Source: Chroococcidiopsidaceae cyanobacterium YX2bin18 (lineage in GTDB: Bacteria; Cyanobacteriota; Cyanobacteriia; Cyanobacteriales; Chroococcidiopsidaceae). From it: 64,000 nucleotides of DNA. Below, piece after piece: positions 1 through 64,000 of the stretch. How positions within the stretch are numbered: position 1 is the stretch's first letter; every line of letters begins with the position of its first letter. The stretch is from positions 1-64,000 of the forward strand of contig JAUJND010000010.1 in assembly GCA_030446505.1 (NCBI GenBank), read 5' to 3'. Under the pieces are notes generated by a model that saw only the letters and a program-made list of their open reading frames with translations, was not told where the DNA came from and did not search any database. A program made the position numbers and the translations under genes.

Positions 1-36
1 AGGAATGCTAATTGGGCGTTTACCGATGCGAGACAT
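1..36 (-). CDS. rplF: 50S ribosomal protein L6, N-terminal fragment
   Basis: The minus strand starts an ORF with MSRIGKRPISIP, the conserved N-terminus of bacterial L6. The rest lies outside the window. It follows rpsH, as expected in the spc part of the ribosomal cluster. The gap to rpsH is filled with heptameric repeats. Confidence 0.85.
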   Translation of the reverse strand, partial: MSRIGKRPISIP

Positions 37-40
37 AATT

Positions 41-120
41 TTTAGTCCTTAGTCCTTAGTCCTTAGTCCTTAGTTATTGGTCATTAGTCATTAGCAAAGG
101 ACTAATGACCAGTGATTAAT
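41..120. repeat. Heptameric tandem repeat with terminal hairpin
   Basis: Four to five tandem copies of TAGTCCT are followed by ATTGGTC/ATTAGTC variants. The right half folds into a hairpin with a perfect 10-bp stem (GGTCATTAGT at 79-88 with ACTAATGACC at 101-110). It fills the gap between rpsH and rplF. This matches the short tandemly repeated repetitive (STRR) class known from heterocystous cyanobacteria. Confidence 0.85.
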
Positions 121-122
121 AA

Positions 123-521
123 CTACCATACATAACAAAGCACTTCACCCCCTAAGCCTTGACGACGCGCTTCCCGATCAGTCATAACCCCACTTGAGGT
201 AGAAATAATAGCAATACCAATGCCACCAAGTACCCGTGGTAATTCTTTCCGATTCGAGTAAACCCGTAAACCAGGCTTACTAATGCGCTTTAAGGAAGTG
301 ATTAGTGGCTGGCGATTACCCTTATATTTTAAGGAAACCACCAAGCTTCGCTTGACTCCTTCTTGCTCTTCTTGAAATTCAGCGATAAAGCCTTCATTTT
401 GAAGAACTTTGGCAATGCTGCGCGTCATCTTTGTTGCTGGAATTTGTGTAGTTTGATGCCGCGCCATGTTGGCATTGCGTATGCGCGTCAGCATATCTGC
501 AATCGTGTCGTTAGCCGCCAT
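123..521 (-). CDS. rpsH: 30S ribosomal protein S8
   Basis: This 132-residue protein is full length for S8, a primary 16S rRNA binder in the 30S subunit that also autoregulates spc operons in some bacteria. It starts [17 protein letters not shown] and ends with the conserved GGEVLCYVW-type C-terminus ([18 protein letters not shown] precedes it). It lies 15 nt after rplE in the cluster. The frame is intact. Confidence 0.97.
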
Positions 522-536
522 CGTTTCCTCTTTATA

Positions 537-1082
537 TTATTGTTCCCGAAAAGGCATTCCCATTGCTTTTAGTAAGGCGCGACCCTCTTCGTCGTTTTTA
601 GCTGTAGTGATAAGTGAAATATCCATGCCCCGAATCTGGTCAATACTGTCGTATTCGACTTCAGGAAAAATCAACTGCTCTCTAACACCGAGGGTATAAT
701 TACCGCGACCGTCAAAGCTTTTGGGACTAACGCCCCGAAAGTCTCGAATTCGGGGCAAAGCCAGGTTAATTAGCCGATCAGCAAATGCGTACATCCGGTC
801 TCCTCTAAGGGTAACCATCAGACCAACAGGCATCCCTTGACGAATTTTGAAGCCGGCGATCGCTTTTTTCGCACGTGTAACTACGGGTTTTTGACCTGTA
901 ATTACGGATACTTCATTCAAAGACGCTTCTAGTGATTTAGCATTTTGAGCCGCTTCCCCCAAACCTCTGTTAATCGTGACTTTAATCAGCTTAGGCACCT
1001 GATGGATATTGGTGTACTGGAACTGAGCCATTAATTGGGGGACAATTGTTTCTTGGTATAAACTTTTGAGTTGTGCCTTCAT
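537..1082 (-). CDS. rplE: 50S ribosomal protein L5
   Basis: L5 binds 5S rRNA in the central protuberance. The track ORF begins at 1097 (MIRTN), but I prefer the internal ATG at 1082 ([17 protein letters not shown]). It has an AAGGA ribosome site just upstream and matches the usual cyanobacterial N-terminus, giving 181 residues. Conserved blocks include [20 protein letters not shown] and the DIS(L/I)TTAK(N/T)D segment near the end. It lies between rplX and rpsH and is intact. Confidence 0.96.
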
Positions 1083-1193
1083 ATTTGTCCTTATCATCCC
1101 TGGACTTGGTCAGGGTATCAATATTTCACTTGTGAGTAATGCTTACTACTCCTCTACATTCCTACTTAGTGATGACTGAAACACTCAAACGAG

Positions 1194-1556
1194 TTATTTA
1201 TCAATCATTTCACCCGTTTTTATCAGCTTTCGCAGTTTACGACCTTGTTCATTAAAGGTGTAGCAGATGCGACTAGCAACGTTTTGCTTTGTAGAATAAT
1301 GCATAACGTTGGAGCTATGAATTGGGAACTCCATCGTGATGATGCGTCCCGATTCTCCCTCTTGCTGAGGTTTGACGTGCTTAGTTTTGATGTTCACGCC
1401 TTTAACAATCACCTTACTCAACTTAGGAAATGTCCGCACAATTTCTCCGACTTTGCCTTTATCGCTGCCACTGATCACTTGAACGGTGTCACCCATTTTG
1501 ACGTGCATTTTGTATCTTTGTGGCTGAGCCGTTTTATTCCGCTGCTTAATCGCCAT
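1194..1556 (-). CDS. rplX: 50S ribosomal protein L24
   Basis: This 120-residue L24 is an early-assembly 23S rRNA binder. The KOW motif region reads [19 protein letters not shown], followed by [16 protein letters not shown]. Its start overlaps the rplN stop (TAATG arrangement), suggesting translational coupling. About 110 nt separate it from rplE. Confidence 0.97.
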
Positions 1557-1924
1557 TACAGCACCTCCGGAGCCAGGGAAATAATTTTAGTAAAGTTTTT
1601 ATCACGCAGTTCTCGTGCTACTGGTCCAAAAACTCGCGTTCCTCTTGGGTTGCCGTCAGCATTGATCAGCACGGCAGCGTTGTCGTCAAAACGGATACTC
1701 ATGCCACTATCGCGACGCATACCTTTGCGGGTGCGGACAATTACTGCCCGCACTACATCGGACTTTTTCACAGCCATATTAGGAATAGCATCTTTGACAA
1801 CGGCAATAATTACATCGCCTATGCCGCCATAACGCCGATTGCCAGCGCCTACAACGCGGATGCACATTAATTTTCGCGCTCCACTATTATCGGCAACATT
1901 GAGGTAAGACTGGGGTTGAATCAC
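1556..1924 (-). CDS. rplN: 50S ribosomal protein L14
   Basis: This 122-residue protein is the standard length for L14. It begins [24 protein letters not shown], the L14 signature, and ends ISLAPEVL. L14 sits at the 50S face that contacts the 30S subunit. The gene overlaps rplX by 1 nt and follows rpsQ by about 18 nt. Confidence 0.98.
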
Positions 1925-1942
1925 AATTGGTCTCCTTAGTGT

Positions 1943-2194
1943 TTAGCTAGTAGTGCCACTACTAAGAATGTCTGCCACGACCCAGCGCTTGGTTCGACTA
2001 AGTGGTCTAGTTTCCTGAATGCGGACGCGATCGCCCATTTGACACTTATTTTCTTCATCGTGAGCTTTATACCTTTGGGTACGTACTACAATTTTTCCGT
2101 ACTTAGGATGAGGAGCGCGGTTTTCGACAACAACGACTACCGTTTTATCCATTTTGTCGCTTACTACTAAGCCAACTCTTTCTTTGACTGCCAT
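1943..2194 (-). CDS. rpsQ: 30S ribosomal protein S17
   Basis: This 83-residue S17 has an OB-fold and binds 16S rRNA early. The start [21 protein letters not shown] and the [18 protein letters not shown] block are characteristic. It lies 7 nt after rpmC and shares its transcript. The frame is intact. Confidence 0.97.
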
Positions 2195-2201
2195 AGTGTA
2201 T

Positions 2202-2480
2202 CTACTCTTGTAAGGGAGTTTCCGATTCGCTCAAGCCTCCCGGAAAACCATCTGCTGCAATAGCTTCTGACGTTTTTGCTACTGCTCGTTTTCTGTCGTG
2301 TTCCACCATTAGCAATTGCGCTAGTGGGTGTTTAGCGTGTTTGAACTGATGACGCATGTCTAATTGACGAGAGACTTTTTCCAACAGCAACTGAAATAGT
2401 TGCTTCTTAATGGCAATAATTTGTTCAGCCACTTCTTCATCGCTTAAGTCTCTGGCTTCTGAGATTTTAGGCAGAGCCAT
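2202..2480 (-). CDS. rpmC: 50S ribosomal protein L29
   Basis: This 92-residue L29 is near the tunnel exit. It starts [21 protein letters not shown] and is mostly helical with the usual KKQLFQL core. The C-terminal tail ([15 protein letters not shown] onwards) is longer than the bacterial minimum, as often seen in cyanobacteria. It directly follows rplP. Confidence 0.93.
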
Positions 2481-2483
2481 AAT

Positions 2484-2903
2484 CTACCCTGCTCCTCCTC
2501 GGAGCGCATAATGAACTTAGTATGGATCGGTAACTTGTGGGAAGCTAAACGCATGGCTTCACGGGCAGTTGCTTCCGGGACACCAGCAATTTCAAACAAA
2601 ATTCGTCTGGCTTAACTACTGCCACCCAAAATTCAGGCGAACCTTTACCAGAACCCATTCGGGTTTCCGCTGGGCGCATAGTCACGGGTTTGTCTGGAAA
2701 AATCCGAATCCAGATTTTGCCACCTCTACGGATATAACGGGTCATCGCTCGACGACTAGCTTCAATTTGACGTGAGGTAATCCAGGCTGGCTCTTGAGCT
2801 TGGAGACCAAAATCGCCGAAGTTAAGGTTGCTCCTCTAGTGGCAAGACCTTGCATCCGTCCACGTTGTTGTTTGCGGAACTTAGTTCTTCTTGGACTTAG
2901 CAT
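2484..2903 (-). CDS. rplP: 50S ribosomal protein L16, reading frame broken
   Basis: The reconstructed protein starts [20 protein letters not shown] at 2903 and continues through [21 protein letters not shown] to [17 protein letters not shown]16 helps organise the A-site and peptidyl-transferase region. Two 1-nt deletions break it: near 2822 (TTTAA expected, TTAA seen, in ATLNFGDFG) and near 2610 (one G of GG missing in VVKPGRILF). A third indel before the stop near 2484 is possible. The track shows only the 66-residue middle piece. Loss of L16 would be severe, so errors in the consensus are likelier than a pseudogene. Confidence 0.9.
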
Positions 2904-2991
2904 GATTAGTCATTTTGTTATTAGTCATTAGTCATTAGTCATTAATCATTAGTCATTTGCTATTAACCGATGACCAGCAACTAATGACCAA
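2904..2991. repeat. ATTAGTC heptamer repeats between rpsC and rplP
   Basis: Tandem copies of ATTAGTC (with ATTAATC variants) run from about 2905 to 2957. They are followed by inverted copies (CTAATGACCA near 2981), so the array can fold back on itself. The family is the same as at 41-120. Confidence 0.85.
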
Positions 2992-3737
2992 TTATTCTTC
3001 ATTTGAGCGGTCTTCAAATTGCGGACGTCGGCGTTGTTGTTGACGGCGGCGCGGTTGAGCAGCTCAGGTGTTGGCTCTGGCTCTTGTCCAGGAATAATTT
3101 CTCCTTGAAGATCCACACTTTGACCCCAAGAATGCCAAAGACTGTTTGAGCTGTGGTGTAAGCGTAGTCAATGTCAGCCCGTAAGGTATGTAATGGTACT
3201 CTACCCTCGCGAGTCCATTCTGTCCGGAGCAATTTCTGCTCCGTTAAGTCGACCACCCACTTGAATTCTTATGCCCTGGACACCAGCTTTTTGAGCACGT
3301 TGAATTGATTGGCGCACAACTCGGCGAAAGGAAACGCGGCGTTCTAGTTGTTGAGCAATGTATTCCGCAATTAAGTAAGAATCGGCATCAACTTGAGAAA
3401 CCTCTACAACATTGATCCGAATTTGACGATTTCCTCCTAAGAGTTCCTGAAGTCCAATTCGCAATGATTCAATGCCAGTGCCTCCTCGACCTACTACAAC
3501 ACCAGGGCGTGCTGTACGTACCTCCAACTCAATTTGATCTGCTTTGCGATCAATCCTTACTTCAGAAATTCCAGCGTTATTAGAGGCTAGCCTACCTAGC
3601 TTTTGCTCTACGTACTGACGGAGTTTAAAATCTTCTTTTAGAGTTTCTGGATAGCGTTCAGGAGGAGCAAACCAACGGGATTGGTGTTCCTGAGTAATAC
3701 CCAAGCGAAAACCTTTTGGATGAATCTTCTGTCCCAC
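2992..3737 (-). CDS. rpsC: 30S ribosomal protein S3, reading frame broken
   Basis: S3 is a KH-domain protein of the mRNA entry channel. The intact part (178 residues) starts [22 protein letters not shown] and includes the KH-type [15 protein letters not shown]. The frame shifts by a 1-nt insertion near 3233 (after [10 protein letters not shown]), continuing as [22 protein letters not shown]. It shifts back by a 1-nt deletion near 3107 (FKGEIIPG region). The restored end reads [12 protein letters not shown] with a TAA at 2992-2994. Sequencing error is the likely cause because the protein is essential. Confidence 0.92.
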
Positions 3738-3798
3738 AAATGCGTCCTTAAAGAGTGCAATTGATTGTGTTAATGGCTGTTAAAGGGCCTGATTTAAC

Positions 3799-4158
3799 TT
3801 ATGTTTCTGTTGCCTCTGGAGAAACTGCAACTGTGATATGACAAGTCGGCTTACGAATTTGGTAGGCGCGACCTTGTGCTCTTGGCTGAAAGCGCTTCAA
3901 TACTGCTCCTTGATTAGCATAAGCTTGAGTAATTTTTAAACTAGCTGGGTCTAACCCAGCGTTATGCTCGGCATTAGCAACAGCGGAACGCAGCACTTTA
4001 AGGACTGGATCGCAGGCTCGGTAAGGCATGAACTCTAGGATGATTAGTGCTTCTCGGTACGATCGCCCACGGATTTGATCTAGGACGCGACGAACCTTAA
4101 AGGGAGACATCCGGATGTAACGCGCGATCGCCTTTACTTCAGTCGTATCAGTAGCCAT
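3799..4158 (-). CDS. rplV: 50S ribosomal protein L22
   Basis: This 119-residue L22 lines the peptide exit tunnel. It contains [31 protein letters not shown] and the loop region [16 protein letters not shown], all conserved. It is 24 nt downstream of rpsS and intact. Confidence 0.97.
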
Positions 4159-4182
4159 AAATTTCTCCTACCTCAATTCCTC

Positions 4183-4461
4183 CTATCTACCTGCCTTTTT
4201 GTCACTTTTAGCGTGACCCCGAAATGTACGTGTAGGAGCAAACTCTCCTAACTTGTGTCCAACCATCTGCTCAGTGAGGTATACAGGGACGTGCTGACGA
4301 CCATTATGAACAGCGATCGTATGCCCTACCATTAGTGGTAAAACTGTTGATGACCGAGACCAGGTTTTGATGACTTGCTTTTCGCCTCTAGTGTTTAGCT
4401 TCTCAATTTTGGTGAGCAAACTATCGGCAATAAAAGGACCTTTTTTAAGAGAACGACCCAT
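4183..4461 (-). CDS. rpsS: 30S ribosomal protein S19
   Basis: This 92-residue S19 is located in the 30S head. It begins [20 protein letters not shown] and ends with the [13 protein letters not shown]-type tail. It is intact. The gap towards rplB contains GTTTTGA repeats. Confidence 0.98.
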
Positions 4462-4467
4462 ATTTAA

Positions 4468-4515
4468 ATAGTTTTGAGTTTTGAGTTTTGAGTTTTAAGT
4501 TGAATAATTTAGTTT
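4468..4515. repeat. GTTTTGA heptamer repeat between rplB and rpsS
   Basis: Four tandem heptamers of the form GTTTTGA/GTTTTAA lie just upstream of rpsS, with a further partial copy at about 4511. The unit differs from ATTAGTC but has the same 7-bp period. Confidence 0.8.
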
Positions 4516-4575
4516 TAAGTTCTGAATCAAAGCAAAAAACAATTGCCTCTTCAATGCAAAACTTACACCTATTAT

Positions 4576-5439
4576 TTAAGACTCGCGACCGCCTCTCCCA
4601 CGTTTGGATGATTTACGGCGGCGACGCACAATTAAGGCATTACTTAATTTTTTCGGCTTACGTGTCTTTGCACCCAAGGTTGGTTTACCCCAAGGCGTCA
4701 CTGGACCAGCTCTACCGATTGGTGCCTTACCCTCACCACCACCATGAGGATGATCAACCGGGTTCATCACACTACCTCTAACCTTTGGACGGCGACCCTT
4801 CCAGCGATTCCGACCAGCTTTACCTGCACTTAGATTTCTGGCATCAATGTTACCGACTTGTCCAATCGTGGCATAACAATTACGAGGTACTAAACGTACT
4901 TCTCCTGAAGGCAGCCTAAGTGTAACGTAATCGCCTTCCTTGGCAACTAACTGAGCACCTGCACCAGCAGCGCGCACAATTTGAGCACCTTTGCCTGGAA
5001 TCAGTTCCACGTTATGAACTGTGGTTCCCAAAGGAATACGCATAAGCGGCAAAGCGTTACCGTCTTCAATCGGCGAGTCAGGTCCAGAAATAATCAGTGT
5101 CCCCACTGCCAAACCGTTTGGATGGAGAATGTACCGTTTTTCACCGTCTTGGTAGTATAAGAGAGCAATTCGAGCATTGCGGTTAGGATCGTACTCGATC
5201 GCTGCCACTTTTGCTGGTATATTATGCTTGTCACGCTTAAAGTCAATTGTCCGGTAAAGACGTTTGTGACCTCCACCCCGACGACGACTGGTAATTACAC
5301 CACGATTATTTCGACCTTTATCGCGATGCACCGAGGCAGTTAGAGATTTCTCTGGCTCACTCTTTGTAATCTCAGCGAAGTCAGAAACTGTAACCTGGCG
5401 AGTACTTGGGGTGTATGGTCGGTAAGAACGGGTACCCAT
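4576..5439 (-). CDS. rplB: 50S ribosomal protein L2
   Basis: This 287-residue L2 is required for subunit association and peptidyl transfer. It starts [21 protein letters not shown] and carries the conserved [19 protein letters not shown] and the [15 protein letters not shown] motif with the critical histidine region. It ends with a basic [14 protein letters not shown] tail. The frame is intact, unlike its neighbours rplW and rplD. Confidence 0.98.
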
Positions 5440-5444
5440 AATAG

Positions 5445-5482
5445 TAGTTTTGAGTTTTGAGTTTTAAGTTTTGAGTTTTTAG
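5445..5482. repeat. GTTTTGA heptamer repeat between rplW and rplB
   Basis: Four copies of GTTTTGA/GTTTTAA occur in tandem upstream of rplB. This is the second array of this unit in the cluster. Confidence 0.8.
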
Positions 5483-5506
5483 GGGAAATTTTAACCTAAC
5501 AACTAA

Positions 5507-5820
5507 CTACACTTCTGGGAAGAGAACCTTTCTAATCTTGTCTTCGTCCCCAGGAGCCAAGGTGACAATAACTCGCTTGTAGTGAGGCTTAAATCCAATA
5601 AACTTCCCAACTCGACGCTTTTTACGCGGCAATTGCTGAGTATTCACTTGTACAATTTTGACCTGAAACAAATCTTCAATTGCCGCTTTAATTTCTGGCT
5701 TAGTCGCTTGGGGAGTTACTTCAAAAGTATATTTATTCTGCTCCATGAGCAGTGTAGCTTTTTCGGTCACAATTGGGCGACGCACCAAATCTGGAAGCCT
5801 CCGGGGTCAAAGTTAGGCAT
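5507..5820 (-). CDS. rplW: 50S ribosomal protein L23, frameshift near the N-terminus
   Basis: The track ORF ([24 protein letters not shown]) starts too late. The true start is the ATG at 5820, read MPNFDP, followed by a missing C in a C-run near 5802 that separates it from [12 protein letters not shown]. This start overlaps the rplD stop by 8 nt, as in other cyanobacteria. L23 forms the docking site for trigger factor and SRP at the exit tunnel. The deletion is most likely a consensus error. Confidence 0.92.
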
Positions 5821-6444
5821 TGTAGACCTCCTGAATTTTTCCAAGCGCCGATGCTGTAGCCACAATTTTATCGGCGTTCAGCAAATCATAAATATTTAAC
5901 TGAGTAGCTGAGATTAGCTTGAGATTAGCAACATTGCGACCCGACAAATAAATCGTTCCTGCTTGCTCAGGCAATATCAACAAAACCTTTGCTTGTGATG
6001 TTACTCCCCAACGGCTGATTGCCGCCATTAATTCCTTTGTTCTCGGGCGCGCTAGTTGCTCTCCAAAGTCTTCTACTACAATTAAGTCGTCGCCACGACT
6101 AAAAGCGCAGTACGCAGTGCTAAACGCAGCTCTTTCCGGTTCATTTTGATCTCATAGTCTCTCGGCTTTGGACCAAAAATGACACCGCCGCCACGCCATA
6201 ATGGTGAACGAATTGAGCCAGCTCTAGCGCGACCTGTTCCCTTTTGCCGCCAGGGTTTACGACCGCCACCCCTAACTTCAGAGCGAGTTTTTGTGCTGGC
6301 ATTTCCCTGCCTAGCATTAGTCATTTGTCTAACCAATGCTCTGTGGACAATATGAGCAGCAGTCTTTTCACTGGCAACCTTTAAATCCAGCGTTGTCTGC
6401 CCAACTTCTTCTCCTTGCCAGTTTCGTACTATACATTCAACCAT
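5813..6444 (-). CDS. rplD: 50S ribosomal protein L4, one frameshift
   Basis: L4 lines the exit tunnel and, in some bacteria, represses the S10 operon. The N-terminal part has [28 protein letters not shown] and ends at [12 protein letters not shown]. The C-terminal part starts before MAAISRWGV and ends VYNA. They join if one T is restored in the T-run near 6101, giving [17 protein letters not shown]. It lies 9 nt after rplC. Confidence 0.93.
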
Positions 6445-6453
6445 AGTAAGTTC

Positions 6454-7089
6454 CTATTTCCCCACAAGCGTTGCAGGCACAATACTCAGCAATGTACCAG
6501 GTTTACCAGGAATTGCTCCCTTAATTAGCAACAAGTTGCGTTCTGGGTCTACTCGCACTATGGTCAATTTACGAATTGTGATTCGCTTACCACCTAAACG
6601 ACCTGCCATCCGTTTTCCTGGATAAACGCGACCAGGAGTGGTGACAGGACCAATAGAACCGGGCGCTCGGTGATTTTTGGAACCATGAGACATTGGTCCC
6701 CGACCAAAGTTGTTTCGTTTCTGGTTGCCAGCAAAACCACGACCGATACTTGTACCGCTTACATCTACAACTTGTCCAGGAGTAAAAATATCGGTCTTAA
6801 TTTCTTGACCCATAGTATATTCACTCGTGTTATCTAGGTGATACTCACGCAGATGACGCAACGCTGGGGCAGATGATTTGGCAAGGTGACCCAATTCTGG
6901 CTTGTTCAGCGATTTTGGTTTCACTTCTTTAAATCCAACTTGGATGGCTTCATAACCATCAGTTTGTTTCGTTTTAATTTGCGTAACAGTGCATGGACCT
7001 GCTTGAACGACTGTTACAGGGATTGCTTTTCCTACTTCGTCAAACACTTGGGTCATGCCCAGCTTGGTGCCAAGGATACCTACAGACAC
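6454..7089 (-). CDS. rplC: 50S ribosomal protein L3
   Basis: This 211-residue L3 is an assembly initiator near the peptidyl-transferase centre. It starts [28 protein letters not shown] and includes the [23 protein letters not shown] loop region. It is the first gene of the cluster in this window, transcribed leftward, and is divergent from ndhN. Confidence 0.98.
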
Positions 7090-8063
7090 AGGTTTTTGGT
7101 CTCTCCTTTTTTCAAGAGTTATATTGAAACCGGATTACAACCATTTGCTGAATCCGCTTACTTCCTCATTAAGGCAATCAGAAATCATCCCTAATTTAGG
7201 AAAACTCCTTTTGTAAAGAAGTGGAGTAAGGTTTTAGCTAGCTTTAGTGAAGCAACATTTTATCTGAGCAATTGGTTTAGCAATACTTGGTCTCACTAAG
7301 ACTTAAGTGGTTTACCACTCAGTATCTGATGGCTGAGACTGAATACAATGCTGAAATAACTTACATTGCTGCTCATTTTTTGCTTCATAGACCCGTCTAA
7401 ACAAGCTTTGGGTCTTTGCCTGAAAATTTTCCAGACAACTTAAGTAGATGTTTATCATACAATAGATCTAGATTTGACAATTATCTAAACCATTGTACTT
7501 TTGCTGTTTTAGGACTTTATAAATTAGGCACACCTTAACGTGTCTTACATTATTTCGCTTATCCTATACAGGATGAAGCTATTAAGCTATTAAACTTAAG
7601 ACAAGATAAGAAAGTTATAAGTTGCTTTGTTTTTTGGTCACAGTCTACTATATTAAATCACTGCTTCAAAATTAGCAACTAGTCAAACAACATTTTCTAT
7701 AATCAGCAAATTAGGGCAGTATATAAATCACGTCACAAGTGAAAAAAAGACTGCTAGAGCTATTGAGTGAAAGCTCAGGGGTTTGAACCTGATAAGCATA
7801 GATACCTAAGTTCTCATGTAGAATAGGCAAGCAATTAGGTAATATATTTTTTAGATAAAAATAAGGGAACAACCTTTAGTGGTAGGTATTTAGCATGGAT
7901 CTGTCTTAGAGCATACTACCTTGTGGTAATTTCGTCTGAAGCAATTATTTTCCTAGCTTTAGTCCCACGTAGTTCTTAAGTTGCAGCATTGACGTGAATA
8001 TCTCTCTACATAGCTAGTTACGAACCAATTATTCAATAGATTCTAAGTGGGTTAGCTAAATCT
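7090..8063. other. Long AT-rich intergenic region between rplC and ndhN
   Basis: About 970 bp separate two divergent genes. I see no ORF with protein-like composition, no tRNA and no repeat array. It should hold the S10-cluster promoter and leader on the minus strand and the ndhN promoter on the plus strand. A minus-strand TTGTCA/TATGAT pair near 7453-7480 is a weak candidate for the former. Confidence 0.5.
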
Positions 8064-8531
8064 ATGGCACTCCTTACCACTGGTAGAAAACTGATTAAAG
8101 ACTTGGAAACATTTGGTGCTCTTGGGCTTTACGTACCTCCCGAAGGAGGCTTTGAAGGTCGTTACCGCCGCCGACTCCGCACTGCTGGCTATGTTACATT
8201 GCATATTACAGCACGAGGGTTGGGTGATTTGGCTGCGTATCTAACCGGAGTTCATGGAGTGCGTCCCGCTCATCTGGGGAAGAAAGACATCAGGGTTTAT
8301 TATTTGCCTCCTTTAGTAAGCTACCACCTAGAACAGCTACCTCCACATTCAAAAGGGCTAGTGTTATGGATTATAGAAGGACACCTGCTTTCAAATCAGG
8401 AAGTTGAGTTTTTAGCGACTTTGCCTAGTCGAGAGCCACGAGTGAAAGTGGCATTGGAAAGAGGAGGCGATCGCGCTTTTCGGTGGATGCCTTTACAAGA
8501 AACACTGTTGCCGAGTTATCAGAGTGTTTAG
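8064..8531 (+). CDS. ndhN: NAD(P)H-quinone oxidoreductase subunit N
   Basis: This 155-residue protein matches NdhN, a peripheral-arm subunit specific to cyanobacterial and chloroplast NDH-1. NDH-1 drives cyclic electron flow and respiration at the thylakoid membrane. Diagnostic blocks are LETFGALGLYVPPEGGFEGRY, ARGLGDLAAYLTGVHGVRP and KGLVLWIIEGHLLS. It is divergent from rplC. Confidence 0.95.
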   Translation: MALLTTGRKLIKDLETFGALGLYVPPEGGFEGRYRRRLRTAGYVTLHITARGLGDLAAYLTGVHGVRPAHLGKKDIRVYYLPPLVSYHLEQLPPHSKGLVLWIIEGHLLSNQEVEFLATLPSREPRVKVALERGGDRAFRWMPLQETLLPSYQSV

Positions 8532-8584
8532 TTGATTTTAATTTGGGCGATCGCTACTTAATATTAGGTTACCAATCTTTAATT

Positions 8585-9649
8585 ATGGAGTCTGCTCCTG
8601 ACCACGCCAAAGCCTCACCACCTGCTCTAGAAATTAGTGCCTCCAGACAGTTTACTTCCTGGCTTGCTTCCCAAAAAGTTAGCCTTTCCTTCAGCACCTA
8701 TCAAACAGGTAAGCTGTTTTTTATCGGCTTGGCACAGTCAGGTAAATTGTCTGTATTTGAGCGTACCTTTGAGCGCTGCATGGGATTGTGGACAAGTCCC
8801 GATCGCCTGTACATGAGTTCGATATATCAACTGTGGCGGTTTGAAAATGCTCTAGAGCCACAGCAACTGCAAAATGGTTTTGACCGCCTGTACGTGCCGC
8901 AAGTGGGTTATACCACAGGCGATTTGGATATTCATGACATCGCTGTTGATAGCAAGGGCAGAGTAATTTTCATCAATACCTTGTTTGGTTGTCTGGCAAC
9001 AGTTAGCGAGTCCCACAGTTTTATTCCATTGTGGCAACCACCGTTTATTTCCCGACTGGCTGCTGAAGATCGCTGCCACCTAAATGGGTTAGCAATGGAA
9101 AATGGTGAGCCGCGTTTTGTGACGGCAGTAAGCCAAAGTGATGTTGCAGATGGCTGGCGCGATCGCCGCCGTAATGGTGGCTGTGTGATTGATATAGCAA
9201 GTAAAGAAATTGTCGCTTCTGGTTTTTCGATGCCTCACTCACCTCGGATGTATCGGGACAAGTTATGGCTGCTTAACTCTGGGACTGGCTATTTTGGCAC
9301 AGTAGATCTAAACTCTGGCACATTTACTCCAATAACTTTCTGTCCTGGTTATTTACGCGGACTAGCTTTTGTGGGGGACTATGCAATTGTTGGTTTGTCT
9401 AAAATGCGGGGTAATAAAACGTTTTCTGGTCTGGAATTGGACGACAATCTAGCAGCAAAAGACGTAGAAGCCCGTTGTGGGTTACAAATAATTGATCTGC
9501 GTAACGGTGACATTGTACACTGGCTGCGGATACAGGGGATGGTGGAGGAGCTTTATGACGTAGCGATAATTGAAGGGGTACGCCAACCGATGGCTTTAGG
9601 TTTCAAGTCTGATGAAATCCGCCGTACGATTACGATTGGCTCTCAGTAA
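8585..9649 (+). CDS. TIGR03032 family protein of unknown function
   Basis: The sequence has a repeated beta-propeller-like character with family blocks GYTTGDLDIHDIAVDSKGRVIFINTLFGCLAT, PPFISRLAAEDRCHLNGLA and SMPHSPRMYRDKLWLLNSGTG. The function is unknown. The track ORF starts at a GTG (8483) inside ndhN. The ATG at 8585 (MESAPDHAKASPP) just outside ndhN is the more plausible start, giving 354 residues. No signal peptide is visible. Confidence 0.8.
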   Translation: MESAPDHAKASPPALEISASRQFTSWLASQKVSLSFSTYQTGKLFFIGLAQSGKLSVFERTFERCMGLWTSPDRLYMSSIYQLWRFENALEPQQLQNGFDRLYVPQVGYTTGDLDIHDIAVDSKGRVIFINTLFGCLATVSESHSFIPLWQPPFISRLAAEDRCHLNGLAMENGEPRFVTAVSQSDVADGWRDRRRNGGCVIDIASKEIVASGFSMPHSPRMYRDKLWLLNSGTGYFGTVDLNSGTFTPITFCPGYLRGLAFVGDYAIVGLSKMRGNKTFSGLELDDNLAAKDVEARCGLQIIDLRNGDIVHWLRIQGMVEELYDVAIIEGVRQPMALGFKSDEIRRTITIGSQ

Positions 9650-9679
9650 TTTACAAAAGATGTGTAGTGTCATATTTAA

Positions 9680-9994
9680 TTAAAATGTCGGGCGAAAAAT
9701 TACAGCAACGACAATTCCAATAACAGTAAGAATGAGGGCAATGATTAAAGCCCAGTATTGGAGTGCATAAAGTTTTCTTAGCTCACCGAGCGCATTCATT
9801 AAATTCTCAATATCACTGCCCTGTGTTTTGACAATGAGTTGAAATGAAGTTGCTGCCTTAGTAGTCCAGATGCCGATGACAACTTGAATGATTCCTTGGA
9901 TGATAGTGGCGAAACCACCTGCTCTAAAACTCACTATACCTGCCAGAATCAGAAGTACTCCTAAGGCAATTAAGAAGTAGCTGACAAAGCGCAT
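9680..9994 (-). CDS. Small membrane protein, unknown function
   Basis: This 104-residue protein has a hydrophobic N-terminal hairpin (residues about 4-45, FLIALGVLLILAGIVSF then IIQGIIQVVIGIW). A soluble helix with NALGELRKLYALQYW follows, then a last transmembrane segment. The pattern of paired membrane helices with an L-x-x-LY-x-L-Q motif resembles small DUF-type bacterial membrane proteins. I cannot name a function. It stands alone between convergent and divergent neighbours. Confidence 0.6.
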   Translation of the reverse strand: MRFVSYFLIALGVLLILAGIVSFRAGGFATIIQGIIQVVIGIWTTKAATSFQLIVKTQGSDIENLMNALGELRKLYALQYWALIIALILTVIGIVVAVIFRPTF

Positions 9995-10272
9995 TTTTTG
10001 GGACAGTTCCCGAACTTAGCTGGTTTTGGGTGTTGTTAAATTCGTATGGTTGTGATTGCACTTGATATTCCTTTGCTTGTCGAATACAGGCAGATTTTTA
10101 GGATATTTCTCGTTGTTAGAGGAGTGAGAGGTAACAAAGTAATCGTTTATAGATTCAACTATGAGCGCGAAGAAAACATATAGAAGGCGATCGCACTCCG
10201 CTCTTGATGATTACAAATAACACAACAGCTACTATAAAACAGGTGTTGTGCTAATGCTGCCACAATAAAAGG

Positions 10273-11652
10273 ATGACGATTGAACCCAATTCTTCCCAGC
10301 CCAATTCCTCCCCTAGCCCAGAAGTGATTCCCCAGCCTGACTTGCCACCAGATGATTATGAGTGTGCAAGTAATAATGGTCTCACCGCCGAAGGTTTAGC
10401 AACTCAGCAAGCTTTAGCAAAAATCAGTTCACTACAATCACATCAGCACCTAGCTGCTCTATCACAAGCTCGTCTTGATGTTAAGCAGGCTGTTAACCTT
10501 CGGACAGGTAATGCACCCGCTACCTTGATTACCTTAGTGGCGATCGCGATTGTGTTTGTCGGATTAGCCCTTGATAATTTATTAATTGGTTTATTAGGAA
10601 CGCTGCTGGCTCTGCTGCTATCAATTTCAGTGCTTTTGCCTTGGTTGCAAGCAGTTGTAACAGAGTTTGTTTCACCCCAAGAGCGATCGCTATTTGTTGC
10701 CTTCTTAGGAGCAGTAGCAGCGCTGATTGGCTTATTCCAATTTACTGGTATCAATCGTCGCATCCTAGCTTGGTCTGGTCAACTTAACTGGGACGCTGTG
10801 GGCGCGTTGGGCGAAGTGTTTGGAGCGTTGGGACAAATTTTGATTGCTGTTGTCGCCGTTTACGTTGCTTGGCGGCAGTACGTCATTTCCAAAGACTTAA
10901 CGATTCAACAAAACCTGCTCACTGTTCAGCAAAATCTGATTACTCAGCAGCAGACAATTGATTCCTATTTTCAAGGTATCTCTGATCTAGTATTAGATGA
11001 AGAAGGAATGTTAGAAGACTGGCCCCAAGAACGAGCGATCGCTGAAGGTCGCACTGCTGCAATTATTAGCTCTGTAGATGGCAGCGGTAAAGCCAAAATT
11101 ATCCGATTTTTATCACAATCCAAATTACTATCACCTTTGAGACGAGATATTCGCTTGGGTCGAGCCATTCTCGATGGTAGAGGTGGCTACGCAGAAGACC
11201 GCATTGAGGGAGTGCGCGTCATTGATTTGGGAGTGATGCTGGCTGCGGCAGACCTTTCTGGCACTGATCTGCGGTGGACAGATCTCAGCGAAGCTAATCT
11301 TGTCCGCGCCAATCTTAGTCGCTGTGATTTAGTAAGAACCAATCTTTCCCGGACTATTTTGTACGATGCTCAACTGGTTGGGGCTGATTTTAAGGGAACC
11401 CGTTTATTCTATGGCTCAGCGCAAACCGCTACTCCCCGTAGCCGTACTCAACCGCCCGACTATAATACCGGAGAACACACTGGCGCTGTAATTGAAAATG
11501 CTGATTTTACCGATGCCCAACGGATGTCTGAATCAGTACGCTACTACTGCTGTGCTTGGAGTGGTGAAACTAGAGCCACAATTCCTGATGGTTGCGAAGG
11601 AATTCCTAATAAGCTAGAGATGATTAAAAGTCAGGATTTGAGCGAGGGCTGA
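10273..11652 (+). CDS. Membrane-anchored pentapeptide-repeat protein
   Basis: This 459-residue protein has a Ser/Pro-rich N-terminus and about four transmembrane segments (residues about 80-205). A glutamine-rich helix (LLTVQQNLITQQQ) follows. The C-terminal half contains A(D/N)Lxx pentapeptide repeats (LAAADLSGTDLRWTDLSEANL...). The last 30 residues carry YYCCAWSGETRATIPDGCEG, a tail common in cyanobacterial pentapeptide proteins. The repeats form a right-handed beta-helix. The substrate or partner is unknown, and a sensor or scaffold at the membrane is only a guess. Confidence 0.75.
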   Translation: MTIEPNSSQPNSSPSPEVIPQPDLPPDDYECASNNGLTAEGLATQQALAKISSLQSHQHLAALSQARLDVKQAVNLRTGNAPATLITLVAIAIVFVGLALDNLLIGLLGTLLALLLSISVLLPWLQAVVTEFVSPQERSLFVAFLGAVAALIGLFQFTGINRRILAWSGQLNWDAVGALGEVFGALGQILIAVVAVYVAWRQYVISKDLTIQQNLLTVQQNLITQQQTIDSYFQGISDLVLDEEGMLEDWPQERAIAEGRTAAIISSVDGSGKAKIIRFLSQSKLLSPLRRDIRLGRAILDGRGGYAEDRIEGVRVIDLGVMLAAADLSGTDLRWTDLSEANLVRANLSRCDLVRTNLSRTILYDAQLVGADFKGTRLFYGSAQTATPRSRTQPPDYNTGEHTGAVIENADFTDAQRMSESVRYYCCAWSGETRATIPDGCEGIPNKLEMIKSQDLSEG

Positions 11653-11847
11653 AAATCAAAAGAATAGGTAAAACTTTTTATATTGTAAATTATTTTACTA
11701 TAGTATTGATACTTTAGATGTTATTATTAAATAATAGATATCTGTCAATTTTTTTAAACTTCGCTAATATTTCCATTATAAAATAATTATAGTAAAAAAC
11801 AAGGATACTGTAAACAAAAAGCTAAAACCTGCCCTTAAAAATAGCTA

Positions 11848-12837
11848 ATGACAGTTAAATATTCTTTGGTGATTCCGGTATATAACGAGGAAAAAACAAT
11901 TCTAGAACTATATCGGCGAATTGTTGCTGTCATCAACCAGATAGATGGGTCAGTAGAAATAGTCTTTGTAAATGATGGCAGCCGCGATTACTCGCTACAA
12001 CTACTACGCGATCTGCATCAAAAAGATCCACGTATTTGTTACCTCAGCCTTGCTCGCAACTTTGGACACCAAATTGCTGTAACAGCTGGTCTAAACTTTG
12101 TGCGTGGTCAAGTTATAGTCATTCTAGATGCTGACTTACAAGATCCACCAGAACTCATCCCAGCTATGATTGAAAAGTGGCGACAAGGCTATCAAGTCGT
12201 TTATGCCCAGCGCACACATCGCCGCAAAGAAAGCTATTTTAAGCGTTTCACTGCCTATTTGTTCTATCGTCTCTTGAAGCGTCTTGCAGATGTAGAAATT
12301 CCCACTGATACTGGCGATTTTTGTCTGATAGATCGCCAAGTTGTAGATGTTATCAATTCTATGCCAGAACGTAACCGCTATTTGCGGGGATTGCGATCGT
12401 GGGTTGGGTTCCAACAAACAGCTATTCGATTTGAGCGTGAAGAACGCTTTGCTGGGGAAGTAAAGTATACCTTTGGCAAATCCTTAAGTTTAGCTGTGAA
12501 TGGTTTAGTATCCTTCTCAAAAGTCCCCTTGAGGGTTTCTACTTATATTGGATTGCTAGCAGCTGTAGTCGCAATTTTAATGGGATTATTAGTGCTGTAT
12601 TGGCGCATTTTTGTACCACATTCACCTTTAACAGGATTCACAATTATTCTAGTTGCCGTCTTCTTTTTGGGGGCTGTGCAACTGGTCAGTATTGGCATTT
12701 TGGGCGAGTATATTGGGCGGATTTATGAAGAAGTCAAAGGAAGACCACTATATACACTTGCAGAGATTGGCGGTTTTAGCAGTCAGACTTTGCACCGCGA
12801 TCACTGCCTAAATTTAACACCAAAAAATCTAGATTAA
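11848..12837 (+). CDS. GT2 glycosyltransferase, polyprenyl-phosphate type with two C-terminal TM helices
   Basis: This 329-residue protein has a GT-A fold starting [19 protein letters not shown]. The acidic motif [14 protein letters not shown] is typical of the DPM1/GtrB/ArnC branch. Two hydrophobic segments (about 225-290) end the protein. Such enzymes transfer a sugar from a nucleotide donor to undecaprenyl or dolichyl phosphate at the cytoplasmic membrane. The sugar cannot be told from sequence. It stands alone. Confidence 0.85.
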
Positions 12838-12846
12838 TTCTTGAGT

Positions 12847-13164
12847 TTAGGGACGCGATTTTGAGTTAGATAGTTGCTCGCTCAAGCGAGTTACTTGTGC
12901 TTTGAGGTCAACTACCAACTTCTCTAACTGCTCTCGTCTCGCACCTTCCCAGCCCATTCCACCTAATGCCGGAGGTTGGAATGTTGACCAATTCAGCAGA
13001 TCTATTTTGGAATCTAGCCTTTCTAGGCGTGAGGTGATCTTATAAAGTTCAAATTCTAAACGATCAACACGGGATTGCTCAACAGCTCGCATTGATCCAC
13101 AACCTTGAAGCGTTGTGAGGCATAGTAGAAAAGCAATGCAGAACTTCGCTATTTTATTTAGCAC
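12847..13164 (-). CDS. Small predicted lipoprotein with coiled coil
   Basis: This 105-residue protein has an N-terminal hydrophobic signal ending in the lipobox LQGC (residues about 19-22). The first coiled-coil stretch is SRVDRLEFELYKITSRLERLD. A second at the C-terminus reads LEKLVVDLKAQVTRLSEQL. It is probably anchored in the periplasmic leaflet. It resembles other short cyanobacterial lipoproteins with no known role. Confidence 0.65.
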   Translation of the reverse strand: MLNKIAKFCIAFLLCLTTLQGCGSMRAVEQSRVDRLEFELYKITSRLERLDSKIDLLNWSTFQPPALGGMGWEGARREQLEKLVVDLKAQVTRLSEQLSNSKSRP

Positions 13165-13308
13165 TTTATATAGCTTCCTAGACTCATCCTTAGTATGGCA
13201 TCAGGGGCAATTACTAAAGGGTGACCTCTCTAGAATATTGCACTTTAATCTCAGTAGAAAGAAACCTAGCTCGAACTGCAAACATCGAGCTAAGAACCTA
13301 TTAGTGTT

Positions 13309-14160
13309 TCAAACCTTAGCTGAAGCTTGATTTGAAGGCATCACAACTTTCTTAGCTAAACCAAGAGTTTGCAAACCTTTAATTGCCCACCAAGTCATAT
13401 CAATTTCCCACCAATTCAAGCCAGCTTTTGCTACTTTTGGGTCAGCGTGGTGGTTATTATGCCAACCTTCTCCGTAAGTTAAGATTGCTGCCCACCAGAG
13501 ATTACGAGAGTTGTCATCCAACTTAAAATTACAATAACCCCAGAGGTGAGTTGCAGAGTTAATCAGCCAAGTGCTATGCCAGAGTAATACTGATCTGACA
13601 AAAATGCCATAGATAACAAAAGACCATCCTCCCAAAACGTACAGTAGGATGCCAAGGGGAATTTGAAGCAGTAAAAAGTAGCGATTCAGCCAACAATAGA
13701 ATGGATCGCGGGCTAATTCGGGTGCAAATCTTTTGTAAGTTTCCGGTTCAAAAAACTCTGAACGTGGGTACAAAATCCACTGCATATGGCTCCACCAAAA
13801 ACCCCGCTTGGAGGAATAGGGATCTTTATCTTCGTCCTCAGTATAAGCATGATGCAAACGGTGTCCAGCTACCCAAAAGATTGGTCCGCCTTGAATAGCA
13901 AGTGCTCCCAAGATAGCGATCGCATATTCCAACCACTTTGGAACTTGAAAGCTGCGGTGGCTTAAAAGTCGGTGATACCCCAAGCAAATACCAATGCTAC
14001 CAAATAACCAGTGGAGGAATATTGTAACTCCCAAGGCAGACCAAGAAAAGAACCAAGGAGCTAACAGAGCTAAGGCATGAATTGTCCCGAAAAATGCCAC
14101 GTTAATCCAACTGAGGTTAAGCGGCTGCTTACCTTCAGTGGTTGCTGAATGCATAGTCAT
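13309..14160 (-). CDS. desC: Acyl-lipid delta-9 fatty acid desaturase (DesC family)
   Basis: This 283-residue protein has the three histidine boxes that bind the di-iron centre: HRLLSH (63-68), HRLHH (100-104) and HNNHH (234-238). Transmembrane segments lie between them. Such enzymes put the first double bond (delta-9) into membrane-lipid acyl chains and set membrane fluidity. The tail (KAGLNWWEIDMTWWAIKGLQTLGLAKKV) fits the family. It is divergent from an unusual TetR-type regulator, and matching operators lie between them. A short stem-loop overlaps its ribosome site. A paralogous DesC2-type role is possible. Confidence 0.88.
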   Translation of the reverse strand: MTMHSATTEGKQPLNLSWINVAFFGTIHALALLAPWFFSWSALGVTIFLHWLFGSIGICLGYHRLLSHRSFQVPKWLEYAIAILGALAIQGGPIFWVAGHRLHHAYTEDEDKDPYSSKRGFWWSHMQWILYPRSEFFEPETYKRFAPELARDPFYCWLNRYFLLLQIPLGILLYVLGGWSFVIYGIFVRSVLLWHSTWLINSATHLWGYCNFKLDDNSRNLWWAAILTYGEGWHNNHHADPKVAKAGLNWWEIDMTWWAIKGLQTLGLAKKVVMPSNQASAKV

Positions 14161-14168
14161 AATTTCCT

Positions 14169-14187
14169 TTTACGGGCAAACCGTAAA
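14169..14187 (-). promoter_or_regulatory. Stem-loop at the desC ribosome binding site
   Basis: TTTACGG and CCGTAAA form a 7-bp stem with a 5-nt loop. On the desC transcript the 3' arm (CCGTAAA) runs directly into the AAAAGGAAATT ribosome site before the ATG at 14160. The position could tune translation initiation. That role is inference. Confidence 0.45.
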
Positions 14188-14268
14188 TAAACCAGCGCTG
14201 AAAACTGCAGAACTGGTTAGCTCATCCTCTGTGAGAACTAGCAAAGACGGCTAAAGTAGAAGCAGAGG

Positions 14269-14287
14269 ATGCAAGTGCTACTTACAT
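14269..14287. promoter_or_regulatory. Imperfect operator palindrome, upstream copy
   Basis: ATGCAAGTGCTACTTACAT has the same 19-bp layout as the perfect palindrome at 14315-14333 with two mismatches in the right arm. The centres are 46 bp apart. It lies in the divergent desC/TetR intergenic region. Confidence 0.55.
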
Positions 14288-14314
14288 TATTAGCTTAACA
14301 AAAATACTTTTTAA

Positions 14315-14333
14315 ATGCAAGTGACACTTGCAT
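14315..14333. promoter_or_regulatory. Perfect 19-bp operator palindrome
   Basis: ATGCAAGTGACACTTGCAT has perfect 9-bp arms around one central base. It ends 8 nt before the ATG of the TetR-type regulator. This is a typical position for an autoregulatory TetR operator and could also control desC. Confidence 0.7.
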
Positions 14334-14341
14334 ATTAATTT

Positions 14342-15547
14342 ATGCCTGCTCAACGAAATTCAACTCGACAGCGATTGATCAATGCAGCGCTTGAGTTGTT
14401 TGCTACTCAAGGAGTCGCCGAGACGACGACTCGACAGATTGCAGAATTGGCACAAGTCAATGAAGTAACGCTATTCCGGCATTTTGGGAACAAGCAGGGA
14501 TTGCTATTGGCAGTGATTTCAGAATCCGCAGTATTTAAGGATTTAGGTGAATCTTTAAAAAAGCAAGCAAATCAACCTGGCAGTGTCTACCAAGCTTTAA
14601 AAAACTATGCAAGCGATCGCCTACAGGCTCTAGAACAAGTTCCAGAGTTGGTACTATCTGTAGTAGGTGAGGCAAGGCAGTATCCACTAGAAAATCGTCT
14701 TGCTCTAGGAAGAGGCTTAACTCAAGCCAACCGCTATGTTGCGGAATATTTAGCAACAGTTATAGAACGTGAGCAATTACACACTCTGCCAGCAGAAAAG
14801 CTAGCAAGTTTGCTCAATAGTCTTTTACTGGGGTATGCCGTAATTGAATTTACGAGTGAATTTCATCAGCTTTGGCATGATCGAGATGAGTTTTTAGAGA
14901 GTTTGCTAGATCTGTTTTTAGGTACAGCAGATCCCATCAACTTTCCTGATCAAGAGAGACAAGCAACAACAGATAAGGTTGCTGATTTACCAGCAAATTT
15001 AGTTCATTTGATTCTGCAACGAGCAAAAAAATTGGGATTACGAGATTACGCATTAATGTACGTTTTGTTTGGCGCAGGTTTGTCTCCAGCAGAAATTGTT
15101 AATTTAGAGCGAATGCACCAAATAATTGATACACATCAGCATTTATTACAGATAACCCAAGCTGTACGACAAGTAGCAGTCAATCAGTGGATCATGGGTA
15201 AGCGCTATGGTTCCTATACTCGTAATCCATTAACTCAATGGCTTAAAAGCCGTAAAGACGAGCGATCAGCATTATTTCTTAACGACGCTGGAATACCAAT
15301 TTCAGAGTCAGAACTATACTTACGCTGGGAAGAATTAACTGAGGGATTACTAACTCCTGAAGGGCAACCACCAGCAATTGAGCAAGCTCAACAAACGTGG
15401 TGTGTAGAAATGTTGATGAAAGGAATGAAACTGGAAGATTTGAGCATTCTTACAGGCTGGAGTTTAACTCAATTACAACCTTATGCTTGTAGAGCCAAAG
15501 AAAAATTAGCCTTAGAGCAAGCTCTTCGCCTTGATCGCAAGTCTTAA
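14342..15547 (+). CDS. TetR-type regulator fused to a tyrosine-recombinase-like C-terminal domain
   Basis: This 401-residue protein is about twice the usual TetR length. Residues 1-50 form the TetR HTH (RQRLINAALELFATQGVAETTTRQIAELAQVNEVTLFRHFGNKQGLL). Residues about 50-200 are the helical ligand/dimer domain. From about 215 to 390 the protein looks like a tyrosine-recombinase catalytic fold: LRDYALMYVLFGAGLSPAEIVNL, a KR-G-SYTRNPLTQWL segment, and LEDLSILTGWSLTQLQPY. The usual catalytic Arg of the GLRxSE box is Ser, and no HxxR is evident, so this domain is probably not catalytic. It is divergent from desC, with two palindromes in between. Confidence 0.8.
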   Translation: MPAQRNSTRQRLINAALELFATQGVAETTTRQIAELAQVNEVTLFRHFGNKQGLLLAVISESAVFKDLGESLKKQANQPGSVYQALKNYASDRLQALEQVPELVLSVVGEARQYPLENRLALGRGLTQANRYVAEYLATVIEREQLHTLPAEKLASLLNSLLLGYAVIEFTSEFHQLWHDRDEFLESLLDLFLGTADPINFPDQERQATTDKVADLPANLVHLILQRAKKLGLRDYALMYVLFGAGLSPAEIVNLERMHQIIDTHQHLLQITQAVRQVAVNQWIMGKRYGSYTRNPLTQWLKSRKDERSALFLNDAGIPISESELYLRWEELTEGLLTPEGQPPAIEQAQQTWCVEMLMKGMKLEDLSILTGWSLTQLQPYACRAKEKLALEQALRLDRKS

Positions 15548-15811
15548 AAAAATTCTATTAGAAGAACTAATACTTAGGCATCTGTAGCTTGATAGAAAGC
15601 TTTATAATTGTGGAGAATGAAAGCTTTAATTCTCGTTTTTATTTCTCGTAAACAACTAGATATTAAAGTAGAAACTTCAATTCCTTAATGTTGTATTCAA
15701 TAGTATGACAACGTTCAATTTGGTAAATTCAGAATACAGTTAATTACTTATTTACTATAAAAATAAAATTCGTGAGACTGTCCTGCTAGCCAATCAAAAC
15801 TAGAAGTTTGC

Positions 15812-16756
15812 TTACAAATTCACTTTAGAATTTGTAAGCTGAATCATTTTTATCTCTAAATTTCCATAGTTACCTTCTGGGTACATCCTAATACACAATG
15901 CATCTTGTTCAGAATAATATTCAATCCATTTGTATACATTGTATTTACAGCTATCGACTGCTTTGAACAAATTATTTTTGATTCGAGTAGATTTAAAGGG
16001 AAAAAACTTTAGAGGACTTCCTAGAGGAATGTATCGTATATTTTTATTTTCGTTAAGACTAGCTATTAAATTCGTACCTATAATTGCGCCAAAGCTATGA
16101 GCTACAACTGTTACATTAATATAATTTTTCTCTTGCACTAAACTTAAAGTTTCTAAAACTCTCTCATTAATCTTATCTTTTGTAAATTCGTCTTCAAAAT
16201 AACGTTCAGCAAAATTAACTAAATTGGCAGTTTCACTTACAGGTAATAAGCCTACCAAAAAAGTATTAACTAACCATATCAAGCCTGTTGTTGATTTAAA
16301 TCTTTTTAAAAAATCTAATTCTACTTCTTTAACTACCTCTGCAAATATAAGAAGAATAGTAATAAAGTACCAGCAGACAACAATAAATAGTAACGCAGTA
16401 GAGCCAAGCACTAAAAGCATTGATTTCTGAAAAGCTTTAAAGATACCAGAGTGAAGCCAGTACAACAAAAGGTAGAAGCCACGAGGTACTCTTTGTGTAA
16501 GTTCCATCTTAGTTAAATCTTCTATAAGATCTCCCCAATAGGCTTCATATACATCAATCAAACGATTACTGATTTGAAACCGTTTGACACTACAGCTATT
16601 TTTATCAAGTTTTCTTACTTCTTTGGCTCCAGCCTTCTGGAATTCCTTTCCAATACGATGGAGAATCAAGTTTCTTTCTTTTGTGGTAAAACCAGGTATC
16701 AGAAATATAGCTTCTAAATTTTCTGATCTGTCAAGTTTATTAACATTCAGTTCCAT
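15812..16756 (-). CDS. Membrane-associated alpha/beta-hydrolase-like protein
   Basis: This 314-residue protein begins with the strand-loop AIFLIPGFTTKERNL. It has two hydrophobic segments (about 105-140 and 160-180) and a nucleophile elbow VVAHSFGAIIG (A-H-S-F-G). A catalytic Asp and His are not obvious. The fold and elbow suggest a lipase/esterase-like or KAP-type hydrolase attached to the membrane. The base composition is AT-richer than its neighbours. Its start lies 18 nt after the Gfo/Idh stop, so the two may be cotranscribed. Confidence 0.6.
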   Translation of the reverse strand: MELNVNKLDRSENLEAIFLIPGFTTKERNLILHRIGKEFQKAGAKEVRKLDKNSCSVKRFQISNRLIDVYEAYWGDLIEDLTKMELTQRVPRGFYLLLYWLHSGIFKAFQKSMLLVLGSTALLFIVVCWYFITILLIFAEVVKEVELDFLKRFKSTTGLIWLVNTFLVGLLPVSETANLVNFAERYFEDEFTKDKINERVLETLSLVQEKNYINVTVVAHSFGAIIGTNLIASLNENKNIRYIPLGSPLKFFPFKSTRIKNNLFKAVDSCKYNVYKWIEYYSEQDALCIRMYPEGNYGNLEIKMIQLTNSKVNL

Positions 16757-16774
16757 CTTAGTAAGCCTTTGAGC

Positions 16775-17809
16775 TTAGTTAATAAAAATTTCTTCTTCCA
16801 TAACTACGGTTTCTCCTGTCTCAGCCGATCGCCTTGCTGCATCCGCAACCTTGAGGGCATAGAAGCTAGCCTCTGGAGTCACATACAGCGGCGTACCTTC
16901 AAATAAGTGATCTAATACCATACCTGTGTCTTTGGCAAATAAACCCCGGCGAGTACCAACTTCAATCGGTGTAGTTTCCTCAGCCTGTATTAAAATTCCT
17001 GCCTCTTTATCGAAAATTAAGCCGCCTTTTTCGCCGTGAACTTCAAACTTACGTTCGTCTTGCCAGAGCGTTTCACCTTTACCATAAGTAATATTAGCAA
17101 CAAGTCCACTGGTAAAGCGTAACTGAGCAGTGCACAGACAGGCAGTATAAAATTCTGAGTCTGCGCCCCAATACCTGTTTTGACAACTAACTGTGGCAAC
17201 TGTGCCAAATAAATCTGTGAGACGGTGGATTCGGGAAAGTGCGCCGCTGAAGGGGAAGCCAAATAACTCCCGATGATAAGTCCACTTGCGGGGTGCAGGG
17301 CGTTGGGGATTAATAGTGCTGTAGCGGGCGTAAAATAACGTGCCGATCGCATCTAAGTTTTGTTTAAGTGCCTGATGCAAGCCGCCAAGCAGTTCAATAT
17401 GCTCTACATGGAGAAGCTTACTTTGTGCTTGTGCCAGTGCGATTAATTCCTCCGCTTCAGCTACATCTAGGCACAAAGGATATTCAACAATAACGTGCTT
17501 ACCATTTTGGAGTGCAGCACGGGCGATCGCTCCATGATCTCGATTAATATTCGAGACAATTACTAAGTCCAAATCTGAGCGTACCAGTTGTTCCCAGTCA
17601 CCCAGCGCCTCGGCTTGGTACGCCTGACTAAAAGCTGCTGTCTTTTCTGGCGTATGCCCAACAATTGCTACTAGATGCGTTCGCGCAGCGTGCGCTCCGC
17701 GCATTCGCTCATCTTGCTGTAACGTCTCTGCCCTTAACTTCGCGGCGTACCCAGTACCAACTAAACCTACCCTGACTGGGGAAGTAACAAGCGAAGAAGT
17801 ATCTACCAT
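16775..17809 (-). CDS. Gfo/Idh/MocA-family oxidoreductase with an in-frame repeat insertion
   Basis: This 344-residue protein has an N-terminal Rossmann fold (VRVGLVGTGYAAKLRAE) and a dehydrogenase C-domain. The family uses NAD(P) to oxidise or reduce sugars, inositol or biliverdin-like substrates. ALQNGKHVIVEYPLCLDVAEAEEL is the EKP-type region, here EYP. The third residue of this motif is the usual catalytic-loop position, so the substrate cannot be inferred. Residues MRGAHAAR (about 36-43) come from a 24-bp palindromic repeat inserted in frame. Confidence 0.85.
   Translation of the reverse strand: MVDTSSLVTSPVRVGLVGTGYAAKLRAETLQQDERMRGAHAARTHLVAIVGHTPEKTAAFSQAYQAEALGDWEQLVRSDLDLVIVSNINRDHGAIARAALQNGKHVIVEYPLCLDVAEAEELIALAQAQSKLLHVEHIELLGGLHQALKQNLDAIGTLFYARYSTINPQRPAPRKWTYHRELFGFPFSGALSRIHRLTDLFGTVATVSCQNRYWGADSEFYTACLCTAQLRFTSGLVANITYGKGETLWQDERKFEVHGEKGGLIFDKEAGILIQAEETTPIEVGTRRGLFAKDTGMVLDHLFEGTPLYVTPEASFYALKVADAARRSAETGETVVMEEEIFIN
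17676..17708. repeat. Small palindromic GC-rich repeat inserted in coding sequence
   Basis: On the minus strand GCGAATGCGCGGAGCGCACG continues into CTGCGCGAACGC. It contains nested inverted repeats and is flanked by GCGAA-GC direct copies. It adds eight codons (MRGAHAAR) between DER and THL of the Gfo/Idh oxidoreductase. Dispersed repeats of this type are common in cyanobacterial genomes. Confidence 0.65.
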
Positions 17810-18063
17810 CGTTTATAAGCTTAATATCAGCACCCAAACACCATACCCATTTAATCTACATGGTGTCAGCGCGATCACGTTCAAAGTCGGCAAAGTAATT
17901 GCGCTACTCGTAACTTTTAGTTATTACTGGCTGAAGTTAATCCTAAGTATTAATCTTAACTGCTTATAATTTCAAGGTGATCTCAATTATATAAGAAAAA
18001 CTAATTAGGATTAAATTACTAAATTCCATTACTAATCCCATTGAATATCGAGTCAATTTAGCG

Positions 18064-18091
18064 TTGCAAGCTTTAGTTTTTCCCGTAGTAT
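18064..18091 (+). promoter_or_regulatory. Candidate petF promoter
   Basis: TTGCAA (18064-18069), a 16-nt spacer and TAGTAT (18086-18091) resemble a group-1 sigma promoter. It would leave a leader of about 100 nt before petF. The rest of the 387-bp gap from 17810 to 18196 shows no other feature. Confidence 0.35.
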
Positions 18092-18196
18092 CTTAAGATG
18101 AAGCGAACTTAAACCCGTGGGCTTTTAGATTATCAAAGCCTTCAGTTTGCTTTAGATAAACTTATCAATGCCGTTTCAAACAGAGAGGACTGCCAC

Positions 18197-18496
18197 ATGG
18201 CAACTTACAAAGTCACATTAATCAACGCGGCTGAAGGGCTGAACCAAACGATTGATGTTGAAGATGACACTTACATTCTAGACGCAGCAGAAGAAGCCGG
18301 ACTTGACCTACCATACTCTTGCCGCGCTGGTGCTTGTTCAACCTGTGCTGGTAAGCTCACCGAAGGTTCTATTGACCAGTCTGACCAGTCTTTCTTAGAT
18401 GACGACCAGATTCAAGCGGGATATGTGTTAACGTGTGTGGCTTACCCCAGTTCTGACTGCACCATCGAAACCCACAAAGAAGAAGAACTTTACTAA
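18197..18496 (+). CDS. petF: Plant-type [2Fe-2S] ferredoxin I
   Basis: This 99-residue protein carries the plant-type cluster ligands Cys42, Cys47, Cys50 and Cys80 ([10 protein letters not shown] and LTC). The body is acidic and the C-terminus is KEEELY, typical of photosynthetic ferredoxin. It accepts electrons from photosystem I and feeds FNR, nitrite reductase and thioredoxin reductase. It is a monocistronic unit with a terminator 35 nt downstream. Confidence 0.97.
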
Positions 18497-18531
18497 TCGA
18501 TTAAATCGGTTAAAAGTTGTGTAAATATTGG

Positions 18532-18570
18532 AGGCAGGAACAGGTTAATTAGGTGTTCCTGCCTTATTTC
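18532..18570. terminator. Bidirectional terminator between petF and the SpoIID-like gene
   Basis: GGCAGGAACA pairs with TGTTCCTGCC (10 bp, 11-nt loop), followed by TTATTT. It lies in the gap between the convergent petF and SpoIID-like genes. Confidence 0.8.
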
Positions 18571-20302
18571 ATTTTTGGCTAGTAGTGAGCGGTTGTGACC
18601 AAAAAGTAATCTGATCGCTAAGAGGCTTGATTTGGGTGGTGGGATAGTAAAAGTTGAGAATGCGGGAACTTGACCAACCCAACTGAGCTAACCGTTGAGA
18701 TCCTGTCTGACTCAAGCCAACCCCATGTCCTAGTCCTCCACCGACAAAGGCATAACCCCAGAGCATTTTCCCTTTGTTAAGTGGTTCTAAATAGAAAAGG
18801 GTGCTTCTAGGAGCAGAGAAGGCGTTGCGAACTTCGTCTTTTTCCAGCACAAAGATACCGCGATCAGTTTGAACAGCGAGTTTGAGAATGCGTCCACTAG
18901 GTGATCGCTCTACCACCTGGAGTTGCTGAATCTTTTTAAACGCGATTGGGTTTTTATTCACCTCCAGATAATGCTGCAAATCCTTGGATATCTGTTCCAT
19001 GCTGCTTGCTTTACGCCAGCGGAACATCCCCCAGCCAGTCTCATTAAATCCTTGACGCAGACTAATAAAACGCTGAAAGTTTTTTTCATCAGCTAAAGTT
19101 TGGCGATCCAGGTTCCAAACGTTACCAGCAGCATCAACTACAGGTTGCAAGTAGGCTCGATCTGCACCGTTCCAAATATCACTAAATGTAGCGGTAATCC
19201 CGCCCGTAGTAGAAGAATATAGGGCATCCACCAACTCGTTCTGGTAAGTAAGTACCTGCCCTCGTGTTGCCGCGATCGCTCGGTCTGCGTTTTGAACTGT
19301 GCCACTCAATCCCCGATAAACTTGGCAGTGGGTATCAGCACAAAGTTCATACCCATCTAGGGCAAATCGTCGCAAGTTCCGCAGCGCATATGTCCGCGCA
19401 ATAATGGCTTGCGCCTCAACTGCCGCATATGGAGCATTCGCTCCAATTTCGTGTGGTACAACGCCCCGTAAATAGGTTTCTAAAGGGACATTGTTAACTA
19501 AGGTATAAGTACCATAGGCATTTGGCTGTAGATGTAAACCTCCTGCGTAGAGGACATCCCGTTTATTACCCTCGCTCAGCCGGATGAGGTTTTTGCTAGT
19601 AGTAATATCTAGCTCGTTGCGGCTGTAGCGATAGCCATTGACTACCAAGCTAGTTTGGGGAATCTGTTGCAGAATTTGAGTATCTACGTAGGCAGTTTTA
19701 TTTCCTTTTGCTTGAAGACTCCGTAATAGTAAGCGTCTTAGTAAGGGAGTATTATAAACTTTCCGTTTTGCCCAAACTTGCCAGCGTTCCGGTTGAGCTA
19801 TCTCGGCTTCTATTCCTTTTTTGCGCCACTGCTCGGCACTATTTTCAGCAGTTTCAAAGCTTCGGTGAGTGCTCAGTACAACCCGCTCCTCTACTGCTGG
19901 TAAAGGTAGGGTTTGCATCACGACTTCCAACTTGGCGCTACTGGCTTGGAGTGTTTGCTGCCGCTCACCTGTTTTGAATTTAAGTATTAGGCGATCGCCT
20001 GGTGTTGCTTGCAGGTTCAGCTTGTCTGTTGGTTCGTCACCAAATCGCTGCAAAATCCCGACCTTGAGTTCCACATTGGGGCGGATTGCCGCTTTAGCTC
20101 TAGCAGTCAGCCCCAAGCAAAGCAATGTTGTCAACACACTGTAAGACAAGTGCAACCAGATGTTAGAACTAATTAGATTTTTCCAGTCATTCTTTGGCTG
20201 AGATGGTGGAGAAATCTGCCTTGACACGTATGTATTTCTTGACATTGACTTGTTTAGTCGTGGAGCAACTTCTCTCCAGATTAGCCTGATTATCTTAACC
20301 AA
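18569..20302 (-). CDS. SpoIID/LytB-domain protein
   Basis: This 577-residue protein has an N-terminal signal anchor (about 48-70) and a SPOR-like segment (STHRSFETAENSAEQWRKKGIEAEI). The SpoIID core follows (YLRGVVPHEIGANAPYAAVEAQAIIARTYALRN). In Firmicutes SpoIID is a lytic transglycosylase acting on denuded peptidoglycan. Cyanobacterial homologues are presumed cell-wall enzymes of the periplasm. The C-terminal GGGLGHGVGLSQTGSQRLA is the family signature. The conserved Glu sits in PHEIGA. Confidence 0.88.
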   Translation of the reverse strand: MVKIIRLIWREVAPRLNKSMSRNTYVSRQISPPSQPKNDWKNLISSNIWLHLSYSVLTTLLCLGLTARAKAAIRPNVELKVGILQRFGDEPTDKLNLQATPGDRLILKFKTGERQQTLQASSAKLEVVMQTLPLPAVEERVVLSTHRSFETAENSAEQWRKKGIEAEIAQPERWQVWAKRKVYNTPLLRRLLLRSLQAKGNKTAYVDTQILQQIPQTSLVVNGYRYSRNELDITTSKNLIRLSEGNKRDVLYAGGLHLQPNAYGTYTLVNNVPLETYLRGVVPHEIGANAPYAAVEAQAIIARTYALRNLRRFALDGYELCADTHCQVYRGLSGTVQNADRAIAATRGQVLTYQNELVDALYSSTTGGITATFSDIWNGADRAYLQPVVDAAGNVWNLDRQTLADEKNFQRFISLRQGFNETGWGMFRWRKASSMEQISKDLQHYLEVNKNPIAFKKIQQLQVVERSPSGRILKLAVQTDRGIFVLEKDEVRNAFSAPRSTLFYLEPLNKGKMLWGYAFVGGGLGHGVGLSQTGSQRLAQLGWSSSRILNFYYPTTQIKPLSDQITFWSQPLTTSQK

Positions 20303-20372
20303 TGCAGGGATAGGACATTGTTTTATAGCAAAGGAGAATTAACAATATTCGCGTTTGGTGTAATTTATTCTT

Positions 20373-20903
20373 TCATGGATGAAAATCTGCTTTCTCAACT
20401 GAGTTATCATTTACTCCCAAAGTTAGCTGCAAAGGTATCTTTTGGGGATAAGCTTTTACTACCTGTCTATATACTGCGTAATTAGTTGGCAGTGTTCTTT
20501 GTTGGTTATCTACTACAAACTTGATCTGATACGCCACAGATTTCAATAGTTCAGGAGTTGTTGCTTTTTCTTGAGGCCGCTGTCTTTGTTCTACTTCATC
20601 TACAGTAGGACGCGGTGGTAAAGTAGACCACCACAGCCCTTGGTCATCTGGACCAGTCACTGCTCCTGCAGGTTTTAAGCCATTACGATTAAGCAAAGAC
20701 GTTGAGGCAAAGGTTTCAAAGCGCGGTATTTTATCACTAGTTGGGTTAATGGAATATTTTACTTGCCAAGTATAAATAGTCCGTGCTGTTGCTTCATATT
20801 GGTTAGTGCTTACTCTAGAGCAGCTAGAAAGAGTAATCGCGATTACACCACTCACAATTGAGACAATCGGATTAATTTGCCAATTACTATTAAAATTTAT
20901 CAA
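20373..20903 (-). CDS. Predicted lipoprotein, unknown function
   Basis: This 176-residue protein has a hydrophobic N-terminus ending in a lipobox-like LSSC (about residue 28). The remainder is Gln/Pro-rich with a WWSTLPPRPTVDEVEQRQRPQEK segment. It may be periplasmic. No known family is recognised. It lies between the SpoIID-like gene and a divergent polysaccharide deacetylase. Confidence 0.55.
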   Translation of the reverse strand: MINFNSNWQINPIVSIVSGVIAITLSSCSRVSTNQYEATARTIYTWQVKYSINPTSDKIPRFETFASTSLLNRNGLKPAGAVTGPDDQGLWWSTLPPRPTVDEVEQRQRPQEKATTPELLKSVAYQIKFVVDNQQRTLPTNYAVYRQVVKAYPQKIPLQLTLGVNDNSVEKADFHP

Positions 20904-20941
20904 CTACTGATGCCAACTATAGGACTACTTATAACTAAACA

Positions 20942-21640
20942 ATGCAACTGGCTCCATTTTTACCCATTTTGTACCGAATCCTTGAACCGACTTTTCCCAG
21001 TTGCCTTTGGGCTGGTAATCCAAATTCCAAAGTAATTGCTTTGACGTTTGATGATGGACCTCATCCTGATTACACACCGCAGTTGTTGGAAGTTTTAAAC
21101 CAATACTCAATCCCAGCTAGTTTTTTTTGGTTAGGTGCTTGTGTAAATCGCTCACCTGCTGTAGCCAAAGCCGTTTATGATCGCGGTCACTGGATTGGGC
21201 TACATGGTTACGATCATCGCTCTTTTCCAATGCTTACACCTGCTGAACTCAAGGAAAGCTTGCAAAAAACCCAAGACGCAATTACTCAAGCGTGCTTGTC
21301 ACCAACAACTATCCGTGATGTCCGACCACCAAATGGGTTATTTACACCCCATACTTTAAGCTTGTTACACCAGTGGCAGTATCGCTCTGTAATGTGGAGT
21401 GTTGTCCCAGAAGATTGGGTTCGCCCAGGAGTTGCCGTTGTATTGCAGCGAGTGTTACAACAGGTTCAAAACGGTTCATTGATTGTGTTACACGACGGCG
21501 CTTGCGGTGGACAAGACGTTGCTGTAATAACCGCTCAGTTAATTCCCCAATTACTGAGACAAGGATATCGTTTTGTAACGGTCGATACTTTGTGGCAGCA
21601 AGCTCAATTCCATGCTAGTAGGTTGTTACAGCGTTATTGA
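20942..21640 (+). CDS. NodB-type polysaccharide deacetylase
   Basis: This 232-residue protein has the CE4 motif TFDDGPH (Asp37/Asp38) and the metal-binding HGYDH (His88, His92). VRPPNGLFT matches motif 3. These zinc- or cobalt-dependent enzymes remove acetyl groups from N-acetylglucosamine in peptidoglycan or exopolysaccharide. No signal peptide is obvious, so cell-wall access needs another explanation. Confidence 0.88.
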   Translation: MQLAPFLPILYRILEPTFPSCLWAGNPNSKVIALTFDDGPHPDYTPQLLEVLNQYSIPASFFWLGACVNRSPAVAKAVYDRGHWIGLHGYDHRSFPMLTPAELKESLQKTQDAITQACLSPTTIRDVRPPNGLFTPHTLSLLHQWQYRSVMWSVVPEDWVRPGVAVVLQRVLQQVQNGSLIVLHDGACGGQDVAVITAQLIPQLLRQGYRFVTVDTLWQQAQFHASRLLQRY

Positions 21641-22592
21641 GGTTCACATTAATCTCCAAGCTTTCCTGATAATTGATTAATTTCTCGCTATCCTAGCTGT
21701 CAGTCATAAATAAATTCACTAAAATGACTAAAGATAAGTTTAAAATTTGTCAAGATCAATTCGGTTGAGATTTAAGTACGAACCCAATCAAGGTGAGAAT
21801 AAAAATTGAGTGCTTAAGTTTGACAAAGGTATCGCAAGCTCCGCCTGTTATAGATGGAGTAAAGATAACCGCGTAAGTATTGTAGAAGTAGACGTGAGTT
21901 GGTCAGGAAGCTTAAGCTAACCGCTACCTCTAGCTACACTGCAAACTTGCTCCATGAGTTAATGTTTTGCAGAACCCATTATTATTTGTGACGAGCTAGC
22001 CTAACTGCTTTCGCTTGGACATAACAACTTGTCAGCAACTAAATTCATGGAACAAGGTTAAAAATAAGTGGCTCAAACCCTCTTATCTTGCCAAGGACTA
22101 AATTGGCAAAAACTGGCTGATTATTCCATATACAATTTGGAGTTGGATAGCAATCATCAAGTTTATTGTTAACTGAAAGACAATGCTGCTGCAATTTTTT
22201 GAATTTTTAAAGATCACTCAAAGTTATAATTCCAGATATTACTATCTATCTGGATAAGTAAACTCTGTATGACTTGAAAATTTAATGTCAAAACATTAAA
22301 TGCGTGCGATTTTTGTGAAATAGGCTACAATCGGGGGGTTGTTTGTTAACCTAATTGTTAATAGCAGCAATTAGCGCTGATATCAATCGCTAGCTTTTAT
22401 AAGCAAGTAAAACCCTTTCATCCAACAATAAGTGTTTAAGTTACAACACATATTGTCTTATTTTTGAAGAAGCCAATAACTTCTCGAATCATAAGCACTC
22501 TTTGCAGTTTGCCAACGGCTTACTTAATAACAAGAGTGGTAAATAAATGTTAACTAATTGATGTTTGAATCAAGGAGCATGAGGAACGCGGC
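21641..22592. other. Long region upstream of the principal sigma factor gene
   Basis: This 950-bp AT-rich stretch contains no convincing ORF or known RNA. It probably holds several promoters and a long leader for the sigma factor. TACAAT near 22326 is a possible -10 box, but no good -35 box faces it. Confidence 0.4.
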
Positions 22593-23765
22593 ATGAACCA
22601 GGCTAACAACGTACTCGAAACCATTCATCAGCCTGAACTCGAAATTATTCATCAGCCTGACAGTGATTTAGAACTTTTAATTGAAGTAGATGTGGATTTG
22701 CACACCCTAGATTCTGAGGAAAATGATGAATTTATAGAAGCTCAGCCTGATGAAGACGACGCTAAGTCTGGTAAGGTTGCTAAATCACGTCGGCGACCGC
22801 AAACAAAAAAGAAGCAGTATACAGAAGACTCGATTCGCCTTTACCTGCAAGAAATTGGTCGAATCCGGCTACTGCGAGCGGACGAAGAAATTGAACTAGC
22901 TCGAAAAATTGCTGAATTACTCCAAATGGAGCGAGTACGCGAACGACTGATGGAGCAGCTAGAGCGCGATCCTCATGACAGTGAATGGGCTGAAGCCGTC
23001 GAATTACCTTTACCAACATTTCGTTATCGCCTCGCACACCTTGGTAGACCGGCACAGGCAAAAAGGGTGCACTCTACCTTGCTCCTAGGAGTTTCGATCG
23101 CGAAGAAATATATGAATCGGGGGCTATCTTTTCAGGACTTGATCCAAGAAGGAAGTCTGGGTTTGATCCGCGCCGCTGAAAAGTTTGACCACGAAAAAGG
23201 ATATAAGTTTTCTACATACGCAACGTGGTGGATTCGACAGGCAATTACAAGAGCGATCGCTGATCAATCTCGGACTATTCGCCTACCTGTTCACCTGTAC
23301 GAAACCATTTCCCGGATTAAGAAAACAACTAAGCTGCTCTCTCAAGAAATGGGTCGTAAACCAACCGAAGAAGAAATCGCTACACGGATGGAAATGACAA
23401 TTGAGAAACTGCGGTTTATTGCTAAATCAGCTCAATTACCAATTTCACTAGAAACGCCCATCGGCAAAGAGGAAGACTCCCGATTGGGCGATTTTATTGA
23501 ATCTGATAGCGAGACACCAGAAGATCAAGTTTCAAAAAATCTGTTGCGTGAAGACCTGGAAAAAGTTTTAGATAGCCTCAGTCCGCGTGAACGGGATGTT
23601 TTGAGACTGCGCTACGGTTTGGATGATGGTCGGATGAAGACGCTTGAGGAAATTGGGCAGATATTTAATGTCACCCGCGAACGCATTCGTCAAATTGAGG
23701 CAAAAGCACTCCGCAAGTTACGCCACCCAAATCGCAACAGCGTTCTTAAGGAGTATATTCGCTAA
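22593..23765 (+). CDS. sigA: RNA polymerase principal sigma factor SigA (group 1)
   Basis: This 390-residue protein has the order 1.2-2-3-4. Region 2 contains [48 protein letters not shown]. Region 3 starts [15 protein letters not shown]. Region 4 has [38 protein letters not shown]. The acidic N-terminus ([20 protein letters not shown]) is typical of cyanobacterial SigA rather than group 2 factors, which lack it. It directs transcription of housekeeping genes. Confidence 0.9.
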
Positions 23766-23795
23766 GGATTAATTAGCAATTAGTTAACCAATTAC

Positions 23796-23832
23796 AAAAA
23801 ACCTGGGATTACTAAGCACTCCCAGGTTTTTA
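23796..23832. terminator. Bidirectional terminator between sigA and pepP
   Basis: AAAAACCTGGGA and TCCCAGGTTTTT form a perfect 12-bp stem with an 11-nt loop. U-tracts lie on both strands. It serves the convergent sigA and pepP genes. Confidence 0.9.
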
Positions 23833-25140
23833 ATATCGTTCTAATTCCGCAACAGTTTTGGGAACCCCAGCAGTTAGAACTTCATGCCCTATGGAGGTAA
23901 CCAAAACATCATCTTCAATCCGAATCCCAATGCCACTCCAGCGCGGGTCAATCTCTGGCTGATCTTCAGCTGGCTTAGTATCAGGGACAATGTAAAGCCC
24001 TGGTTCCACTGTGAGAACTTGACCAGGAATTAGGAGTTGTGGAGAGTCACCATGCTGATAAACTCCGACATCATGAACATCTAAACCTAGCCAATGTCCG
24101 GTGCGGTGCATATAAAAGGGCTTGTACTTCTCCTCCTCAATCAACTTATCGATTTCTCCTTTGAGAATACCAAGTTCAACTAAACCTTCTGTCAGGACGC
24201 GCACTGCTGTATCGTGAATTTTATGATAAGGATTACCAGGTTGGACTTGGGCGATCGCTTGCAGTTGTGCTGCTAAAACAATTTCATAAAGTGTCTTTTG
24301 TTCCGGAGTAAACTTGCCACCTACGGGAAACGTGCGCGTAATATCGGCGTTGTAGTAACCATAGGCACAGCCAGCATCAATTAGCAGCAGTTCGTTATCT
24401 TGCATCTGGCGAGTATTCTCGATATAGTGCAGCACACAAGCATTAGAACCAGAAGCAACTATTGAGGGATAAGCTGGTCCTATTCCACCGCGCAGGCGAA
24501 ATAACCGCTCCATCTCCGCCTGAATTTCGTACTCGTAGCGTCCAGGTTGAGCAATTTCCAGGGCATAGTTGTGCGCTTCAACTGAAATAGCAGTTGCTTT
24601 ACGGATTAACTCCAACTCAGCTGCACTCTTAACCTGGCGCATGGCATGGAGAATCGGTCCTGTGTCTTCAATCGCAATTGGTCCAGTACCGCGTTTAGCA
24701 TAAGTTGCCATCAACCGCTGCCAGTGCTGGAGCAGATTTTCATTAAAGGCGCGATCGCGTCCTAAATGGTAATAAATTCGCTCTGCTTTTTCTAAATACT
24801 GCGGCAGTTTCTCATCCAATTCGGCGATCGGGTAAGCTTCCACTGCGCCAAATAATTCCTTCGCCCCTTCTACTCCACAGCGATAACCTGTCCAGACTTC
24901 TTTTTCTCTTTCCTTCGGTTGCACAAATAGGACAAACTGGTGTTCTGGGTGATGCGGCGCTAAAACTGCCACTGCTTCTGGTTCGTTAAATCCAGTCAAG
25001 TAGAAAAAATCACTGTCTTGGCGAAAAGCATATTCGACATCATTATGCATAACTGCCATCGGCGCACTGCGAAAGATGGCGGTTCCCATGCCAATTTTTG
25101 CCATCAATTGCTCACGGCGCTGACGATACTCTGCTTGCAT
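23830..25140 (-). CDS. pepP: Xaa-Pro aminopeptidase (AMPP, M24B)
   Basis: This 436-residue protein has an AMP-N domain followed by the pita-bread catalytic domain. Metal ligands fall in DAGCAYGYYNADITRTFPVGG (two Asp), HRTGHWLGLDVHDVG (His), LTVEPGLYI (Glu) and GIRIEDDVLVT (Glu). It removes N-terminal residues preceding proline, using two Mn ions. The length is typical. It stands alone. Confidence 0.95.
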   Translation of the reverse strand: MQAEYRQRREQLMAKIGMGTAIFRSAPMAVMHNDVEYAFRQDSDFFYLTGFNEPEAVAVLAPHHPEHQFVLFVQPKEREKEVWTGYRCGVEGAKELFGAVEAYPIAELDEKLPQYLEKAERIYYHLGRDRAFNENLLQHWQRLMATYAKRGTGPIAIEDTGPILHAMRQVKSAAELELIRKATAISVEAHNYALEIAQPGRYEYEIQAEMERLFRLRGGIGPAYPSIVASGSNACVLHYIENTRQMQDNELLLIDAGCAYGYYNADITRTFPVGGKFTPEQKTLYEIVLAAQLQAIAQVQPGNPYHKIHDTAVRVLTEGLVELGILKGEIDKLIEEEKYKPFYMHRTGHWLGLDVHDVGVYQHGDSPQLLIPGQVLTVEPGLYIVPDTKPAEDQPEIDPRWSGIGIRIEDDVLVTSIGHEVLTAGVPKTVAELERY

Positions 25141-25268
25141 AACTACTTAATTATTGATCCTGCAAATGAATTTTAAATGGAACTTACGTAGCCATCCATT
25201 GCCCAAACGTGAGGCGATCGCACGTTATGAATGCGCTCAGTCACTAAACATTCTTTTACCGCAACTGC

Positions 25269-26036
25269 CTAAAATTTGTAACTCAACTGAATCGCCGATC
25301 CATTCTGTGGCAAATCTGCTGGGTCAATAGTGATCGTGGCATTATTGGCACGGCGCACTGGCGTTCCATTGATCAACGTCAGAAACTCATCTATTGAACC
25401 AATATCACAGGCAGCAGCATCAGCAGCTTGTGTCCTGTAATGAGTGGGAATTACTAATTTTGGATTCAGAGCTTGAATTGCCTGTTGAGCTTCTTGAGGT
25501 GTGTAGACTTTTGCCCCACCACCTACTGGAATTAACAGCAGATCCGGTCGTCCCATCAAGATTTTTTGCTCATTTGTAATCGGCGCAGCGGCTCCCCCTA
25601 AGTGCAGAATATTAATTCCCCCTTGATTCCAGCGCCACGCCACATTTGTACCAAATCGCCTTCCACCTTGGCGATCGTGGTTTGTAGAAATACCTTGTAG
25701 CTGTATACCATTAAATTCGTATACACCAGGCTCATAAATTAATCGCGGATTACCAGGTAGCCCTTCCACAGAGCCTTCATCTAATAGCTGGCTACTAATC
25801 AATACCAAATCTGTTGCTACTTTCGGTGGCTGATACCCGGCTGTACATCCTAGCGTCCGAAACGGATTTACTAAAATTTTAGTTCCACCACTAGTAAACA
25901 AAAAGCAAGTATGACCCAGGGCCTTAATTGATACTGAATTGCTGTTTGGTGCTGAATAAGCCTTAAATGCAGTTGAGGTAGTAATTATTGTCGTTAACCC
26001 TATCCCAGCGTAGCTAAGCAGTTGTCGCCGTTTCAT
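25269..26036 (-). CDS. Tat-exported metallo-beta-lactamase-fold protein, degenerate active site
   Basis: This 255-residue protein starts MKRRQLLSYAGIGLTTIITTSTAF, a twin-arginine-like signal. The mature part is UlaG-like (GHTCFLFTSGGTKILVNPFRT, ILHLGG, PTHYRTQ). The HxHxDH zinc motif is replaced by ISSQLLDEG, so catalysis by the usual route is unlikely. It overlaps the trpG stop by 4 nt (ATGA) and is translationally coupled. Confidence 0.75.
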   Translation of the reverse strand: MKRRQLLSYAGIGLTTIITTSTAFKAYSAPNSNSVSIKALGHTCFLFTSGGTKILVNPFRTLGCTAGYQPPKVATDLVLISSQLLDEGSVEGLPGNPRLIYEPGVYEFNGIQLQGISTNHDRQGGRRFGTNVAWRWNQGGINILHLGGAAAPITNEQKILMGRPDLLLIPVGGGAKVYTPQEAQQAIQALNPKLVIPTHYRTQAADAAACDIGSIDEFLTLINGTPVRRANNATITIDPADLPQNGSAIQLSYKF

Positions 26037-26629
26037 TTTTTCTCCAGTTGTTTCAGGAAATTTCGTAATAATTGCTTTCCTGAAGTCGTCAGCACACTTT
26101 CCGGATGAAACTGGACTCCCTCAATGTGAGGATAGTTCCGGTGTCTCACACCCATAATGGTTCCATCCTCAACCCAGGCAGTAATCTCCAGCACCTCTGG
26201 ACAAGTTTGCTGCTCAATTACCAGACTATGATACCGGGTCGCGGTCAATGGATTATCCAATCCTTGAAAGACTCCTACTCCAGTATGAGACACCTGAGAA
26301 GTTTTACCATGCATTAACTCTGGAGCAGACACAATTTGACCACCAAAGACTTGACCAATGCTTTGATGCCCTAAGCACACCCCTAGAATCGGTAAAGTCG
26401 GTCCCAACTGGTGAATTAAATCCAAGGAAATTCCGGCATCTTCTGGGCGACCTGGTCCTGGAGAAATTATTACTGCATCTGGCTGTAATTGCCGGAGCTG
26501 CTCTAGGGAAATTTGGTCATTGCGATAGACATAAATTTCGGCTGCAACCGGGAAGTCTGACCCTAATTCTCCCAAATATTGCACCAAATTATAGGTAAAG
26601 CTGTCGTAATTATCAATAACTATGAGCAA
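26033..26629 (-). CDS. trpG: Anthranilate synthase component II / glutamine amidotransferase
   Basis: This 198-residue class I amidotransferase has IDNYDSFTYNLVQYL, the nucleophile motif LGVCLGHQSIGQVFGG (Cys about 79) and the His/Glu pair in GVQFHPESVLT. It supplies ammonia for anthranilate (tryptophan) or p-aminobenzoate (folate) synthesis. The paralogues TrpG and PabA cannot be told apart by length. Its partner is not adjacent. Confidence 0.9.
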   Translation of the reverse strand: MLIVIDNYDSFTYNLVQYLGELGSDFPVAAEIYVYRNDQISLEQLRQLQPDAVIISPGPGRPEDAGISLDLIHQLGPTLPILGVCLGHQSIGQVFGGQIVSAPELMHGKTSQVSHTGVGVFQGLDNPLTATRYHSLVIEQQTCPEVLEITAWVEDGTIMGVRHRNYPHIEGVQFHPESVLTTSGKQLLRNFLKQLEKK

Positions 26630-26655
26630 GTATCATCCTCTTCCTTACTCCTTTT

Positions 26656-27111
26656 CTAGCTTAGATTAGACTGAATCAGCGCTAGTAGGGGAGGTAGCAA
26701 CAGCACTCCAGCTACCAAAACCGCTGTTAGAGCTGAGACAAGCACGGCACCAGCGGCACAGTCCTTTGCAATTTTGGCTAGTTCATGATAAGACTGTTTA
26801 ACTATTAAGTCAACGACTGACTCAATTGCTGTATTTAGCAATTCTAATGCCAGAACTAACCCACTGGTTAGCCCAATTACTGCCACTTCAATTGAGCGCA
26901 GATGTAAAAAAATGCCCAAGGCGATCGCGCTTGCGCCGATAACTAAATGTATGCGAAAGTTGCGTTGAGTTTGCAAGGCGTAACTAAGTCCAGCCCAAGC
27001 ATATTTAAAACTAACAAGTAAATTTGAGGCGACTTGCCAGGACAACTCCCGCTTGCTTTTGGCAACCTTTTCCGGTTGGTTTGGCATTGACATTAAAAGT
27101 TTCTGGGACAT
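26656..27111 (-). CDS. dgkA: Diacylglycerol kinase family, DgkA-like membrane enzyme
   Basis: The protein has three transmembrane helices and the DgkA core: the NFRIHLVIGA box and LELLNTAIESVVDLI with the catalytic Glu. It phosphorylates diacylglycerol or undecaprenol. The N-terminal extension (SKRELSWQVASNLL) resembles undecaprenol-kinase-type homologues. The track start at 27120 is a TTG. I prefer the ATG at 27111 (MSQKLL). Confidence 0.85.
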   Translation of the reverse strand: MSQKLLMSMPNQPEKVAKSKRELSWQVASNLLVSFKYAWAGLSYALQTQRNFRIHLVIGASAIALGIFLHLRSIEVAVIGLTSGLVLALELLNTAIESVVDLIVKQSYHELAKIAKDCAAGAVLVSALTAVLVAGVLLLPPLLALIQSNLS

Positions 27112-27369
27112 GATACACAACCAGAATATAGGAGTTGAGGAGCCAAATTCGCCGCTTTTAATTGCATTGACTACTTGTTCTATTTTCTATAAAAATCCGA
27201 TTTAGACAATAAGGGATTAAGTAATATACTCTTAAATCCAATTGCTTTTATCTGGAGTCGATTAATATATTACACAAACAGCAAGGACAAACCCTTATCG
27301 TCTTAGGTATAGCATGGCGCTTCCATTAAGAACAGCTAAACCAAACACCTCAACTGCACTACTCGCAGT

Positions 27370-27888
27370 TTATGTTGTATTAACAGTAATACCGAGTGCC
27401 TGAAGCAAAATGTACTGCTGATCTAGCATTTGGATCAGACTATCCTCATCAGGATGATCCCAACCTACGAGATGGAGCAAACCGTGAGTTGCTAACCAGA
27501 CTAACTCAGTTTGTAGATGATGTCCCTGCTGCTGTGCCTGCCGATTAGCTGTATCAACAGAGATCACAATATCACCAAGATAGACGGGTTGAGGCGATTG
27601 CATCTCAATTGGCTGTGGGCAATTTACCTCTAAAGCGGCAAATGCTAAAACATCAGTAGGCTTATTTTGCTTGCGGTACTGAGCATTAAGCGCCTGAATT
27701 TCAGCATCATTTGTCAAGCGCAGACTAAGTTCGTAGTCTGCTGATGTATGAGATAGGATCTCTAGCCAGCACTCAAACCAGTTTTCCCAAGTTTCAGGGG
27801 CAATGCGATCATCTTGGTATACTGCTAAATTTGAGTCCGATAAAGAAGACTCAAAGAAACAATCCTGCACACTCACTTCGACTTGCAA
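27370..27888 (-). CDS. ybeY: Endoribonuclease YbeY
   Basis: This 172-residue protein has the UPF0054 signature HGLLHLVGWDH with three zinc-coordinating histidines. The N-terminal half carries DVLAFA, also conserved. YbeY takes part in 16S rRNA 3'-end maturation and ribosome quality control. The N-terminal extension (about 30 residues, FFESSL) is variable among cyanobacteria. DUF3285 follows upstream in the same direction. Confidence 0.93.
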   Translation of the reverse strand: MQVEVSVQDCFFESSLSDSNLAVYQDDRIAPETWENWFECWLEILSHTSADYELSLRLTNDAEIQALNAQYRKQNKPTDVLAFAALEVNCPQPIEMQSPQPVYLGDIVISVDTANRQAQQQGHHLQTELVWLATHGLLHLVGWDHPDEDSLIQMLDQQYILLQALGITVNTT

Positions 27889-27904
27889 TGAACTCTCCTT
27901 GTCA

Positions 27905-28111
27905 TTAGCGAGTTAGGTAAGCAAGACCCACAAGAACAGCCAAAAGCCCTGTTATTGTCAGTGCAAAGTGTTGCAGGGAAGTACCCCGCTTCCGCACCAT
28001 GTTCCGCATGGCGAGTTTGACGTAACTAGGCTTATCGGTTGCGACTTGTGTTGCCGGGGTAGATTCAGAGGAATGATTATTTAAATGAGGATATGAAGGC
28101 GACTTGCTCAT
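27905..28111 (-). CDS. DUF3285 family membrane protein
   Basis: This 68-residue cyanobacteria-specific protein ends in PSYVKLAMRNMVRKRGTSLQHFALTITGLLAVLVGLAYLTR. One transmembrane helix lies at the C-terminus. Its role is unknown. It sits between prfB and ybeY and is probably cotranscribed with ybeY, 16 nt away. Confidence 0.85.
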   Translation of the reverse strand: MSKSPSYPHLNNHSSESTPATQVATDKPSYVKLAMRNMVRKRGTSLQHFALTITGLLAVLVGLAYLTR

Positions 28112-28149
28112 GGTAACAGTGATAAGAGTATGACGAATTCTTCCCTTAA

Positions 28150-28215
28150 TCTAACAGTTAGTAATTAATCATTAATCCCAAAGCTATTAACCAACAACCA
28201 ATGATTAATAACTAA
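28150..28215. repeat. Degenerate heptamer-type repeat with inverted copies
   Basis: AGTTAGTAATTAATCATTAATC is followed by inverted ACCAATGATTAATAACT. It is the same AT-rich family as the ribosomal-cluster arrays and occupies the gap after prfB. Confidence 0.5.
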
Positions 28216-28216
28216 A

Positions 28217-29339
28217 TTAGGCAATGTTGCTTTCTACCAATTGATTTTCCTGGCGGAGATAAGCTTGGATAAACAAGTCTATTTCACCATTCATCACATC
28301 AATGATCGCAGTTGTTTCTACACCAGTACGTAGATCCTTCACCATCTGGTAGGGATGGAATACATAGTTACGGATCTGGTTACCCCAAGCAGCTTCTACC
28401 ATATCACCTCGGATCTGGGCAATTTCTTGAGCGCGTTGCTCTTGGGCAATAATCAGGAGTTTGGCTTTAAGGATAACAAGGGCTTTTTCTTTATTTTGCA
28501 ACTGGCTCCGCTCTTGGGTACAGCGTACAGCAATTCCAGTAGGAATATGAGTAATTCGCACTGCTGTTTCCACCTTGTTGACATTTTGCCCACCCTTACC
28601 ACCAGCACGAGATGTAGTAATTTCTAGATCCTTTTCCGGGATATCTAGTTGCACAGAATTATCTATCTGTGGCATTACTTCCACTCCAGCAAAACTCGTT
28701 TGCCGCTTGTCGTTTGCATTAAACGGTGAAATCCGCACTAAGCGATGAGTTCCCTTTTCGCCTCGCAGGTAGCCATAGGCATAGCGACCAGTAATTTCTA
28801 GAGTTGCCGATTTAATTCCTGCTTCATCCCCCTCAGAAATTTCAGCTAAATGTACTTTATAGCCGTGGTCTTCTCCCCATCGGGTGTACATTCGTACGAG
28901 CATTTCTGCCCAGTCTTGAGCGTCTGTACCGCCAGCACCAGCATTAATCGTCAGTACGGCTCCTTGTTCGTCATAAAGACCAGACAATAGCTGTTGCAAT
29001 TCCCACTGATCGAGTTCACGACTAAGCTGATTAATATTAGATTCGGCTTCTTGCAGTAATGCTGCGTCAGTATCTAATTCCAGTAGCTCTAGCACCGCTT
29101 TGGTGTCTTCTATACTGAGTTGCCACTGGTCATACTGCTGAAGATGAGCCTTGAGGTCGTTAAGTTCTTGTAGGGTTTGTTGAGCAGCTGTTTGGTCATC
29201 CCAAAATTCCGGTTGGGCTGCTATTTGTTCTAGGTCTTGAATTTTAGCAGTCAGTGCTGGTACGTCAAAGATAGTCCTGAGTTTTACCCAGGCGCTGAGA
29301 CAACTTTTCGACTTCGCGTTTAATTTCTAGGGCTTCCAT
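28217..29339 (-). CDS. prfB: Peptide chain release factor 2 with programmed +1 frameshift
   Basis: The first 24 codons start at the ATG at 29339 ([24 protein letters not shown]) and end at an in-frame TGA (codon 25). The body continues in the +1 frame to 28217, about 373 residues in total. RF2 recognises UGA/UAA: the anticodon-like SPF is at SPFNANDKR and the catalytic GGQ at [10 protein letters not shown]. The recoding site lets RF2 control its own level. The track ORF (MLELLELD...) starts downstream and misses the N-terminal domain. Confidence 0.95.
29264..29280 (-). promoter_or_regulatory. prfB programmed +1 frameshift site
   Basis: The minus strand reads AGGAC TAT CTT TGA C. CTT-TGA-C is the canonical slip and stop context. 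AGGA three codons upstream acts as the internal Shine-Dalgarno stimulator. It matches the E. coli prfB recoding signal in arrangement. Confidence 0.92.
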
Positions 29340-29432
29340 AATTATTGAGTAGGCGATCGCGCCTTCTTGTTAACATTGATGTTATGTATTTCCATTTTTA
29401 ATCTTAGCGAGACTTTAAACTTGATAGTACTC

Positions 29433-29470
29433 AAAAGCCGTGGTATTTGACGTTCAAACCACGGCTTTTG
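29433..29470 (-). terminator. Terminator after the BI-1-like gene
   Basis: AAAAGCCGTGGT and ACCACGGCTTTT form a perfect 12-bp stem with a 13-nt loop. It lies 35 nt after the stop of the Bax-inhibitor-1 gene, which is transcribed leftward. Confidence 0.8.
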
Positions 29471-29504
29471 TTCGGCTAATTACAACTACTGATGCCCAAG
29501 CTCT

Positions 29505-30233
29505 TTAGTCACGGCTATTGATCGCAATCAGCAACCTGAGAATAAAAATGAATAAGTTAATGTACGTCAAGTACATCGACAAGGCGGCTGGCAGGTATTG
29601 GTCGTTGCGGTAGGTACGGGGCAGGATGTAAAAATCTACTACCGCAGCACCAGCAAACAAAAACACACCGATGCCAGATATGGCGATTTCTAACCACGTT
29701 GGCGTATAGACACCAAACATAGCAAGTAGAAATTGACCTAAGAGAACAACGACTAAGGCAATTACTCCTAGCCCAATTGTTTTGGTCAACGCCATGCCGT
29801 CGCTTTCAGAAAGATTAGAGCCAATTTGACGAGCGGCGATAAAGGTAATGCCACAGCCAAGAGCGGCAGTACCAATGCCTGCAATCCCGACACCTTCAGT
29901 TCTCAATGCCAGAAAAACTATACCACTAAGCGTATAACCCGTCAGGAGGCTGTAGGTTGCCAAAAGCGGTAGCGCAACTTTGTTGTTTCCTTTTTGGGCA
30001 ACGTTACTCGCGACAAAGAAAAGAATCAACTCTAGGATGACAGCACCGATAAAGCTAGGAAAGAACAGACCTGGGTTGGTACGGATAACGCTAAGACCGC
30101 CTCCGGTACCCAGTGCTGTTAAGACAAGCCCACCACCCACATAAGGTAGGGCGTTGGCAATGACATTGGAACCGATAAGCGCCTGGGTTTTTGCCTCACG
30201 AAAGGCATTACGTAAGTTGCTGGTGTTACTCAT
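29505..30233 (-). CDS. Bax inhibitor-1 family membrane protein
   Basis: This 242-residue protein has about seven transmembrane helices. The C-terminal part has SMYLTYINLFIFILRLL, and GVFLFAGAAVVDFYILPRTYR is close to the BI-1/YccA signature (FxxxxxxDxxxI). In bacteria such proteins behave as pH-sensitive calcium leak channels or regulators of membrane proteases. Its substrate is unknown. A terminator follows. Confidence 0.85.
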   Translation of the reverse strand: MSNTSNLRNAFREAKTQALIGSNVIANALPYVGGGLVLTALGTGGGLSVIRTNPGLFFPSFIGAVILELILFFVASNVAQKGNNKVALPLLATYSLLTGYTLSGIVFLALRTEGVGIAGIGTAALGCGITFIAARQIGSNLSESDGMALTKTIGLGVIALVVVLLGQFLLAMFGVYTPTWLEIAISGIGVFLFAGAAVVDFYILPRTYRNDQYLPAALSMYLTYINLFIFILRLLIAINSRD

Positions 30234-30292
30234 GGGAGTCTCTCAAATTTATAAATCGTGCTTAAGTGACAACATTATTATTAAGCCGGGTT

Positions 30293-30367
30293 TTTTGGGG
30301 CGAATCCTTCGTCCGAAGGACGGCTTCCTTACTTAGAGTTCTACTCCAAGTACCAGCCGCCCCAAAA
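30293..30367. repeat. Long inverted repeat between BI-1 and sigF
   Basis: TTTTGGGGCG (30293-30302) pairs with CGCCCCAAAA (30358-30367). An inner palindrome TCCTTCGTCCGAAGGA lies at 30305-30320. The structure stands in the 435-bp gap between divergent genes. The rest of the gap has no ORF I can support. It may be a mobile repeat or a structured leader. Confidence 0.6.
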
Positions 30368-30668
30368 TAACCTGACGCTTTATGCCTTAAGCCCATTGTT
30401 ACCCAGATCATCAACGATTAGCTAGAGGGAAATTGGCAGGCATTTCTCATTAATAATCATCTCAAAAACTCAATACAACATGATATTCCAGAAGAGAAAA
30501 GTAGCAATGCTGAAGCTGTGAAATCAAGCTCTTCACAAGTTCAGTAAAACAACTATGGTTTCTCTCGGCTGATCTACCGACAATAATCTCAGCTTGATAA
30601 AAGTTTACGCAACTCTATTCCTTCTACTTCTCTAAGGAAAAGAGTCTATCGCTAGCTGAGGATTTTTC

Positions 30669-31454
30669 ATGACAGCAACTCACACCTATGTTCGTTCTGA
30701 GGGAATGGAACTATTAATTTCCTACTACAATAATCCTTCTATTGAATTTCGGAATGAACTAGTAAAGGTACATACTGGATTAGTGCGGAAGATGGCTCAT
30801 CACTTTGCTAATCAATGCAGTGAACCTTATGAAGATTTAGAACAAATCGGCTACTTTGGTTTGATTCGTGCGATTGAGCGGTTTAACCCTAACCAAGGAT
30901 TTGCTTTTAGTTCCTTTGCCGTTCCCTATATTCGGGGTGAGATTCTGCATTTTTTGCGATCGCACCGGAGTAGTAAAAATTCCCCGTCGCTGGCAAGAAC
31001 TCTACACTGAGGGGCAAAAAATTCGCAAAGAGTTATTTTTAGTCTTAGATCGTTACCCTACTGATACCGAAATTGCTCGAAAACTTAAAGTATCCATTCA
31101 AGAATGGCAAGACAGCAAGTTAGCAGCCCAAAACAGAATAACTTTGAGTTTAGATACTACCGTTGTGCAACAAGTTGATTGCCCAATAACTTTGGGTGAG
31201 GCGCTACCAGATCCACGCTCTACTACTCTCCAGCAACAAGAAGATGAACGGCAACAGCTGCAAGGAGCAATGAGTCAGTTAGAGGAAAAAACCAGGACAA
31301 GGCTGTTGAGTTGGTGTTTTTAAAGGAACTTTCCCGTAAAGAAGCGGCTAAACGAATTAGTACCCAGCCCGATGACAGTAACACGTTATCTCCAAAGGGC
31401 AAAGAGCAATTAATATCTCTTTTACAAACCCAGGTTTTGCAGACTGGAAGTTGA
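30669..31454 (+). CDS. sigF: Group 3 sigma factor SigF, reading frame broken
   Basis: The pieces MTATHTYVRSEGMELLISYY (start), NELVKVHTGLVRKMAHHFANQC, EDLEQIGYFGLIRAIERFNPNQGFAFSSFAVPYIRGE and IPRRWQELYTEGQKIRKEL together make a SigF of normal length (about 260 residues). Indels occur near 30960 (inside a GCGATCGC site), 31290, 31365 and before the stop. The C-terminal region 4 is KELSRKEAAKRIST. SigF controls pili and motility genes in Synechocystis and stress genes elsewhere. The indels look like consensus errors, but a decayed copy cannot be excluded. Confidence 0.85.
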
Positions 31455-31528
31455 TAACTTGTTAACTTCTTCAGTTAACTCTTAACGCAATAGTTAGAGA
31501 TTAAGTAACTAAAATTTACTAAATTTTT

Positions 31529-32712
31529 ATGAATAATCCAGTTGCAATACCATTTTACAACCCTAGAAATCCTATAAGTTTTCAAATTATCAGAATTGAC
31601 GATGAGCAAGTTATCAAATACGCTCACAAAAAATGGTTTTCGGATAAAGAACTAACCAAGCCTGATAAATTTACTTCATTTAGTAAAAGTCATCTGGTTG
31701 AAATTCCGACAACTAAGCTACTAAAAACACTGCTTTGGTTAGTATTTGAAGAAACAGGTGAGGTTATCAAAAATCGTTTGCAGCTCTACGAAGAAGGGCT
31801 AGCCATTTTGCTAAAGAAATGGGATAACACGCGCAATATTAAGCAAGATCAGGTTTATAAAAAGCTATCATTACAGCGAAAGGAAAATTTACTAAGTCAA
31901 ATTGCCCTGAAAACATTTGATCATGGTGACTACTTTTTCAATGAAGGAACTAGAGCAATACATCGCTGATTACATCTGCAACTTACCTAATGCCCAAACT
32001 AATCCAGAGTTATTGCAACTAGCTAGTAAGGCGGTGCTAAAATCTATCGCGGCACAACATGGAATATTAGTAGAACTAACAGAAGGAATTTACTCTTTTT
32101 CTATTCTTGCATTTCATGAGTATCTCACTGCTAAAGAAATTATAGACACCCCTAACCCACAGGCATTAGAAAAAGCTTTACAAAGTTTAGTTAGCCATGT
32201 TACTGAAACTCGTTGGCGTGAAGTTTTTACTAACAGTTGGTATGGTGCGTAATGCTGATTACCTGTTGAATTTAATAAAACATCAAACTAATACTCTTAT
32301 AGCTTTAGATCAAGAATTGCAGCACTTCCTGTCCTGGAGTAATCAAACCTCTAATTCAGCTAAAACTTTATACAAGCCATTAGCTTTGCGAGCTTTTTAC
32401 ATTGAATTTGTGCTTGGTATGGAGTCATTCAACGCAGCTTTTCGAGGAAATAGAAAGAACATTGACTTGAATTTTAGTTGTAGCCTTGACAATAACCTTG
32501 CCCATGACCTTGAATATAATCTCGCCAGTGTGCATAACTATACTTATGAACTACAAAATTGGCGATTTAATGAACAACAGAAAAAAGTGCTGAAGCAGTA
32601 TTATGATGCTAATAAGTTACTGCTTGATTGCCTAATTAGCGCTCGTTATGTAACCCGCAATGTCCGAGAGGAAATTGAGAATACTTTGTTAGTACCATCT
32701 GAGTTTTTGTAG
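31529..32712 (+). pseudogene. NACHT NTPase remnant, C-terminal part only
   Basis: Three overlapping frames give one protein. It shows HLVEIPTTKLLKTLLWLVFEETGEVI, LYEEGLAILLKKWDNTRNI, VYKKLSLQRKENLLSQIA, YFF then LEQYIADYICNLPNAQTNPE, and TETRWREVF followed by VGMVRNADYLLNLIK. These are the post-NACHT helical blocks of cyanobacterial NACHT STAND proteins. The P-loop and Walker B part is missing from the 5' end, and no start upstream restores it. Two 1-nt shifts (about 31942 and 32212, both in T-runs) add to the damage. Intact members are used in antiphage defence and signalling. This copy is probably inactive. Confidence 0.75.
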
Positions 32713-33360
32713 AGAAGTGGCGAACACGACACAACTCCTTACTGGAAAAATAATACTAAAACCAGCGCTCTATGCGGTTTTTGTCTTGTGTAGCTCCCTC
32801 TATTCACCTAAGCAAACGCTACAGGATTTCAATTAGAGCGATCGCCAACAACTAACTTCCCTTATTAGTAAATATCATTGCTCATATCTTGCCCCTACAG
32901 AGCGGTGAATAGAATTCGCGACTATACAGCCGAAGTCTGTCCTCGCAAACTAATGGACACTTGAGGTTGCGTAACCTGTGTACATGGGTTTTGAGTACAA
33001 GAGCAAAGCTTCTGTGCTTCTATAGGCGGTAAGCCTTCCCGTAGGGAGTTGGCACTGCTATTTCACCTGCCAGGTGCAAGGTGTGGAAAGGGTTATTTGT
33101 CAAATTAGCAACTCTACTCATAGGTATAAAATGAGTTAGTTGTATTTGCCGTAATTTTAGTGTAAAATTATACTTGCATCCTATGTGTAAATGTCAGTTT
33201 AAGGAAGATGAAACTAATTTTGATGAATTATGTCTTTAAAGAATATAAACACTATAGCCACAACCTAAGCTTAGTTAATAATAAATTCATGACTTAATTA
33301 AGTGTGAACATCTACTTTCATCATTGTAAATATAAATAAAATTATAGTAAAGGGTAAATA
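32713..33360. other. Intergenic region with a degenerate palindromic repeat
   Basis: The region 32908-32958 (GAATTCGCGACTATACAGCC, GAAGTCTGTCC) resembles one arm of the MITE-like element at 36312-36445. A second GC-rich segment near 33028-33052 (GGCGGTAAGCCTTCCCGTAG) looks like a short inverted repeat. No ORF or RNA gene is recognised. Confidence 0.5.
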
Positions 33361-34443
33361 ATGCTATTACAAATGCTTTTAAATATTCAGCGCCCCATAT
33401 TATTAAAAGTCTTACTTTTACTAGGAGTAATATGTCTCGAATCAAGCATTCCAGTACAAGCTAAGGTAGGTATTTATCAGAATCATGAGCAGATATATCC
33501 GCTGCTAGCTCTTGGCACTAGCAGTCCAACTATTGCACAGAGCACGAAGCGGCTAGTTTTTAATGATGTGCAAGGAGGTACAGCCAGTGTAGCTAGGGAT
33601 GTAACTCTCCGTAATACAGGTAATGTTAACTTAACTATCAGTAGCATAACAGTTAGTGGCACGAATGCAGACCAATTCCAAATCACGCAACAGCCTCTAC
33701 CTGTAACTATTGCACCAGGTAGCTCTGCTAAAGTTAGTGTCGCCTTTAATCCCACAACTATTGGACCGATGGACGGTTTGCTCCAAATCAATAGCGACGA
33801 TCCAGAAACACCACAAGCTACAGTAAGCTTACGAGGTCTAGGTACAAAGGGATTGGCGGGGAAAAACGAACCCTCGCTCCAATGGATTCTTGATACGTAT
33901 CAAATCCCTGTGAATGTAGGAGATTCAGACCCCACAGACAACTTTCTATCAACAGAAACACGCTCAGGTGATGAACTCAGCTTGCCCCAATTCCAAAAAG
34001 CAGGTACGGAACCAGTCAGAATAGAAGTGATTGGAGTGTTTGCTCCAAGAAGTAGCTCAGGCATCGTTGCCAAATTTGGCTACTATAGTTCAGGCGATGC
34101 TGCCAGCAAAAGCCAACTTTTTACAGTACCTAATGCAAGTTACCAATCAGTAAGACCTTCTGTATCAGGTAGCAAAAGCTTTGATCCAGGCACAGGCAAC
34201 TTTGGTTTCTACTCCACCTGGCCTTTCTTTAATGATCGTGAGGTTTATAGCGAGGATCATCTTAACACTTCAGATGCTATTCCTCATCAGGTACGCGTCT
34301 ATCCTCTTAAGGAAGCGAATGGTACTGTTGTAGCCAATGCTTATATCTTGGCAATTGAGGAACATACCAATTATGACTACCAAGACTTTGTAGTTATTGT
34401 CCGTAATGTCAAGCCTGCAACTACAGCAGTTTTAATCAACTAA
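33361..34443 (+). CDS. Secreted choice-of-anchor-D (ASH/HYDIN-like) protein
   Basis: This 360-residue protein has an N-terminal signal segment (KVLLLLGVICLESSIPVQA, about 16-35). An Ig-like ASH domain follows at about 65-160 (RDVTLRNTGNVNLTISSITVSG, GSSAKVSVAFNPTTIG, LQINSDDPETPQ), typical of surface proteins. The C-terminal part from 175 (DTYQIPVNVGDSDPTDNF) ends VVIVRNVKP. It probably acts outside the cell in adhesion or polysaccharide binding, by inference. The downstream PLD gene has the same direction. Confidence 0.75.
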   Translation: MLLQMLLNIQRPILLKVLLLLGVICLESSIPVQAKVGIYQNHEQIYPLLALGTSSPTIAQSTKRLVFNDVQGGTASVARDVTLRNTGNVNLTISSITVSGTNADQFQITQQPLPVTIAPGSSAKVSVAFNPTTIGPMDGLLQINSDDPETPQATVSLRGLGTKGLAGKNEPSLQWILDTYQIPVNVGDSDPTDNFLSTETRSGDELSLPQFQKAGTEPVRIEVIGVFAPRSSSGIVAKFGYYSSGDAASKSQLFTVPNASYQSVRPSVSGSKSFDPGTGNFGFYSTWPFFNDREVYSEDHLNTSDAIPHQVRVYPLKEANGTVVANAYILAIEEHTNYDYQDFVVIVRNVKPATTAVLIN

Positions 34444-34580
34444 ATGCGTAAAAGGCGATCGCTCCCAGCAATTACTTCATCTATAGCTATCTAGAGGCTG
34501 AGAAATATGTCTAACCAAGAGCGCCTCTCTCCTCTAGAAAAGCTAGGCGAGTGTGATTCTCTTATTGCCAATGCTTTGAA

Positions 34581-35477
34581 ATGCAACACAATCACCAAGT
34601 TCTTGCCAAATACATCACAGCAATAAAATGTCAATTGGATGATCTGACTGAACAATTCAACAACCGACCTGAATTACAGCAGATTGCTAATTTACAGGAT
34701 GCATCAGATCAAGAACATCGACAATTAGGTGAGCGTTCGGCTGCTTCAGAAGTACCAGTGAAAGTCACACAAACAGAGGTGACGGACTGGGTAGAGGAAA
34801 TACCGCAACCCATACACGTACATTCGTATGAGTATCAACTGGTATTTGACCGTTCTGAGAGTCGTTCTGTGTTGAAGGAAGCGCTCTCTAGAAGCCAGGA
34901 GCGGTTAATTATTGTCTGTCCCTGGCTCAACCGGAGTAGCATTGATGCTGAATTGTTGCAGCAAATCAGGGATTGCCTGAACCGCAATTGTCGCATTGAT
35001 ATCGGCTGGGGTTATCTAAGCGAAAGGAGTCGGGTAGGCATTGGCTGGCGATACAATGCGCTTCAAGACTTGAGACAACTGGAGCAGGATTATCCTGACT
35101 ACTTCAAGCTCAAACTTTTGGGAACCCACGAGAAGTTTCTGGTGTGCGATGGCGCTTTTGCGATGTTGGGTAGTCACAATCTACTGACTTCTAGCGCCCA
35201 AAGTGCTGAACGGGAAGCAGGTATCCGCACCACAGATCCCCAGATTATCCAAGGTTTGATTGACCGCTTTGATGGTGCTGAGATGCAAGATGCACAGCAT
35301 ACAGATGAAATGATAGCGGGTTTTGTGAGTCTTGATGATACTGAAGTTGATGCACCAGATATAGGCTATCAGTCTGATGCTAGTCCTATGAATCTCTATG
35401 ATATTGAGTTAGATGAAGATATAGATGATTCTGCTGAAGATAGCCAGGGAACAGCTGTTGATGCTGAGAATTTTTGA
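34581..35477 (+). CDS. PLD-fold (HKD) protein, nuclease or phospholipase-like
   Basis: This 298-residue protein has an N-terminal helical/charged region (1-90) and one HKD-like motif, HEKFLVCDGAFAMLGSHN (about 188-205). Two copies are needed for a monomeric active site, so it may work as a dimer. An acidic tail (ELDEDIDDSAEDS) ends it. An ATG at 34507 (MSNQERLSPLEKLGECDS) may be the true start, joined by a frameshift near 34580. The stop overlaps the TTG start of the pentapeptide gene by 4 nt (TTGA). Function in defence is possible but unproven. Confidence 0.7.
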   Translation: MQHNHQVLAKYITAIKCQLDDLTEQFNNRPELQQIANLQDASDQEHRQLGERSAASEVPVKVTQTEVTDWVEEIPQPIHVHSYEYQLVFDRSESRSVLKEALSRSQERLIIVCPWLNRSSIDAELLQQIRDCLNRNCRIDIGWGYLSERSRVGIGWRYNALQDLRQLEQDYPDYFKLKLLGTHEKFLVCDGAFAMLGSHNLLTSSAQSAEREAGIRTTDPQIIQGLIDRFDGAEMQDAQHTDEMIAGFVSLDDTEVDAPDIGYQSDASPMNLYDIELDEDIDDSAEDSQGTAVDAENF

Positions 35478-36301
35478 GACGGTATGAGGCGGGAGAACAA
35501 GATTTTACTGGGATTAGCTTAGCTGGAGCAAATCTAAGTGGCTTATCCTTAAAAAATATTAATTTAAGTAAAGCCAACCTGACAAAAGCTAACCTGGCGA
35601 AAGCCAACTTAAGCAACACCAACCTCAGCGGGACAAAACTGAGTGAAGCCAACTTGATTGAGGCAATCTTAATTCGTGCGAATCTTACTGGTGCTGACTT
35701 GAGGAGTGCAGAATTAAGTGCAACGCAATTATATGGTGCAAAGCTATTTGGCACTAACCTGAACGGTGCAGGACTTATTCAGGCGAATCTAGAGGGAGCC
35801 GACTTGAGTGGTGCCAACTTGAGTTATGCAAACTTTACTGCGGCATCCTTAGCATATGCAAACCTAATGAAAGCAAACTTGAAGGGAACAAACCTAGCTG
35901 CCGCAAACCTAACTGGAAGTAATTTGAGAAAGGCAGAATTTGATGATAAGACAAAACTCAGCGGCGCTGACCTAGATTCGGTAAATCTAGCCGGGCAAAA
36001 CCTTCAGAAAATAAACATGAGTGGAGTCAACTTGAGCAATGCAAACCTCTGTGGGGTTTGTCTGTGTGCTTCAAACTTGAGTGGAGCAAATTTAACTTCC
36101 GCTAATCTTTGCGGGGCAGACTTAAGTAGTGCAAATTTAGAAAAAGCCAACTTGAAGGGAGTAAACCTGAGTGGAGCCAATTTGGGTGGGGCAAAGTACA
36201 GTGGTGCTATTGTCCTAGTGCAGGACTCAGGAGTATGCTTTACCACTGTTCTGAAACGAGCTAAGAGTCCAAAAGAGCGATGCCTACGGCGGACTACCTA
36301 G
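35474..36301 (+). CDS. Pentapeptide-repeat protein, coupled to the PLD gene
   Basis: This 275-residue protein consists almost entirely of A(D/N)LxxA-type pentapeptides (ANLSGLSLKNINLSKANLTKANL...), giving a right-handed beta-helix of about 45 repeats. It starts at TTG (35474), overlapping the PLD stop as TTGA, which implies reinitiation by the same ribosomes. The last 30 residues are non-repetitive. The N-terminal RRYEAGEQDFTG is common to cyanobacterial homologues. Cytosolic; no enzymatic domain is visible. Confidence 0.8.
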   Translation: MRRYEAGEQDFTGISLAGANLSGLSLKNINLSKANLTKANLAKANLSNTNLSGTKLSEANLIEAILIRANLTGADLRSAELSATQLYGAKLFGTNLNGAGLIQANLEGADLSGANLSYANFTAASLAYANLMKANLKGTNLAAANLTGSNLRKAEFDDKTKLSGADLDSVNLAGQNLQKINMSGVNLSNANLCGVCLCASNLSGANLTSANLCGADLSSANLEKANLKGVNLSGANLGGAKYSGAIVLVQDSGVCFTTVLKRAKSPKERCLRRTT

Positions 36302-36311
36302 ACTTCTTGCA

Positions 36312-36445
36312 AAAGTACCTGGCGAATAAAATTCGCGGCTATACAAACTAAGTCCGCCTGCACGGACTAAGAGTAATTGAGCTACTTTAACCTGCGGAGG
36401 CAGGTTTTGTTTGTGTAGGCTTAGACTTTAGTCTAAAGTGCGATC
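36312..36445. repeat. MITE/REP-like palindromic element
   Basis: GCGGCTATACAAACTAAGTC near 36335 is matched in inverse by CAGGTTTTGTTTGTGTAGGC near 36401-36420. The arms are imperfect, with an AATTCGC-type outer box. Copies of this element type with GTCCGCCTGC are widespread in cyanobacterial genomes. It occupies the gap between the pentapeptide and GNAT genes. A related arm lies at 32908. Confidence 0.6.
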
Positions 36446-36473
36446 ACCCTCGCCTCATCACCGCGATTTAAAA

Positions 36474-36953
36474 TCAGCGATCGCCCTCCCAGTCATTCAA
36501 TCCTTGATATCGCATAATCGTCACAGGAATTATGGGCAATATTTTGGTGGCTAGTTGAGAAACACCAAACTTCCATTTAAGCGATCGCGGTAACTCTGTC
36601 CAAGAAACAGGCATAAACCCAAAGCGGGTATAAAACTGTGTCAACCTGCTACCCAAACATTCCAAATAAAGTGGCTGGGTTGCCTGCTGAATCAGATACT
36701 TGACCAAATAGCTACCCAAACCCTGATCGCGCCAAGCTGGTGCAACCACTAAACTACCGAGTTCTTGCGCCCCAGGAAAGCAGCGCAACTGCCCACAAGC
36801 TACTATCCGCCCCTCACATTCGATCACCCAAAACTGTGACCAGCGGATCTGCGTAGGATCGAGTTTTGCACTCAGCACCAATTTCCGAATTGCCCATATA
36901 TCCTTAGCACGAGCCGGACGAAGAACACACCCTAGTAGTAAGCTGTTACGCAT
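36474..36953 (-). CDS. GNAT-family N-acetyltransferase
   Basis: This 159-residue protein has the GNAT motif A (LGSLVVAPAWRDQGLGSYLVKYLI, Q/R-x-x-G-x-G) and beta-strand YLECLGSRLTQFYTRFGF. It transfers acetyl from acetyl-CoA to an unknown amine. An HTH partner or toxin-antitoxin neighbour is not present. The orientation is opposite to the pentapeptide gene. Confidence 0.85.
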   Translation of the reverse strand: MRNSLLLGCVLRPARAKDIWAIRKLVLSAKLDPTQIRWSQFWVIECEGRIVACGQLRCFPGAQELGSLVVAPAWRDQGLGSYLVKYLIQQATQPLYLECLGSRLTQFYTRFGFMPVSWTELPRSLKWKFGVSQLATKILPIIPVTIMRYQGLNDWEGDR

Positions 36954-36998
36954 CTAATTTGCCTATTTAGACCGCAGGGGAGTAAAGAATCCCCTCAC

Positions 36999-37215
36999 CT
37001 TTATAGGACAAGGGGAAGGGGAGACAAGGTGACAAGGGGAAAAAGAAAAACTCCCCGTGGTCAAACGGTTTTTGTTGCCCCCGACTTGAGTCGTGGATAA
37101 AGAAGAAAAATTTGGTTCGAGACACTATTTGTGAGAAACAATGCGTCCTTGCAAGAATTGCCTTTATCTTTAGATATGGGTTGTCCCCTTGTCCCCTTGC
37201 CCCCTTGTCCCCTTG
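36999..37215. repeat. Inverted CAAGGGGA-type repeats around the gap before chlD
   Basis: GGACAAGGGGAAGGGGAGAC with GTGACAAGGGGA near 37007-37040 are matched in inverse by CCCCTTGTCCCCTTGCCCCC near 37186-37215. A loop of about 145 bp separates the arms. It is a dispersed repeat of unknown function; the intervening region codes for nothing I recognise. Confidence 0.55.
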
Positions 37216-37234
37216 CTTCCTTCACTGCTCCCTT

Positions 37235-39231
37235 CTACCGAGACTTCAATTCAGATATTGCGCTCTTTGTCAACCCCGCGATCGCCTGATCTGTCGCCTT
37301 TGGTAAATGGTAATACTTCCCTCCTGCCTGCTGTGCCAGTTCCTTGGCAAACCCAGTGGAGATAAACTTATTCTCCGTGTCAATCACCAACATCTGCATT
37401 CCCAACGCCCGAATTCTAGCAGCAATTTCTAACAGTTCTCCTTTAATATCCGGCTTTTCCCCTTCTTGTAGCGGTTCACCAAGCGAACGCGCTAGAGAAA
37501 TATTTCCCCGCCCGTCTGTAATCGCCACAATTACAACTTGCCCAATATCGCCACCCATTCGAGCATTAGTGCCTACTCTCACCGCCTGAGTCAAACCATG
37601 AGCTAGAGGCGAACCACCACCACAAGGCATTCGTTCCAGCCGTCGCCGTGCTGAGGCAATTGAACGAGTCGGGGGTAAAAGTACCTCAGCTTGTTCTCCC
37701 CGGAAGGGAATCAGCGCCACCTGGTCACGATTTTCATAAGCTTCTGTCAATAGCCGCAACACAGCACCCTTAGCCGACTGCATCCGATTCAGCGCCATTG
37801 AGCCGGAGGCATCAACCACAAACACAACCAACGCCCCAGCTTTGCGGACTAAGCGCTTTGCCCGAATATCGCCCTGCTCAACAATTACTCGCTTACCAGG
37901 TTGCCTCTCACGCCGAGCTTTTTGATACGGCGCAGGCTGCTCTAAGTGTGGCATCAACGGCAATGCGTCGCACGGGGCCTTTAGGTAACATCGGCTTAAC
38001 ATAGCGACCCCGATCTTCGGAATAAATCAAACTACGACTACCAGATTTGCCCCGCCGTTGAGCCATTTGAGCAAAGTAAAGCACACTGGGGTCAAGGATG
38101 ACTCCTTCAGGGTCAAAAACAAATTCTTCTGGAATACTCGGCGGTTCTTGCTCGTCAGGTTCTTCAGGATTTTCGTCTTCTTCCTCCTCCTGCTCTTGTT
38201 CCGATTCATCCTGACTCTCAGGCGGTGGTGGCGGTGGCGGTGGTGGTTCTTCCGGTGGCGTTTGCACAATAGTTGCCCGTGGCACAATTACCAATTCCAC
38301 GGCACGGCGCAAATCTTCTGCATTCACTTGTGTCCGCCCATCAAGGCAGCAGATGCCTTGGCGACTCGTAGGGCAAATAACTCGGCTCGATGTCCCTGCA
38401 CTCCAGCCCGAATTGCCTCGTCAACTAAATAGGCAATTTGCTCATGAGTTACGCAGACATCCTTCAGCCATTCCCGCGCCAAAATAATCTGGGTTTTGAG
38501 GTCGTCAAGTCTTCGCTGTACTGATTCAGAAACTTCTGGGGTGAGGCGGCGTATTGGATAACTTGGTCTACTGCCTGGACTCGTTCATCTAATGCTAGTA
38601 CACCATCAGCGCTAAGTGCGATCGCTATTCTGTCCAGCAAATGTTCCCGCAGCGCTCCTTCTTCTGGGTTGTAGGTAGCAATAAATAGCGGTTTGCAAGG
38701 ATGCTGAAAACTAATGCCTTCCCGCTCAATTCGGTTGCGTCCCTCGGTTAATACCGTTAACAGTTGGTTGCTGATATTGTCATCAAGTAAATTAATTTCA
38801 TCTATATACAAAACGCCCCGGTGTGCCTGTGCCAGTAACCCTGGTTGAAACACTGGTTCGCCCTGTTTCACAGACTTCTCTACATCTACTGAACCCAGAA
38901 GTCGGTCTTCTGTGACTCCCCAAGGAATCTGCACGAAAGGCGCTGGGATAACTTCTGTAGTCAGCGTAGCGTTGCCTATTGCCAAAAGTTGGCTGTCCCA
39001 TTCTTCAGGATAGTTTGGATCGCAGTTGCTAATCGAACCTTTAACCACTTCAATCGGTGGCAGGAGAGCGTAAAGGGCGCGAGCCATAATGGATTTAGCA
39101 GTGCCGCGACGACCAGCGATCGCCACTCCCCCCAACCCCGGATCAACTGCTGCTAACAGCAAGGCTAATTTAATCGCTTCTTGACCAACTACCGCGCTCA
39201 GCGGAAAAGCAGGCATAAAGAGTGCAGTCAT
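37235..39231 (-). CDS. chlD: Magnesium chelatase subunit D, reading frame broken
   Basis: The reconstructed protein (about 665 residues) has three parts. An AAA+ domain starts [25 protein letters not shown], with GRRGTAKS and DEINLLDDN. An acidic/Pro-rich linker ([25 protein letters not shown]) follows. The C-terminal VWA domain has [20 protein letters not shown] and MIDAS-type residues. ChlD with ChlI and ChlH inserts Mg into protoporphyrin IX, the first committed step to chlorophyll. Indels occur near 38507, 38347 and 37945. The gene is essential in phototrophs, so errors are likely. Confidence 0.93.
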
Positions 39232-39294
39232 TGTTTTAATCGTAGCTAGTCCAGATCAGCATAGCAATTAGATTGTCTTCACTTTTTAGCAGGA

Positions 39295-40503
39295 TCACAT
39301 TGAACTCGCAGCTTCAGACGTTAGCAGTGACGGTAGGATTACTGTAAACTTAGAACCCACCCCAACTTGTGATACTAGCTCAATTTTGCCTTGGAGTAGT
39401 TTTACTAGCCGAGAAACTATTGCTAATCCTAAGCCCGTGCTATCGGGCAAGTGCAGCTTATTGGTGGAACCTGCTTGCACAAAAGGGTCAAAAATAATAG
39501 TTTGGTCTTCTGGCGCAATTCCAATTCCCGTGTCAGAGACAGCGATCGCCCACTTGTTATCTGCTAGCACTTGGCAGGTTACTTTGACGCTGCCAGAATC
39601 GGTGTAGCGAATTGCATTGCTAGCAAGATTTGTCACAATTTGTTGTAATCGCAAGGAGTCTGTCAAAACTTGTTCGGGGGCGCGATCGCACTCGACCACC
39701 ATTTTTATGCCTTTCGCCCGCGCCAAAGGCTCTAATACTTCTATGACATTTTTGATTAAAGATCGGACATCTGTTGGCACTACTTGGAGGTTCATTTTCC
39801 CAGCCTCATAGCGGGACACTTCCAATGAATCATTAATCAAGCGAAGTAACTGTCTACCATTGCGTAGCACGCGTTCAATGTGTTCCAAATTAGCAAAAGA
39901 GTCTTGTATCGCAGCGTTCTGTCTTTGTTTGCGTAAAAACAAATCTGAGTAGCCAATAATTGAAGTCAAAGGGGTTCTCAGTTCGTGAGCTAGATGCGAA
40001 AAATTGTCTTGATTAGCGCGAACTAAGCGAGTTAATTCTTGATTAGTAAGTTTTAACTGACTATGTAGCTGCTCTAGTCCTTCTAACCTCTCATCTACAT
40101 AACTGTTAAAGCACTGAGAAGTTGCTTCATCTACCACAGCGTCAATTAGACGCACGGCTCGAATTAATTCTGGAGGTGAACCCTGTAGCAGATCCGGCTC
40201 TAAGATAGAAAAGATTACCTGGCGCAGTAGACTATATTCTCGCGCAATCTCTATTGGCTCAAAGCCTTGTTCAGCCCTGAGAACTCCATGATGCAAACTC
40301 GCCTTTACTATCGGCTGAATTTCACTGGTTTTAGATTCGGACAGCACGGTTGCCATTGCCGCAAGGACATAAGAAAGATGATTTTCTAGAGCTGATTTGG
40401 ATAGATTATCATCGCTCTCAATCTGTTCATCTTGGCGAACGGCTTCCACCCACTTTTCTAGAATTGCATTAGTTTTATCGAGCAGTAATTGGCTAAAATC
40501 CAT
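39295..40503 (-). CDS. Sensor histidine kinase with RsbRD-like N-terminus
   Basis: This 402-residue protein has an N-terminal helical domain (1-130, AILEKWVEAVRQDEQIE, LLRQVIFSI) resembling the RsbR/DUF-type histidine kinase partner fold. A coiled linker follows, then HisKA with His173 in LAHELRTPLTSIIGY. The HATPase domain has N (NLASNAIRYTD), G1 (DTGIGI) and G2 (STGLGLAIVSRL) boxes. No transmembrane segments are seen, so it is cytosolic. The cognate response regulator is not adjacent. It is divergent from the nrt operon leader. Confidence 0.9.
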   Translation of the reverse strand: MDFSQLLLDKTNAILEKWVEAVRQDEQIESDDNLSKSALENHLSYVLAAMATVLSESKTSEIQPIVKASLHHGVLRAEQGFEPIEIAREYSLLRQVIFSILEPDLLQGSPPELIRAVRLIDAVVDEATSQCFNSYVDERLEGLEQLHSQLKLTNQELTRLVRANQDNFSHLAHELRTPLTSIIGYSDLFLRKQRQNAAIQDSFANLEHIERVLRNGRQLLRLINDSLEVSRYEAGKMNLQVVPTDVRSLIKNVIEVLEPLARAKGIKMVVECDRAPEQVLTDSLRLQQIVTNLASNAIRYTDSGSVKVTCQVLADNKWAIAVSDTGIGIAPEDQTIIFDPFVQAGSTNKLHLPDSTGLGLAIVSRLVKLLQGKIELVSQVGVGSKFTVILPSLLTSEAASSM

Positions 40504-40747
40504 TATGGCTCAGGTATAAGTAAGGCGTAGGTAAGTAAATTCCCCAGCTTAGGTTAGTTTAGCAATTTAGGAGTTAATGAAGTTCGTTTATTAGAATGTT
40601 CATCCACCGAAAGGTATAAATTCAGCTAATATCTCTACTATGCTTCATCTGGCTCTAACTATCATTGCAACAGTCGCACATAGTATCTGCCTGAAGAAAG
40701 GTTTATTTACTAGGCGAACAATGATAAAGTCTTGTGAAATTTGAATA

Positions 40748-40925
40748 AGTCAGCCTAATCCAGTGCTTCACCTGAAAAAATTGGTGTGAGGTGAAGCTGG
40801 AGCGGAGGAACCATTTTTGGGGCGTATCTCTAACTTTAGTTCTTGTTAATTAAGAGCGAGGCGAGAAGGACATTTCTCAGTCCTAGCCCGTCAGCTAACT
40901 TCGTAGGCATTGAGAGGAGACTGAA
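40748..40925 (+). promoter_or_regulatory. ydaO/yuaA-class riboswitch (c-di-AMP)
   Basis: The 5' half reads GAGCGGAGGAACCATTTTTG with a following GGGGCGTATC. The 3' half carries the class hallmark CCCGTCAGCTAACTTCGTAG, then GCATTGAGAGGAGACTGA. TCAG near 40750 can pair with CTGA near 40924 to close the P1 stem. In the known class these blocks bind two c-di-AMP molecules in a pseudo-twofold pocket, and binding usually switches the downstream gene off. It ends about 95 nt before the nrtB start, in the same direction. No other known class shares this 3' motif. Confidence 0.88.
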
Positions 40926-41019
40926 TCAGCATTCTTCGTAATGTTTTGATATCATCAGTGTCCTTGGCTCGTAACGCTCAGTGTTTGTTGTACCTGCTCT
41001 CGACTCTGAGGAGTATAAA

Positions 41020-41874
41020 GTGACATTGCAACTGAATCTTGCTGCGATCGCAGTGGCTGGACAAGCTGCCTGGAGACGTACTAAACCCATTGTCATTCAG
41101 GATGTTATCTTACTGCCTTTAGCTGGTTTTTTAGGGGTTATCTTACTGTGGTGGTTTATTGCCACATTCTTGACTGATTTAATGCCTACTCCAGGTTGAG
41201 GCACTGGTAGAGAATTTAGACAATATCATGCATCCTTTCTATCAACGGGGACCTGGTAACTTAGGACTCGGTTGGTTATTACTAGCGAGTCTAAGACGGG
41301 TATTGATTGGCTTTGCACTGGGTGCGATCGTCGCCATTCCTGTTGGGTTTTTGATCGGAATGTCCAAGAAAGCGATGCTGGCACTCAATCCAATCATCCA
41401 GATATTCAAGCCGGTATCGCCCCTAGCTTGGCTTCCCATTTCACTAGCAATTTTTAACCTGGCAGATCCCTCTGCCATTTTTGTTATTTTCATTACCTCG
41501 TTGTGTACCACGATTATTAACACCGCCTTTGGCGTCTCCAGTGTTTCCAAAGACTACATAGACGTGGCGCGAGTGCTGGAAATGCCTAGATGGCGACGGA
41601 TTACAAAAATTATTTGGCTGCCAGTTTGCCTTATATTTTTACTGGCTTGCGAATTAGTTTAGGAATTGCTTGGCTAGTTATTGTTGCCGTAGAAATGCTC
41701 ACTGGCGGCGTTGGTATTGGCTTTTTTGTCTGGGATGAGTGGAGCCGTCTAAATCTAAGTTCAGTCTTTTTAGCGGTATTAGTAATTGGCTTAACGGGGC
41801 TAGTTCTTGACTACGCTGTAGGCAAAATTCAGGAATTAGTTACCCGTCGCCCAGCACGCCAAACTGAAATCTAA
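41020..41874 (+). CDS. nrtB: Nitrate-type ABC transporter permease, reading frame broken
   Basis: The likely start is GTG 41020 (TLQLNLAAIAVAGQAAW) with a GAGGAG ribosome site. Restoring frames gives PTPVEALVENLDNIMHPFYQRGPGNLG, WLPISLAIFNLADPSAIF and LPASLPYIFTGLRISLGIAWL. Indels occur near 41196 (extra G) and about 41620. There are about six transmembrane helices and an EAA-type loop. NrtB forms the channel of the nitrate/nitrite uptake system. Cyanate and bicarbonate permeases are close relatives, so the substrate is inferred. It is the first gene after the riboswitch. Confidence 0.85.
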
Positions 41875-42015
41875 ATATGCATTTCTGATCTGTACCCAAG
41901 GGTAGCGTTAGGCATTTTCCATGATTGGCAAGGGCTGGAAGTTCCATATCTGCTTAATTTAATTGGCGCTGACTTACAGCTCAGCTTGCAATGAACAGCT
42001 TAGAGAAGACTGACT

Positions 42016-43438
42016 ATGAGCGATACTTCCCAAAATCACTGGAATCGACGCAACTTTCTCAAGGGAGTCGGAGCAACGGCAAGCTGGTATGGCAGTTTCC
42101 TCTTGTGCGATTAACGCTAGTAAAGCGCCTCAGGGACTATCTCAAGCTGCCCTAGCGGTAGAACAAGTGGTAGACTCTAGTACCCTGGAAAAACCAAATC
42201 TAACCGTGGGGTATGTGCCAGTAAATGACTGCGCCCCCTTTGCCGTTGCCTGGGAAAAAGGTTTTTTTCGCAAGTATGGGTTAAATGTGCAACTCAGTAG
42301 AGAGGCAAGCTGGGGTACGTCTCGTGACGGAATTATTTTTGGTCGCCTTGATGCTTCTCCGGTTGTGTGTGGCGCTGTAACCAATGCTAGAACTGGTGCA
42401 GAAGGCGCACGTCATGCTCCCCTTTGTGCCGCGATGACGATTCACCGCCACGGTAACGCCTTGACGATGAATAAAGCAATGTGGGAATCGGGGTTGCGTC
42501 CTTGGCGAGAATACAACGGGGATTTAGAGGATTTTGGACGTGATTTTAGACGCTACTTTGATAACATTCCCTCAGAGCAACGAGTCTGGGCAGTTGTACT
42601 TAGTTCTTCAATCTACGAATACTTTGTCCGCTACTTGTCTGCTGCTGCTGGGGTAGCTCCCGACGATGAATTTCGGATCGTCATTATTCCGCCGCCGCAA
42701 ATGGTGGTGAATATGCGGATTGGGGCGATGCAAGCTTATATGGTAGCAGAACCTTGGAATACACGCGCTATTACTGGTAATGAAGGGATTGGCTTTACCT
42801 TCGCTCAGGGCAGAGAAATCTGGCAAGGACACCCGGATCGACTTTTGGGCGTGATGGAGTCCTTCATTAATGAGAATCCTAAAACTTATCGTTCCTTAGT
42901 CAAAGCGATGATTGAAGCTTGCCAGTATTGCAGCGAACAGAAAAATCGGGAGGAGGTTGCCAAGCTGATCTCAGACAAGTCATTTACTGGTGCTAAACCT
43001 AATTTGACTCGTGCTGCGATTGTTGGTGAATATAATTATGGCGGCTTTGATGGCAAAAAACGGATTGTGCGATCGCCTGACACAACTATTTTCTTTGACC
43101 TGCCGCCAAACCTTGCTAGAGTGCCAGGAGATCATTCAACATTTCTATGGCAGTCAGAAAGTATCTGGTTAATGACTCAGGCTGCTCGTTGGGGACAAAC
43201 TCCTGGCATTCCCAAAAATGCAGAAGCATTAGCCCGTAAAGCTTGGAGAACTGACCTTTATCGTGAAATTGCTGCTGAAATGGACATTGAGTGTCCCCAA
43301 GAAGACTACAAAATTGAACCCGCTGAAGTATTCATAGACAACAGAGAGTTTGATCCCAGCGATCCAGTAGGCTATCTGAATAGTTTTGAAATTAGAGCTA
43401 ACCGCCCCAAATCCTTTTTTTTAGGGGCTAGGAGCTAG
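42016..43438 (+). CDS. nrtA: NrtA/CmpA-family substrate-binding protein, frameshift in signal region
   Basis: The start at 42016 (MSDTSQNHWNRRNFLKGVGATAS) has a Tat-type signal. One extra base near 42086 separates it from MAVSSCAINASKAPQ. The mature part has NLTVGYVPVNDCAPFAVAWEKGFFRKYGL, GGVTNARTGAEGA-like VVCGAVTNARTGAEGARHAP and PEDFKIEPAEVFIDNREFD-type (QEDYKIEPAEVFIDNREFDPSDP) motifs. It captures the anion outside the membrane. It matches the cyanobacterial nitrate/bicarbonate family, about 450-470 residues. Confidence 0.85.
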
Positions 43439-43519
43439 AGGCTGAAAGATTTTCTATTCCTCCCCTGTCTCCCAAAGAGAAATCTGTTTCTGCAACAAGC
43501 CTATATCTAGGAGCTTTTT

Positions 43520-44359
43520 ATGACTAAATTTACCTCCTTCCCAAACAATGCTACTGAGAGAGATGTCAGCCCTACTGGATTTCTGGAGATTGAAAATTTA
43601 GTCAAGTCCTATCCAACAACTGATGGAGACGAGTTTGTCGTCCTGAACGGTGTCAATCTTACTGTAGGCGAGAACGAATATATTTCTGTAATTGGTCACT
43701 CTGGTTGTGGTAAATCTACCTTGCTTAAAATTGTCGCTGGTTTAGAAAAAGCAACTTCCGGCTCAGTGCGACTAGATGGAAAAGAAATTCGTAAACCCGG
43801 AGCAGAACGGATGATGGTGTTTCAACACTATTCGTTGCTGCCGTGGCTAACTGTACGCGAGAATATCCGGTTGGCTGTGGATGAAGTGTTGAAAGATGCC
43901 AAGCGTGCCGAAAAAATCAGCATTGTAAATGAACACCTGGCAATGGTGAATTTAATGGCGGCAGCTGACAAATATCCAGATGAAATTTCTGGGGGAATGA
44001 AACAGCGCGTGGGCATTGCTAGAGCTTTGGCAATTCGCCCCAAGATGTTGCTGATGGATGAACCTTTTGGAGCGCTTGATGCTTTGACTCGTGGCAAGTT
44101 GCAGCGCCAAGTTCTTGATATCTGGGAAAACCATCGGCAAGCAGTAATGATGATTACCCATGATGTAGATGAAGCAATTTATATGTCTGATCGCATTGTA
44201 TTAATGACCAATAGTCCAGCAGCGACAATTGGGGAAATATTGGCTGTACCGTTTGAGCATCCCCGTGATCGCGCCTCTATGCGAAACTCAAAAGAGTATT
44301 TTGAACTGAGGAACCACGCCCTGAATTTCCTAGACCACTATTTTACGCAAGATGAGTAG
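43520..44359 (+). CDS. nrtD: Nitrate-type ABC transporter ATP-binding protein
   Basis: This 279-residue ATPase has Walker A GHSGCGKST, Q-loop VFQHYSLLPW, signature EISGGMKQRVGIARAL, Walker B LLMDEPFGALDAL and the H-loop MITHDVDEA. The N-terminus has no regulatory extension, so it is the NrtD type rather than the longer NrtC. It follows nrtA by 81 nt and completes the three-gene operon. The absence of an NrtC fusion means the regulatory domain is missing from this copy. Confidence 0.88.
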   Translation: MTKFTSFPNNATERDVSPTGFLEIENLVKSYPTTDGDEFVVLNGVNLTVGENEYISVIGHSGCGKSTLLKIVAGLEKATSGSVRLDGKEIRKPGAERMMVFQHYSLLPWLTVRENIRLAVDEVLKDAKRAEKISIVNEHLAMVNLMAAADKYPDEISGGMKQRVGIARALAIRPKMLLMDEPFGALDALTRGKLQRQVLDIWENHRQAVMMITHDVDEAIYMSDRIVLMTNSPAATIGEILAVPFEHPRDRASMRNSKEYFELRNHALNFLDHYFTQDE

Positions 44360-44394
44360 TTCTGATCGCTTCAGATTAATGTCACAATTGTAGT

Positions 44395-45165
44395 ATGGAC
44401 TGGAAAGAAATCTCTGATAATTGGGTTCTAATTCCCCCACACCCAAAGGGCATTGTGCATTTCCTTGGGGGAGCATTTGTAGCGGCAGCACCCCAAGTCA
44501 CCTACCGCTGGTTATTAGAACAACTGGCCGATCGCGGTTATGCTGTTGTCGCCACACCTTTTATCAACACACTGGATCATACCGTGATCGCTCAGTCAGT
44601 GTTGCAAAGCTTTGAAAGTGCGATCGCCCAATTACAAGCAACAGCCGTTTTACGTAAGCGCTATCTCCCAATCTACGGTATGGGACACAGTATGGGCTGC
44701 AAACTCCACTTACTGATCGGTAGCCTGTTTCCTGTTGAACGTGCAGGTAATATTTTAATTTCCTTTAATAATTACGCAGCACGAGATGCCATCCCCTTTG
44801 TGCAGCAGTTCAATAACCCTGCCTTTACGATCGAGTTTACTCCGTCGCCTGTGGAAACAAGTACCCTCGTGCGATCGCGCTACAATGTCCGCCGCAACCT
44901 GCTAATTAAATTTACTAACGACACTATTGACCAATCGGCTGCGTTAACTGAGTTGTTGCAACTCCGCTTTCCCAGTATGGTAACAGTGCAGACACTAAAT
45001 GGAACACACACTACACCTTTGGGTCAAGATGTTAAATGGCAACCTGGAGCGACGTTTACGCCCTTTGATGCTTTTGGTCAGTGGTTTAAGCAAGAAGTTT
45101 ATCGCGATCTAAATCAGCTAAAACGCACCATTTTATTGTGGTTAAATCCTCTTTCCCAACTGTAA
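44395..45165 (+). CDS. DUF1350 family protein (alpha/beta-hydrolase-like)
   Basis: This 256-residue protein begins MDWKEISDNWVLIPPHPKGIVHFLGGAFVAAAPQVTYRWLLE, the DUF1350 N-terminus found in cyanobacteria and plastids. YGMGHSMGCKLHLL is a nucleophile elbow of alpha/beta hydrolases (Ser in HSMG). No substrate is known. It lies 36 nt after nrtD and may be in the same transcript. Confidence 0.88.
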   Translation: MDWKEISDNWVLIPPHPKGIVHFLGGAFVAAAPQVTYRWLLEQLADRGYAVVATPFINTLDHTVIAQSVLQSFESAIAQLQATAVLRKRYLPIYGMGHSMGCKLHLLIGSLFPVERAGNILISFNNYAARDAIPFVQQFNNPAFTIEFTPSPVETSTLVRSRYNVRRNLLIKFTNDTIDQSAALTELLQLRFPSMVTVQTLNGTHTTPLGQDVKWQPGATFTPFDAFGQWFKQEVYRDLNQLKRTILLWLNPLSQL

Positions 45166-45433
45166 TATTTGACTAGAGTAGGGAGCAGGGAATATTTATT
45201 CATGCTTTCACTTTGTGGGATGACAAGTTAATAAAAAGTGATTAGTTGACCACCCCCATAGAGGTGTCGACTTCCATCGTCCGAGCGTCCTGAGTCAGTT
45301 TCGCATACCTTGGGCGTTAGTGTTCACGCAGTGTAGCGCAACGTCTAGCGGGAAGAAGTCCGCCATGTACCTACTACTAATGACTGATGAATAATGACTA
45401 CTTCGTAAAGTTACTCGCAGCCTATCTTCCCCC

Positions 45434-46561
45434 ATGTTCCAAATTTTAATTATTGATGATGACCAAATAGTGCAGTTAACGCTGACAAGAATACTGGAAA
45501 AACAGGGTTATGAGGTGCTCACAGCAAGCGATGGTGCAGCAGGAATTGCTCAGGCGCAACACTTCCATCCCGCACTAATTATTTGCGATTGGCTAATGCC
45601 TCGGCTCACAGGATTAGAGGTGTGTCGTCAAATTAAATCAGATCCAAACTTATCTACTACGTTCTTTATTCTATTAACCTCTTTAGGTTCAGTAGCTGAT
45701 CGTGTCAAGGGGTTAGATGCTGGTGCAGATGATTTTATAGCTAAGCCGATTGAGCAGAATGAATTGAAAGCAAGGGTAAGAGCAGGATTACGTTTGTACC
45801 AGATAAGCCATGATTTAAAAACCCAGAAACAAATACTAGAGGCGGAACTTGCAGAAGCAGTTGAATATGTGCGATCGCTTCTTCCTCCCCCAATGACTGA
45901 ACCACTCGTCATCAATTCATTGTTTATTCCGTCGCAGCGACTTGGAGGCGATTGCTTCGATTATTACTGGCTCGATCCCGATTATTTAGCTATTTACGTG
46001 CTTGATACAGCTGGACATGGTCTTAGAGCCACACTCCCCTCAATTTCAGTCCTAAATTTACTTCGTTCTCGGACTATTCCTAGTCTTAACTATTATCAAC
46101 CTAATGATGTTCTCAGTGCCTTAAATAACACTTTTCAAATGACTTATAAAAATAATAAATATTTTACAATTTGGTACGGAGTTTATAACCGCGTCAATCG
46201 CCAATTAATTTATGCCAGTGCTGGACATCCGCCAGCGGTGTTGCTATCTGGAGCGACCACCCAACTGAGCCGACTGCAAACACCTGGAATACCTGTTGGT
46301 ATGTTTCCCGACGCAGAATATACTAATGGTTTCTGTAATATTGAAGAATACAGTAGTCTTTATGTTTTTAGTGATGGAGCTTACGAAATTCATTTATCAA
46401 ATGGCACAATTTGGGATCTAGAAGCTTTTATTGAGCTACTCAAAAACTGCCAAAATTTTTCAGAATGTAATCTTAATAAAATCTTAAATTACCTACTAGA
46501 TTTAAACCCGAAAGACAGTTTTGATGATGACTTGTCTATTCTTCAAATTAACTTTAATTAA
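45434..46561 (+). CDS. Response regulator with PP2C-type (SpoIIE/RsbU) phosphatase output
   Basis: Residues 1-125 form a receiver (IIDDDQIV, Asp52 in ICDWLMP, and LLTSLGSV with the switch Thr). A coiled linker follows. Residues about 165-375 form a SpoIIE/RsbU-type phosphatase with GGDCFDYYWLD, YASAGHPPAVLL and FDDDLSILQ metal-binding Asp residues. Such proteins dephosphorylate anti-sigma antagonists in partner-switching systems. A terminator follows. No anti-sigma gene is adjacent. Confidence 0.9.
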   Translation: MFQILIIDDDQIVQLTLTRILEKQGYEVLTASDGAAGIAQAQHFHPALIICDWLMPRLTGLEVCRQIKSDPNLSTTFFILLTSLGSVADRVKGLDAGADDFIAKPIEQNELKARVRAGLRLYQISHDLKTQKQILEAELAEAVEYVRSLLPPPMTEPLVINSLFIPSQRLGGDCFDYYWLDPDYLAIYVLDTAGHGLRATLPSISVLNLLRSRTIPSLNYYQPNDVLSALNNTFQMTYKNNKYFTIWYGVYNRVNRQLIYASAGHPPAVLLSGATTQLSRLQTPGIPVGMFPDAEYTNGFCNIEEYSSLYVFSDGAYEIHLSNGTIWDLEAFIELLKNCQNFSECNLNKILNYLLDLNPKDSFDDDLSILQINFN

Positions 46562-46600
46562 AGTATCTAAAATTAATATTATGTAGAAATTGAGAATATG

Positions 46601-46634
46601 AAAAGGAGGCGACATTCCTCTCACCTCCTTTCGC
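46601..46634. terminator. Terminator between the REC-PP2C gene and dps
   Basis: AAAGGAGG (46602-46609) pairs with CCTCCTTT (46624-46631) around a 14-nt loop. It lies between the convergent REC-PP2C and dps genes. Confidence 0.6.
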
Positions 46635-46649
46635 TTCAGCCTACTTTAT

Positions 46650-47189
46650 CTAGCTTACTTGTGCAGGAACTTTCATCTCTTTTGACTGACCACCATCAGA
46701 TTTAAGCGATTCACCTTCAATAAACGAACGTAACATCCATGCCATTTCTTCGTGCTGCTCCATTAAACCAGTCAGGAAGTCAGCAGTTCCTTGGTCGTGG
46801 AATTGTTCACCGCACTGATCTACATGGTCGCGGAGATTACGGATAATCAACTCATGGTCGTCCACTAGCTGCGACACCATCTCAGTCGCTAAAGGAATAG
46901 TATTTGTTTGTTCTTTGATAGAAGCGTACTTCAAGAAGCCTTCAGCTGTGCCAACTGGGAAACCACCCAAAGTCCGGACACGTTCTGCCATAGCATCAAT
47001 GTTGGTCGTCAAGGCTTGATAGTGTTCTTCCCATAACTGGTGCAGTGAGCGAAACTGTGGTCCAACTACATCCCAATGAAACTTTTTCGTCTTAATTAAC
47101 AGCAGATAAGCATCCGCTACGTCACGATTCAACAACTCAGTGACACCTGCGCGTTGCTCTTCAGTTAAACCGATGTTTATCTTACGCAT
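46650..47189 (-). CDS. dps: Dps-family ferritin-like protein, copy 1
   Basis: This 179-residue protein has FHWDVVGPQFRSLHQLWEEHYQALTTNIDAMAERVRTLGGFP, the Dps ferroxidase arrangement (His, Asp, Glu). Dps binds DNA and oxidises Fe(II) with H2O2, protecting cells from oxidative and starvation stress. The C-terminal extension (GESLKSDGGQSKEMKVPAQVS) is longer than in the other copy. It pairs with a second dps at 48 kb. Confidence 0.92.
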   Translation of the reverse strand: MRKINIGLTEEQRAGVTELLNRDVADAYLLLIKTKKFHWDVVGPQFRSLHQLWEEHYQALTTNIDAMAERVRTLGGFPVGTAEGFLKYASIKEQTNTIPLATEMVSQLVDDHELIIRNLRDHVDQCGEQFHDQGTADFLTGLMEQHEEMAWMLRSFIEGESLKSDGGQSKEMKVPAQVS

Positions 47190-47351
47190 AATTTCGGAAT
47201 TTACTTTTTCTACTTTTTGACTCCATACCTAGTGGAACAAATCAATGTCAAAAGAGTCATCAGCCAAAGGAATGATTATGTTAAATTAGTCGCTCCTGCA
47301 AGGCTTTGAGAGTTTTCTATCAAACTAGAATTAACAACGCATCAAGCATTA

Positions 47352-48038
47352 TCAACCTTCTTGCATGGGACTGACCTGAGCACGGTAGAGCAGCTTGTCA
47401 CCTTGACGATAGCCTGTGTAGCGGATCTTAACTCTTTCACCTGGTTGAGCAGTTCCTGCCAAAAGTTGGTGCATTTGTGGGTCATAAGGGAGTTCTGCTC
47501 CCACGGGTGCGATCGCCTCCACTCCCCACTGGTGCAACAGCTGGGTCATCGGTCGTAATAACGGCAGTAATTTTACTGCTGGCAACTGGGGATTTTCTTC
47601 GGCTTTGTGGGCAGCTGTTGGCCATTGTAGTAACCAAGATTCCAGCACCCCAAGAGTCGATTGCTGAAATTCCTGCCACAGTATTTGTCGCTGTTGTTCC
47701 AACTGCACTTGTAACCGCTGATACTCTCGTTTTAACTGTTTTGATTCTTGTAACGACGCGGCATCTTGTCGCCGCTGTTCTCCGTCTTGTAACCAGATTT
47801 GTGGCATACCAGTTGAGTCAAAAGTTGTCACTAACTCGGTTAATGACAGTTGTAGTGCCTGACTTAACTTGAGCAGAGTATCTACCCGCATTTGCTGTAC
47901 TTCTCCACGCCGCAACCGCAGCAATTGCCGCTCGGAAACGCCAGCAGAAACTACCAGCGCTTTAAAACTGGAAATACCCACCCGCTGCATTAAATCTTGC
48001 AGTTGATGGGTGAAATTTAGCTGGGAGGATTGAGGCAT
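47352..48038 (-). CDS. HTH (XRE-like) regulator with GrpE-like C-terminal head
   Basis: The N-terminal HTH is LMQRVGISSFKALVVSAGVSERQLLRLRRGEVQQMRVDTLLKLSQALQLSL. A coiled coil runs from about 100 to 140 (KREYQRLQVQLEQQRQILWQEF). The C-terminus has QWGVEAIAPVGAELPYDPQMHQLL and VKIRYTGYRQGDKLLYRAQVSP, which resembles the GrpE beta-head. The start at 48038 (MPQSSQLNF) fits better than the track start at 48068: it overlaps the dps stop as TAATG and has a GGAAG ribosome site. It sits between two dps genes and is probably cotranscribed with the upstream one. Confidence 0.7.
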   Translation of the reverse strand: MPQSSQLNFTHQLQDLMQRVGISSFKALVVSAGVSERQLLRLRRGEVQQMRVDTLLKLSQALQLSLTELVTTFDSTGMPQIWLQDGEQRRQDAASLQESKQLKREYQRLQVQLEQQRQILWQEFQQSTLGVLESWLLQWPTAAHKAEENPQLPAVKLLPLLRPMTQLLHQWGVEAIAPVGAELPYDPQMHQLLAGTAQPGERVKIRYTGYRQGDKLLYRAQVSPMQEG

Positions 48039-48526
48039 TATTCTTCCAGCAAACTTCTTAGCATCCAAGCATTCTTTTCATGTAGTTGCATCCGTTGAGT
48101 CAATAGATCAGCAGTCGGTTCGTCGTTCGCCTGATCAACAACTGGGAATATAGAGCGTGCGGTTCGCGCTACGGCTTCTTGACCTTCCACCAGTAAGCGA
48201 ATCATTTCCGCAGCTTTGGGAACTCCGGCAGTCTCTGGAATCGAACTTAACTTGGCAAAATCACTATATGTACCTGGTGCCGGATAGCCAAGTGCTCTGA
48301 TTCTTTCAGCGATTAGATCAACAGCTAAAGCTAGCTCTGTATACTGCGTCTCAAACATCAAATGCAGGGTTTGAAACATTGGACCTGTGACGTTCCAGTG
48401 AAAGTTATGAGTTTTAAGATACAGCGAATAGGTGTCTGCGAGTAAACGAGATAGCCCGTCAGCAATTTGTTTTCTATTTTCCTCGTTAATACCGATATTG
48501 ACAGTCATAATGTCTTGGGTTTGCAT
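48038..48526 (-). CDS. dps: Dps-family ferritin-like protein, copy 2
   Basis: This 162-residue protein has [39 protein letters not shown] with the ferroxidase His/Asp/Glu set. It is shorter at the C-terminus than copy 1. [18 protein letters not shown] may start at the second Met (48508). It overlaps the HTH-GrpE-like gene by a TAATG junction. Two Dps paralogues so close suggest a specialised iron/peroxide locus. Confidence 0.92.
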
Positions 48527-48615
48527 AAAATTCTCCTATTCTTGAGCAGATGTAATTATGTTTTTGGAATATCTAAGAGGCATTAGCTCTTGGATGATGC
48601 AGTACTGACTCTTAC

Positions 48616-48876
48616 TCATGCTAAATGCATCTTCAGAACAGCACGCGGAGCTTTGCGGACTCTAGCAAGAATTGTTTCTTTGCCCAAACGCTGGCAAGCC
48701 TCAAAGCGGTGGCAACCAGAAAACCCATAATATTTACCATCGACTTGCAAAACATCAATAGGTTCTTGTTGTCCGATCGCACTGATTGATTCCATTAAGG
48801 CTAATACCTTATTCGGATCGTTCTGTCGCGGTAGGGGTCGGTTAATTTGGTTTAGGGGAATCTCTTGTACTACCAT
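48616..48876 (-). CDS. srxA: Sulfiredoxin
   Basis: This 86-residue ParB/Srx-fold protein has FSGCHRFEACQRLG, with active Cys55 in the GCHR motif. It uses ATP to reduce overoxidised (sulfinic) 2-Cys peroxiredoxin. Its neighbour dps is also an oxidative-stress gene. The length is typical of cyanobacterial Srx. Confidence 0.9.
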   Translation of the reverse strand: MVVQEIPLNQINRPLPRQNDPNKVLALMESISAIGQQEPIDVLQVDGKYYGFSGCHRFEACQRLGKETILARVRKAPRAVLKMHLA

Positions 48877-49045
48877 TAGGCGGATGACTACCTCCCTTCT
48901 TTGCTCTTCTTTCTAAATCATAGTCGTTATGACTTTATTTTACAACTTATGGTTGGAGGTTATTTTGTGCAAACGCGATTTATTGGCTACGAATGCGCTT
49001 AAGAATCACCCATCATAGAATAAATAGTAAAGATGAGGCATATCT

Positions 49046-49948
49046 ATGTTTCAGCCACCTGGTTTTGAACAACAATCTGTAATGACCTCACTTGGCAGAA
49101 TGGTCTACTACACTGCCACTGGAGTACCTTGGCGTGAAGCAGATACCGATTCAGAAATGGAAACGTTAGTTTTTCTGCACGGATTTGGCGGTGGGTCATC
49201 TGCCTATGAATGGTCAAAGGTTTATCCTGCTTTTGCCACAGAATACCGCATCGTAGCGCCGGACTTAATCGGTTGGGGTAGATCAGAGCATCCAGCACGA
49301 GATTACAAAATTAAGGATTACCTGACGACAATTACAGAGTTTATTGAGCAGACCTGTAGTCAGCCAGTAACAGTAATTGCTTCGGCGCTAACTGCTGCTT
49401 TTACGATCCGAGTAGCGATCACCCGTCCCGAATTATTTAAGTCGCTAATTCTAACTACACCCGCCGGACTATCAGATTTTGGTGAGGATTACTCCCGTAG
49501 TTTCTTTGCCCAGTTAATTAGCACCCCAATTCTTGATCGATTACTCTACAGCACTGGCGTTGCTACTAGTAATGGTATTCGTACTTTCCTAGAGCAGCGT
49601 CAGTTTGCCCGTTCCAGCCGAGTTTACCAAGAAATTGTAGATGTTTACTTAGAATCAGCCAAGCAGCCGAATGCTGAATATGCAGCACTTTCTTTTGTCC
49701 GTGGCGACTTGTGCTTTGATTTGTCGCAATATATTGCTCAGCTAACCGTTCCAACAGCGATTATTTGGGGTGAAAAATCTCAATTTACTGGTCCAGAGAT
49801 TGGGCGGCGGTTTGCTAAGATGAATCCGCAAGTAATTCGGTTTCAACATCTAGAAGATGTCGGACTAACACCTCAATTGGAACTACCAGCGGTAACAATT
49901 GGTTTAATCCGACGATTCTTACAAAGTCGTCAGCTATCAACGGTCTAA
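49046..49948 (+). CDS. Alpha/beta-hydrolase-fold protein, altered elbow
   Basis: This 300-residue protein has FLHGFGGGSSAYEW (oxyanion), DLIGWGRSEHPARDYKI and a cap region. The nucleophile position reads VIASALTAAF rather than G-x-S-x-G, so the serine is kept but the flanking glycines are lost. The catalytic His near VGLTPQLE is not visible, replacing the usual GHxxxxE. Catalytic activity is therefore uncertain. It is probably cytosolic. Confidence 0.75.
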   Translation: MFQPPGFEQQSVMTSLGRMVYYTATGVPWREADTDSEMETLVFLHGFGGGSSAYEWSKVYPAFATEYRIVAPDLIGWGRSEHPARDYKIKDYLTTITEFIEQTCSQPVTVIASALTAAFTIRVAITRPELFKSLILTTPAGLSDFGEDYSRSFFAQLISTPILDRLLYSTGVATSNGIRTFLEQRQFARSSRVYQEIVDVYLESAKQPNAEYAALSFVRGDLCFDLSQYIAQLTVPTAIIWGEKSQFTGPEIGRRFAKMNPQVIRFQHLEDVGLTPQLELPAVTIGLIRRFLQSRQLSTV

Positions 49949-50486
49949 CATTTGAGTGGCAAGTCTTCAGTTCCTGCCGCACACGGGCTTGTTTTACAGA
50001 AATTACAGAAACCCGCTACTTTGAGGGTATGGCTCAGTGCAGGATTTCTGGGGAAACTTTTCCCCGAAATCTTACTTCTCAGTTTTTCTCACTTGTTGCC
50101 CAATCCGTAAAAGTTCTGGCAAGACTTCGGTTTGTTTGCGGGATTGCTGTTCGCAGTATTTTTAAATATGCTTTAGAGGAATGTTGAAGTTAGATAATAC
50201 CAGTGTGTAGGATTGGGAGCAGCACCTAACAAGCGTGGCGATGATACTTGGATGGAGCAGACACATATTCCCTAGAGCTTCCCTTCTAGATGTAGCACAG
50301 TAGGACTAAAGCACAATCACTACTGATAGCACGTTTCTCTAATTGGAAATTGTTAAGCAGTATATTAATTTATGGCAGGAAGTTTGATGGTGATTAAAAA
50401 CGCGATCGCTGCCTACCCCAGCAATGAGTTGCGAAGTTTGCGTTGCGGCAAATCTCGGTCAAATCGTTATTCCTTAAAATCAGAAC
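49949..50486. other. Intergenic region with a terminator-like hairpin
   Basis: ATTTCTGGGGAAA (50044-50056) and TTTTCCCCGAAAT (50058-50070) form a stem with one mismatch about 100 nt after the alpha/beta-hydrolase stop. The minus strand near 50077-50160 has a short open frame (EQQSRKQTEVLPELLRIGQQ) that could be a gene remnant. I see nothing else in this 538-bp stretch. Confidence 0.5.
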
Positions 50487-52491
<2,005 letters not shown>

Positions 52492-52784
52492 AGGGTTTAA
52501 TAAAGCTCAATATCTGAATTAATTAGATAAATTATTACGAGAAATTTTGTAACAAGTTATTCCCAATCATAATGATACTTCTATCTCTGGTCGGATGGAA
52601 TAATTCACAAATTTGCTCACCATTACAAAAGAAAGTCTGAACTTGTGCTGTAGATAAGTTATGTGCAAATGCCCTGTGATTTATGAGGAAAATTAGTTAA
52701 AGTAAACAACTAATTTGACCGCAGCACTAGTGGGCATACTAGTTTTAAAACACGTCCTTTTGTGATTTACAGAGAAGAATTACG

Positions 52785-53274
52785 ATGAATACCGTATACC
52801 CACAGCGTAGAAGGGGTTTGCGCATAATATAGCGCTACTACTTTCAGCTTTGCTAACATTGCCACTTTTGACAGCCTGCGGCGGAGGTTCGCAGAGATCT
52901 TCTCAGTTGCCGCCAATTGATGATACGCGTGGTGGAACAGTGTCTAATACTCGTCCTGCCAACCAACCCCAGGCTAAACGAGGATTGTCAACAGGACAAA
53001 AAGTAGCAATTTTAGGTGGAGCCGCTGCCCTTTACTACCTCTATAACAAGCATAGAATTCACAAGGGCAAGGAGCAGAAGGGCAGTACTACCTTTCTAAG
53101 AATGGACGCGTATATTACCGTGATGCTCAAAATCGCGCTCACTGGGTAACGCCGCCTCCAGGTGGAATTCAAGTACCAGAATCAGAAGCGCGGCAGTACC
53201 GCGACTTCCAAGGCTATAACAATAGTTCCTCAGGTCGTACTCTCAGTGACTTGCAACCTGCTTCAGCAATGTAG
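52785..53274 (+). CDS. Predicted lipoprotein, reading frame broken
   Basis: MNTVYPQRRRGLRI starts at 52785. A shift near 52826 joins it to LLLSALLTLPLLTACGGGSQ, a signal ending in the lipobox LTAC. The middle has GLSTGQKVAILGGAAALYYLYNKHR. After a second shift near 53085 the tail reads YYLSKNGRVYYRDAQNRAHWVTPPPGG, a short YYRDxxGxxHWVTPP element. It is probably an envelope lipoprotein of unknown role. Confidence 0.65.
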
Positions 53275-53508
53275 CCACTACCATTGGAATGTTGGATAGG
53301 TAGCAGATACGAGTAGCGTCAGTGAAACGAAGCCCTTGGAAGTAAGATTTAAGGGGGAGGATTCCCCTTAAACTCTGCGCCATTAGTTAGTGCCTCCGAT
53401 AGAGCGCACGCTATTAACCAAGAAGATTTATAGAACATAACGGCTAGGTAAAATCGGTCTTACCGTTTACACGGCGTTGTAACAATAGAGATAACAAGGA
53501 AATATATC

Positions 53509-53811
53509 ATGAATATCTTTCCCATTCAACTTAAATCCTTTCGACGACTCTAGAGACGGAGAGGATTTTGTAATAATTCCAGCCAGTGAAGATCCCTACG
53601 GTGACCCGCATATCAGGATCAATTTGGTAATGTATTGCCAGCCAGTGAAGATCCCTACGGCGACCCCGCATATCAGGATCAATTTGGTAATGTATTGCCA
53701 GCCAGTGAAGATCCCTACGGCGATCCTGCATATCAGGATCAATTTGGTAGTGTATTGCCAGCTAGTCAAGATCCCTACGGCGACCCTGCTGACCAAGAAA
53801 ACACATGGTAA
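53509..53811 (+). CDS. Small repeat protein with 20-residue tandem repeats
   Basis: The ORF track lists only shadows here. Start ATG 53509 has an AAGGA site. After MNIFPIQL an extra base near 53534 shifts the frame; a missing C in repeat 1 restores it. The corrected product is about 100 residues: an acidic segment (FDDSRDGEDFVIIP), then PASEDPYGDPAYQDQFGNVL three times and a partial PASQDPYGDPADQENTW. The repeat is acidic and aromatic (YGD, YQDQF). Its function is unknown. A terminator follows. Confidence 0.7.
53579..53805 (+). repeat. 60-bp tandem repeats inside the 20-residue-repeat gene
   Basis: Units start at 53579 (59 bp, one C missing), 53638, 53698 and a partial one at 53758. Copies 2 and 3 differ at only a few positions. 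The 60-bp period keeps the reading frame, as expected for expansion under coding selection. Confidence 0.9.
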
Positions 53812-53896
53812 CAGTCAATTAGAAAGTTTGAGTATTGATTTTAATACACCAGAAAACCTGAGACAAGCTTAACGGTCTAGTGTACATATATTAGTT

Positions 53897-53937
53897 AAAA
53901 AGGCAGTAGTGACTAATACTACTGCTTTGTTTTTTAT
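53897..53937 (+). terminator. Terminator after the repeat-protein gene
   Basis: AAAGGCAGTAGT and ACTACTGCTTT form an 11-bp stem with a 7-nt loop, followed by TTTTTTATT. It lies about 86 nt after the repeat gene stop. Confidence 0.8.
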
Positions 53938-54017
53938 TAAAACTACACTACAGTTTTACATTGGGCGCGATCCGCGATATTTTCTACAAAATAAAATAAA
54001 TCAGCGATCGCTCTTGT

Positions 54018-55112
54018 TTAAGCTTGCATCTGCCGCAATACTTGCCTAATGGTATCTGCTGGCACTTGGTCAGTTACAGTTGCTGCACCAATTTGGGTAG
54101 GGAGGACAAATCGGACACGACCGGCTGCGACTTTCTTATCAGTTTGCAGAGCATCTAAAATTGCTGCAATATCAACACCATGCTGGCAGTTGTGTAGGCA
54201 GCCCAGCTTTTGAATTAGAGCCATCTGACGCTCTTGCGCTACCTGTTCCCAAAACTTGAGTTCTACAGCTAGTTGCCCTGCTGCTACCATTCCAATCGCC
54301 ACCGCTTCACCATGATTGACAGAACGATAACCTGTTAAACTTTCAACTGCATGACCAATAGTATGACCGTAGTTGAGAATCGCCCGCAGCCCTGCTTCTT
54401 TTTCATCCTTACTGACAACATCAGCTTTAGCTTGACAAGAACGAGAGAGAATTTGTTGTAATAGACCTGCGTTTAAGTAACGGCGTTGATCCAGGCGCTT
54501 ACTTTGTTCCAATTGGGCAAATAAATCAGCGTCCCAAATCACACCGTACTTAATTACCTCGCCATTCCCGCCCGAAATTCCCGTACTGGTAGCGTGTTTA
54601 GTACCTGCGGGTCAATTAAAAACTAGCCTGGGTTGATAAAATGCTCCAATCAGGTTTTTGCCTTGGGGATGATTTGCGCCAGTTTTACCGATCACTGCAT
54701 CAACCATTGCTAGTAAGGTTGTTGGTACTTGCACAAAGTTAATGCCCCGCAGCCAAGTAGCAGCAGCAAGCCCAGTCATATCACCAATCACACCTCCACC
54801 TAAAGCAACCAGCGTTGAGGAGCGCTCTAGACGGTTTTCCAGGGCTGCATTGTAGATTTTCTGAATTGAGGCGAGGTTTTTGTAGCGTTCACCCGCCGGA
54901 AGATTACAGACAGCAACCTCAAACCCAGCAGATTTTAGAGAAGTAATTGCTCGTTCACCGTAATGCCGTTCGATTATTGGACTGGAAACAAGCAAGACTT
55001 TCTTACCCAAGTTAAGCTTGGTCATGAATTGACCTAGCTGATCTAGAACGTGATCGGCGATCGCAATTTGGTAAGGGTGCTGCGGTAAATCTACATGGAC
55101 AACAGAATGCAT
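54018..55112 (-). CDS. aroB: 3-dehydroquinate synthase, reading frame broken
   Basis: The track gives two ORFs. The N-terminal part has [61 protein letters not shown]. The C-terminal part has [14 protein letters not shown], the zinc-binding region. Two indels near 54612 and 54556 break the link ([21 protein letters not shown]). AroB converts DAHP to 3-dehydroquinate in the shikimate pathway. The ATG at 55112 ([14 protein letters not shown]), preceded by AGGGG, is the better start than 55133. Confidence 0.93.
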
Positions 55113-55206
55113 GACAAAACCCCTACTCTCCAAGCGCCTCTAATCGCTCTATTTTACGCCGCTAGATGATTCAATAGTCCTTATGTAGTTCTAGCGAAGA
55201 AAGGAA

Positions 55207-55302
55207 ATGCTTGGAGTGATAGCTTACATTTTGTTCTTAGGTTTATTTTTTGCGATCGCTGTGGGGCTGCTTTTCGGTCTACGAGCTGCCAAGATCCTCT
55301 AA
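55207..55302 (+). CDS. petL: Cytochrome b6f complex subunit 6 (PetL)
   Basis: The ORF is only 31 codons and is missing from the track. It reads MLGVIAYILFLGLFFAIAVGL and ends LFGLRAAKIL, a single transmembrane helix of PetL type. PetL stabilises the b6f dimer in the thylakoid membrane. An AAGGA site lies just before the ATG. A stem-loop follows. It is divergent from aroB. Confidence 0.8.
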   Translation: MLGVIAYILFLGLFFAIAVGLLFGLRAAKIL

Positions 55303-55322
55303 GGTTATATTTATCAACCAAT

Positions 55323-55351
55323 AGCTGTCAGCTTAGGAACATCTGACAGCT
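55323..55351 (+). terminator. Stem-loop after petL
   Basis: AGCTGTCAG pairs with CTGACAGCT (9 bp, 11-nt loop) about 20 nt after petL. The U-tract is weak, so it may act as a processing or stabilising hairpin rather than a strict terminator. Confidence 0.55.
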
Positions 55352-55453
55352 ACTGATTGACCACTGTTGCAGTTTTATGCCGTAAAGAGCTTGGAAAAGA
55401 CTTCGCTATCGTTTTTAAGGCGATCGCACTCTCTTACCCCCAAGGCTAATCTA

Positions 55454-57052
55454 TTAAAATGTTGATAACCTAGCTAAGACAGGCGCAGTATCACCTAAAG
55501 CTTTACTGTCATGGTTATTTTCAGCTTGTACCAAAAATTCAGCTAGCTGCCCTTCAATCTCATCGCGCACAATTTGGCGATACTCCAAAAAATGTTCATT
55601 GTGAGCGCAGACAGTAAGGTAATGCTCCCAAACAGCCGGGTTGCGCTTGATTATGCTCAACAGGTGGTGCCAAAACTTGAAGCGAGTTTTGCGTTTTACA
55701 CCCTGTCGCCAAACAACAATTAGCAGCGCTCGTAAATCTACCCAGCTAGGCATTTTAAAGGGAGCTTTGCACTTCGGCGCACCCATGATTAGAAAACAGC
55801 GATAGGTGCGATCTAAAAACCGCTCCGCGTCGTACAGATTCCAGAACGCCTCGACATATTCTCTGGCAATGTCTTCTAAAGGTCTAGTGGGGGTAAAATT
55901 CATCAAAGTTGTCTGGTTGATGTTGCCATCATTACCCTGCAACCTTCCCTCTTTCTCCAGCCGATGCCACAAAGCAGTATTTGGTAAGGCTTGCAGCATG
56001 GCGAAGGTGGTGGTGGGAATACCTGTAGTTTCGGCAAATCGGACAATGCGATCGCCTGAACCTGCTTTTTCCCCATCAAACCCAATAATGAACCCAGCCA
56101 TTGGTCGCAATCCAGCTTTTGTAATTGCTTGCACCGAATCAATTAGCGAGTTGCGAGTATTTTGAAATTTCTTCGTCAGTTGCAGACTTTCTTCATCCGG
56201 CGTTTCAATTCCTAAGAACACCGCATTAAAGTTGCACTCCACCATCAAATCCATCAGTTCTTGGTCTTGGGACAAGTCAACTGAGGCTTCAGTATTGAAG
56301 GCAAAGGGATACTTGTGCTCTGCCATCCAGACTTTCAACTCTTGAAGTAATAGCTTGACATTCCGCTTGTTACCAATAAAGTTGTCATCCACCATGAACA
56401 CACCACGCCGCCACCCCAACTGATAAAGATAATTTAACTCTGCTAACAGTTGCGCTGGAGTTTTAGTCCGAGGCTTACGACCATAAAGCACAATAATGTC
56501 ACAAAACTCACATTGAAAAGGACAACCCCTAGAAAACTGGACTGACATGGAATCATAAGCATCAAGTTCCAACAAGTCAAACCGGGGTATGGGAGTTGTT
56601 GTCAAATCTGGTTTTTCTGTTGTCCGAAAAATTCCACTCTTGTCGCCTCTTTGCACAGCCTCAACAAACATCGGCAGTGTAATTTCTCCTTCGTCCAAAA
56701 TCATGTAATCTGCTCCGGCAGATAAAGCTTGATCAGGAACAGAACTTGAATAAGGACCACCAACTGCAACCGATTTACCACGCCGCTTTGCTTCTCGGAT
56801 TTGGTCTATTAAATCTTCTTTCTGGACAATCATGGCGCTAAAAATGCACACATCTGCCCATTTCCACTCTGCTTCTGTAACTGCGCGGATGTTGCGATCG
56901 ACTAGCTTAAACTCCCATTCCTGGGGCAAAATCGCAGCTACTGTAATCAAACCTAAAGGTGGTAATAAAACTTTGCGATTGATTAATTCCAGAATTTTTT
57001 CGTAAGACCAGAAGGTTTTTGGAAACAGAGGATAAATCAGTAAAACTCGCAT
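55454..57052 (-). CDS. B12-binding radical SAM protein, DUF4070 type
   Basis: This 532-residue protein has an N-terminal B12-binding-like region (1-150: VLLIYPLFPKTFWSYEKILELINRKVLLPPLGLITVAAI). The radical-SAM core has CPFQCEFCD (CxxxCxxC, [4Fe-4S]/SAM). The C-terminal DUF4070 region is ALPNTALWHRLEKEGRL onwards. The hopanoid C-2 methylase HpnP belongs to the same family, but cyanobacteria have many paralogues, so the substrate is open. Confidence 0.88.
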   Translation of the reverse strand: MRVLLIYPLFPKTFWSYEKILELINRKVLLPPLGLITVAAILPQEWEFKLVDRNIRAVTEAEWKWADVCIFSAMIVQKEDLIDQIREAKRRGKSVAVGGPYSSSVPDQALSAGADYMILDEGEITLPMFVEAVQRGDKSGIFRTTEKPDLTTTPIPRFDLLELDAYDSMSVQFSRGCPFQCEFCDIIVLYGRKPRTKTPAQLLAELNYLYQLGWRRGVFMVDDNFIGNKRNVKLLLQELKVWMAEHKYPFAFNTEASVDLSQDQELMDLMVECNFNAVFLGIETPDEESLQLTKKFQNTRNSLIDSVQAITKAGLRPMAGFIIGFDGEKAGSGDRIVRFAETTGIPTTTFAMLQALPNTALWHRLEKEGRLQGNDGNINQTTLMNFTPTRPLEDIAREYVEAFWNLYDAERFLDRTYRCFLIMGAPKCKAPFKMPSWVDLRALLIVVWRQGVKRKTRFKFWHHLLSIIKRNPAVWEHYLTVCAHNEHFLEYRQIVRDEIEGQLAEFLVQAENNHDSKALGDTAPVLARLSTF

Positions 57053-57568
57053 AAAATTTGTATCCTCACACTTCTATAGGTGTCAGCTTAAAAGCTGAAG
57101 TATAAATGATGAAATTATTAAGTCATTGTTACACCACCTTTAAAAGGCAGTGCCTGCACTGACCGCCTTTCGCGGTCAATCTCATCACTTTCGTTACTAA
57201 CTTTTGACGACACTAAAGCTAATTAGTGTCTCATTGTCCTTAATGTTTAACACATCAACTTAACTGTAACTAGGAAATACCGATTTTTTTGATTAAAATG
57301 CTAGCTAGTTAGATGATCAAGCACTATTATCAGGACGTACGCAGTTAAAGTCCCCCAACTCTCTTGATAAACAGGGCTATATAGTTCCCCTTTTGTTGAC
57401 AGGACTAGCAGGGATCAATATCTCAGGCACAAGAGTACGTGAATTCTAACTTCGAGTGAAGTGTAACGTCAGCTAATGTCACGGAGGGAACCTCTGCGAT
57501 CGCTGTCATGTCAAGTTTGATTTCTTGCGTTCTTATTAATTGCTTATTGGACGTGTTAGCGTAATTTC
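57053..57568. other. Intergenic region before the radical-SAM gene
   Basis: The 516-bp gap holds short inverted repeats, e.g. GACACTAA/ATTAGTGTC near 57213-57233 and GACCGCCTTTCGCGGTCA near 57158-57177. I recognise no ORF or known RNA. Confidence 0.45.
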
Positions 57569-58567
57569 TTAGTGTTTCACACCAGGGGAAATTCCATAAA
57601 TCTGCAAAACATCAGTGATCGTAGCGCAGTAATTCGTTAATCCCAGGGAGCTAGGGTTAACTGGATTTTCATAAGTAAAATGCCGATATTGTAAGCAGAA
57701 GCGATCCCAAGCAGCCATCTGAATTTGAAATAAAACAATCAATACATTAGCTAAAGACAGCGATAAGGGAATGCTGAAGTAAATTTTTTTATTTAAATAG
57801 TTGCAAATTTCTGCTATGACCTGGTTTACAGTCAAGCGATTTTGACCTAAAACAAAGGAGAATGTTTCTTTGGGCATTATGTGCTTACGTTTCCCCGCTA
57901 AATCTTGCTTACTCTGTGGAGGATGATCGATAAAATACCGTACCACTTGAGCAATATCTCGCGCGTGAATGAAGTGAAAACTGCCATCTACCTTGAGAAA
58001 GCGAATCAAATCAACCCATTTTACTACTTCTGGCAAGCCAGTTGTGAGATGAGAATATGGTTTTTGGGCATCGCCTCCCACTACTAGAGTAGGAAACAGA
58101 GTTGTTACTTTAGGAGCGATCGCGCTTTTAGATAACTTAAGTAGACAGTCGTACTTGGAACGGATGTAGTCTGTACCTATTTCTCCTGCTTGTTTAAGTA
58201 ACTGGTTGTTACCATCCAAAATACTAGCTGTTGAAAAATATATTACCTGCTGACAATCTGGAGAAAGTAGATTTAGTAGTTCGTGTGTCTTAACAACATT
58301 GGTATCAAATACGTCTGCACCACCCCAAGCAGTTGCTGTCAGAACGGCAATATCTATTGTTTTTAACAAGCTAGAAAACTGCTTAATTTCTTGCATATCG
58401 CCCTGTAAAATTGTAATTCCAGGGCGAGATTGAGTATCTACTTGGAGTTTATTCGGGTTTCTCACCAGTAAATACAGATCGTAATCAGTTTCTTGAATTA
58501 ATGCTTCGGTGATGTAGTGACCAATGCAACCACTTGCACCAGTCACTAAAATCTTTTTAGGAACCAT
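57569..58567 (-). CDS. SDR-family NAD(P)-dependent epimerase/reductase
   Basis: The start MVPKKILVTGASGCIGHYI (ATG 58567) gives 332 residues; the track start at 58600 runs into hemE. The Rossmann fold has GASGCIG, and the catalytic YxxxK is in DYIRSKYDCLLK. It belongs to the extended SDR group with nucleotide-sugar epimerases and dihydroflavonol reductase-like proteins. The substrate is unknown. It follows hemE by about 4 nt. Confidence 0.8.
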   Translation of the reverse strand: MVPKKILVTGASGCIGHYITEALIQETDYDLYLLVRNPNKLQVDTQSRPGITILQGDMQEIKQFSSLLKTIDIAVLTATAWGGADVFDTNVVKTHELLNLLSPDCQQVIYFSTASILDGNNQLLKQAGEIGTDYIRSKYDCLLKLSKSAIAPKVTTLFPTLVVGGDAQKPYSHLTTGLPEVVKWVDLIRFLKVDGSFHFIHARDIAQVVRYFIDHPPQSKQDLAGKRKHIMPKETFSFVLGQNRLTVNQVIAEICNYLNKKIYFSIPLSLSLANVLIVLFQIQMAAWDRFCLQYRHFTYENPVNPSSLGLTNYCATITDVLQIYGISPGVKH

Positions 58568-58571
58568 AATA

Positions 58572-59674
58572 TTAGCGCTTGATCTGCTTTGCTGTTTCAA
58601 AGAAGAAAGCTACGTTTTCCTCTGGAGTGCCGGGTAAAACGCCATGACCAAGATTTAAGATATGTCCCTTGTCGCCAGCTTTACGCACGGTGTCATAAAT
58701 GCGATCACGAATCACCTCTTTAGAACCAAACAAAACACACGGATCTAAATTTCCTTGGACTCCAATTGCTCCTAGTCTTGCCCTTGCTTCCGCCATATCA
58801 ACTGTCCAGTCCACACTAACGATATCTACGCCGGACTGTGCCATCCGCTCTAATATGCCAGCGCTACCGTTGATGTATAGAATTAAAGGTGTATCTGGAT
58901 GAGTTTGTTTGACTTGTTTGACTACCTGTTGTTGGTAGGGTAAAGCAAATGCCTCGAAGTCTTGAGGACTAAGTTGCCCCGCCCAAGAGTCGAACATCTG
59001 CACCACTTGAGCGCCACAATCAATTTGATAACGGACGTAAACTGCGATCGCGTCTGCTAATTTACCTAAAAATTGATGCAGCATAGTTGGTTCTGAGAAC
59101 GCCATGCTCTTGATATTGATATAGTCTTTGGAGCTTTTACCTTCAATTGCATAAGCAGCTAGTGTCCAAGGCGCACCCACAAATCCCAACACAGCAGCAC
59201 GATCGCCTACTTCCCGGCGTAAGGTTTGCAATATTTCCCGAATAAATTCCTCTGGTTCTAGGGGATGCGTTCATCAATTTGTGATTGGCTACGGATGGCT
59301 CGTTGTTCAATAATTCAATGTCCGGTTCTAGGGGATGCAGTTCATCAATTTGTGATTGGCTATGTATTAGGGTCCCCGTTGTTCAATAATGTCGAAGGGA
59401 ATGCCAATTCCTGGTAGTAGTGTAAGGATATCTGAAAACAGAATTACGCCATCAGGTTGAAAGGGCGAAACGGTTGCAGAGAAATTTCAATTGCAATAAG
59501 ATTTGGCGGCTCTGGATTTTCCGAGCGTTCTCGAAACGAAGGGTATTTATCCCGCAGTTCCCGATAAGCTTTCATATAGCGACCTGCTTGGCGCATCATC
59601 CACACTGGCGGACGGTCTAATATTTCACCACGCGCTGCTCTTAGCAAATAGGGAACTTGCGTTGAAACGGTCAT
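58572..59674 (-). CDS. hemE: Uroporphyrinogen decarboxylase, interrupted by an internal duplication
   Basis: The N-terminus is [55 protein letters not shown] (the [12 protein letters not shown] substrate motif). The C-terminal part starts [37 protein letters not shown]. Between them, about 59251-59395 contains two imperfect copies of a roughly 70-bp block (QIDELHP region), with frameshifts at both. HemE makes coproporphyrinogen III for heme and chlorophyll and is essential. An assembly artefact is the likely cause. Confidence 0.88.
59251..59395. repeat. Two imperfect copies of a 70-bp block inside hemE
   Basis: Block A (59251-59320) and block B (59321-59395) share GGTTCTAGGGGATGC, TTCATCAATTTGTGATTGGC and GTTGTTCAATAAT. 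They differ by small indels and a GGATGGCTC/ATTAGGGTCCCC swap. A normal hemE has one copy here. Confidence 0.8.
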
Positions 59675-59789
59675 TTGCTGCTCGAACTATTCACCTTAAT
59701 TTTGTTTTTTTATGTACTTGTTAGCTTATCTCATTGTCCACAACTGAAAATACTCTTTCTTAACTGAATTTAGTTTACAAAGTAGAAAC

Positions 59790-60717
59790 TCAGTTACGAA
59801 AGTCACAACTAAGAATACCTTGGTCTGCATCCAACTGTACCAATATGCCTCCACACACTGGTAGTGCTGCATCAACTGCTTAACCGCTCTGGTAGCGCTG
59901 CAACCATCATGACCAAAGGGGAGGTTAGAGACAATCGGAATATCTAAATCACTCAAGCGATCGCGTAGCACCTCTTCAAGCGTCAAACTAGGAATATTTG
60001 GTGGTGGTTCACAGCGGCTAAAGCGTCCTAGCGCAATGCCTCGAACTTTTGATAATGCACCACTCAAGCGCCATTGCGTCAGCAATCTATCAATGCGATA
60101 AGGAGCCTCTGTCACATCCTCCAAAGCCAGAATTACGCCATCAAAATTTGGTTGGAGGGTGTACCGAGTAGATGGGTAGCAACGGTGAGATTGGCTGGTA
60201 ATAAAATACCTGTAGCATTGCCACCGCCCCAACCTGTACCCTTAAGAGGAGATAAAGAGCGACCTTCCACTAAATCGAATAATCGCTGAACTGACCAATC
60301 CGGTTCAGCCGCCAAAGTAGTTAGTACCGGACCATGAACACCTGAAATACCAATTAGACTTAAACTCCAGAGTAAAGCGGTAATATCAGAAAAGCCAATT
60401 AGCCACTTTGATTCATTTTTAGACCAAACCCAGTCTTCTAAGATTCTGGCGCTACCATAACCCCCTCTGGCGCAGAGAATAGCGCGACATTCTGGATCTT
60501 GCCAAGCCCTGAGTAGTTGATGACGGCGATCGCTATCTGTTCCTGCTAAATAACCCCAGCGATTATCAATTTTGGTGCTGATTTCTACCCGATAGCCGCG
60601 CGATCGCCAAATCTGCACACCTAAATTAAACGCCTGCGTTTCTCTTAATGCACCACTAGGTGCAATTACTTGCAGTAAATCTCCTTGTTTTAATGGTGGT
60701 GGTAACTGGCAATTCAT
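59790..60717 (-). CDS. ldcA: LD-carboxypeptidase (S66), reading frame broken
   Basis: The N-terminal part starts MNCQLPPPLKQGDLLQVIAPSGALRETQAF and has WLIGFSDITALL with the catalytic Ser (GFSD). The C-terminal part has GVILALEDVTEAPYRIDRLLTQWRLSG and IPIVSNLPFGHDG. A frameshift near 60140 separates them. Near 59860-59900 a partial duplication of GCAGCnCTACCAG breaks the tail, which ends LDADQGILSCDFRN at 59790. LD-carboxypeptidases remove the terminal D-Ala from muropeptides in recycling. Confidence 0.85.
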
Positions 60718-60773
60718 TTAAGTTTTATTAGAGTAATAAGATAGTAACTTGCGCTGTTTAATAAATAAGTTTA

Positions 60774-61537
60774 ATGATACAAATAATTAGCCTTTGCTTC
60801 TTTGCATTTTTAGCAGGCTTAATTGACTCAATTGTTGGAGGTGGCGGTTTAATTCAACTTCCAGCACTTTTAGTACTTCTTCCCAATACCGCTATACCTC
60901 TTATTATGGGTATAAATAAATTGTCTTCATTTGCGGGAACATCAATTGCTGCAATTCATTTTCTAGAGTAGTTAAAATTAGCTATTCAATAGTTTTAGTA
61001 GCTGCAATAGCAGCGTTTATATTTTCTTTTATTGGTGCAAAGGCTGTTAGCATTATTCATCCTGATGTTATTCGTCCAATAATACTTTTACTACTTATTG
61101 CAGTTGCTATTTATACTTTTATTAAAAGATTTTGGTTCTCAACATTTTTTAAGCTTAAAAAACAAAAAACAAATAGCATTCGCAGTTATTATTGGCTCTT
61201 TACTTGGTTTCTATGATGGTTTTCTAGGACCAGGCACTGGAAGCTTTCTAATTTTTGCATTTATTGGAATTTTAGGTTTTGATTTCCTTAGAGCTTCAAC
61301 CGCTGCCAAAGTTGTTAATTTTTCAACAAATCTGGCGGCACTTATTTATTTTGCTTTTACTGATAATATTATTTATTCTATTGCTTTACCAATGGCAGGA
61401 TGCAATATGCTTGGAGCAAGCATTGGAGCAAATTTAGCAATAGCAAAAGGAAGTTCTTTATCCGAATTTTATTTATAGTAGTAGTTTCTATATTAATAAG
61501 TAAATTAGCTTATGATATATTTTTTGTCAGAAACTAA
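60774..61537 (+). CDS. TSUP-family (TauE/SafE) permease, reading frame broken
   Basis: The N-terminus MIQIISLCFFAFLAGLIDSIVGGGGLIQLPALLVLLP is the TSUP repeat-1 signature. The rest has VIIGSLLGFYDGFLGPGTGSFLIFAFIGILGFDFLRASTAAKVVNFSTNLAAL. Frameshifts occur near 60966, 61130 and 61470. There are about eight transmembrane helices. TSUP members export sulfite, sulfonates or other anions. The substrate is unknown. Confidence 0.82.
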
Positions 61538-61596
61538 TGAGTAATATTAGTAGTTTTTATTAATTATCCGATCTTTTAGCCGCAGCATAAACAGAT

Positions 61597-62654
61597 TTAC
61601 ACAAGCAATATATCCCGAAACCATTTTTCAAAGCGATCGCCTAATGCCTCTAGAGAAAACTCAGCTTCGGCTTGTTGACGGCAGGCGTAGCGATCAATTT
61701 CATCTAAACGAGTGATCGCATCAACCAACTCATTTACACTATCTGGTTCCACTAAAAAACCCGTTTTCCTATCCTGCACAATTTCAGCAGGACCACCACG
61801 ACGATAAGCAATCACTGGCACACCACAGGCAAGCGCTTCAATTGCCACATTCCCAAACGCCTCGATCCAGCGGGAGTCATCAGCATAGCGCGACACTGAC
61901 GTAACTCTTGCTGCATCTGGGTAGTTGGCAGAAAGCCAAGGTATTCAACAGGTGCATCTGGGTACTCTTGGCAAATCCTTTCCCAATAGCTTTTATCCTG
62001 CATTTTGCCCATAATTTTCAGCGGAATATTGGCAATTTTTGCGGCGGCTACTGCATCCTCTAAACCCTTTTCTGGCGCAATTCTACCTAACCAAGCTAAA
62101 CACTCTTTTGGTTGACTACAAAAACTCATAAAGCGCTAAATCAATGCCACTACTTAAACAAGGACACTGCTGCGAAATTGCAAAAGTTGCTGCCTGTGAC
62201 GGAGTATAGAAGCCAACTGTACCAGGAAACTGATTTTCGACTTGGGCAACAATTTGATCCATTGCTTCAGATAGCGAACCCATACTGACAAAATGGGCGA
62301 TCGCACGACTAAAAAAAGGTGTTAAATAAAACGGCAACCAATCGTAGGCAAAATTAACAACTAAGTCATACTCAGCTTGCACTTGACGAGCATATTCCCA
62401 CATATTCGCCAAGACAGAATCCGCTGGCATAGTAATTGGGTCAATGCGTTCTTGGCTTTGGGCAATAATCTGAAAGTTACCAGCAATTTGCACTACTGGC
62501 ATTGATTCAAGTGTTGAGCCTTGAGGAGCAACAATTTCGATATTATGCCCCGCTTAATCATTTCTTGAGCAATATTATGTAAACTTAGTTCAACTCCTCC
62601 TCCGAGTCCAGTGCCTAGTGGTCCAACGGGAGTGGAGATAAATAGTAGTTTCAA
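61597..62654 (-). CDS. GT4-family glycosyltransferase, reading frame broken
   Basis: The gene starts at TTG 62654 (KLLFISTPVGPLGTGLGGGVELSLH). Pieces AFVSMGSLSEAMDQIV, AWLGRIAPEKGLEDAV and AFGNVAIEALACGVPVIAYRRGGPAEIV show the GT-B fold with the GT4 E-x7-E-like site (EALACG). Frameshifts lie near 62505, 62130 and 61870. It transfers sugar from a nucleotide donor, probably for cell-surface polysaccharide. Confidence 0.82.
62576..62653. repeat. 78-bp direct repeat, copy 1 (5' end of the GT4 gene)
   Basis: From TATGTAAACTTAGTTCAACT to AAATAGTAGTTTCA, 78 bp are identical to 63294-63371 except for one base (GTGGAG versus GTTGAG). The copy forms the first 25 codons of the GT4 gene. Confidence 0.95.
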
Positions 62655-62870
62655 ATAGTAATCAGGGAAAGTGGTTATATCATTCAGCCTAATTTTATCA
62701 AAAATGTACTTTTTAAACTAGTAACCACTTAACTTTGTGTTACTTAAATAACGACTTACTCGATTTGCAAAACCATAAACGTATTATTTATCTATAATTT
62801 GCTTTCACACCATAGCATAGTTAATAAATTATTCTAAAAACAAAAGCTTAGATAAGAATCAAAAGTAAAT

Positions 62871-63212
62871 ATGAAAAAGTTTTTTAAAGCCGACTGGCGA
62901 AAGCTTTTGCTATTCAGTACATTCGTTCTGATCGCAGTTAGTGGTAATATTCAAGCTTGGGGCTTTGATGATGACCCTCAAACAAAGCTACCCTTATACG
63001 ATTTTTTAAGACCTTATCCCTTTTGGTTAGTATGGGTTTTTTCAATGGTTCCTTTACTCATTATTTCAGCACCTTTTAGAAGCCTTGCTCAAAACCTTGG
63101 AGTTGATGTATTCCATCGGTTATGGTGGACTGTGCTTGTTGTTTATTACTACGTACTTTCTTGCTCTTTCTTTTACCTAATTGACTTATCTAAGACCAGA
63201 ATCAAGCGCTGA
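62871..63212 (+). CDS. Small membrane protein, unknown function
   Basis: This 113-residue protein has an N-terminal hydrophobic segment (LLLFSTFVLIAVSGNIQAWGF) and two or three further membrane helices (PFWLVWVFSMVPLLIISAPF and LWWTVLVVYYYVLSCSFFYLI). A DDDPQTKLPLYDF loop lies between. No family is recognised. It lies between the two copies of a 78-bp direct repeat, so it may have arrived by insertion or duplication. Confidence 0.6.
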   Translation: MKKFFKADWRKLLLFSTFVLIAVSGNIQAWGFDDDPQTKLPLYDFLRPYPFWLVWVFSMVPLLIISAPFRSLAQNLGVDVFHRLWWTVLVVYYYVLSCSFFYLIDLSKTRIKR

Positions 63213-63293
63213 TATTTTTATTTAGTAATGATAACATTAGCCACAATTAACATAAATTTTTGGCTATTCATGGCATATCCGACTCTGATTCTG

Positions 63294-63371
63294 TATGTAA
63301 ACTTAGTTCAACTCCTCCTCCGAGTCCAGTGCCTAGTGGTCCAACGGGAGTTGAGATAAATAGTAGTTTCA
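63294..63371. repeat. 78-bp direct repeat, copy 2
   Basis: An almost identical copy of the 5' end of the GT4 gene lies 718 bp to the right, isolated from any GT4 remainder. After CAG the sequence diverges. The track ORF 63260-63466 is only a shadow of it. The 376-bp gap to the acetolactate decarboxylase holds no other gene that I can see. Confidence 0.95.
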
Positions 63372-63588
63372 GAGAATTGAAACGGGAAGTATTCATAGGG
63401 ATGAACGACACCAGAGCGATCGCTTCAATCAACAATAATCTATCGCAGTGCTTCCCCCAATACTGAATTTTTCTAGGCTGACAGCCTGATTCTGATGTAC
63501 GCTCACTACTTTCTTAACTAACTAGTCATTAATCAAGGCTATATTCAGCTAATCTTTGATAAATTCAATAAGCTTATGGCAACAAGTC

Positions 63589-64000
63589 ATGAAACGAAAT
63601 CGTTATTTATGGATTATCGCCTTGGTAGTGACATTCTTGGCGATCGCCATCCCTGGATATTCCCAACTACGTCCTAAAAGTGAGACTCTGTTTCAAACAT
63701 CCACCATTAGTGCTCTTTTGGAAGGTGTTTATGACGGAGAAACAACTTACAAAGCGTTAAAACAGTATGGCGACTTTGGTTTAGGGACTTTTGATGCTCT
63801 AGATGGAGAAATGATTGGTTTAGAGGGAAAATTCTATCAGATCAAAGATGATGGAGTCGCTTATCCAGTTAAGGATTCAATGAAAACGCCCTTTGCCACG
63901 GTGACATTTTTTAAGCCGGAGCAATCGGTTTTATTAACAGAAGCGATGAATTATGAACAAATGCAGCAATATTTAGACAAAGTTCTTCCAACTAAAAATA
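63589..64000 (+). CDS. budA: Alpha-acetolactate decarboxylase, 5' part
   Basis: The ORF runs off the window end and is missing from the track. It starts MKRNRYLWIIALVVTFLAIAIPGYSQ, a signal peptide (about 26 residues). Then comes FQTSTISALLEGVYDGETTY, GDFGLGTFDALDGEMIGLEGKFYQI and TPFATVTFF, which match acetolactate decarboxylase. The enzyme converts acetolactate to acetoin. The metal-binding histidines are beyond the window. Export is unusual in cyanobacteria but known in some families. Confidence 0.85.
   Translation, partial: MKRNRYLWIIALVVTFLAIAIPGYSQLRPKSETLFQTSTISALLEGVYDGETTYKALKQYGDFGLGTFDALDGEMIGLEGKFYQIKDDGVAYPVKDSMKTPFATVTFFKPEQSVLLTEAMNYEQMQQYLDKVLPTKN

Follow-up and report, generated by a model that had tools for sequence, protein, structure and literature searches.

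A predicted c-di-AMP riboswitch with a shared cyanobacterial 3′ domain upstream of an Nrt/Cmp-related importer operon

The leader of a transporter operon within the 64,000-nucleotide stretch of cyanobacterial DNA analysed here (the window) is best explained as a genuine c-di-AMP riboswitch that controls a third Nrt/Cmp-related importer operon through a translational strand swap in the domain 3′ of the aptamer. We consider this explanation as a whole probable; ligand binding, translational control and the cargo are what we infer from sequence. The aptamer itself is typical of an already known RNA class, and the interest lies in its conserved target and expression platform rather than in the aptamer. 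If the explanation is true, an uncharacterised ABC importer would have a regulator, and its physiology could be tested in the context of c-di-AMP, turgor and the day-night cycle.

The aptamer and its conserved position

The original prediction had recognised two ydaO-class hallmarks on the plus strand and placed the RNA 95 nt before an nrtB gene. Both segments, GAGCGGAGGAACC and CCCGTCAGCTAACTTCGTAG, were located (Table 1), and a cmscan search of the whole window against Rfam returned a full-length match to the c-di-AMP riboswitch model RF00379 at 40742-40924 on the plus strand (model positions 1-134, 72.3 bits against a gathering cut-off of 38 bits, E = 7.7e-15). This was the single gathering-level Rfam match in the window and the sole c-di-AMP riboswitch detected in the source genome, G000. 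The spacing was also as predicted, with 95 nt between the 3′ end of the aptamer and the permease GTG at 41020. A pseudoknot between an aptamer loop and a GAGAG tail is a feature of the c-di-AMP riboswitch class. In the window the loop UCUC is complementary to the tail GAGAGG, and a run of at least five pairs between the loop region and the tail was present in 73/73 orthologous leaders, a figure that carries no chance baseline; this pairing may close the aptamer. We conclude that the RNA at 40742-40924 is a genuine c-di-AMP riboswitch, with c-di-AMP as its predicted ligand.

Table 1. Features of the riboswitch leader and the downstream operon (window positions)
Feature	Position	Strand	Evidence
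c-di-AMP riboswitch aptamer (RF00379)	40742-40924	+	cmscan 72.3 bits, gathering 38, full-length
Aptamer hallmark GAGCGGAGGAACC	40800-40812	+	sequence
Loop UCUC, candidate pseudoknot partner of tail GAGAGG 40912-40917	40875-40878	+	complementarity
Aptamer hallmark CCCGTCAGCTAACTTCGTAG	40887-40906	+	sequence
Conserved cyanobacterial 3′ domain (candidate expression platform), model R1	40909-41022	+	87.3 bits, E 7e-22; covariation
Helix H1 5′ strand GGAGACUGA (aptamer tail)	40916-40924	+	pairs with 40955-40963
H1/H2 3′ strand AUCAUCAGUGUC, can pair with the aptamer tail or the ribosome-binding region	40951-40962	+	duplex energies
Helix H1 3′ strand UCAGUGUCC	40955-40963	+	pairs with 40916-40924
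Shine-Dalgarno region of the permease gene, GACUCUGAGGAG	41002-41013	+	sequence; complementary to 40951-40962
NrtB-type permease gene, frame-broken in the assembly	41020-41874	+	three frames; PF00528; TIGR01183 below cut-off for the fragment
NMT1_2-type substrate-binding protein, twin-arginine signal MSDTSQNHWNRRNFLKG	42016-43438	+	PF13379 E 6.5e-64; main frame 42089-43438
NrtC/D-type ATPase without the NrtC regulatory domain, 279 aa	43520-44359	+	TIGR01184 358 bits, above cut-off

The position of the aptamer was compared across the 80 loci with the closest binding proteins in a collection of named genomes, 77 of which had enough upstream sequence. The original prediction had proposed looking for the same RNA before orthologous permease genes, and a regular-expression search located both hallmarks upstream of the permease, at a distance of approximately 1.0-1.6 kb from the binding-protein match, at 73 of the 77 loci. 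One further aptamer (L150) was recovered by cmscan, that of L145 lies 3.4 kb upstream, and neither method detected an aptamer upstream of the operon at L163 and L169. RF00379 was not found at seven loci with other nrt/cmp-family binding proteins (L121-L124 and L130-L132), which include cmp- and nrt-type operons. In a survey of 60 relatives, 43 carried a c-di-AMP riboswitch, and most genomes with an orthologous binding protein had the aptamer at the operon. The orthologue itself was present in 34 of 194 genomes drawn evenly across the phylum. These results support an aptamer placed to control the Nrt-type ABC importer in a strongly conserved arrangement, and what is kept at the 73 loci would be a leader position before a transporter of ion/osmolyte type. 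Two loci depart from the complete arrangement. L060 (G014) appears to hold a decayed copy, in which an intact aptamer is followed only by fragments of the three genes for permease, binding protein and ATPase. L034 (G003) retains the aptamer, the 3′ domain and a remnant of the permease start, with a DASS/ArsB-like gene next, which looks like loss of the transporter with retention of the riboswitch.

The 3′ domain as a candidate translational switch

The orthologous leaders are conserved between the aptamer and the start codon. A covariance model of this region, R1, was built from 30 orthologous leaders with the window kept out of the training set, and it matched the window leader (Table 1). R1 also matched directly behind the aptamers of several other target genes; some cyanobacterial c-di-AMP riboswitches lack the domain, and an R1 search did not find it at cmp- or nrt-type loci. 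The proposed structure contains three helices, for which 88.9% of cells were paired over 30 distinct leaders compared with at most 42.7% in slid structures, a percentage biased towards the structure because this was drawn from the same sequences. Double changes are the better evidence, and 34 such cells were observed in the 30 leaders against 14.3 in shuffles. Helix H1, between the aptamer tail GGAGACUGA and UCAGUGUCC, was 93% paired over 30 sequences with two pairs changed on both sides, and helix H3 looks weak in the window leader. By inspection, the H3 loop UGCUC is complementary to the aptamer core GAGCGG in numerous leaders, though some lineages lack this complementarity.

The strand AUCAUCAGUGUC could take part in two competing interactions, with the aptamer tail or with the Shine-Dalgarno region GACUCUGAGGAG. 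Mean energies of the strand-Shine-Dalgarno duplex over 31 dereplicated leaders were -12.7 kcal/mol within the same species, -10.3 kcal/mol when species were swapped and -8.4 kcal/mol for shuffled sequences. None of 5000 permutations gave a mean as low as the own-species value in a test that ignores relatedness. At the level of individual leaders, 14 of 31 reached p ≤ 0.05 against shuffled sequences, and some own-species duplexes were no better than shuffled ones. The Shine-Dalgarno pairing of the window leader, at -9.8 kcal/mol, is weaker than H1/H2 at -17.8 kcal/mol, and several orthologous leaders have no recognisable Shine-Dalgarno sequence. The apparent coevolution of this alternative pairing, together with the 3′ domain, suggests a translational switch. 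Pairing of the strand with the aptamer tail in H1/H2 would leave the ribosome-binding region free, while pairing with the ribosome-binding region would cover it. Binding of c-di-AMP would shift the balance between the two pairings and so change translation of the operon, the aptamer probably acting through the conserved 3′ domain.

Transcription attenuation as in Bacillus, with the H1/H2/H3 domain serving another role such as RNA stability or pausing, is in our judgement unlikely. The well-described Bacillus thuringiensis kdpFABC riboswitch, similarly a c-di-AMP aptamer upstream of a transporter operon, is a transcriptional OFF switch with an intrinsic terminator (PMC6488665), whereas no intrinsic terminator was found in the window between 40450 and 41100. 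The leader contains no terminator-like hairpin with a U-run, and in the aligned leaders no U-run follows H1. Attenuation would accommodate the orthologous leaders that lack a Shine-Dalgarno sequence, and thermodynamic folding of whole leaders, which gave neither two separate states nor consistent occlusion of the Shine-Dalgarno region, is also in its favour; the coevolving Shine-Dalgarno pairing argues against it. We favour the translational switch because no terminator was seen and because the Shine-Dalgarno pairing coevolves. A sigma-70 promoter was not found in the leader, and the aptamer tail gave no signal of coevolution with the aptamer body or the 5′ flank.

To our knowledge, the described c-di-AMP riboswitches are OFF switches. 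Since these class members lower expression, we lean slightly, by analogy, towards c-di-AMP lowering expression of the operon. The way in which H1 abuts the aptamer tail would fit an ON switch equally. A second leader type was noticed by inspection behind the c-di-AMP aptamers of other genes (L035, L037, L043, L048, L051, L056, L058 and L074). Here the tail GGAGUACCU can pair with AGGGUCUCC, the GGGUC of AGGGUCUCC also complements GACCC, and ACCUC can cover the Shine-Dalgarno sequence (GAGGU). Formation of the first helix in this type would act opposite to the window platform.

The importer, its probable cargo and its broken frames

Downstream of the aptamer, and on the same strand, lie an NrtB-like permease, an NMT1_2-type binding protein and an NrtD-like ATPase. 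The TIGR01183, TIGR01184 and NMT1_2 subunit families are all represented, with the ATPase above the TIGR01184 cut-off and the binding protein matching PF13379. The central permease fragment scores 138 bits against TIGR01183, below the cut-off of 209 bits, while an intact orthologue is above it at 231.5 bits. The gene named nrtB in the original prediction is thus nrtB-like by family, but it does not form a single open frame in the window. The window ORFs include no NrtC-type ATPase with a C-terminal regulatory domain; a single 279-aa ATPase is present instead.

In a tree, 88 binding proteins group as a separate clade with a local support of 0.857 on its branch, and they are 67-91% identical within the group and approximately 30-42% identical to the NrtA, CmpA and NrtC/CmpC types. 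His196 and Lys269 of NrtA balance the charge of nitrate, and CmpA differs at these positions and uses calcium (PMC8786288), its residue at the first of them being Gln198 (PMC11349869). Published work connects both residues with the choice between nitrate and bicarbonate, and all 88 clade members differ at both, with Tyr at the His196 position and Arg at the Lys269 position. The Arg keeps a basic residue in the pocket, and Trp102 is also kept. The operon resembles NrtABCD in its families of permease, Tat-type binding protein and NrtD-like ATPase, but it lacks the NrtC regulatory-domain subunit, has the Tyr/Arg pair and is preceded by an aptamer that the scanned nrt-type loci lack. With CmpABCD (BCT1) it shares the NMT1_2 binding-protein family; in contrast to the Gln198/Glu270 and calcium of CmpA the window clade has Tyr/Arg, and a CmpC-type subunit is missing. 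The operon is best explained, from these sequence comparisons, as a third Nrt/Cmp-related cyanobacterial importer distinct from NrtABCD and CmpABCD. Its cargo would most likely be a small anion or anionic solute, taken up as part of ion and osmotic balance.

The original prediction had placed the riboswitch before a nitrate-type ABC transporter and proposed that c-di-AMP is linked to nitrogen supply. The c-di-AMP class aptamer, the Nrt-type importer and their conserved placement are supported; nitrate as the cargo and the tie to nitrogen supply are not supported. The prediction had itself marked the substrate of the transporter as inferred. We regard it as distinctly unlikely that the operon imports nitrate or nitrite and that the riboswitch ties c-di-AMP directly to nitrogen supply. 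The subunits do match nitrate-named family models, and the retained Arg and Trp102 of the pocket would suit such a cargo. In the nearest outgroup is a 42%-identical binding protein whose gene immediately precedes nirA in G020, and the related regulatory domain of CmpC has been reported as a nitrate sensor (PMC13249358). Against these points are the separate clade and the invariant replacement of His196 by Tyr and Lys269 by Arg. In most genomes the orthologue coexists with several other paralogues, of cmp and probably of nrt type; in the host genome, C28 carries a cmp-type operon and C66 a second, frame-broken one. The neighbouring genes also argue against nitrogen supply, with nirA near only 1 of the 80 loci and, instead, a DASS/ArsB-like permease at 33/80 and a Usp protein at 41/80, all on the same strand; the riboswitch regulon consists likewise of ion and osmolyte genes. 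The annotation of such genes as nitrate transporters is probably wrong. The G020 cousin (L123, 3875-5320) is at a locus without a riboswitch, where the gene at 6271-8238 appears from its sequence to encode a ferredoxin-nitrite reductase with a fused ferredoxin-like domain.

The permease is split into three pieces (41020-41196, 41228-41662 and 41590-41874) by at least two frame breaks, and one break in the binding protein puts its Tat start at 42016 out of frame with the body; the intact orthologue at L077 has the Tat signal in frame, with a TIGR01409 Tat match. G001, a genome of the same genus, covers the second and third permease pieces in adjoining, non-overlapping stretches. Other ordinary or housekeeping genes of the window are likewise split, such as an aroB-like gene (54018-54542 and 54612-55133), which suggests many indel errors in the assembly. 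Since the G001 pieces adjoin and other window genes are split, assembly or sequencing errors are a likelier cause of the broken frames than decay. That these breaks mark a decaying pseudogene set with a relic riboswitch is improbable, as the split aroB-like gene and another paralogue of the host genome with many in-frame stops point to assembly error, the operon protein fragments are still 82-95% identical to G001 and the aptamer scores well. The source genome is a draft of 153 contigs that is 73.5% complete, and among the named genomes of the collection the closest to it is a Gloeocapsa metagenome assembly (L133), whose binding protein is 91% identical. Frameshift-split ordinary genes were noticed at 37235-39231, 54018-55133 and 59726-60717; we take these to be chlD-like, aroB-like and LD-carboxypeptidase-like, respectively.

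Other targets and relation to known systems

The other cyanobacterial targets of c-di-AMP riboswitches include antiporters, DASS/ArsB-like anion permeases, Usp proteins, a sodium/proton-exchanger-type protein, a P-type ATPase and a sucrose-synthase-like glycosyltransferase. We take Synechocystis slr0753 to be a member of the DASS/ArsB-like family. The types of gene in this regulon are consistent with published work that implicates c-di-AMP in the osmotic and salt acclimation of cyanobacteria (PMC5986932) and with the c-di-AMP riboswitch reported for slr0753, a putative chloride efflux gene (PMC10117731). The slr0753 and window riboswitches are both cyanobacterial members of the class, the former controlling a secondary permease and the latter preceding an ABC importer. 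At many loci the window-type operon has a DASS/ArsB-like permease gene next to it, and several of these permease genes carry this 3′ domain as well. A search of the source genome, which is 73.5% complete, gave no diadenylate cyclase (PF02457). Because 19 of 20 relatives have PF02457 and the genome is incomplete, the missing cyclase is probably an assembly gap.

Similar to the ydaO/yuaA leader (RF00379), the window leader gives a full-length covariance match with both hallmarks and a tail complementary to an aptamer loop. It differs from that leader in having no terminator, in its conserved cyanobacterial domain of ~115 nt with the candidate Shine-Dalgarno pairing, and in its Nrt-type target. 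The RNA class is already known and its presence in cyanobacteria already reported. A literature search for c-di-AMP riboswitches before nitrate-type transporters, with the original survey (Nelson 2013) outside its scope, returned nothing relevant. The target, conserved at almost all orthologous operons, and the shared cyanobacterial platform may be new, the platform being undescribed in the literature so covered. A broader proposal, which we put forward tentatively and with some doubt, is a lineage-specific cyanobacterial c-di-AMP riboswitch with a strand-swapping 3′ domain, possibly an ON switch, that would control a third NrtA/CmpA-superfamily anion importer within an ion-homeostasis regulon of DASS-type permeases, antiporters and Usp proteins.

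Two or three c-di-AMP riboswitches occur in tandem at L077 (5986-12257) and also at L082, L086, L046 and L055. These clusters precede a DASS/ArsB-like permease, an operon of permease, binding protein and ATPase, and/or a Usp gene.
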